From the NCBI GenBank assembly GCA_030765625.1, contig JAVCCF010000019.1, positions 1 to 32,965 on the forward strand: DNA of 32,965 nt. Reading direction: 5' to 3'. How positions within the stretch are numbered: the first letter of the stretch is position 1; every line of letters starts with the position of its first letter. Both the position numbers and the translations under genes were made by a program. A model generated the notes under the pieces. The model saw nothing but the letters and a program-made list of their open reading frames with translations, was not told the origin of the DNA and made no database searches. Positions 1-32,965 of the stretch are shown piece after piece. This stretch comes from Candidatus Tenebribacter burtonii. Its GTDB lineage: Bacteria > Cloacimonadota > Cloacimonadia > Cloacimonadales > TCS61.

Positions 1-1
1 G

Positions 2-1900
2 ACTCAGATGCGTGGCGTTGATGTTGTAATGTTGGGAATAACACCCTTCCAATACAATCCAGTTACAAAAGAACTTATTGTTTATCGTGATCTGCAAGTT
101 GAAGTAGAATTTGTTGGTGGTAATGGACATTTTGGTGCTGATAATCTTCGCAGTAGATGGTGGGATCCTATTCTCAGTGATAATACACTTAACTATGGAT
201 CTCTTCCTGTAATTAATTATTCATCATCAAATCTTAGAACTCGTGATGGTGCTGATTATCTGATTATTTGTCCTGATGATGCAACCTTCTTAGCCTGGGC
301 GGATTCAATTAAAGTATTCCGTACACAACAAGGTATTTCTACAGTGATCAAAACAACAGCAGAAGTAGGTGGAAACACAATTTCAGCAATAGAAGGCTAT
401 ATCGATGATATTATGGATCCATCTACAGGTTGGGATCCGGCTCCGGCAGCTATTTTGCTTTTAGGTGATTATGGAACTACCGGTAATTCGGTTGTCTCTC
501 CAATTTGGAATAACTACTGTGTATCAGATAACATTTATGCTGATGTTTCCGGTAATAGTATGCCGGATGTAGTTCTGGCACGTATGACAGCACAAAATGC
601 TGACCAACTTGAAACAATGGTAACTAAGTTCCTCAATTATGAGAGAAATCCACCTACAAGTCCGGATTTTTATGATCATCCGATCACAGCACTTGGTTGG
701 CAAACTGAACGCTGGTTCCAGATCTGTTCAGAAGCTGTTGGAGGTTATTTCCTAAATGCACAAGGAAAAGATCCTGTAAGAATTAATGCTGTCTATCAGG
801 GAAATCCTTCTACTACCTGGTCAACAGCAACAAATACGGCTACCGTTGTAAACAAATTTGGACCTAACGATTTAGGTTATATACCTGCAACTCCAGCAGA
901 ACTTGGCGGTTGGACAGGTGGAAATGCTACTCTAGTTAATAATGCAATCAATGATGGTGCATTCCTGCTTCAGCACCGTGATCATGGTTCTACAACGGGT
1001 TGGGGTGAACCAGCTTATTATTCTTCAAGTATTAACGGTCTCACAAATACAGATCTTACATTTGTTTTCTCTATTAACTGTTTGACAGGTAAATATAATT
1101 TGGCCGGTGAATGTTTTGCAGAAAAATTCCATAGATATACTTATAATGGGGAGAATTCCGGTTGTTTTGGAATTATTGCAGCTTCCGAAATTTCCTATTC
1201 ATTTGTAAATGATACATATGTTTGGGGGATGTTTGATAATATGTGGCCGGATTTTTTACCGACTTATAATTCTACTCCAGTAGAGAGAGGAGTATTACCG
1301 GCATTTGGAAATGCGGCGGGTAAATATTTCCTTCAAGCATCTAGTTGGCCTTATAACACAAATAACAAAGCAGTTACCTATGCATTGTTCCATCATCATG
1401 GTGATGCCTTTACAACTATTTATTCGGAAGTACCACAAGATCTAACCGTAATTCACGATGCTGTACTTTTAAGTGGGCTTACATCTTTTACAGTAACAGC
1501 TGATGCAGATGCACTTATTGCATTATCAGTTGAAGGTGAAATCATTGGACTTGCCGAAGGGACTGGTTCTCCGGTTGATATAACAATTGAACCGCAAGTT
1601 CCACCAATAAATGTTGATCTTGTTATTACAAAACAGAATTATTATCGTTATTCATCAGAAGTTGATGTAATAGATCCACTCCCACCAGACTCACCAGCAA
1701 ATGTAACAATATCAATTACCGGTTCTAATTTGACCATAAGCTGGGATGCAGTAGCTGGAGCAAATTCTTATAAAGTATATTCTTCTGATGATCCATACAC
1801 CGGTTTTACAGAAGACACATTCGGATCATTTATCGGAGAAAGCTGGACAACTCCAATTATTAATGAGAAGAAATTCTACCGTGTAGTTGCTGAGAATTAA
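2..1900 (+). CDS. Gingipain-type (C25) cysteine peptidase, 5' end outside window
   Basis: Secreted cysteine peptidase of family C25. The frame is open to the window edge, so the signal peptide and most of the propeptide lie upstream. The visible start matches the end of a gingipain propeptide (GVDVVMLGITPFQYNPVTKE). Numbering from the ATG at 8, the catalytic domain begins near residue 83 (ADYLIICPDD). It carries the probable catalytic His326 in HRDHGS and Cys358 in FSINC. The last 80 or so residues look like a fibronectin type III domain (ISWDAVAGANSYKVY). The protein ends right after it, with no Por/type IX sorting tail, although other secreted proteins in this window have one. A strong terminator follows. 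The family call is firm; substrate and export route are unknown. Confidence 0.88.
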   Translation, partial: TQMRGVDVVMLGITPFQYNPVTKELIVYRDLQVEVEFVGGNGHFGADNLRSRWWDPILSDNTLNYGSLPVINYSSSNLRTRDGADYLIICPDDATFLAWADSIKVFRTQQGISTVIKTTAEVGGNTISAIEGYIDDIMDPSTGWDPAPAAILLLGDYGTTGNSVVSPIWNNYCVSDNIYADVSGNSMPDVVLARMTAQNADQLETMVTKFLNYERNPPTSPDFYDHPITALGWQTERWFQICSEAVGGYFLNAQGKDPVRINAVYQGNPSTTWSTATNTATVVNKFGPNDLGYIPATPAELGGWTGGNATLVNNAINDGAFLLQHRDHGSTTGWGEPAYYSSSINGLTNTDLTFVFSINCLTGKYNLAGECFAEKFHRYTYNGENSGCFGIIAASEISYSFVNDTYVWGMFDNMWPDFLPTYNSTPVERGVLPAFGNAAGKYFLQASSWPYNTNNKAVTYALFHHHGDAFTTIYSEVPQDLTVIHDAVLLSGLTSFTVTADADALIALSVEGEIIGLAEGTGSPVDITIEPQVPPINVDLVITKQNYYRYSSEVDVIDPLPPDSPANVTISITGSNLTISWDAVAGANSYKVYSSDDPYTGFTEDTFGSFIGESWTTPIINEKKFYRVVAEN

Positions 1901-1923
1901 ATAATTGATCGTGAAATTTATAT

Positions 1924-1952
1924 AAATCCCGCCAATAGGTGGGATTTTTTTT
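1924..1952 (+). terminator. Intrinsic terminator after the C25 peptidase
   Basis: A ten-pair stem (1924-1933 with 1938-1947, one G-U pair) with loop AATA runs straight into a T-tract. It sits 24 bases after the stop codon and separates the C25 gene from the subtilase gene. Confidence 0.85.
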
Positions 1953-1985
1953 GTTTTCTTTTAATATCACAACTACCATTTTCGC

Positions 1986-2013
1986 TTGACAATAACCTAA
2001 CTTTTCATTAAAT
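1986..2013 (+). promoter_or_regulatory. Candidate sigma-70-type promoter for the subtilase
   Basis: A perfect TTGACA at 1986-1991 is followed after 16 bases by TTAAAT at 2008-2013, a 4 of 6 match to TATAAT. It lies between the upstream terminator and the subtilase start, so a promoter is expected here. The -10 match is only moderate. Confidence 0.45.
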
Positions 2014-2040
2014 AAAAATCATAAATTCATAGGAGGGTGT

Positions 2041-4467
2041 ATGAAAAAATGTTTTATTTTTACAATTTTATTGTTTTTATTTATCTCTATTTTATTTTCA
2101 TTTGAAGACTTACTGCTTAATGAGGAAGAAATTATTCAAATTCCTGATGAATTTCAATCTAAAATTGATAGTGGATTTTTAATTAGGAATATCAGCAACA
2201 AAATACAGCAGTTGAATAATGGCGTTAGAAATGATGAAACAGAGTATGCAAAAGTTATTCTTTATTTTGCTGAATATCCATCAAATGAAATAATTAACAC
2301 ACTTGAGAATCAGGGGGTTGAATGTTATCTGGATTCATGGGTTCCGCCACTTGAAAATCATCCCAATGGGTTTATTATTGCATCAATTCCAACTGAATGT
2401 TTTTTAGATGTTCTCTCCGAGAGAGAAATAGTTAGAATTGCCAGTGGAGAAAAAAAGTCTTATCCTCAAAATAACAGAGGATATGCCGCAATTAATGCCG
2501 ATGATGTTTGGACAGCCGGTTGGGATGGTACAGGTGTAAAGGTTGCTGTTCTAGATTCTGGTCTCGATTCATACTATGATGGAACAGATATGCCTTCTTC
2601 TTATGATAAAAAAGATTATTCTGAATATGATGGAACTCCCGGGTCTCTTGATGACGATGTTGAAAATACTCATTTGAGAACCGGTCATGGAACTCATGTG
2701 GCAGGAACTGTTTTAGGAAGAGGAAGTTTGTCAGCGTCGAATATTGGTAATGGAGGAGGATCTTATAAGGGTATGGCTCCCGATGCAGATCTTTGTTTCC
2801 TGAAGATAGAACACGACACTAATGGTGGGGCTACTGGTGCAGCAATAAGTGGTGCTTTAACAGCTGCCGTAAGTACTTACAACGCAGATGTTATTACAAT
2901 GAGTTATGGTGGATGGAGTACTTACCATGATGGCTCGGACAGTAATTGTCAAATTGCTGATTGGTGTTACGCTCAGGGAGTTCCAGTTTTTATGTCATCT
3001 GGTAATGATGCTAATGATGACCGCCATTATTCCGGAACTGTCGCAGCAGGAGCAGGCAGCACAACAGAATACATTCAAGTAAATCATGCTGCAACAAGCG
3101 ATTATGTTGGGTTCAATATGGTTTGGGATGATGGATCTGGAAGAAATGTCGATCTTGATATTTCATATTATGATTCTGGATACAGCTTTTTATCAAAAAG
3201 TCAATATTCTTATACTGAAAGCCCAAGAGGAACGGAAAGCAGACAAACAAGAACTATAAATTTAGAACCCGCAGGAACATATTATGTAAAAATTACGAAC
3301 AATTCCGGTACTTCTCAATTTTTCCACCTTTATGAATTGTTTGGTGCATCAACATTTCAAAGTCCCGATCCTTTCTACACTTGCGGAAGTCCGGCAGAAG
3401 CAGATAATGTATTTGCAGTAGGAGCTTGGACAACAGATAGAGGTTGGACAGCATATGATGGCGGTGGATATTATTACTCAAGTGAGACAAATAATGATAT
3501 TTTCACTTTTTCAAACCGTGGTCCAAGAATAGATGGAGTTCAAAAACCTCAAATTGCTGCTCCAGGGGCTTCGGTAATTTCAATTCGTGATACAGATGTT
3601 TACACTTCTGCAAATCCATCTTGGGTAGATAACAATGGAGATACTACCGCTCCACATAATTACTATGTAATGCTTGGAACAAGTATGTCTTGTCCAATGG
3701 CTGCCGGAGCGGCAGCACTAATATTGGATAGGTGGCCAGGTGTAACTCCTCAGCAGGTGTACGATGCAATTCAGAATAATGCAAATACAGATGGGTACAC
3801 AGGTGCAGTTCCCAATGACACATGGGGATATGGAAAATTAGATGTGTTCGCGGCAATAAATGATGATACAATATTACCTGTAACTCTTTCATCTTTCACT
3901 ACTGCATATTCAAATAATCAACCAACTATAAATTGGGTTACACAATCAGAATCCAATAATGCCGGTTGGAATATATATCGTGCAAATTTTTCTAATCTTG
4001 GTCAGGCTTCTATCCTTAATCTTAATACTATGCCTGGCAACGGAACAACTTCAGGACCTTCATACTATTCCTTTATCGATGAATATGATGTTTATGAGAA
4101 TTTTACTTACTGGTACTGGTTAGAAAGTATATGTGGCTCTGGTGAAACTGAAATGTTTGGTCCAGTTTCTTTAACTATTCCTGCTGGAGGAAATGAAATA
4201 CCAGAAATTCCAATGGAAACTGAGCTGAATCAGAATTTCCCAAATCCGTTTAATCCCAGCACATCCATTTCATTTGATATAAAAGAAAATGAAACAGGAG
4301 TACTTTCAATTTATAATGTTAAAGGACAACTTATTGTAAAAGAGGAATTTGCAGCAGGCAAGCATTATTATGTCTGGGATGCCCGAGATTATAGTTCGGG
4401 AATATATTTCTATAAATTACAGGCTAAACGTTACTCAATGATTATGAAAATGCTGCTGGTGAAATGA
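2041..4467 (+). CDS. Secreted subtilisin-like (S8) serine peptidase with C-terminal sorting tail
   Basis: Exported serine endopeptidase. A signal peptide covers about residues 1-20, followed by a propeptide-like region to about 140. The S8 catalytic domain shows Asp172 (VAVLDSGLD), His216 (GHGTHVAG), the oxyanion Asn322 (SSGN) and Ser548 (GTSMSCP). Residues about 333-440 form an insert that looks like a beta-sandwich/PPC-type domain. From about 622 there is a fibronectin-like module (LPVTLSSFTTAYSNNQPTIN), then a Por/type IX-type tail (NQNFPNPFNPSTSISFD to the SGIYFYKL segment). The ATG at 2041 has AGGAGG nine to ten bases upstream. Substrate is unknown. The tail implies outer-membrane secretion, but no secretion gene is visible in the window. 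Confidence 0.92.
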   Translation: MKKCFIFTILLFLFISILFSFEDLLLNEEEIIQIPDEFQSKIDSGFLIRNISNKIQQLNNGVRNDETEYAKVILYFAEYPSNEIINTLENQGVECYLDSWVPPLENHPNGFIIASIPTECFLDVLSEREIVRIASGEKKSYPQNNRGYAAINADDVWTAGWDGTGVKVAVLDSGLDSYYDGTDMPSSYDKKDYSEYDGTPGSLDDDVENTHLRTGHGTHVAGTVLGRGSLSASNIGNGGGSYKGMAPDADLCFLKIEHDTNGGATGAAISGALTAAVSTYNADVITMSYGGWSTYHDGSDSNCQIADWCYAQGVPVFMSSGNDANDDRHYSGTVAAGAGSTTEYIQVNHAATSDYVGFNMVWDDGSGRNVDLDISYYDSGYSFLSKSQYSYTESPRGTESRQTRTINLEPAGTYYVKITNNSGTSQFFHLYELFGASTFQSPDPFYTCGSPAEADNVFAVGAWTTDRGWTAYDGGGYYYSSETNNDIFTFSNRGPRIDGVQKPQIAAPGASVISIRDTDVYTSANPSWVDNNGDTTAPHNYYVMLGTSMSCPMAAGAAALILDRWPGVTPQQVYDAIQNNANTDGYTGAVPNDTWGYGKLDVFAAINDDTILPVTLSSFTTAYSNNQPTINWVTQSESNNAGWNIYRANFSNLGQASILNLNTMPGNGTTSGPSYYSFIDEYDVYENFTYWYWLESICGSGETEMFGPVSLTIPAGGNEIPEIPMETELNQNFPNPFNPSTSISFDIKENETGVLSIYNVKGQLIVKEEFAAGKHYYVWDARDYSSGIYFYKLQAKRYSMIMKMLLVK

Positions 4468-4512
4468 TCGTTCTTTCATCGTTCTAATTGACATTAACTG
4501 GAATATTTAAAA

Positions 4513-4545
4513 AATAGCACAGAATTAATTCTGTGTTATTTTTTT
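4513..4545 (+). terminator. Intrinsic terminator after the subtilase
   Basis: A twelve-pair stem (4513-4524 with 4529-4540, one G-U pair) with loop TTAA is followed by a run of T. It ends the subtilase transcript just before the mnmA ribosome binding site. Confidence 0.85.
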
Positions 4546-4563
4546 GTTTATAAAGAGGGAATC

Positions 4564-5613
4564 ATGAAAATAGCAATTGCTATGAGCGGCGGAGTAGATA
4601 GTTCGGTTGCTGCTGCTCTGTTAAAAAAAGAAGGTTATGAAGTTTTTGGACTTACCATGCGTCAGTACGATGCAAAAAAATCCGGCTATGGTGAGAATGA
4701 AGGGATTGAAGCAGATATAAAAGACGCCAAAGCTGTTTGTAATGCTTTGGGAATTGAACATTTTGTGGTAGATCTGCAAGAAGATTTCAAAAAAATAGTT
4801 GAAAAGAATTTTATCGAAGAATACTCTTCCGGTCGCACTCCAAACCCCTGTGTTATTTGTAATCCAACTATCAAATTTGGAAAATTCATGGAAGCAGCTT
4901 TTAATTTAGGTGCCGATAAAATAGCTACCGGCCATTATATTCAGATCAAAGAAGAAAATAGTCAGTTTAAAATTCTAACTTCTGCAGATGCTTCTAAAGA
5001 CCAAACTTATATGATCTGGAAATTGAACCAGCTCCAACTTTCCAAAACTCTTTTTCCTATTTCAAAATATAAAAAACCGGAAATTCGCAAAATTGCTGAA
5101 GAACTTGAACTACCAATACATTCCAAAACAGATAGTCAGGAGATCTGTTTTATCAAAGATCATTATGAAGATTATCTGAAAGATCACATAATTTTCACTC
5201 CTGGAGATATCATCCTGCCTGATGACAAAGTTATTGGCAAACACCGCGGATTGGCACTCTATACAATCGGGCAGAGAAAAGGACTTAACACTCCCTGGAA
5301 ATGTCCGTTATTTGTTTTGAAACTAGATGTAGTAAACAACACACTTGTGGTCACCGAAGATCCTGATGATCTGTTGGAAGATATTTTTGAGCTTGAAGAT
5401 GTGAACTGGATAGCAGGTAAGAAACCGGAAGAATTTTCAGGAATATCAATCCAGATCCGTTATAATAGTTCTCCCGTTCCAGTGAAAAATATTCAGGAAA
5501 AAGGAAATTCACTTCTAATTGAATTAGAAAAAAGCACACGTGCCATCACGCCCGGACAGTCTGGAGTATTTTACAAAGACAACCAGTTGCTTGGCGGTGG
5601 GATTATTAAATGA
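4564..5613 (+). CDS. mnmA: tRNA-specific 2-thiouridylase MnmA
   Basis: Cytoplasmic enzyme that puts the 2-thio group on uridine 34 of tRNAs for Lys, Glu and Gln, using ATP and a persulfide relay. The N-terminal PP-loop is SGGVDSS at residues 8-14. The two catalytic cysteines are Cys96 (NPCVICN) and Cys195 (SQEICFI). GHYIQI and DQTYMIW are further family landmarks. The length of 349 residues is normal. The start has a GAGGG site directly upstream. A repeat-filled gap of 177 bases separates it from wecB, so joint transcription is uncertain. Confidence 0.95.
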   Translation: MKIAIAMSGGVDSSVAAALLKKEGYEVFGLTMRQYDAKKSGYGENEGIEADIKDAKAVCNALGIEHFVVDLQEDFKKIVEKNFIEEYSSGRTPNPCVICNPTIKFGKFMEAAFNLGADKIATGHYIQIKEENSQFKILTSADASKDQTYMIWKLNQLQLSKTLFPISKYKKPEIRKIAEELELPIHSKTDSQEICFIKDHYEDYLKDHIIFTPGDIILPDDKVIGKHRGLALYTIGQRKGLNTPWKCPLFVLKLDVVNNTLVVTEDPDDLLEDIFELEDVNWIAGKKPEEFSGISIQIRYNSSPVPVKNIQEKGNSLLIELEKSTRAITPGQSGVFYKDNQLLGGGIIK

Positions 5614-5662
5614 GGGATTAAAGAATAGGGATTAGGGATGAGGGATGAGGAATTAGAGATTA
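5611..5662 (+). repeat. Purine-rich GGGATTAGGGATGAGG tandem array (left part)
   Basis: Short imperfect units of the type GGGATTA, GGGATGA and GGAATTAG follow each other, beginning at the mnmA stop codon. The same unit family returns at 5739-5784 and around the four-helix-bundle gene at 24138-24170 and 24565-24615. It is non-coding. Confidence 0.75.
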
Positions 5663-5665
5663 GCT

Positions 5666-5729
5666 GGACTTGACTTAAAGATTTCGGTAATCTCTCTTTA
5701 TTTCTCAATCGAAGACTTGAGTTAAGAAC
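5666..5729 (+). repeat. Dispersed repeat element, copy 1 (GGACTTGACTTAA ... GAGTTAAGAAC)
   Basis: The stretch opens with GGACTTGACTTAA (5666-5678) and closes with GACTTGAGTTAAGAAC (5714-5729). The same opening and closing words bound copies at 24956-24991 and, inverted, at 25131-25173, with different interior lengths. It sits between two purine-rich arrays. It is probably a non-autonomous repeat family of this genome; the mechanism is unknown. Confidence 0.6.
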
Positions 5730-5738
5730 AGATAATAA

Positions 5739-5784
5739 GATGAGGAATTAGGGATTAGGAATGAGGGATTAGGAATGAGGGATT
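5739..5784 (+). repeat. Purine-rich GGATTAGGAATGAGG array (right part), supplies the wecB ribosome binding site
   Basis: Units GAGGAATTAG, GGATTAG, GAATGAGG, GATTAG and GAATGAGG continue to within seven bases of the wecB start codon. The last GAGGG (5777-5781) has the right distance to serve as the wecB Shine-Dalgarno sequence. Confidence 0.7.
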
Positions 5785-5790
5785 GAATAT

Positions 5791-6912
5791 ATGAGTTTTA
5801 AGTTAAAAAAGGGAAGGAAGAAAATACACCTCATTGTAGGAGCCAGACCAAATTTTATGAAAATGGCGCCACTTTACAAAGAATTTGCAAAATACCCTAA
5901 AGAATTTGAGATCAAGTTAATCCACACCGGGCAGCACTACGATGAGCGCATGAGCAAGTTCTTCTTCGATGATCTGCAAATGCCAAAACCGGATGAATAT
6001 CTGGAAGTTGGATCAGGAACACACGGTAAACAAACGGCAAAAATAATGGAACGCTATGAAGAGGTTCTTCTCAAGGATAAACCAGATCTGGTCATCGTTG
6101 CCGGTGATGTGAACAGCACTTCCGCCTGTGCAATTGATGCTGTTAAATTACATATTCCGGTTGCTCATCTCGAAGCTGGTTTACGCAGTTTTTCCCGATC
6201 TATGCCGGAGGAGATCAACCGCATTCTCACCGATGCAATTTCCGATTATCTGTTAACTCCCTCTACTGATGGTGATGATAATCTATTAAGTGAAGGTATT
6301 CCAAGAGAGAAGATATTTTTTGTAGGAAATATCATGATTGATTCACTTATACAATACCAGGATCGAACAAAAAAATCTGATATTCTAAATAAAATCGATA
6401 TCAATTCCAAACAAGATTACGCACTTATCACCCTGCATCGTCCCTCTAATGTTGATAACAAAGAAGGACTTCTAATAATTCTAAATGCTTTTGAAGAAAT
6501 TTCAAAATCGATCAATCTCATCTTCCCCATCCATCCCCGCACGACCAAGCAGATACAAGCTTTCGATTTAGAAGATAAGGTTAAAAAGATTAAAAATCTG
6601 CATCTCATCCCGCCGATTGGTTATTATGATTTTCTTAAACTGCAGATGGATGCCAAATTCATCCTCACCGATTCAGGTGGAATCCAGGAAGAATCGACCT
6701 ATTTTGGAGTTCCCTGCCTAACCTTGCGACCAAATACAGAACGTCCGATTACTATTACTGAAGGCACAAACACTCTGGTGAAATTAAATACTGTTGACAT
6801 CATTAATGAATCTCAAAAGATTTTGTCAGGAAACATCAAAAAGGGTAATATTCCCAAATATTGGGATGGAAAAACTGCTGAACGTATAGTAAAAATATTT
6901 CGAATAAAATAA
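5791..6912 (+). CDS. wecB: UDP-N-acetylglucosamine 2-epimerase (non-hydrolysing)
   Basis: Cytoplasmic enzyme interconverting UDP-GlcNAc and UDP-ManNAc, feeding surface polysaccharide synthesis. Landmarks in order: VGARPNFMKMAPL near residue 17, TGQHYDERMS, VAGDVNST, the AHLEAGLRS block, MPEEINR, ALITLHRPSN, FPIHPRT, LTDSGGIQEE and the RPNTERP block. The length of 373 is normal for the family. The start is preceded by GAGGG inside a repeat array. It is followed after 14 bases by the first transglutaminase-like gene, suggesting one transcript. No other sugar-nucleotide genes are next to it. Confidence 0.95.
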   Translation: MSFKLKKGRKKIHLIVGARPNFMKMAPLYKEFAKYPKEFEIKLIHTGQHYDERMSKFFFDDLQMPKPDEYLEVGSGTHGKQTAKIMERYEEVLLKDKPDLVIVAGDVNSTSACAIDAVKLHIPVAHLEAGLRSFSRSMPEEINRILTDAISDYLLTPSTDGDDNLLSEGIPREKIFFVGNIMIDSLIQYQDRTKKSDILNKIDINSKQDYALITLHRPSNVDNKEGLLIILNAFEEISKSINLIFPIHPRTTKQIQAFDLEDKVKKIKNLHLIPPIGYYDFLKLQMDAKFILTDSGGIQEESTYFGVPCLTLRPNTERPITITEGTNTLVKLNTVDIINESQKILSGNIKKGNIPKYWDGKTAERIVKIFRIK

Positions 6913-6926
6913 TAAAAGGAGTTCAT

Positions 6927-8873
6927 ATGAAGAAAATTCTATTACTCATACTTCTGCTGATAACGTCTATTTTATGTGCAGAATATGTTGAGAAAGAAGA
7001 AGCATTAAAAATGCTTCAACAGGCACAAGCAGAGGATTATCCGGAAAGCAATGAAATCTATATTTCTAATGAAATAGCTAATCTGGATGAGTACTGTCTT
7101 GGATATGAAATTTCCGAATCTTATAAGAAAATCCTAACCGAAGGTGCTAAAAAAAACAACTCTGTGTCATTTTGGTATGATACCAATTATGGAGCAATAG
7201 AAGTTCTTAATATTGAACTTATCAAGAAAAGCGGTGAAATAATTTCTTTTGATCCGAACGAGATTTTACAGGAAAAAGATAATAGCTTCATGGGAAGGAG
7301 TAATATTTATTCTGAAACATCTAAAATTCTAACTGCTGAAATTCCCAATATGGAAATTGGTGATATCGTTTATACTAAAGAAAAAAATATTATCAAAAAA
7401 GCAAGAATGGAAAACAACTATTTTACTTCTTTTAACATTGAAACTTATTCAAAATATCTCAATGATTATCTTGAGATCACCATTTCCAAAAGCAAGAAAT
7501 TATACATCCACGAAATCAACAAAAAAGATTTCAAATATGATTTTTCTAAAGAAGAAAAAAATGGAAATGCCGTATATAGTTGGACAATAACTAACAATCC
7601 CAAAATAAATTATGAGCCCAGTATGGAAATGTTCAATCTGTTTGCTTTCCATATCAAGATAACAACTGTGGAAAGCTGGGAAGAAATTTCCCGCTGGTAT
7701 TACAACATTGTGAAACCACACATGAAAGTGAATGATAGCATTAAAGAAAAGGTAGAAGAATTAACAAATGGTATTACTTCAAGGAAAGAAAAAGCAGCAA
7801 AATTGTTTTATTGGGCTGCCCATAATATTCGTTATCTTGGTGTAGATAAAGAGAAGAACAGACCCGGATTTGAACCGCATGATGTAACTTATACATTTGA
7901 GACCAGGGGTGGAGTCTGCCGCGATAAAGCTGCATTATTAACAGCGATGTTGAGAGAAGCTGGAATTGGATCAGATGTCATTTTAATTTCTTCCGGCTCC
8001 AGGTTGAATCCCCAGGCTCCAACGTTGTGGTTCAATCATGCCATTACGGTTTCTTATGATGAAGAGGGCAATCCTGAATTTATCTTTGATCCTACAGATG
8101 AAAATACAAAAGATTTTCTTCCAAAATATGAAGAAGATAACTCATATTTGATTGCTTCCGAAAAAGGGAGTACTTTGCTAACTACTCCCATTTCCAATCC
8201 CTTAGAAAATAACTCAACTGTAAATATCAATCTAAAAATTGATGAGAACTATAATGCGACCGGAACAATTGAGTATCTCTTTTCCGGATTTTCCGATACC
8301 GTGATCAGGGCAAGATTTTCAAGACTTAATAATTATGAATTCAAAAAAACAGTTGCAAAATTTGTAAGCAGCTTACATCCAAATACCAAATTGATCAGTT
8401 TCGATTATGTTGATCCCAAAAACAAAGAAGAGAACATGAAGATAACTGCTGCTATAGAAATTGAGAATTATATTTCACCGTTCGGGGGCAGGATATTTAT
8501 TCCATTTGAACCTTCCCGCTTAAATCTTAACGCTTTCTATAACTATGTGATGCAGCCTTTTGGATTAAGCGAAAGAAAATATGCTTTTAAACTTATGGGT
8601 ACTTTCAGCTTTGATATTGATTATGAGATCGAATTTACGAAAAATCTTGAATCACCATCTATTCCAAATTTGGATCTCCTCGATTTTGAAGGTTTCAAAA
8701 CCACATTCAAATCCGATCATAAAGGAAATAATATGAAATTCAACTACCATTTTGAGAATAACAAAATTCATTTTAAGCAGGAACAATTTCAGGAAATAAA
8801 ACAGAAGCTGGCTAATCTAACCAAATATGAAAACCTTTATATTATTGCCAATATTGGAGGAGAAAATGATTAA
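6927..8873 (+). CDS. Secreted DUF3857/transglutaminase-like protein with intact catalytic triad
   Basis: Exported protein of 648 residues. A signal peptide covers residues 1 to about 18 (cleavage near LCA-EY). A DUF3857-type N-terminal half follows, then a transglutaminase-like core with Cys331 (TRGGVCRDKAALL), His371 (WFNHAITV) and Asp388 (FIFDPTD), so all three papain-fold catalytic residues are present. The C-terminal third is beta-rich by appearance. AAAGGAG precedes the start. The next gene overlaps by eight bases and is a paralogue without the triad. The reaction (peptide cleavage, cross-linking or binding) cannot be decided from sequence. Confidence 0.85.
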   Translation: MKKILLLILLLITSILCAEYVEKEEALKMLQQAQAEDYPESNEIYISNEIANLDEYCLGYEISESYKKILTEGAKKNNSVSFWYDTNYGAIEVLNIELIKKSGEIISFDPNEILQEKDNSFMGRSNIYSETSKILTAEIPNMEIGDIVYTKEKNIIKKARMENNYFTSFNIETYSKYLNDYLEITISKSKKLYIHEINKKDFKYDFSKEEKNGNAVYSWTITNNPKINYEPSMEMFNLFAFHIKITTVESWEEISRWYYNIVKPHMKVNDSIKEKVEELTNGITSRKEKAAKLFYWAAHNIRYLGVDKEKNRPGFEPHDVTYTFETRGGVCRDKAALLTAMLREAGIGSDVILISSGSRLNPQAPTLWFNHAITVSYDEEGNPEFIFDPTDENTKDFLPKYEEDNSYLIASEKGSTLLTTPISNPLENNSTVNINLKIDENYNATGTIEYLFSGFSDTVIRARFSRLNNYEFKKTVAKFVSSLHPNTKLISFDYVDPKNKEENMKITAAIEIENYISPFGGRIFIPFEPSRLNLNAFYNYVMQPFGLSERKYAFKLMGTFSFDIDYEIEFTKNLESPSIPNLDLLDFEGFKTTFKSDHKGNNMKFNYHFENNKIHFKQEQFQEIKQKLANLTKYENLYIIANIGGEND

Positions 8874-10740
8874 GAAAATATTCACTCTGTTGCTGATCGT
8901 TTCAGCATTTAATTTATTTGCTGATAGAATTGATGAGATCATAAAAGACGTACCGGGACTCAATGAATATCCCAATGCTTCTGCTTTGAATGTACTTACC
9001 GAAATCAATCTTAATATAGAAGAAGATTTCAGTTTCCAAAAACACATTTTCTATGTGAAGAAAATGCTGAATTATAAAGGTGTAAAACGCTATTCTGACG
9101 TCAAAATAAGTTATAATGCGGATTTTGAAGAAATAGAATTGGGACACTGCTTTGCAATTGATACGGAAGGGAAGAGAATTGAAATTCCTGAAAATCAAAT
9201 ATATGATATGAATGATACGGAATCGATTATATCACCGAATTATATTAATTTCAGGGAAAAGATCATCAATTTCCCACAAATCGAACCCGGATATTTTGTG
9301 ATAGTAGATTATACTATTACCAACAAAAGATATGAGCCGGTGAATGGAGTTGAACATCTAAGAGAAACAAATCCATATCTGAATAAGACATTCACGATAA
9401 AATTTCCTGAAAAATTCAAATTAAATTATTCTTATGATGAAAATATTGTTAATTTTACAAAGAAAAAAGATGAGAAATTTAATGTATATTCATGGAATGT
9501 TACAGATATAAAAATATATAAAGAAGAAACTAATTCTCCATCTCTTTTAATTTCCGGCACTCCTATTGTATTCAGTTTTTATAAGGATTGGCATGAACTG
9601 ACTGCAGAAAAATTATTAAAACTGAAAGATATTAAAATAGATGCATCCATTTCCGAACTGGCAAAAACGATAATAATAAACTGCAAAGATGATAGAGCCA
9701 AAGTTCTGGCAGTTTACAAATATATGGCAGAAAATTTCAATGAGAAGAAATCATATACTTCGGAAATAGATTTCACCCCGGAACCGCTAACTGAAGTTTT
9801 CGAGAAGAAATTCGGTTCGGAAAGAGAACTCACTGCTCTGTTTATTGCATTATTAAAATCTTCCGGAATTGAGGATGTTTACCCTGCTGTAATCCTCTCA
9901 AAAAATAATAGATCCTCTGATATCCAGAAAAATTTTGCTGTAAATAATTTCATGGATAAAATCTGTGTTTTTTGGAATAATGATCTTTATTGTCCGGGAG
10001 ATAATTATATGCCTTTTGCCTTCACGGGAAACAATGAAGTTAATATTCTTCTGGGAAATGATAAGTATGAATTGATAAAATACAAAATTGAAAATATCGT
10101 CAGTGAAGAAAACACTTACAATTACTATGTGAAAAATAATATTGCAACAGTCGAAGTTGAATCCGAATATTCAGGTAATAAGAACTTTCGAAAAAGACAA
10201 AGCTTCTTGAATATGCCCGATGTTCAGAGAAAGATCTGGTTCAATCAATCTCTAGGAGAAAAATCGGCAAAGCTGCTCGATGGACCAAATTTCTTGAATT
10301 TTGATAAGATCGATGAAAATCTAAAAATGACCTATACACTTGAATATAGTGATTTTCTATTTAACCAGAAACCTTATAAATATTTTAAATTGCTTTTACA
10401 AAAACTACCTTTAGATGTTTCACTTGATGAAAGAGATAACGATTACCAGATTTCCAATAAAATATTAATTCAGGAAAATTTTATCATTAATATCAGTGAC
10501 CTTTCTGGGAAAAGAGAGAAAATGGAACTCCTGAATTCTATAAATAATATTACAGAATTTGCGATCAATGGTAAAACTGCCTTTTCCAAAATGGAATCTA
10601 GAATTGAGAATGGGCAAATAATCATTCAAAGAGAGATCTATATTCCTGAATGTATTATACCAAATAGTAAGTATCCAGAATTCAAGCAGTTTGTTCTCTC
10701 AATTCAAAATCCAATCAATAGTATGGTTTTCTTAAAATGA
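8866..10740 (+). CDS. Secreted DUF3857/transglutaminase-like paralogue lacking catalytic residues
   Basis: Exported protein of 624 residues with a signal peptide (residues 1 to about 19, FNLFA-D). I chose the ATG at 8866, directly behind GGAGGAG and overlapping the previous stop by eight bases; an in-frame ATG at 8827 has no such site and would spoil the signal peptide. It has the same architecture as the preceding protein. In the core, the position of the catalytic Cys is Glu319 (GSERELTALF), His becomes Asp364 (FMDKICVF) and Asp becomes Cys376 (LYCPGDN). It is therefore probably a pseudoenzyme, perhaps a partner or scaffold of its neighbour (inference). Confidence 0.82.
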   Translation: MIKKIFTLLLIVSAFNLFADRIDEIIKDVPGLNEYPNASALNVLTEINLNIEEDFSFQKHIFYVKKMLNYKGVKRYSDVKISYNADFEEIELGHCFAIDTEGKRIEIPENQIYDMNDTESIISPNYINFREKIINFPQIEPGYFVIVDYTITNKRYEPVNGVEHLRETNPYLNKTFTIKFPEKFKLNYSYDENIVNFTKKKDEKFNVYSWNVTDIKIYKEETNSPSLLISGTPIVFSFYKDWHELTAEKLLKLKDIKIDASISELAKTIIINCKDDRAKVLAVYKYMAENFNEKKSYTSEIDFTPEPLTEVFEKKFGSERELTALFIALLKSSGIEDVYPAVILSKNNRSSDIQKNFAVNNFMDKICVFWNNDLYCPGDNYMPFAFTGNNEVNILLGNDKYELIKYKIENIVSEENTYNYYVKNNIATVEVESEYSGNKNFRKRQSFLNMPDVQRKIWFNQSLGEKSAKLLDGPNFLNFDKIDENLKMTYTLEYSDFLFNQKPYKYFKLLLQKLPLDVSLDERDNDYQISNKILIQENFIINISDLSGKREKMELLNSINNITEFAINGKTAFSKMESRIENGQIIIQREIYIPECIIPNSKYPEFKQFVLSIQNPINSMVFLK

Positions 10741-10813
10741 CAACTACAATTATTCTACTGGAACCCTTTAATGTAATCTGCGATATCATAATAAGATCCA
10801 CGGAGGATTAATT

Positions 10814-12028
10814 ATGAAAAAGCCTGCATTTATTCCTGTTGCATCAGATTTTCTGGGAGAAGATGAACTTGAAAAAGTCATAGCTGCCAACTTAGTAAGA
10901 CTAAATAATTATTGCCAAAATCGTATTGGGGTATCTGAAATCATAGAAATTGATAAAGTCTATTATTTCATTGTTACAGGTGGTACCGAAGCTCAAGTAC
11001 TTAATTTGCAAAAAATCAGAGATCAAAAATTCAAAAATGAAGAGATAGTTCTTTTAGCTTATGAAAGCAACAACTCGTTAGCCGCCAGTATGGAACTTCT
11101 GGCACGCTTTAACCAAATTGGTAAACTTGGCAGTATCATTTACCTTCCGGCAGCTAAGAATCCAAAAATTACACCTGCAATTATCCAAAACTTAAACGGG
11201 AAAGAACAACTTGCCGGCAACAGGATCGGTGAGATCGGCAAACCTTCTGACTGGCTGATTGCCAGCAGTCCATCTGCCGAAACCGTGAAAGAAAAATGGG
11301 GTGCTGATGTTATTCATATTGAGATGGAAGAACTTAAAACACTATATTCAGAAATTTCTGATGAAGATTGTATGCAAAATTTTAATGATCTCACTAAAAA
11401 TTCTCAAGAGATAATTGAACCTACAAGCACAGATATTCTTAATAATATAAAAGTATATTTAGCAATGAAAAAACTAGTTGAGAAGTATGCTCTTGATGCA
11501 GTTACTTTGCGCTGTTTTGATCTGGTGCTCGATTTGGGGACAACTGGTTGTTTTGCTCTATCACGTCTTAATGATGAGGGAATTATTGCCGGTTGTGAAG
11601 GTGATATCGTAAGTACTATCGGCATGAGGCTGGTTTTTAAAAAAACAGGTAAATTACCCTGGATGGCAAATCCTTCACGATTGAATTTAGAAAATAATTC
11701 TATGATTATAGCCCATTGCACCGTACCGAGAACTATTGTAAAAAACTATACAATCCGCTCTCATTTTGAGTCAGGAATAGGTGTGGGAATACAAGGAACT
11801 TTCCCTATAGGAGATGTGACACTATTCCGTATTGGCGGGAACAACCTGAATAAGATCTGGCTGGCTTATGGTGAAATAGTTTCCACCTCCAAAGAAGAAG
11901 ATCTATGTCGGACACAAATCGAAGTGAAATTAAATTCAGAATATAATGTAACTGATCTACTTACAAATCCACTTGGGAATCATTTGATTATAGTACCTGA
12001 AGTTTTTAAGGATTTACCAATTATTTAA
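10814..12028 (+). CDS. L-fucose/L-arabinose isomerase-like protein
   Basis: Cytoplasmic protein of 404 residues resembling the FucI/AraA sugar isomerase superfamily. Signs are the CEGDI block at 261-265 followed by GMRL, an HCTVPR motif near 301 and a closing GNHLIIV segment near 388. In the family, acidic residues and a His at such positions bind Mn2+; here Glu262, Asp264 and His390 are candidates (inference). It is shorter than true FucI (about 590) and AraA (about 500), so it belongs to the short 'fucose isomerase-like' group whose substrate is mostly unassigned. CGGAGG precedes the ATG. The gap to the upstream gene is 73 bases without a visible terminator. Confidence 0.72.
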   Translation: MKKPAFIPVASDFLGEDELEKVIAANLVRLNNYCQNRIGVSEIIEIDKVYYFIVTGGTEAQVLNLQKIRDQKFKNEEIVLLAYESNNSLAASMELLARFNQIGKLGSIIYLPAAKNPKITPAIIQNLNGKEQLAGNRIGEIGKPSDWLIASSPSAETVKEKWGADVIHIEMEELKTLYSEISDEDCMQNFNDLTKNSQEIIEPTSTDILNNIKVYLAMKKLVEKYALDAVTLRCFDLVLDLGTTGCFALSRLNDEGIIAGCEGDIVSTIGMRLVFKKTGKLPWMANPSRLNLENNSMIIAHCTVPRTIVKNYTIRSHFESGIGVGIQGTFPIGDVTLFRIGGNNLNKIWLAYGEIVSTSKEEDLCRTQIEVKLNSEYNVTDLLTNPLGNHLIIVPEVFKDLPII

Positions 12029-12048
12029 AATTACCATAGGAGATTAAA

Positions 12049-12582
12049 ATGTCAAAGAAGATTATTTGGCTCTTACTATTAGTATTTTTAACAAATTGTG
12101 TTTTATTAGCAAAAATTTCTGGTTCTATTGAACAATTTAATAATGATATTTCTGATCCATACTTTTTAAAATTCGATGACAAAGTAACGGATAAATTTAC
12201 TACATTTGGATATATGAAAAATGGAATTCAAGTTTTTCTTACAGTTAATGAAAATCAAAAAATAATTCAAGAAATGATTATTGTTGATGATACTAAATAT
12301 GGTTTATACCTTATGAATAATGGAAATCGAACTTCAGTAGATTATAGAGCAAAATACTCGATACTAGTTGCTGTAAGAGAAATTTTTGAAGATGCTGTTT
12401 ATAGTTATGCCAATGAAGGAACCATTGATGGAATGAAATTAGATAGTGTTGCAGATATAGTATATGATACTGCATGTTATGGTGAGCAATATAATCGTAC
12501 GATAAATGGAATTAGGATTACATCAAAAAAAATTGATAAAATGGTTATAATTGGGATAGAATTAATTTCAGCATATGACTAA
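12049..12582 (+). CDS. Small exported protein of unknown function
   Basis: Not recognised. It has 177 residues with a typical signal peptide at 1 to about 24 (WLLLLVFLTNCVLLA-KIS). The lone Cys at 17 is not in a good lipobox, so soluble periplasmic or surface location is more likely. The rest is a single small domain without repeats or further membrane segments. TAGGAG precedes the ATG, and it lies 20 bases after the isomerase-like gene and 27 before the DUF2971 gene. Its composition looks even more AT-rich than the neighbouring housekeeping genes. Confidence 0.7.
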   Translation: MSKKIIWLLLLVFLTNCVLLAKISGSIEQFNNDISDPYFLKFDDKVTDKFTTFGYMKNGIQVFLTVNENQKIIQEMIIVDDTKYGLYLMNNGNRTSVDYRAKYSILVAVREIFEDAVYSYANEGTIDGMKLDSVADIVYDTACYGEQYNRTINGIRITSKKIDKMVIIGIELISAYD

Positions 12583-12609
12583 ATAATTTCTATTTGTATA
12601 GGAGCGTAC

Positions 12610-13404
12610 ATGAAATATGAAGAATTATTTAATAATAAAGACACAATTTTTCATTATACAAAACTTGAAACAGCACTTGAAAAAATTCTTAAAAATAAAC
12701 AACTCCGTTTCACAAAATATGAAGATTCAAAAGACCCACATGAAAGTAATAAACGGAACTTTGCTCTACAAAGCTCTATTATTGACAATGAGAATGAATT
12801 TTGGAGACAAAGAGATTCTTCTGAAAAGGAGATTAATTTCATTATTCAACAAAAACTAAGAATGGCTTGTTTTTGTCGTAATAAGCCAAATTATCCAGGT
12901 TATAAACGTTCAAGAATGTGGAGCCAATATGCTGATAACCATAGAGGTATATGCTTTGCTTTTTCAAAAAAAGCATTACAGAAAGCTGTTAGAAAACAAT
13001 TTAAATCTGATTTTAAGAAAAATGGCATAGTCAAATATTACCCTCATAAAGATAGCAGAATTGATAAAATGTACAAATACCAGGCAAGTACGATTAATTA
13101 TTCTGATTTTGATTGTGATTATGATATTATTAAAAAACATTTAGAAATAAATTATAAATATCTCTTCTTTAAAAAACATCTTGATTACAGAGATGAAGCA
13201 GAATACAGATTTATAGTACTTGATATGGATAATAAGTTTGAAGATTTAGTTATATCAGATTGCTTGGTTGGCATTATTCTTGGACATAGTTTCCCATCAA
13301 TATATCTTTCTATTGTTGAAAGTATTAAATCTGATTTTAAGAATATCATTATTCGAGATCAAGTGCGAATTTGTGATGATGGAAAGATAACTCTTAGTCG
13401 ATAA
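12610..13404 (+). CDS. DUF2971 domain protein
   Basis: Cytoplasmic protein of 264 residues with the DUF2971 pattern: an opening IFHYTKLETALEKILKN, then DPHE, then a core MACFCRN and MWSQYADNHRGICFAF, then a RDEAEYRF segment. The biochemical role of the family is not established to my knowledge. Members are scattered and often lie in accessory regions, which fits the AT-rich composition here and the unrelated neighbours. TAGGAG precedes the ATG. It ends 19 bases from the end of the convergent histidine kinase gene. Family call likely; function unknown. Confidence 0.75.
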   Translation: MKYEELFNNKDTIFHYTKLETALEKILKNKQLRFTKYEDSKDPHESNKRNFALQSSIIDNENEFWRQRDSSEKEINFIIQQKLRMACFCRNKPNYPGYKRSRMWSQYADNHRGICFAFSKKALQKAVRKQFKSDFKKNGIVKYYPHKDSRIDKMYKYQASTINYSDFDCDYDIIKKHLEINYKYLFFKKHLDYRDEAEYRFIVLDMDNKFEDLVISDCLVGIILGHSFPSIYLSIVESIKSDFKNIIIRDQVRICDDGKITLSR

Positions 13405-13423
13405 TCTTTATATTTAAGTGATC

Positions 13424-14725
13424 TTAGAATTCAATCACAAAAATGGTATAACCATCTTCGTGTGTATTAAGTGAGAAATTGAATCCGTGATTCAATAAAA
13501 TTTCACGAATGAGTGTTAGCCCCAGACCTTGACCACCGGCTTTTGTGCTGAAGAATGGTGTGAATAATTTCTGTTGTGTCTTTTCTGAGATCTTCTCTCC
13601 ATTATTCAAGATCATTAATCTTCTTTTGGGATGCTGCTGAGTTTGAACTATAATTTCACCTTTTTCTTCTATTGCTTCTACTGCATTTTTAAAAATGTTT
13701 ACAAGCACTTGTTCAATTTGATAAATATCAAGATCAATGATCAACTCATCATTAAATAGTTCCCATTTCCAATTAATCTCTTTATTTTTAATTTGTGATG
13801 AGATCAATAACTGAACAGATTTTAGTAACTCATGAAGGTTAGATCTGGTTTTCTTGGGATTCGGTATACGAACGATATCTGCAAAATTGCGCATAAATTT
13901 ATTAAGATGTTCATTACGTCGGATAGCAACTTCCATTGCTTCCACAAAATAGGTTCTATCTTTTTCAGAAATTTGATTGCTATAATTCAAGCTGGAACTT
14001 AAGATTGAGTTCACAGCTCCGATTGAATTATTGATCTCGTGCGACATCATTCGAATAACTTTTTCATATGCTTTACGTTCAGTCTTTAAAAGTTCCTCAG
14101 TCAACTCTTCGATAACAACAAAACGATTATTAAAACCTCTATCTACAAAACTGGCTTTCTGAAAACGGAAAGTTTTCATCCCGCTTATGAGAACTACTAC
14201 GGGTTCATTTGTTTCTATTTTACTGATCTCTTCAGATAATTTACCGGGTAGTTCTGAAAATGTTTTTCCAATTAACTCATCTTTTTTACTATCCATAAAT
14301 TCTTCTGCAGCAGGATTAACAGAAATTATCCTTTCATCAAAATCCAGTATCAAAATACCAGAAGGAATAGATTCAATCAAGTTTTCCAAAAAAAAATGTT
14401 GTTCTTGCTGTTTCACTCTCTCCACTCGTAATTGATCTATCATGGTATTGTATACATCAATTAATTTATCCATTTCATAATGACCGACCTTCACGAATTT
14501 CATACTGAAATCTTTATCTTCGATTGATTCTATACCAGAAGTGATCGTGTTGATAGGCTTTATTAGTTGTCGATATAAAATTATGGAGATGGTGATAGTG
14601 GTAAGGATCACAATCTCAGCAACAAGAAATAAGATGATCTTATCTTCGATCAAGTTCAAGGAGAGAATAATGAGAGTAATGTGAATTAATGAAACAAATA
14701 TTATATATTTAGTTCGAAGTTTCAT
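13424..14725 (-). CDS. Membrane sensor histidine kinase (HAMP-PAS-HisKA-HATPase)
   Basis: Inner-membrane sensor kinase of 433 residues, partner of the adjoining NtrC-type regulator. Two membrane segments (about 7-25 and 29-50) are separated by only a few residues, so there is almost no periplasmic sensor. A HAMP-like stretch (about 51-105) and a PAS domain (about 112-200, ILILDFDERIISVNPAAEEF) follow. The phospho-accepting His229 is in MMSHEINNS; the N-box is VLVNIFKNAVEAI near 340 and the G-box GGQGLGLTL near 398. The signal is probably sensed in the membrane or cytoplasm. It overlaps the regulator stop by four bases (ATGA), so the two are translationally coupled. It is the last gene of the exporter operon. 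Confidence 0.92.
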   Translation of the reverse strand: MKLRTKYIIFVSLIHITLIILSLNLIEDKIILFLVAEIVILTTITISIILYRQLIKPINTITSGIESIEDKDFSMKFVKVGHYEMDKLIDVYNTMIDQLRVERVKQQEQHFFLENLIESIPSGILILDFDERIISVNPAAEEFMDSKKDELIGKTFSELPGKLSEEISKIETNEPVVVLISGMKTFRFQKASFVDRGFNNRFVVIEELTEELLKTERKAYEKVIRMMSHEINNSIGAVNSILSSSLNYSNQISEKDRTYFVEAMEVAIRRNEHLNKFMRNFADIVRIPNPKKTRSNLHELLKSVQLLISSQIKNKEINWKWELFNDELIIDLDIYQIEQVLVNIFKNAVEAIEEKGEIIVQTQQHPKRRLMILNNGEKISEKTQQKLFTPFFSTKAGGQGLGLTLIREILLNHGFNFSLNTHEDGYTIFVIEF

Positions 14726-16092
14726 AAAGTAATTCCGAATTTCTCCATTCGCCTGTAAAGGGCAGCCCTGCTAAGGCCAAGTGATTTTGCTGCTTTAGAG
14801 ATATTGTTATTATAATGATCAAGCGCTTTTACGACCATATTCTTCTCTACTTCATCTAAGGTCATGCTTCCTACTTCTGGGATAGAAGTCTTAGAAGTTT
14901 TCTGTGGACCAGATTTATACTCATCAGTAAAATCTTCTAACTTAATAATATCTTTGTTGGAAACAAGGATCACTCTTTCTACCAGGTTTTTTAGTTCGCG
15001 GATATTTCCTGGCCAGGAGAGTCTTTTCATCCATTCAATAGCTGGATTACTTATCTGTATTCTGGGACGTTTATAGGTTTTTCTCAGTTTTTCTACGAAA
15101 TGATTTACAAGTAATGGGATGTCACCTGGTCGATCTCTCAAAGGTGGAATTTGAACTGAAATCAAATTTACTCTATAGAAGAGGTCTTCGCGGAATTCTC
15201 CTTCAGCCACCATATTATTCAGATTTCTATTAGTAGCTGAGATCACTCTGATATCCACTGATCTGGTTTTACTAGAACCTAATACTTCAAAACTGCGATC
15301 TTGCAGAACTCTTAAAAGTTTCACCTGACTACTCAGATCAAGTTCTCCCAGCTCATCTAAGAAGATACTACCCGTGTGTGCCATTTCAAAACGGCCGATG
15401 CGACTACTTTTAGCATCAGTGAATGCTCCCTTTATATGACCGAACATCTCACTTTCGAAAAGTGAGGTTGATATCCCACCCAAATTCACTTTTACAAACG
15501 GTTGATTTTTCCGAACACTATTATTATGGATAGCCTCAGCAAAAAGTTCTTTTCCAGTACCGCTCTCTCCAAATATCAATACAGAAGCTTCAGAAGAAGC
15601 TACTCTCCCAATTGTTTCCAATGTCTTTACAAAGGCAGGATCTCGCCCGACCAAATCACTAAAATCGAATATCTCATCCAGTTGTTTGCGGGAGAGCGTT
15701 CCCTTTTTTCCCATTTGCTCTGAGAGATGTAAAGTAGTGCGTACAGATTGCAAAAAGTGCTCGTTGTTCCAGGGTTTTGTTATGAAATCCAAAGCACCAA
15801 GTTTCATTCCCTGCACGGCTAGTTCGATGCTTCCCCAAGCTGTGATAAGAATTATCGGGATAGTGGGAAGTAGAGACTTAATCTCTTTTAAGAGTTTCAG
15901 CCCTTCCTCACCGGAGGTCTCCATTGTAAAATTCATATCAAGTATGATCAGATCAAAATTTGTTTCTCGCAGCATACTCATAGCAGCTACAGGGCCTTGA
16001 GCAGAAGCAGATTCGAATTCGTTCTGTTTGAAGAGCAGACCAAGAGATGCCTGTATGGCAAAATCATCATCGATTATTAAAACTTTAGCCAA
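14722..16092 (-). CDS. Sigma-54-dependent NtrC-family response regulator
   Basis: DNA-binding activator of sigma-54 RNA polymerase. A GGAGG lies five bases before a TTG codon at 16092, giving MAKVLIIDDD; the in-frame ATG at 16104 has no ribosome site, so I prefer the TTG. Numbering from it: receiver domain with phospho-acceptor Asp52 (LIILDMNF), AAA+ domain with Walker A GESGTGKE (175-182), the sigma-54 contact loop GAFTDA (222-227, variant of GAFTGA), Walker B GSIFLDEL (241-248), and a C-terminal Fis-type helix-turn-helix (ISKAAKSLGLSRAALYRRM). It follows the lipoprotein gene by 92 bases. Likely target: the sigma-54 promoter in front of its own operon (inference). Confidence 0.92.
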   Translation of the reverse strand: MAKVLIIDDDFAIQASLGLLFKQNEFESASAQGPVAAMSMLRETNFDLIILDMNFTMETSGEEGLKLLKEIKSLLPTIPIILITAWGSIELAVQGMKLGALDFITKPWNNEHFLQSVRTTLHLSEQMGKKGTLSRKQLDEIFDFSDLVGRDPAFVKTLETIGRVASSEASVLIFGESGTGKELFAEAIHNNSVRKNQPFVKVNLGGISTSLFESEMFGHIKGAFTDAKSSRIGRFEMAHTGSIFLDELGELDLSSQVKLLRVLQDRSFEVLGSSKTRSVDIRVISATNRNLNNMVAEGEFREDLFYRVNLISVQIPPLRDRPGDIPLLVNHFVEKLRKTYKRPRIQISNPAIEWMKRLSWPGNIRELKNLVERVILVSNKDIIKLEDFTDEYKSGPQKTSKTSIPEVGSMTLDEVEKNMVVKALDHYNNNISKAAKSLGLSRAALYRRMEKFGITL

Positions 16093-16184
16093 TTTAGCCT
16101 CCATAAAATTAATTTGGAAAAACCTAAAGGTTTGTCAAGTCTTCAAGCTTTCTGTTTTTAAATTTTATATTATTTTTTTGAAGA

Positions 16185-16691
16185 TTATGATCTTCTTTTG
16201 CCCCATTTGATCAAACCCCAGAACAGATTCTTCTCATCGTATTCATATTCATAACCAATTTTTTTATAGTTACGTGTAAATAACCATAAACCCCAATTGG
16301 AGTTGCTGGCATCTACTTTTTTGGGGAAGTTATTAATCTCTTCAATCTTCTTTTCATACTTTTCTTGTTTTATTTCTTTCTTCGCCATCAGTTTAGCGAT
16401 TTTCTGCTGCTGTTTGCGAATTTTGCGCAGTCTTTCTAATTCCCTCACATAAATTTTCTGATTTTCATCCAATTTGGGAAAGATACGTTTTCCAAAAAAA
16501 CGGAAACTCCAATCAGGGAAATTAATCTCATCATTTCTGATAGAGATATTTTTATTTCCTTCCAAAAAATCTTCTGTTAAAATCTTGGGACTTTTCAATT
16601 CGGCTGAGTATGTGTTTGAATGGTAACTGCAAGAAGAAAGAAACATAATTAAAATTAATGCTAATACTAATATTATTTTACTTGAATTCAT
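16185..16691 (-). CDS. Putative lipoprotein of unknown function
   Basis: Not recognised. It has 168 residues with a lipoprotein signal (lipobox LSSC, lipidated Cys21). The middle part (about 85-120) is very rich in Lys, Glu, Arg and Gln and may form a coiled coil; the end is basic and aromatic. AGGAG precedes the ATG. It lies 15 bases behind the second permease gene, inside the exporter operon, so a role as an accessory part or sensor input of the exporter/kinase system is possible (inference). Confidence 0.75.
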   Translation of the reverse strand: MNSSKIILVLALILIMFLSSCSYHSNTYSAELKSPKILTEDFLEGNKNISIRNDEINFPDWSFRFFGKRIFPKLDENQKIYVRELERLRKIRKQQQKIAKLMAKKEIKQEKYEKKIEEINNFPKKVDASNSNWGLWLFTRNYKKIGYEYEYDEKNLFWGLIKWGKRRS

Positions 16692-16706
16692 AATTACTCC
16701 TTTATT

Positions 16707-17906
16707 TTATTCATCTCTCAAGGTATCCGCTGGCTCAACTAATGCTGCAATACGGCTGGGATACCATGCACATAAACTCGTTATCAGATATATAACTAGA
16801 ACTGATATTATGTAACCAAGTGTATAGATAGTACTGTCAAATATTGGTATCAAACCCAATATTGGAAACTGCAGTGCAAAGAAGCTTCCAACGATCATGG
16901 CAAAGGTAGATAACACTAAGGCCTCTCCGATTATTTGCACTTGGATTTTATTAGCTGAGGAACCCAAAGCTCTTCGTAACCCAATCTCTCCTCTTCTACG
17001 ATTTGTATTATACCAGATAACCCCAAATAATCCCAAACCAACATTGATGATCAGGAATCCGCAGACGACAATTAAGATCACAGGAAAGATCAGCGTTTGG
17101 AGATTTGCACTCTTTTTTAGTATTTCTAAAGTGTTAACCTTTATTTGCCATTCTTTTGCTATATTTGAAAGACTTTTAGTAATGGTTTCTTCAAATTTAA
17201 CAGGTGTCCCCGATTTCACTTTAAGCAGGATCCTGCTTCCCATTGATTCACTACCAAAACGAGCTTGTTCATGTTCCAGATTCAGCGAAATCCTTCTAAA
17301 GGATATGGGCATAGAGCCTGAAAACTTCCCTGCATTTCGGAATTCATCAATTACTCCAATTATTATATACTCGTTTTCACCTTTATGGATAACCTTACCA
17401 AGTGCAGTATCATTTCCAAAAATATCTTCTTTGGCATATTTATTTATAATCAGAGGATTTTTATTGGAAGCATTATCAGATTCATCGAACCAGCGTCCTT
17501 CCAGCATTTCCATTCCCATCACATCAATAAAATCATCGCTGGCATACCTGATGTTGCATCTTATCTCTCTTTCATTGTATTCATAATTTGTCATATTCAT
17601 TACGGCAGGTGTAAATATAAAGGATTCGGAATATGCAAAATCCTCAATCTCCGGAAAACTTTTAAAGTCGTTTTCAAACTGTAACAGTGTCTCCTTTATC
17701 TCTTCTTGAGAGCTGTCTTTCCAATTCATAGTTATATACCAAACATCTTTATATGAAAAACCCAACGGTTTTAAGTAGTTATTTGCAGTATAAACCAGAA
17801 AAGATGTAACTAGAAAAAGTACAATGAATGATATAAATATTCCTAAGGATGTCATAAAATTTTCTTTCTTTCTGAACCAGATAACTCTAAAAAAATGCCG
17901 TATCAT
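16707..17906 (-). CDS. MacB/FtsX-type ABC transporter permease (second)
   Basis: Inner-membrane permease of 399 residues. An N-terminal membrane segment (about 16-40) is followed by a large periplasmic MacB-type domain (about 45-265). Then come three membrane segments with the FtsX pattern, including RRGEIGLRRALGSS before the second-last pair and a closing YPSRIAALVEPADTLRDE. GGAGG precedes the ATG, and the start overlaps the stop of the first permease by four bases. With that gene and the separate ATPase it should form a heterodimeric type VII-like exporter working on the periplasmic side of the membrane. Substrate unknown. Confidence 0.9.
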   Translation of the reverse strand: MIRHFFRVIWFRKKENFMTSLGIFISFIVLFLVTSFLVYTANNYLKPLGFSYKDVWYITMNWKDSSQEEIKETLLQFENDFKSFPEIEDFAYSESFIFTPAVMNMTNYEYNEREIRCNIRYASDDFIDVMGMEMLEGRWFDESDNASNKNPLIINKYAKEDIFGNDTALGKVIHKGENEYIIIGVIDEFRNAGKFSGSMPISFRRISLNLEHEQARFGSESMGSRILLKVKSGTPVKFEETITKSLSNIAKEWQIKVNTLEILKKSANLQTLIFPVILIVVCGFLIINVGLGLFGVIWYNTNRRRGEIGLRRALGSSANKIQVQIIGEALVLSTFAMIVGSFFALQFPILGLIPIFDSTIYTLGYIISVLVIYLITSLCAWYPSRIAALVEPADTLRDE

Positions 17907-19150
17907 TTGCTGCCTCCTTGAATAATTTCAGCTGGTTGTAATCGTGACATTTTATAGGCTGGATATACCCCGGAAATAAACCCGAAGAATATGGCGATAA
18001 GCATGCTGGTCAAAAAGATCCTGAAATTGAGGGTAAATGTCATGTCAGGTAAAAGCTGGCTTTGATTCACAATTCCTAAGATCACAGCCGCCAAAACTAA
18101 ACTGAGTAATCCACCGATGAGGGTGACAATAATATTTTCAACTATGAATTGTCCAACAAGCGTTATTGAAGATGCTCCAAAGGATTTGCGAATTCCAATT
18201 TCAGAAGATCTTTCTATGATCCTGCTCATGTTGATATTCACTAAGTTCACAGCTGGTAGTACCATAAAAATTGTCATCAAAGTGAAGAGTATAAGCATGA
18301 AAGGTCCGATATTTCCATCTTCTTTACGGAACATCTGCCGAGCAATTGCTTCTCCATATGTTGATGCATTTGTTAAAAGTGAATTATACCGCCCTTCAGG
18401 AAATTCGATGTTATCTAGATGTTTCTGCAGCTCTGCCTGTATTTTGGGAAAATCTTTTTTTTCATAAGCCAGCAGCATGGCAAACCAGCCTGGGAAATTA
18501 CTGGTTAGAGTTGCTTTGTTAAGATCTTCATTTGTATGACCCGTCGGCACCCAGATATCTGCATAAGGCATTATGCGGAGAATGGAAACATTCTTCACTA
18601 CCCCGATCACGCGGTAATTTTCACCGTCAGCCTCAATATACTCACCCACGCAGGAAAATCCATCAAAATATTCATTCCGAAGGCGCTCGTTGATCACTGC
18701 TACATGCTCAATGTTCTCCTCCTGTTGTTTATTAAACGGTTTTCCTTCCAGAAATTCAAAATCCATGATTTCCCAAAATTCACTGTCAGTATATTTTAAC
18801 CCCATATTGATCTTCCTTTCACCTTTATATACCTGTATTGGATTGTGATATGAGGATATCGAAATCACTTTTGGTGTTTTCAATGTTTTAACGTATTTAT
18901 TAAAAAACCAGGGGCTGAACAAAGGACCAGAACCACTTGCACCTGAATCGCTTGTTATCAAACCCATAGTTATGGAAAGTGTTTGATCCAGTTTTTTCTC
19001 CGGGTAATATGGTCCAAAAGTGTGATCTATAATAGAAGTAATGAGTACTAGTATTAGTAAAGTAAAACTAATTCCAAACAAACTGATAAATGTGAACAGT
19101 TTATGACGTGTCATTACTTTTAAAGCTATTTTTAGATAATTTAAAAACAT
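17903..19150 (-). CDS. MacB/FtsX-type ABC transporter permease (first)
   Basis: Inner-membrane permease of 415 residues and paralogue of the next gene. One N-terminal membrane segment (about 18-42), a periplasmic MacB-type domain (about 45-280) and three C-terminal membrane segments; SSEIGIRKSFGASS is the characteristic FtsX coupling motif and GVYPAYKMSRLQPAEII the usual end. AAGGAG precedes the ATG, 19 bases behind the ATPase stop. Pairing of two different permeases with a separate ATPase is like LolCDE, but the adaptor gene in the same operon points to a MacAB-like exporter. Confidence 0.9.
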   Translation of the reverse strand: MFLNYLKIALKVMTRHKLFTFISLFGISFTLLILVLITSIIDHTFGPYYPEKKLDQTLSITMGLITSDSGASGSGPLFSPWFFNKYVKTLKTPKVISISSYHNPIQVYKGERKINMGLKYTDSEFWEIMDFEFLEGKPFNKQQEENIEHVAVINERLRNEYFDGFSCVGEYIEADGENYRVIGVVKNVSILRIMPYADIWVPTGHTNEDLNKATLTSNFPGWFAMLLAYEKKDFPKIQAELQKHLDNIEFPEGRYNSLLTNASTYGEAIARQMFRKEDGNIGPFMLILFTLMTIFMVLPAVNLVNINMSRIIERSSEIGIRKSFGASSITLVGQFIVENIIVTLIGGLLSLVLAAVILGIVNQSQLLPDMTFTLNFRIFLTSMLIAIFFGFISGVYPAYKMSRLQPAEIIQGGSK

Positions 19151-19169
19151 GTTATCTCCTTAATTCCTG

Positions 19170-19835
19170 TTATCCAACCTGACTACCGTCAAACAATCTG
19201 ATTATTCTTTGAGTTTGCTTAGCCAGATGCTCATCGTGTGTAACCATTACTATTGTAGTATTTTCTTCTTTATTCAATCTCATCAGAATATTCATTATTT
19301 CAGCACCCATCACACTATCCAGGTTTCCAGTCGGCTCATCTGCAAGTATTAATTCTGGCTCTCCAACAATGGCTCTGGCAATTGCCACTCGTTGTCTTTG
19401 ACCACCTGATAACTGGTTTGGGAAATGTTTAATTCTTGCTTTTAAACCAACTTTTTCCAAGGCTGCCATTGCTCTTCTTTTGCGTTCGCTTCCGCTCATC
19501 CTTCTGTATAAAAGTGGGATTTCCACATTATCCAGAACTGAAAGATCGTTGATCAGATGGAAACTCTGAAAGACAAAACCTATCTTCTGATTTCTTAGTT
19601 TTGCCAGTTTAATATCTCCGAATTTCTGTACTGATTGTGAATCGATCAGAATTTCTCCATTCGTAGCAGAATCAAGTAATCCGATAATATTCAGCAATGT
19701 ACTTTTTCCACAACCGGAAGGTCCCATCACACTCAAAAATTCACCCTTTTCAACATGCAGGTTGATCGACTTCAAAGCAGTGGTTTCGATTGTATTTGTT
19801 GTGTAAACTTTGTCGATTTTGTTTAATTGGATCAT
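19170..19835 (-). CDS. ABC transporter ATP-binding protein (MacB/LolD type)
   Basis: Cytoplasmic ATPase of 221 residues energising the two following permeases. Walker A GPSGCGKST (38-46), Q-loop FVFQSFHL (about 87-94), signature LSGGQRQ (142-148), Walker B LILADEP (162-168) with NLDS, and switch His200 (MVTHDE). The length and the TALKSINLHVEKGEF opening fit the MacB/LolD/SalX group. AGGAG precedes the ATG. It lies nine bases after the TPR gene and 19 before the first permease. Confidence 0.94.
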   Translation of the reverse strand: MIQLNKIDKVYTTNTIETTALKSINLHVEKGEFLSVMGPSGCGKSTLLNIIGLLDSATNGEILIDSQSVQKFGDIKLAKLRNQKIGFVFQSFHLINDLSVLDNVEIPLLYRRMSGSERKRRAMAALEKVGLKARIKHFPNQLSGGQRQRVAIARAIVGEPELILADEPTGNLDSVMGAEIMNILMRLNKEENTTIVMVTHDEHLAKQTQRIIRLFDGSQVG

Positions 19836-19844
19836 AATTTTCTC

Positions 19845-20708
19845 CTATTTAAGTTTTTTAATTGATTTTTTACATTCGGAATTATCAGGATTGATCTTAA
19901 GACCAGATTCATACGCTGAAATTGCCTGATCGGTATTTCCCTGCAATTCATATAACATACCGAGTCGCCAATATACTGAATCTAATGCAGGACTGTCCTG
20001 GCCTGGTTTATGTTTTGAATATTGAGTCAGAAATTCAATCCCTTTTTCCAGATTCGTTCCACTAAAAACAGCAGTTCTGCCGATCTGATACATCGAATTC
20101 CATGCTTCAGGATCTTTTTGCACATGTGTCTCAAAAGTTTCGAATGCTTTGTTATATTTTTTCTGTTCCTGGTACATCATTCCCAAGGAATAATACACAT
20201 CGCTGTCTTCAGGATATTTAACAATATAAGCTTGGCAGATATTTTCAACTTGATCATATTCCTTTTCATAAAGCAGGAATTCAATTTCTATTTCCATACC
20301 TTTTTGGGGTGAAAGCTGCTTGATCTCTGCCAGATAAGTTCTTGCTTTCTTTTTATTTCCTCCGGCAATCTTGGGTGGAAAGAAATAAGAAAATGCTAGA
20401 TTTTCTCGCGATTCAATATCGTTCTGATCTACCTTTGCTACTTTTTCGAAATACTTCTTAGCTTTTTTGATGAAACCAACTGCCTTCATCATACCAGTTT
20501 CTGGATTTTGTGAAAGCTTCAGATAAGATTGTGCGATTAATCTGTTGTAAGAAAGATTGTTCTTATCTTTTTTGATTAAAGGAAGCAAAGCATCGATCGC
20601 CTCTTCATAATTCTCTTGCTCATAGAGCTTGTTTGCTTCATCGAAATTGGTACTAAATAGTAGCTGGGATGTGAGTACAATTACCATAAAAATCACGATT
20701 TTTTTCAT
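19845..20708 (-). CDS. Exported TPR-repeat protein
   Basis: Periplasmic protein of 287 residues with a signal peptide (1 to about 19). Tetratricopeptide repeats fill most of it, for example FDEANKLYEQENYEEAIDAL near 22, YYSLGMMYQEQKKYNKAFETF near 180 and the final YWRLGMLYELQGNTDQAISA region. TPR domains bind proteins. Its place between adaptor and ATPase suggests it helps assemble the exporter or handles its substrate (inference). AAGGAG precedes the ATG; the gap to the adaptor gene is 32 bases. Confidence 0.85.
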   Translation of the reverse strand: MKKIVIFMVIVLTSQLLFSTNFDEANKLYEQENYEEAIDALLPLIKKDKNNLSYNRLIAQSYLKLSQNPETGMMKAVGFIKKAKKYFEKVAKVDQNDIESRENLAFSYFFPPKIAGGNKKKARTYLAEIKQLSPQKGMEIEIEFLLYEKEYDQVENICQAYIVKYPEDSDVYYSLGMMYQEQKKYNKAFETFETHVQKDPEAWNSMYQIGRTAVFSGTNLEKGIEFLTQYSKHKPGQDSPALDSVYWRLGMLYELQGNTDQAISAYESGLKINPDNSECKKSIKKLK

Positions 20709-20740
20709 ATTGACTCCTTATTTATTTAAAATTGGATTTC

Positions 20741-21985
20741 TCATTTTATTTTAACCTTAGTCTGATGAATGTGATCTTCCATATTTGTAATAATAACCTC
20801 TTCACCTTGTTCTAGACCTTGTTCGATCTCTACCCAATCAAAATTAGTATCACCCACTACAACCGTTCTGCGATAGGCATTATCACCATCAACTACAAAT
20901 ATATCTTGTCTACCCGATCCATTGATGTAAGGTCCATTTTCTACTCTGATAATATTAGTCTTGGAAGATGTTATTACAAAAACATCCACTCTTAGGTTGG
21001 AACGCAAATGCTCATTGGTCTTATCATCTAATTCTACAATAAAATTGATAACACCGTTCTCGATGGTAGGTTTAATATTAGAGATCGTGCCTTTAAGATC
21101 AATCTCGTTAATGCGAACGTTCACAGGATTTCCCACTATTAATTTGGGAGCATGAATATCAGAGATTTTAGATTCAACTTTAAATTTATCCAGATCAGCA
21201 ATACGTGCAATGATCTCACCTTGATTAACATTTTCACCAATATCATCCTTTACCCAGGTGATAACACCATTCCGAACAGATTTAGCTTCTGCCAATTCAA
21301 GTTTTTTTTCTAGCTCTAAAAGATTATTCTCGTGGATTTTAATATTCAGATCAAGTTCTTTCAGATCAGCAACAAGGGACTTCTCTTGATTTTTGATCTT
21401 CTTACCCTTTTGAATCTGCTCGAGTCTAGCAATCCTAAGATTCAACATTGCCTGATCCAGATTGATCTTTGCCCCACCCCCAAATTCATAAATGTGTTCC
21501 TGAGCTTTAACCTGTGCTTCTAATGCTTCAATTCTTAAGTCCATGATCTCGTATTCAGCTCTAAGATCGATTAGCATCCTTTCCATATTCAATCCCAACT
21601 GGCTCTTACGGTTGATCTTTAATTCATATTCATCCTGCAGTTTTTTATAGTCAATGAGTGTAAATTCATTATTAAGTTTCAAGATAGGTTCACCTAATTT
21701 AATCTTGTCTCCTGCTTTATGATATACACTGTCAATGGTGGAGGTGAAAGGACTTGTAAGAACTTGTTCAAATTCGGGGACAACTATTCCAGATGCTGTT
21801 ATTGAACCCTCTATTGCACCAATTTCTGTAACTGCAGTTTGAATTCTAGAACGTTGTTCACTAGGATTTATTATATTTTTAAAGATAACAAACAGCAATA
21901 TAAATAGAATAAATATTACAATATATTTAGTTATCTGTTTTAGTTTTCTTTTTCTAATGTGCTCTTTTGATAATTCTTTATCCAT
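20741..21985 (-). CDS. Membrane-fusion (HlyD/MacA-type) adaptor subunit
   Basis: Periplasmic adaptor of 414 residues anchored by one N-terminal membrane helix (about 18-38, IVIFILFILLFVIF). A lipoyl-type half follows (GIVVPEFEQVLTSPF, VYHKAGDKIKLGEPIL), then a long alpha-helical hairpin (about 95-240), the second lipoyl half (GVITWVKDDIGENVNQGEII) and a beta-barrel part. It is the first gene of the operon, with GAGG before the ATG and a sigma-54-type promoter about 28 bases upstream. It would link the ABC permeases to an outer-membrane channel; no TolC-like gene is visible in the window. Confidence 0.9.
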   Translation of the reverse strand: MDKELSKEHIRKRKLKQITKYIVIFILFILLFVIFKNIINPSEQRSRIQTAVTEIGAIEGSITASGIVVPEFEQVLTSPFTSTIDSVYHKAGDKIKLGEPILKLNNEFTLIDYKKLQDEYELKINRKSQLGLNMERMLIDLRAEYEIMDLRIEALEAQVKAQEHIYEFGGGAKINLDQAMLNLRIARLEQIQKGKKIKNQEKSLVADLKELDLNIKIHENNLLELEKKLELAEAKSVRNGVITWVKDDIGENVNQGEIIARIADLDKFKVESKISDIHAPKLIVGNPVNVRINEIDLKGTISNIKPTIENGVINFIVELDDKTNEHLRSNLRVDVFVITSSKTNIIRVENGPYINGSGRQDIFVVDGDNAYRRTVVVGDTNFDWVEIEQGLEQGEEVIITNMEDHIHQTKVKIK

Positions 21986-22012
21986 TTCTCAACCTCTTTT
22001 TTTTGGATAAAG

Positions 22013-22030
22013 TTGCATTATCTATACCAA
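22013..22030 (-). promoter_or_regulatory. Sigma-54-type promoter of the exporter operon
   Basis: Read on the minus strand: TTGGTATAGATAATGCAA. GG and GC are exactly ten bases apart, and the -24 TGG and -12 TGCAA agree with the sigma-54 consensus TGGCACG-N4-TTGCA. The expected transcript start is about 22004, leaving a leader of some 18 bases that just holds the AAGAGG ribosome site. The operon itself encodes a sigma-54 activator, which strongly supports the call. Confidence 0.7.
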
Positions 22031-22082
22031 ATGTCTATTTGTATATGTATAAAAGATTTAAGTGCTATAATTAATATATTTA

Positions 22083-22116
22083 ATTGTTCGGTATTGAACA
22101 GTTTGTTCGAAAACAG
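22083..22116 (-). promoter_or_regulatory. Candidate enhancer (activator binding) dyads
   Basis: Two dyads lie about 80-110 bases upstream of the inferred sigma-54 start. On the minus strand they are TGTTTTCGAACA (22115-22104) and TGTTCAATACCGAACA (22100-22085). Both have TGTT/AACA arms, but the inner spacing differs (4 and 8). Distance and dyad form fit upstream sites for an NtrC-type dimer with a Fis-like helix-turn-helix. Binding is inferred, not shown. Confidence 0.45.
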
Positions 22117-22120
22117 ATAT

Positions 22121-22148
22121 AAAAAAACCTCTCCTTAAAGAAGAGGTT
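22121..22148 (-). terminator. Intrinsic terminator after trxA
   Basis: On the minus strand AACCTCT (22148-22142) pairs with AGAGGTT (22132-22126) and is followed by a T-run. It lies 26 bases after the trxA stop and isolates trxA from the exporter promoter. Confidence 0.85.
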
Positions 22149-22173
22149 AAATACTATTTCTAAAGATCAGATT

Positions 22174-22488
22174 TTAAATAATTGAGTCAAATTTACTGGC
22201 TATTTTATTTTTACCAACAAGACCAATAATTTGAGATTCAACTTTTCCATCTTTAAAGAAGAGCAGTGTAGGAATAGACATGATCTGATATTTTGCTGCA
22301 ATAGCAGGACTTTCATCAATATTCAATTTTACAGCTTTGATCTTACCTTCATATTCAGCAGCAACTGTTTCGAGTAATGGTGTGAGTGCTTTACAAGGTC
22401 CGCACCAAGGCGCCCAAAGATCGATAACAACAGGGATATCCGATTTAAGTACCTCTTGTTCAAATGTATCTACTGTAATTTCTAACAT
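22174..22488 (-). CDS. trxA: Thioredoxin
   Basis: Cytoplasmic dithiol oxidoreductase of 104 residues. The active site is WAPWCGPCK with Cys29 and Cys32; the cis-proline motif SIPTLLFFKDGK follows. AGGAG precedes the ATG. The gene lies 11 bases after groES and is followed by a terminator, so it is expected to share the groES transcript and thereby its CIRCE control. Confidence 0.95.
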   Translation of the reverse strand: MLEITVDTFEQEVLKSDIPVVIDLWAPWCGPCKALTPLLETVAAEYEGKIKAVKLNIDESPAIAAKYQIMSIPTLLFFKDGKVESQIIGLVGKNKIASKFDSII

Positions 22489-22499
22489 ATTCTTTTCTC

Positions 22500-22769
22500 C
22501 TATTCTATTACTGCCAAGATATCAGATCTTGAAATTATTAATAATTTTTTATCTTCAATATCTACTTCAGTGCCACCATATTTTGCATACAATATTTTAT
22601 CACCGATCTTCACCAATTCCTGTAGATCTTCATCAGTTCCAACTGCAATGATCTTACCGATTTGTGGTTTTTCCTTGGCAGTATCAGGAATGATAATGCC
22701 ACCAACATTCTTCTCTTCTAGTTCTGTTACTTCGATAACTACACGGTCATCAAGTGGTTTTAATTTCAT
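22500..22769 (-). CDS. groES: Co-chaperonin GroES (Cpn10)
   Basis: Lid of the GroEL chaperonin, 89 residues from the ATG at 22769, which has GGAGG five bases upstream. An in-frame TTG at 22781 lies inside that site and is unlikely. LKPLDDRVVIE, GGIIIPDTAKEKP (mobile loop), GKIIAVG and KYGGTEVDIEDKKLLIISRSDILAVI cover the whole Cpn10 fold. groEL is not next to it; trxA follows instead. A CIRCE-like operator lies upstream. Confidence 0.95.
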   Translation of the reverse strand: MKLKPLDDRVVIEVTELEEKNVGGIIIPDTAKEKPQIGKIIAVGTDEDLQELVKIGDKILYAKYGGTEVDIEDKKLLIISRSDILAVIE

Positions 22770-22814
22770 AATTTCCTCCAACTTTTTTTATACAAACTAA
22801 TCTATTTTTTATTA

Positions 22815-22841
22815 TTAGCAAACCCTTTTTGTGAGTGCCAG
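22815..22841 (-). promoter_or_regulatory. Degenerate CIRCE (HrcA) operator upstream of groES
   Basis: On the plus strand TTAGCAAAC, nine bases, GAGTGCCAG. The CIRCE consensus is TTAGCACTC-N9-GAGTGCTAA. Both half sites match at seven of nine positions and the nine-base spacing is exact. It lies 46 bases before the groES start, the usual place for HrcA repression. Confidence 0.72.
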
Positions 22842-22862
22842 CTTTTTGAGTCAATAAAAATA

Positions 22863-24122
22863 TTATTTATCTTTTATGCTCATGATAATATCGGAAATGT
22901 TAATGACTTTCTGTTCCCCGTTTCCCAGATCTTTTAGAATGATCTTATTCTTTATAAGTTCATTTTCACCCAAGATCAAAGCAAATTCAGTACCTGTTTT
23001 ATTTGCAGCCTTCATCTGTGCATTCATCGATGTTTTATCGGGATCGAATTCCGTGGAAATGCCATTTTCTCTTAATTCCATAATTATTTTTATTCCTGCT
23101 ATTCTGGCTTCATCACCCAAGGAAACCAGATAGACTTTTGGCTTTTGCTGCAAACCAAAGGGAAGTTTCTCTTCCTCCATCGAAAGCAGTAATCTTTCAA
23201 AACCACCGGCAAAACCAATACCCGGCATATTTTTCCCGCCCAGCTGTTCAGCCAGGGTATCGTATCTTCCACCACCGATAAGAGTATTCTGCGCTCCCAG
23301 GTTTGTATCTACAAATTCAAAAGCTGTCTGTGAATAGTAATCAAGTCCCCGCACTATCTTCGGATTTACAATATATGGAATTTCCATTGCGTTAAGATAC
23401 TCTTGAACTTTTTCAAAATTTGCCCGGCAGTCATCATCAAGATAATCAAGCATGGAAGGAGCATCTCTGGCAATTTCCTTACAACTTTTCACCTTGCAGT
23501 CTAGTACCCTTTTAGGATTTTTCTCCAATCTTTTACGGCAATCGGAACAGAGAGCATCCAAATTTGGTTTAAAGTATTCCTTAAGTGCATTATCATAATC
23601 TTTAGCACAGTTCTTGCAACCAATATTATTGATCTGAAGTACAAAATTCTTTAGTCCAAGTTTGGAGAGAAACATATAGGCAAAAGCTATCACTTCTGCA
23701 TCCGCATAGGGATTCATTGTGCCAATATTTTCAATTCCATATTGATAGAACTGACGGTACCTTCCCTTTTGGGGACGGTCATAGCGGAACATGGGACCAA
23801 GATAATAGAGTTTGGAAGAATTGGGTTTTAGCATCAATCCATTTTCAATAAATGAACGCACCACCGGAGCTGTTCCTTCCGGACGCAGGGCAAAAATTCT
23901 TCCCTTCTTATCTTCAAATTTGTACATTTCTTTTTCCACAATATCACTGGTTTCACCGACACTGCGTTCAAAGATGCCGCTCTTCTCAAAGATGGGAGTT
24001 ATGATCTCTCTATAGTTGAATCCACGTGCAACTTCCCTGAAGGCATTGATTACAAATTGCCATTTATAACTCTGATCTGGGAGAATGTCAAAGGTTCCGC
24101 GTGGTACTTTGTATCTCGACAT
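22863..24122 (-). CDS. hisS: Histidyl-tRNA synthetase
   Basis: Cytoplasmic class II aminoacyl-tRNA synthetase of 419 residues. RGTFDILPDQ at the start; motif 2 near FRYDRPQKGRYRQFYQ; the histidine motif RGLDYYSQTAFEF; motif 3 with GIGFAGGFERLLLSM. A cysteine-rich part (IGCKNCAKDY, CSDCRKRLEKNP, DCKVKSC) is common in the bacterial family. AGGAG precedes the ATG. The gap to groES is 93 bases and holds the CIRCE operator. The repeat array of the four-helix-bundle cassette begins only 16 bases upstream of the start codon. Confidence 0.96.
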   Translation of the reverse strand: MSRYKVPRGTFDILPDQSYKWQFVINAFREVARGFNYREIITPIFEKSGIFERSVGETSDIVEKEMYKFEDKKGRIFALRPEGTAPVVRSFIENGLMLKPNSSKLYYLGPMFRYDRPQKGRYRQFYQYGIENIGTMNPYADAEVIAFAYMFLSKLGLKNFVLQINNIGCKNCAKDYDNALKEYFKPNLDALCSDCRKRLEKNPKRVLDCKVKSCKEIARDAPSMLDYLDDDCRANFEKVQEYLNAMEIPYIVNPKIVRGLDYYSQTAFEFVDTNLGAQNTLIGGGRYDTLAEQLGGKNMPGIGFAGGFERLLLSMEEEKLPFGLQQKPKVYLVSLGDEARIAGIKIIMELRENGISTEFDPDKTSMNAQMKAANKTGTEFALILGENELIKNKIILKDLGNGEQKVINISDIIMSIKDK

Positions 24123-24137
24123 AAATATCTCCTTTAC

Positions 24138-24167
24138 AATTAGGAATGAGGAATGAGAGATAAGAGA
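24138..24167 (-). repeat. GGAATGAGGAATGAG array at the 3' side of the four-helix-bundle gene
   Basis: On the plus strand AATTAGGAATGAGGAATGAG and similar purine units fill the space between hisS and the stop codon of the four-helix-bundle gene, which itself lies in the last GAGATTA unit. Compared with the array on the other side (24565-24615) it is in inverted orientation. Confidence 0.65.
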
Positions 24168-24530
24168 TTATCTTTTTTCAAGATTCTCTCTTGCTGTTTT
24201 AGTAATTGAACTTAATATTCGAATCAATGAATTTGACATTTCAATTAATTCAACTAACTCTTTACTATGATCTAAATGACCATTTACAATGATTCTCAAC
24301 CAATAATTAGTTTCTCGTGATTCTTTGAAAGCTATATACATCTTAGATAGAAAATCTTTTTTTGATTGAGCAGCATTCGCTTCTTCTATGTTTGCACCAA
24401 TTGAAGTTCCAGACTTTAATAACTGATTACTGATAACAAAATTATCTTTAGATAATCTGTTCAATTTTTTACAAAATAATACTATCTTCACTGCAAAATC
24501 GAAAGAGATGTCAAGCACTTCATTTTTCAT
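24168..24530 (-). CDS. Four-helix-bundle protein (23S rRNA intervening-sequence/S23 family)
   Basis: Protein of 120 residues with the pattern of the S23/IVP family: FDFAVKIVLFCKKL, SNQLLKSGTSIGANIEEANA, KKDFLSKMYIAFKESRETNYWLR (helix 3) and a last amphipathic helix. The GTSIGANIEEA core is diagnostic. The family was first seen as ORFs inside 23S rRNA intervening sequences and is related to the Avd accessory protein of diversity-generating retroelements. Here it is neither in an rRNA gene nor near a reverse transcriptase, but between inverted repeat arrays. GAGGA precedes the ATG. The molecular role is unknown. Confidence 0.88.
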   Translation of the reverse strand: MKNEVLDISFDFAVKIVLFCKKLNRLSKDNFVISNQLLKSGTSIGANIEEANAAQSKKDFLSKMYIAFKESRETNYWLRIIVNGHLDHSKELVELIEMSNSLIRILSSITKTARENLEKR

Positions 24531-24564
24531 TTGAATATCCTCATCAACAATTCTTAATCGGCAA

Positions 24565-24615
24565 TCCCTAATTTTTCATTCCTAATTCCTAATTCCTAAT
24601 TCCTAATTCCTAATT
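24565..24615 (-). repeat. Tandem AATTAGG heptamer array at the 5' side of the four-helix-bundle gene
   Basis: Five perfect CCTAATT heptamers (24581-24615 on the plus strand) plus degenerate units (CCCTAATT, CATT) towards the gene. It directly abuts the 3' end of the SRP RNA gene. Same unit family as at 5611-5784 and 24138-24167. The regular short unit without spacers excludes a CRISPR array. Confidence 0.85.
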
Positions 24616-24620
24616 AATTA

Positions 24621-24886
24621 GAGTGTGCACCTGCAATCGATACCTATTCTAGAGCAGAAATTAACAGCCAACTCAAATCAAGTAGACCAGCGGCACATCG
24701 TGATAACTATTTAGTGCTGCTCCCTTCCGGATCTGACACAGTTCATAGCTCACAATTGCGCTGGGCTTGACTCTCAACACCACTTATTAATACTACAAAA
24801 GAAATCACTATTCTCAAACAGGAATTCAGCCCCACTATAGCGGATTGTGGGTTACAGGACGCCGCTACCTTCCCGCCTAGCACACT
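24621..24886 (-). ncRNA. ffs: Signal recognition particle RNA, long (Alu-domain) type
   Basis: RNA component of the signal recognition particle that pairs with Ffh to target membrane and secreted proteins. On the minus strand it begins GTGTGCTAGGCGGGAAGGTA and then GTAGCGGCGTCCTGTAACC, the Alu-domain start of the Bacillus-type RNA. It contains the universal Ffh-binding loop GTCAGATCCGGAAGGGAGCA (near 24745-24725) and ends GGTGCACACTC, whose GCACAC pairs with the 5' GTGTGC. Length is about 266 bases, close to the Bacillus RNA of about 270. Ends are set by this terminal pairing and may be off by a few bases. Confidence 0.92.
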
Positions 24887-24892
24887 AAAAGT

Positions 24893-24921
24893 TAATTTTT
24901 GTTATTCGGTTTTTATGTCAA
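24893..24921 (-). promoter_or_regulatory. Candidate promoter of the SRP RNA
   Basis: A perfect TTGACA on the minus strand (24921-24916) lies about 30-35 bases before the inferred 5' end of the RNA, the expected place for a -35 element. The -10 region (AAATTAACT) is a poor match, so only the -35 is convincing. Confidence 0.4.
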
Positions 24922-24990
24922 GTTTTGCTATTGGAAACTGATGTGTTTTCACCCCGGATTTGACTTAACAGCGAAGCGTTGAGTTAAGAA

Positions 24991-25081
24991 CGAGATTGAG
25001 ATTGAGGTCAGATTGAGAACGAGATTGAGATTGAGGTTGAGGTTAAGATTGAGGTTGAGGTTAAGATTGAGATTGAGTTAA
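24991..25081 (+). repeat. GAGATT/GAGGTT hexamer array
   Basis: About fifteen units of GAGATT, GAGGTT, GAGGTC and variants such as GAGGTTAAGATT follow each other. The word GAGTTAAGAA starts and ends the array. It lies within the palindromic element and has no reading frame with coding signs. Confidence 0.7.
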
Positions 25082-25084
25082 GAA

Positions 25085-25120
25085 TAAAAATAGCCTCTCA
25101 GTTTACACCGAAAGGCTATT
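25085..25120 (-). terminator. Intrinsic terminator after the GLUG-repeat protein gene
   Basis: On the minus strand AATAGCCT (25120-25113) pairs with AGGCTATT (25096-25089) around a 16-base loop and is followed by TTTTTATT. It lies about 60 bases beyond the stop codon. Confidence 0.7.
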
Positions 25121-25180
25121 CAAATTGTTCGTTCTTAACTCCACTGTCATTTTATTTCCGTGAAGTCAAGTCCGAGAACT

Positions 25181-26995
25181 TTACTTAACTAATAACATTT
25201 TTTTATTATATTCATTTGTATCTGTGATAAGTTTATAGAAATAAACACCTGAGGCTACATCTTTACCACTTGCATCTTTTCCATCCCAAACAACACTATT
25301 AACTTGATCAGTATAGATATGATCATTAAATATAGATTTGATCTTTTCACCTTTTACATTGTAGATGATCAACTCTACATCACTATCTTCTTCCAGTGCA
25401 AAACTTATTAATGTACTTGGGTTGAATGGATTGGGATAGTTTTGATATAATCCATAAATATCTGATGTATTAGGTGTTCCCGAATTACTTCCATCAAGAG
25501 GTATAGTTAGAGAAATCGGACCAAAAGACTCAGTCTCACCGCTATAACTTACACTCTCTATCCAGTAATAATATGTGAAGTTCTCTTCTACACCATACAT
25601 ATCTACATAAGTATAATCAGTAGGTTCTGTGGTTGTATCTGATCCCTCAATTAACTCATCTACATTAAGCAGTATAGCCTGACCCAGATTTTGAGAAATG
25701 GAACGGTATACATTCCAGCCAAGATTATTGCTTTCTGTTTGGGTTATCCAATACAGGGTTGGTTTATTTTCTATGTATTGGGCGGTGAAGGATGAGAGTA
25801 TTACTGGCAGAGTTGGATCCGGATTGTAAAGTAAACAAGGATAATTTGTACCAACAATTTTCCACGTATTTGTAAAATCCCAATTAGTAAATGTGGATTG
25901 AGTTTTCATCTCAGATGTTGTGTGACCCGTACCACCTCCACTTGTAGATTGTCCTGAAGTTTCAGTATCCCAGAAAGAATTATTGACAGTACCAACATCA
26001 ATATTACCTAAACCAACATAACCAACCAACCCACCAACTCTGTCAACGTTAACAGAACCTGTCGTTGTAACAGAACCTGCTGAATATGAATTAGTTATTC
26101 TTCCTCTTAAAAAAGTACAACCTGCTAACCCACCAATTCTCTCAGGTACAATTGAATCCACTTGAGGATCATTATCTACAGTTACACTTCCAAGCGCATA
26201 ACTAAATTGAGTAATACCTTTTTGATTACAACCAACTAATCCACCAAATTTATCTGCACCACTTCCGGGTTCTCTAGACCAAGATACATCAATATGAGCA
26301 TAGCATTTGGAAATTACTGGCTTAAAACCTTCAGCATTAGCAGCATTTTCTTGATAACTATTATTTGATCCTACCAAACCACCGGTTGCTCCGTCACCAA
26401 CAACAGTACCGTTTCTAGCAAAACAAAACTCTATTCTTGTATCATTATTTCCTTTCACTCTTCCTACTAAACTACCAGTTCCCCTGCCACCTGCTACTTC
26501 TACATCTAGTAATCCCAAATTTTTAATCTCCACTTCTGTACCATCCCAACCAAGGCAACCAAATAAACCAACCTCTACTTCTGAAGGTCGATTAATGAAT
26601 AGATTTGAAATTGTATAATCATCTCCATTATACGATCCAAGGAATCTTTGTCCATCCTCGTTATTACCAATCGGGTCCCAACCTTTTGAGCTGTCCCAAA
26701 GTTGTTTCCAATCCGAGTGTGGAGGTTCTTCAGATGTTCCCATTATATTTATACAAATATAAGTATAATTTGGGCTTGTTCCATGCTTTACATAATTTCC
26801 AAACGAATATGTTCCAGTTTCCCAATCGCTAACATTAGCTTGGTTGGTTGGGGCTAAATCGATATTAGCAGTTTGAGTATAATCTCCATTCAGTCCATCT
26901 CTTACGTTGTATAAATCGAGTAGAGAAGCAACATTAATTGCATATAATCCACTAAATATTATCATACTAATTAAAACTAAAACAATTTTTTTCAT
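25181..26995 (-). CDS. Secreted GLUG-repeat protein with C-terminal sorting tail
   Basis: Exported protein of 604 residues with a signal peptide (1 to about 18). From about residue 120 to 345 it carries repeated GGLVG motifs (VGGLVGYVG, FGGLVGCNQ, TGGLVGSNN and similar), the GLUG pattern of surface beta-solenoid or adhesin-like proteins. Then comes a fibronectin-like module (LPVILSSFTAQYIENKPTLY) and a Por/type IX-type tail (YQNYPNPFNPSTLISF to SGVYFYKL). These last parts are clearly homologous to the end of the subtilase at 2041-4467. GAGGAG precedes the ATG. Probably a cell-surface or released protein; ligand unknown. Confidence 0.85.
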   Translation of the reverse strand: MKKIVLVLISMIIFSGLYAINVASLLDLYNVRDGLNGDYTQTANIDLAPTNQANVSDWETGTYSFGNYVKHGTSPNYTYICINIMGTSEEPPHSDWKQLWDSSKGWDPIGNNEDGQRFLGSYNGDDYTISNLFINRPSEVEVGLFGCLGWDGTEVEIKNLGLLDVEVAGGRGTGSLVGRVKGNNDTRIEFCFARNGTVVGDGATGGLVGSNNSYQENAANAEGFKPVISKCYAHIDVSWSREPGSGADKFGGLVGCNQKGITQFSYALGSVTVDNDPQVDSIVPERIGGLAGCTFLRGRITNSYSAGSVTTTGSVNVDRVGGLVGYVGLGNIDVGTVNNSFWDTETSGQSTSGGGTGHTTSEMKTQSTFTNWDFTNTWKIVGTNYPCLLYNPDPTLPVILSSFTAQYIENKPTLYWITQTESNNLGWNVYRSISQNLGQAILLNVDELIEGSDTTTEPTDYTYVDMYGVEENFTYYYWIESVSYSGETESFGPISLTIPLDGSNSGTPNTSDIYGLYQNYPNPFNPSTLISFALEEDSDVELIIYNVKGEKIKSIFNDHIYTDQVNSVVWDGKDASGKDVASGVYFYKLITDTNEYNKKMLLVK

Positions 26996-27051
26996 AATTT
27001 CTCCTCATTTATTTTTCTATGTATAAATTTATAATGTAATCTCTTGATGAA

Positions 27052-27080
27052 ATAATTTTTATTATAACTTATTTTGTCAA
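27052..27080 (-). promoter_or_regulatory. Candidate promoter of the GLUG-repeat protein gene
   Basis: TTGACA on the minus strand (27080-27075) and AATTAT (27057-27052, four of six) are 17 bases apart in the 130-base gap upstream of the start. The region is very AT-rich, so chance matches are possible. Confidence 0.4.
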
Positions 27081-27125
27081 TTAAAATTATTTGTTTTTGC
27101 AGAAACTGTTAAGTTAAGATTCCCA

Positions 27126-28307
27126 TTAATTTATAAAAGTGTTTTCCAGAAAATCGAGCCAGTTAGTTTGAGAGAACTGCAAGGATTGATACTCTTCTTT
27201 ACGGATTTCAAAAAATCCTTGAGTCTCTTCATCTGGAAACCAGATAATTGCAGTTCCAACATCGTCTGAAGTATAACCGGTTGGATAGTCATCTGTTTTC
27301 TGGAAAATATAGCACGATTCGATTGCTGTTAATAATTCATCTGTAATTGCTTCAAGTTGTTCATCTTCAGTATTGTCGCTGACGATTGTGAAAAACTCTT
27401 TAATATCAACATCTAAGGGTGGATTTGTGGACCATGCTTCATTAAACTCAATACAATCCTGACGGCTCTCTATAAAGATATTTTCATTTGCATGTGCTGT
27501 CCATTCTGCAGTAAATTCTTCAAGTTTATTTAGAAGATGAGGAAATTCTGAAGTTTTAAGTACTGAGCATGAAATCGGGAAAATTTCTTCCATAAAGTAA
27601 TAATAGTGATATTGAAAACCTATATCCAAACAAATATTTTCGGTTGTTGTTTGCTCTTCCCACATAGAAAATATTTCAGTATAAGGGAAACCTTTCCAAT
27701 CTACTCCACCTTCAGAACCGATGATATAATCTGTATAATCGGCTACTTCGGCTGCAACCTCCACAGTTTGCATATTACAGGCATCAAAGATTAGAATTTC
27801 CAAATGCTCATTAATATTTTTTATTCCTGTACGAAGTTCTCCACCAGGAATACTAATGTAATTTTCCGATTCTACATCGGGGCAAAAAGAAGGAGGTAGA
27901 ATCCTTGAATTTGGATACCAACCATTTCCATGAGACCAGAGAACCAGCGCTTGTTTTTCGGATGGATATTTGTTAAATCCCCAATTTGCAAAAGAAGTTA
28001 TTTCGTTCTCATCACCACTGTCAATCTCACCTATATAGGAAATTTGCTCTTGCAATCCGGGATAAATATGATATCTATATGTTGCTTCTGGTGGAGGATT
28101 AGATTCGCTGTAATCCACTTGCACAATAACATTTATATTATCTGAAAATTCTGCCTGCATTAGATCTTCAATGTCAGCTAAAGCTTCATCATCCAAACCA
28201 TTATCGGCAGCCATGTAGATAAGGATCGTCCAATCACTCTCTTCTATTTTGCTGCAACCCAAGAGAGTGAAGATAACAAATAATAACAGAATAATTTTTT
28301 TTATCAT
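27126..28307 (-). CDS. Clostripain-like (C11) cysteine peptidase lipoprotein
   Basis: Surface or periplasmic lipoprotein of 393 residues, lipobox LLGC with Cys18. The C11 catalytic dyad is His126 (LWSHGNGW) and Cys177 (IFDACNM). DWTILIYMAADNGLDD near 25 and IIGSEGGVDWKGFPY near 195 are also typical. Family members cleave after basic residues; the specificity here is not predictable. No strong ribosome site precedes the ATG, unlike most genes here. It lies 15 bases after buk on the same strand; co-transcription is likely. No terminator is visible after it. Confidence 0.88.
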   Translation of the reverse strand: MIKKIILLLFVIFTLLGCSKIEESDWTILIYMAADNGLDDEALADIEDLMQAEFSDNINVIVQVDYSESNPPPEATYRYHIYPGLQEQISYIGEIDSGDENEITSFANWGFNKYPSEKQALVLWSHGNGWYPNSRILPPSFCPDVESENYISIPGGELRTGIKNINEHLEILIFDACNMQTVEVAAEVADYTDYIIGSEGGVDWKGFPYTEIFSMWEEQTTTENICLDIGFQYHYYYFMEEIFPISCSVLKTSEFPHLLNKLEEFTAEWTAHANENIFIESRQDCIEFNEAWSTNPPLDVDIKEFFTIVSDNTEDEQLEAITDELLTAIESCYIFQKTDDYPTGYTSDDVGTAIIWFPDEETQGFFEIRKEEYQSLQFSQTNWLDFLENTFIN

Positions 28308-28322
28308 AATTCAATTGAGGTA

Positions 28323-29399
28323 TTATTTATATTCCTTTGCAGCTTCGATACCTTTTAGAACCCGGACACCACCCTGGGTAAGAGCTTCCATCTCTTTTTC
28401 ACCAGGAATCACGAAAGTTTTTGCAATAAAGGAAGTTCTCTTCTCTAATACATCCACAACATAGTCATTATAAACCAGTCCACCTGTTAAAAAAATACCA
28501 TCAACCTTACCCTTTAACACAGTTGCGCAAGCACCGATCTCTTTGGAAATCTGATAGAGCATGGCATCGAAAACAAGTTTTGCTTTCTTATCTCCTTTCT
28601 TTATCATTTTAATTACATCACCACCATGATCAGTGCCTAGATAGGCAATAAGACCACCGGTTTTGGTAAACATATTAACCAGCTCTTTGTGAGTGTATTT
28701 GCCACTGAAAGCCAGTTCAAGCAGATCACCGATCGGTAGAGCTCCAGCCCGCTGAGGTGAGAAAGGTCCCATACCCAGTACTGCATTGTTTACATCGATC
28801 ATTTTCCCTTTTCTAATGGCCGCCACGCTGATACCACCGCCCATATGGACCCCAATCAGATTTACATCGGAAAATTCTTTATTCATCTTAGCTGCAATGT
28901 TTATCCCACAATACCGGAGATTAAGAGCATGCAACAAGGATTGCCTCTCGATTTCAGGACAGCCGGAAATGCGGGCAATATCATCAAATTCATCAACAGT
29001 AACAGGATCAACAATAAAGGCAGGAACACCTGTACCTCCTGCAATAGCTTTTGCTATAAAAGCACCTAGATTAGAAGCGTGGATACGTCCCCACAAACCC
29101 GGATCTTTAAGATCTTTCAACATATTATCATTGATCAGATAAGTTCCGCTGGAAATTGATTTAACCAATCCTCCCCTACCTACAACAGCTTTAATTGAAG
29201 AAAGTTCGATCTTGTGATTTTTTAGAGCTGTTAACACAAGTTCTTTCCTGAATTCATACTGCTCGATTATTCCCTCAAATTCTGCAATTTTACCAGCGTC
29301 ATGACGCAGTGTCTCTATAAATACAGGCTCTGCATCATCAAAGAGAGCAATCTTGGTCGAAGTTGATCCAGGATTAACAGCTAAAACACGGTACTCCAT
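28323..29399 (-). CDS. buk: Butyrate kinase
   Basis: Cytoplasmic kinase converting butyryl phosphate and ADP to butyrate and ATP (or related short branched acids). I start at the ATG 29399 (MEYRVLAVNPGSTSTKIALF), which has GGAG seven bases upstream and gives 358 residues, the normal length; an in-frame start at 29432 lacks such a site. Further ASKHA-fold landmarks are VGRGGL, GVHMGGGISVAA, GPFSPQRAGALP and IFLTGGLVYN. Phosphotransbutyrylase (ptb), the usual neighbour, is not in the window. Confidence 0.93.
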   Translation of the reverse strand: MEYRVLAVNPGSTSTKIALFDDAEPVFIETLRHDAGKIAEFEGIIEQYEFRKELVLTALKNHKIELSSIKAVVGRGGLVKSISSGTYLINDNMLKDLKDPGLWGRIHASNLGAFIAKAIAGGTGVPAFIVDPVTVDEFDDIARISGCPEIERQSLLHALNLRYCGINIAAKMNKEFSDVNLIGVHMGGGISVAAIRKGKMIDVNNAVLGMGPFSPQRAGALPIGDLLELAFSGKYTHKELVNMFTKTGGLIAYLGTDHGGDVIKMIKKGDKKAKLVFDAMLYQISKEIGACATVLKGKVDGIFLTGGLVYNDYVVDVLEKRTSFIAKTFVIPGEKEMEALTQGGVRVLKGIEAAKEYK

Positions 29400-29619
29400 A
29401 ACTATACTCCAGTTCATTATTTTTTTTGACACTTTGTAAAATTGAATTATCCAGTCAAATATTTTCTAACTAAACTATCTTGTACTTTCTAAAAAAACTA
29501 GACGAGAATAATCAATATTTTTGCAAATATTCAATCTGGCAATTTTTTATCTGAGTTTCAAGAGATTAAAGCAACAACTGAATATTTATTTTTGTACTAA
29601 CCTATGCTTCACAAATTAT

Positions 29620-29648
29620 TTGACACAATAAGTCAGCGAAAAATTAAT
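29620..29648 (+). promoter_or_regulatory. Candidate promoter of the tdk operon
   Basis: TTGACA (29620-29625) and ATTAAT (29643-29648, four of six) are 17 bases apart, ending 19 bases before the tdk start. It lies in the 267-base gap between the divergent genes buk and tdk, where I see no gene or RNA. Confidence 0.5.
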
Positions 29649-29666
29649 GACAAATGGATTTGAAGA

Positions 29667-30224
29667 ATGAATATTATCAATAATAAAACAGGATGGATCG
29701 AAGTGATCTGCGGAAGTATGTTCAGTGGCAAAACAGAAGAACTTATCCGCCGTGTTCACCGGGCTGAGTATGCCAGACGCAAAATCCAGGTTTTTAAACC
29801 TGAGATCGATAACCGCTATGAAAAGGATCACCTTGTCTCACATAGTAAAATGAAAACTCCTTCCCAGATCGTTAAAAATGCACAGGAAATTCATGACCTT
29901 GTTAAATACGATACTGAGATAATTGCTATTGATGAAGCACAGTTCTTTGATGATAATATTGTCACTATCTGTGATAAACTGGCTAATAGCGGCAAACGTG
30001 TAATAGTTGCTGGACTCGATCAGGATTATACGGGAAAACCATTTGGGCCTATGCCTTTTCTTTTAGCAATTGCCGAATATGTTTCTAAACTAAATGCGAT
30101 CTGCGTAAAGTGCGGGAATCCAGCCAGCAGAACCCAACGCCTTACCAAAAACAAGGAAACTGTAGTGGTAGGAGCTTCTGACATCTACGAAGCACGCTGC
30201 AGGAACTGTCACGAGGTTTTATAA
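29667..30224 (+). CDS. tdk: Thymidine kinase (type II)
   Basis: Cytoplasmic salvage enzyme making dTMP from thymidine and ATP. P-loop GSMFSGKT (16-23), FKPEIDNRY, catalytic Glu90 (IAIDEAQFF), [14 protein letters not shown], and a zinc site from Cys146, Cys149, Cys178 and Cys181. The length of 185 is typical of the small bacterial type. Only a weak site (GAAG) precedes the ATG; an in-frame stop just upstream fixes the start. It is followed after two bases by the YggT gene. Confidence 0.95.
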
Positions 30225-30226
30225 AG

Positions 30227-30493
30227 ATGGATCCACTTAGAATGTTGTTAGCGCAGGCAGTTAAAATTTATATGTACTTGGTAATTTTCAGAGCAGTACT
30301 ATCCTGGATCAAAATCAATCCTACCGGACAATTCTTTAAGATCTATCTTTTTATCATTCAAATTACCGAACCTGTTATGAGACCCATCCGTGAATTTCTA
30401 CATAAGATCTTCCCATCATCACCAATCGACTTCTCACCCATTATTGTTATTGTTGCTTTAGATTTGATAAGACAATTCTTAATTGGGATTTAA
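30227..30493 (+). CDS. YggT-family membrane protein
   Basis: Small inner-membrane protein of 88 residues with two hydrophobic segments (about 8-28 and 68-86). Family landmarks are FRAVLSWIKINP, the TEPVMRPIREFL segment and PIIVIVALDLI. The family is implicated in membrane/osmotic and division-related functions but has no agreed biochemical role. It lies between two nucleoside salvage genes, spaced by 2 and 11 bases. Confidence 0.88.
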   Translation: MDPLRMLLAQAVKIYMYLVIFRAVLSWIKINPTGQFFKIYLFIIQITEPVMRPIREFLHKIFPSSPIDFSPIIVIVALDLIRQFLIGI

Positions 30494-30504
30494 CGAGAAT
30501 AAAT

Positions 30505-31317
30505 ATGTTAGAAAATATAAAAAATGCAGCCGATTTTATTCAGGAACGGATCGGGTTTGTTCCCGAGATCGGGATAATTCTGGGGACAGGGCTCAACTCG
30601 ATCGGTGATATGCTGGAAGATCCTGTTATAATTTCCTACCAAGACATACCTGAATGGAAGGCTTCTACTGCCCCTTCACATCAAGGCCGTCTGCTTGCTG
30701 GAAAACTTGACGGTAAAGGTATCGTGATCCTTCAGGGCAGACTTCATTATTATGAAGGATATTCAATGCAGGATGTTACCTTTCCGATCAGAGTATTAAA
30801 GACACTCGGCATAGAAAAACTGATCGTAACAAATGCTGCTGGAAGTCTCAATGAAAAAATGGTTCCCGGAAACCTGGTAATGATCAATGATCATATCAAC
30901 TGGATGGGAACTAATCCGCTGATTGGTGAAAACTATGATGAACTTGGCATAAGATTTCCCAGTATGCACGAACCCTATAATAAAGAATTTATAAAAATAG
31001 CTCATGGAATTGCAAAAGAAAATGATTTTTCTTTACAGAATGGAACATATTTAGCACTTTCCGGTCCAAGTTTGGAAACACGAGCAGAATGTAAGATGCT
31101 GGCAAAAATGGGAGCTGATCTGGTTGGTATGTCAACAGTACCGGAAGTCATTGTAGCAATACATTCAGATATGAAAGTTATCGGGATATCTGTTGTAACT
31201 AATTTGAGCAATATCTTTCATTCTAAAGCTCATACACAGGAAGAGATCAGGAAAAATGCTTTGAAGGCTAAGCATGATCTTGAAATATTAATATTAGAAT
31301 TATTTAAGGAAATATAG
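30505..31317 (+). CDS. Purine nucleoside phosphorylase (trimeric type)
   Basis: Cytoplasmic enzyme splitting purine nucleosides with phosphate to base and (deoxy)ribose-1-phosphate. Residues 23-33 IGIILGTGLNS, then SHQGR, GRLHYYEGY, TNAAGSLN, the GPSLETRAE block, MSTVPEVIVA and VVTNLSN are the marks of the PNP I/MTAP family. The length of 270 fits. It works in purine salvage and complements tdk two genes upstream. Its ribosome site is weak. Confidence 0.94.
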   Translation: MLENIKNAADFIQERIGFVPEIGIILGTGLNSIGDMLEDPVIISYQDIPEWKASTAPSHQGRLLAGKLDGKGIVILQGRLHYYEGYSMQDVTFPIRVLKTLGIEKLIVTNAAGSLNEKMVPGNLVMINDHINWMGTNPLIGENYDELGIRFPSMHEPYNKEFIKIAHGIAKENDFSLQNGTYLALSGPSLETRAECKMLAKMGADLVGMSTVPEVIVAIHSDMKVIGISVVTNLSNIFHSKAHTQEEIRKNALKAKHDLEILILELFKEI

Positions 31318-31331
31318 AAAAGGAAGTAATC

Positions 31332-31730
31332 ATGACAGCAATGCCATTACCAGAAAAAAGACTTGAAAAATACAAAGAGATTCTTCTAAAAGAAAAAGAA
31401 GAGATTCAAAAAGTCATTAACAATATAAATGATATTCAAAAACGCGGAGCGAAAGATGGCAATGGCGACCTCTCTGCATATTCACAGCACCAAGCAGACC
31501 TTGGTTCCGATACTGATGAATCTGAACGTCGAGTTTATATTCTAGAAAAAGAACTAAATAACATTAAATTGATCAACTCTGCACTGAAGAGGATATACGA
31601 TAAAACATACGGCATTTGCGAGATTTGCGGCAATATAATTCCCGCTAACCGATTAAAAATTATTCCATACGCTAAATATTGCATAAAATGTAAAGAAGAA
31701 GAAGAACTGCGTAAGAAAAGAAGAAAATAG
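31332..31730 (+). CDS. DksA/TraR-type zinc-finger protein
   Basis: Protein of 132 residues. A long helical N-terminal part (about 5-90, likely a coiled-coil hairpin with DLGSDTDESER near the turn) is followed by a C4 zinc finger with Cys96, Cys99, Cys117 and Cys120 (CEICG and CIKCK). DksA-type proteins enter the secondary channel of RNA polymerase and modulate transcription with ppGpp; whether this one does is inferred. GGAAG precedes the ATG. It overlaps lspA by one base. Confidence 0.88.
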   Translation: MTAMPLPEKRLEKYKEILLKEKEEIQKVINNINDIQKRGAKDGNGDLSAYSQHQADLGSDTDESERRVYILEKELNNIKLINSALKRIYDKTYGICEICGNIIPANRLKIIPYAKYCIKCKEEEELRKKRRK

Positions 31731-32230
31731 TGAAAAGATTAGTGAAGCTATTGCCCTTTTATTGGGTATCTCTGATCATAATTATAATTGATCAAGTATC
31801 AAAGTATATGATCAGAACTTATTTAGAGCCAGGGCAGATAATTAAATTATCTCCAAAATTTATCTGGCTTACTTTTGTACGGAATACCGGAGCAGCTTTC
31901 AGTTTCTCTTTTGGAAATCCACTGCTGAATAGAATTCTGTTCATTATTATTTCAATAATTGCGATTTTTTTTATAATTTATTTAAGTATTAAAAGTAAGA
32001 ATAGAATAGAGATATTTTCCTTTGCACTTATTCTTGGTGGTGCTATAGGAAATTTAGTTGATAGAATTTTAATGGGAAGCGTAACAGATTTTATCTGGTG
32101 TGATTTCCCTGATGTGATCATGACAAGATGGCCTGTATTCAATATTGCAGATAGTTCCATTGTAATTGCCATTGTTCTAATGATAGCATCTACATTATTT
32201 CAAAAAGAAAAAATTGAGGAGAAAGAATGA
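31730..32230 (+). CDS. lspA: Lipoprotein signal peptidase (signal peptidase II)
   Basis: Inner-membrane aspartyl peptidase of 166 residues that cleaves prolipoproteins, such as the two lipoproteins in this window. Four membrane segments; IIDQVSKYM near 20, FVRNTGAAFSF near 49, GGAIGNLVDRI near 103, and the catalytic pair Asp120 (VTDFI) and Asp141 (FNIADSS). The GTG at 31730 shares its G with the preceding stop codon; a second in-frame GTG four codons on is possible. It overlaps the next gene by four bases (ATGA). Confidence 0.94.
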   Translation: MKRLVKLLPFYWVSLIIIIIDQVSKYMIRTYLEPGQIIKLSPKFIWLTFVRNTGAAFSFSFGNPLLNRILFIIISIIAIFFIIYLSIKSKNRIEIFSFALILGGAIGNLVDRILMGSVTDFIWCDFPDVIMTRWPVFNIADSSIVIAIVLMIASTLFQKEKIEEKE

Positions 32231-32965
32231 AGAACACATTTATTATTTTATTTTTCTTAGCTACAACTTTAGTATTTGCCCAAGATATTACACCAATTGC
32301 AAATATACAAGATAGCGTAAGCGTTTATAATGGACAAGATGTTACAGTAGAAGGTGTAATCACAATAGGAGCAGGTATTTCAAATAACAATCTACTGAAC
32401 GCTTTTATTCAGGACAATTCAGGAAAGGGTATCCTGCTTTTTGATTATGATATTACCTCGGCATACGAGACTGATATAATTCGCGGAAACATTTTACGTG
32501 TAACTGGCGAAGTTTCTGAATATAATTCTGTAACAGAGTTGAAGGATTTCACATATATCGTTATCAGTTCAGGAAATCCTGATCCTGTAGCTACTGTTCT
32601 TGATCTGGGAACTAATAATGATATTTATGAAGGAACTTTAGTACAGGTTACAGGCACAATCGTTGAGAAGTATTATGCTGGTGGTGGAACTAATCTCAAT
32701 ATAAAAGATGAAGACAATAATCAAGTAACCGTACGTGTTTGGGACTCAACTGGTATTGAGTTAGATGATTATGCAGAAGGATATATATTGGAAGCTCGTG
32801 GTGCTGGAGGAATGTATAATGGTTTTCAGATTTTAGCCGGTTATCAGGATCATCTAGGGGAAGGAGAATTCGTTATCTACCCATACGGTGATATCAGCGA
32901 AAGAATCCCGGGAGAACCCGTAAATATTACATTCACATATCCTCTGGAATTCGCTAATGTTATCA
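32227..32965 (+). CDS. Secreted OB-fold-like protein, 3' end outside window
   Basis: About 246 codons are visible before the window ends. The ATG overlaps the lspA stop by four bases. A signal peptide covers 1 to about 19 (LFFLATTLVFA-QD). Two consecutive modules of about 90 residues begin with a pattern like NGQDVTVEGVIT and later EGTLVQVTGTIVEK, with AFIQDNSGKGILLFD and NIKDEDNNQVTVRVWD in matching places. This resembles the OB-fold domains seen in secreted nucleases and surface proteins. The catalytic or sorting part, if any, lies outside. Function not assigned. Confidence 0.75.
   Translation, partial: MKNTFIILFFLATTLVFAQDITPIANIQDSVSVYNGQDVTVEGVITIGAGISNNNLLNAFIQDNSGKGILLFDYDITSAYETDIIRGNILRVTGEVSEYNSVTELKDFTYIVISSGNPDPVATVLDLGTNNDIYEGTLVQVTGTIVEKYYAGGGTNLNIKDEDNNQVTVRVWDSTGIELDDYAEGYILEARGAGGMYNGFQILAGYQDHLGEGEFVIYPYGDISERIPGEPVNITFTYPLEFANVI

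What the first reader, a model, noticed from the sequence alone, without database searches (positions are those of the whole stretch)
24138..24615. Four-helix-bundle gene enclosed by inverted GGAATTAGG-type arrays: candidate mobile cassette
The S23-type gene is bracketed by arrays of the same purine unit in opposite orientation: degenerate on the hisS side, five perfect heptamers on the SRP RNA side. The array reaches the stop codon of the gene. A gene-free version of the array lies before wecB (5611-5784). This suggests that the gene and repeats form a unit that spreads into intergenic spaces, without any transposase, and that empty or decayed copies remain. S23 relatives are known in rRNA intervening sequences and as Avd in retroelements, both insertion contexts.
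Basis: partly seen in the sequence, partly recalled or inferred. Interest (0 to 1): 0.68.

Follow-up and report, generated by a model that had tools for sequence, protein, structure and literature searches.

The report
Repeat-bounded S23 gene cassette
A small gene for a nucleic-acid-binding-type protein, framed by mirror-image arrays of a 7-letter repeat, behaves like a roughly 500-letter mobile cassette that lands between the genes of bacterial operons, and the same design, with a different repeat for each protein lineage, turns up in several bacterial phyla.

Summary
An S23/IVP four-helix-bundle gene (24168-24530, minus strand) sits between hisS and the SRP RNA gene, with GGAATTA-type heptamer arrays in inverted orientation on both sides. 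Among 92 S23 genes of Cloacimonadota, 65% have matched inverted 7/8-mer arms against 2.4% for permuted partners. A sample from a Patescibacteria phylum gives 67% against 3%. The same layout occurs on cyanobacterial, Treponema and Bernardetia plasmids. Units differ by S23 lineage, but both arms of a cassette match, and related S23 genes at different sites share units (38% against 4% permuted). At hisS, rnfC-rnfD and trkH-trkA, relatives show filled, decayed, array-only and empty states. The cassette (median 504 bp) fits between a stop codon and the next Shine-Dalgarno sequence. The protein is under purifying selection (dN/dS about 0.05-0.2). No transposase or reverse transcriptase lies in the cassette, and no RVT_1 was found in this genome. 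Best reading: a dispersed relative of the 23S rRNA intervening sequence, mobile as a unit by an unknown route. That S23 recognises its own array is inferred. Arrays also occur without S23.

The parts
24168..24530 (-). S23/IVP four-helix-bundle gene, 120 aa
   Evidence: PF05635 and TIGR02436; AlphaFold pLDDT 95.7, PDB 2RLD TM 0.82-0.86
24563..24615 (-). 5' arm (upstream of the gene): TTAGGAA heptamer array, five perfect units plus degenerate ones
24138..24167 (+). 3' arm (downstream of the gene): degenerate heptamer array in inverted orientation, reaching the gene's stop codon
24623..24885 (-). Neighbour: bacterial large SRP RNA (ffs), upstream of the cassette
   Evidence: RF01854, 174 bits
22863..24122 (-). 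Neighbour: hisS, downstream of the cassette
   Evidence: ORF and relatives at 55-84% identity in Cloacimonadota
5611..5784 (+). Gene-free heptamer arrays (two, same orientation) starting at the mnmA stop codon, before wecB
   Evidence: same site variable in the genus; no S23 remnant

Best explanation
The gene plus its two inverted arrays is one roughly 500-bp mobile cassette, a dispersed relative of the S23-coding intervening sequences of 23S rRNA. Shown: the matched inverted arms, their link to the S23 lineage, purifying selection on the protein, presence/absence and decay at the same operon spacers in sister species, and seating between a stop codon and the next Shine-Dalgarno sequence. Inferred: the cassette is copied to new operon spacers with its arrays; the S23 protein (Avd-like fold, conserved QxRRAAVSIPSNIAEG core) recognises the arm hairpin of its own lineage and brings in an enzyme supplied in trans; the arms stay matched because one templates the other after slippage; later deletions remove the gene and leave gene-free arrays.
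For: Inverted arms in 65% of 92 S23 genes against 2.4% (permuted partners), 1.5% (shuffled), 7% (other ORFs), p 3e-36; replicated at 67% against 3% in a Patescibacteria phylum sample; same layout on plasmids of Nostoc, Aulosira, Euhalothece, Dolichospermum, Bernardetia, Treponema, and in Neomarinimicrobiota and Elusimicrobia genomes. Related S23 at different sites share units, 38% against mean 4%, maximum 18% in 1000 permutations; unrelated S23 in one genome do not. Filled, decayed and empty sites: hisS, rnfC-rnfD, trkH-trkA. Arms begin a median 1 nt from the upstream stop and end 22 nt before the next start; median span 504 bp. Both arms changed together in 11 of 16 same-site pairs. dN/dS about 0.05-0.2. 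Avd fold match TM about 0.65-0.8.
Against: No target-site duplication or exact end was resolved; short spacers diverge too much. No movement has been observed, and no mobilising enzyme identified: S23-rich genomes lack RVT_1 (10 of 24 with at least 5 matches) and some lack Y1 transposase. Arrays occur without S23. Mismatches in arms show no G-U excess over A-C (72 against 95), and sense and antisense duplexes are equally stable, so an RNA-level role is not supported. About a third of S23 genes lack clear arms. Co-directionality with neighbours is not above background.
Confidence: 0.72

Rival explanations
1. RNA-level element: the inverted arms fold the mRNA into a stem that RNase III cuts, as in the 23S rRNA intervening sequence, so the cassette is removed from the operon transcript and tolerated; the arms are selected as RNA.
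For: Coxiella IVS: S23 gene, 28-bp terminal stem, GACAGAT heptamers before the gene, RNase III excision (PMC4990558). The arms pair in the predicted RNA of the window cassette. 5' arm G-rich in 47 of 51.
Against: No excess of G-U over A-C mismatches; sense duplex not stronger than antisense; whole-cassette fold z only -1.4.
Confidence: 0.3
2. The arrays are ordinary slippage microsatellites that existed first, and S23 genes insert into them.
For: Gene-free arrays exist at several sites; heptamers are over-represented in some bacteria (PMC4692102).
Against: Arms are inverted, not one continuous array; the unit follows the S23 lineage across sites and not the genome; empty sites lack arrays.
Confidence: 0.1
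3. A vertically inherited operon regulator whose binding sites lie on both sides of its gene; scattered presence is due to loss only.
For: Purifying selection; same-site orthologues in several species.
Against: Outgroups have tight 9-12 nt trkH-trkA spacers and mostly short rnfC-rnfD spacers, so gain is needed; closely related cassettes sit next to unrelated genes.
Confidence: 0.08

Closest known systems
S23-coding intervening sequences (IVS) of 23S rRNA, e.g. Coxiella burnetii (PMC4990558)
   Same: S23 gene of the same family, about 430-500 bp, terminal inverted repeats, tandem heptamers beside the gene, sporadic distribution
   Different: Lies in protein-operon spacers and not in rRNA; arms are arrays; unit differs by lineage; protein under purifying selection, whereas the Coxiella ORF is reported as decaying
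Avd of diversity-generating retroelements
   Same: Fold (4DWL, 8UB7, TM about 0.65-0.8)
   Different: No reverse transcriptase in the cassette; no RVT_1 match in this genome
Inverted GGGAATC heptamer pairs of Xanthomonas and GGGGATT arrays of Nostoc (PMC4692102)
   Same: Heptamer arrays, about 70 inverted pairs in X. campestris, intergenic; an S23-like structure, Xcc0516 (2GSC), comes from the same species
   Different: The paper does not mention S23; whether Xanthomonas pairs enclose S23-like genes was not testable here
MITEs and REP/RAYT elements
   Same: Short, intergenic, inverted ends
   Different: No fixed terminal sequence; encodes a conserved non-transposase protein; no transposase dependence shown

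Membership tests
23S rRNA IVS | Encodes S23/IVP | tested here: met
23S rRNA IVS | Terminal inverted repeats able to form a stem | tested here: met
23S rRNA IVS | Inserted in a 23S (or 16S) rRNA gene | tested here: not met
   hisS-ffs spacer; no rRNA at gathering threshold in 20 other S23 loci
23S rRNA IVS | Excised from RNA by RNase III without ligation | not testable with these tools
   needs RNA data
Diversity-generating retroelement | Reverse transcriptase encoded with the Avd-like protein | tested here: not met
   no RVT_1 match anywhere in G000, 98% complete
Transposon / insertion sequence | Transposase inside the element | tested here: not met
   the S23 ORF is the only ORF of at least 70 aa between the arms
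Transposon / insertion sequence | Target-site duplication | tested here: inconclusive
   filled and empty spacers too diverged
S23/IVP protein family (PF05635) | Profile score above the curated cut-off and four-helix-bundle fold | tested here: met
   75.6 bits against 33.8; model and 2RLD match

The most novel reading that the evidence does not exclude
A previously undescribed, cross-phylum class of selfish element whose ends are matched inverted microsatellites of a lineage-specific 7/8-mer, recognised by an Avd-fold protein and kept matched by copying between arms; rRNA intervening sequences and the unexplained heptamer arrays of Nostoc and Xanthomonas would be special cases or remains of it.
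Probability: 0.4. Interest if true: 0.87.

Novelty: new variant of a known kind. Interest (0 to 1): 0.72.

Why it matters
S23/IVP genes are common and have had no explained role outside rRNA intervening sequences; heptamer arrays have been reported in several bacteria without an explanation. Linking the two gives a concrete testable unit: a protein, its own repeat, and filled and empty sites in sister species. It would make the long-standing question of how intervening sequences spread directly testable, and it offers a natural case of a protein lineage and its repeat changing together.

Tried and rejected
RNA selection on the arms: G-U against A-C mismatches and sense against antisense duplex energy gave no support. 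Orientation bias in operons: about equal to background. Co-inherited reverse transcriptase: weak association only, many S23-rich genomes without it. Y1 transposase: counts correlate (rho 0.56) but it is absent from several S23-bearing genomes, and kinship is a confounder. Genome-wide sharing of one unit among unrelated S23: not seen. S23 remnants beside gene-free arrays: none found. rRNA beside arm-less S23 loci: none, though two loci hold tmRNA. Searches of the paper library for S23 with arrays found only the Coxiella IVS paper. Xanthomonas genomes could not be reached.

Full report
What is there. The window belongs to a Cloacimonadota genome near Candidatus Tenebribacter (best hisS relatives at 79-84% identity, two of them named Ca. 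Tenebribacter). Between hisS (22863-24122, minus) and the large SRP RNA (24623-24885, minus) lies a 120-aa S23/IVP gene (24168-24530, minus). Upstream of it, 24563-24615 reads as five perfect TTAGGAA units plus degenerate ones on the coding strand; downstream, 24138-24167 holds about three degenerate units in the opposite orientation, reaching the stop codon. The arms align with score 35 when one is inverted and 16 when not; 0 of 2000 mononucleotide shuffles reach 35.

Association with S23. This genome has four S23 loci; the copy between rnfC and rnfD has a frame break. Of 99 genomes searched (the window's own and its relatives), 78 have S23, with up to 12 matches each. For 92 S23 genes with both flanks, the local alignment of the upstream flank with the inverted downstream flank reached a score of 26 in 65%, against 2.4% when flanks were re-paired at random, 1.5% for shuffles and 7% for other ORFs of the same loci (some of which are uncalled S23 copies or lie beside one); Mann-Whitney p 3e-36 against re-pairing. 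Strongly periodic flanks mostly have period 7 or 8. A separate sample from the phylum of a Patescibacteria genome gave 67% against 3%. On plasmids, S23 genes of Nostoc, Aulosira, Euhalothece, Dolichospermum, Bernardetia and Treponema show the same layout (8 of 12 loci by score, L198 by eye because the script mis-called its start, L195 and L201 borderline, the phage contig L203 none). Neomarinimicrobiota and Elusimicrobia loci do so too.

The unit follows the protein. Units differ widely between loci (GGAATTA, GGTCGAGA, GTGGAAAG, GTTAGCTT, GGGACAG and so on), while the two arms of one locus match. S23 pairs with at least 60% identity at non-homologous sites share a unit in 38% of cases, against a mean of 4% and a maximum of 18% in 1000 label permutations. 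Unrelated S23 in the same genome do not share units more than those in different genomes (1 of 52 against 137 of 3764). At the same site, both arms had changed together in 11 of 16 pairs; for example, at trkH-trkA, proteins 66% identical carry GGTGTTA/GGTTTTA or GGGACAG arms.

Filled, decayed and empty sites. hisS-ffs: cassette in the window and in L057; a collapsed array pair in L056; array only in L060; a different AAAAAGC array in L058; nothing in L059 and L061. rnfC-rnfD: cassette in G000 (broken), G002 and G008; internal deletions or remnants in G001, G006, G007 and G009; empty in G003; outside the genus spacers of 10-174 nt without S23, one of them (G016) holding a gene-free array. trkH-trkA: cassettes of 516 and 442 bp in G064 and G068, a 40-bp remnant in G084, short empty spacers (19-31 nt) in four other species of the genus, and 9-12 nt spacers in most outgroup genomes read. 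Gain of the cassette is therefore needed at these sites. The 5' arm begins a median 1 nt from the upstream stop codon and the 3' arm ends 22 nt before the next start; the median span is 504 bp.

The protein. The consensus core is QxRRAAVSIPSNIAEG. dN/dS for most pairs is about 0.05-0.2, so the protein is used. The model (pLDDT 95.7) matches S23 of Bacteroides thetaiotaomicron (2RLD), Xcc0516 of Xanthomonas campestris (2GSC, TM 0.74-0.82) and Avd of diversity-generating retroelements (4DWL, 8UB7; TM mostly 0.65-0.8).

Gene-free arrays. About six of the eight GGRATKA clusters of this genome have no S23 and no remnant within the stretch read. The mnmA-wecB array of the window (5611-5784) varies within the genus: short in G002 and G006, GGGATTC-type in G008, whose rnfC cassette uses the same unit. 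These are compatible with remains of cassettes or with arrays seeded in trans; the data do not decide.

How it may work. Shown: the unit, its linkage, its gain and decay. Inferred: the cassette moves as a piece, S23 recognises the arms, an enzyme acts in trans. Tests for an RNA-level role were negative or neutral. Reverse transcriptase is not needed in the same genome.

What is known. The Coxiella burnetii intervening sequence has the same plan: S23 gene, 28-bp terminal stem, GACAGAT heptamers before the gene, RNase III excision (PMC4990558). Xanthomonas campestris has about 70 inverted pairs of GGGAATC heptamer arrays and Nostoc has GGGGATT arrays (PMC4692102), with S23 not mentioned. No paper found in the library links dispersed S23 genes with inverted arrays; the library lacks most subscription journals and preprints, so priority is not established. 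I therefore file it as a new variant of a known kind.

Noticed in passing
window 24965-25143 and 5680-5730: A second repeat: TTGAGTTAAGAAC occurs at 5717, 24979, 25073 (1 mismatch) and inverted at 25131 (1 mismatch), beside a GAGATT array (24992-25083); 4 matches against 0.12 expected. At 5680-5730 it lies between two heptamer arrays.
   Followed up: partly
L141:4230-4910: An S23 gene of G026 is split at the conserved SIPSNI/AEGAGR motif by about 350 bp that carry a small GIY-YIG nuclease-like ORF (82 aa); no Rfam intron match.
   Followed up: partly
L193, L195: S23 gene lies between cas2 and cas1 on plasmids of Nostoc sp. TCL26-01 and Anabaena cylindrica.
   Followed up: no
L201, L204: S23 gene between a helicase-related gene and a DNA methyltransferase region in Chloroflexota and Cyanobacteriota plasmids, possibly the same operon type in two phyla.
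   Followed up: no
L145, L151: S23 gene close to tmRNA in two Cloacimonadota genomes; together with the SRP RNA in the window this hints at a preference for small-RNA gene neighbours.
   Followed up: no
G008:C101, C123, C180: In G008 the GGGATTC unit is shared by the rnfC cassette and two gene-free arrays, while G000 uses GGGATTA/GGAATTA at the corresponding two sites.
   Followed up: partly
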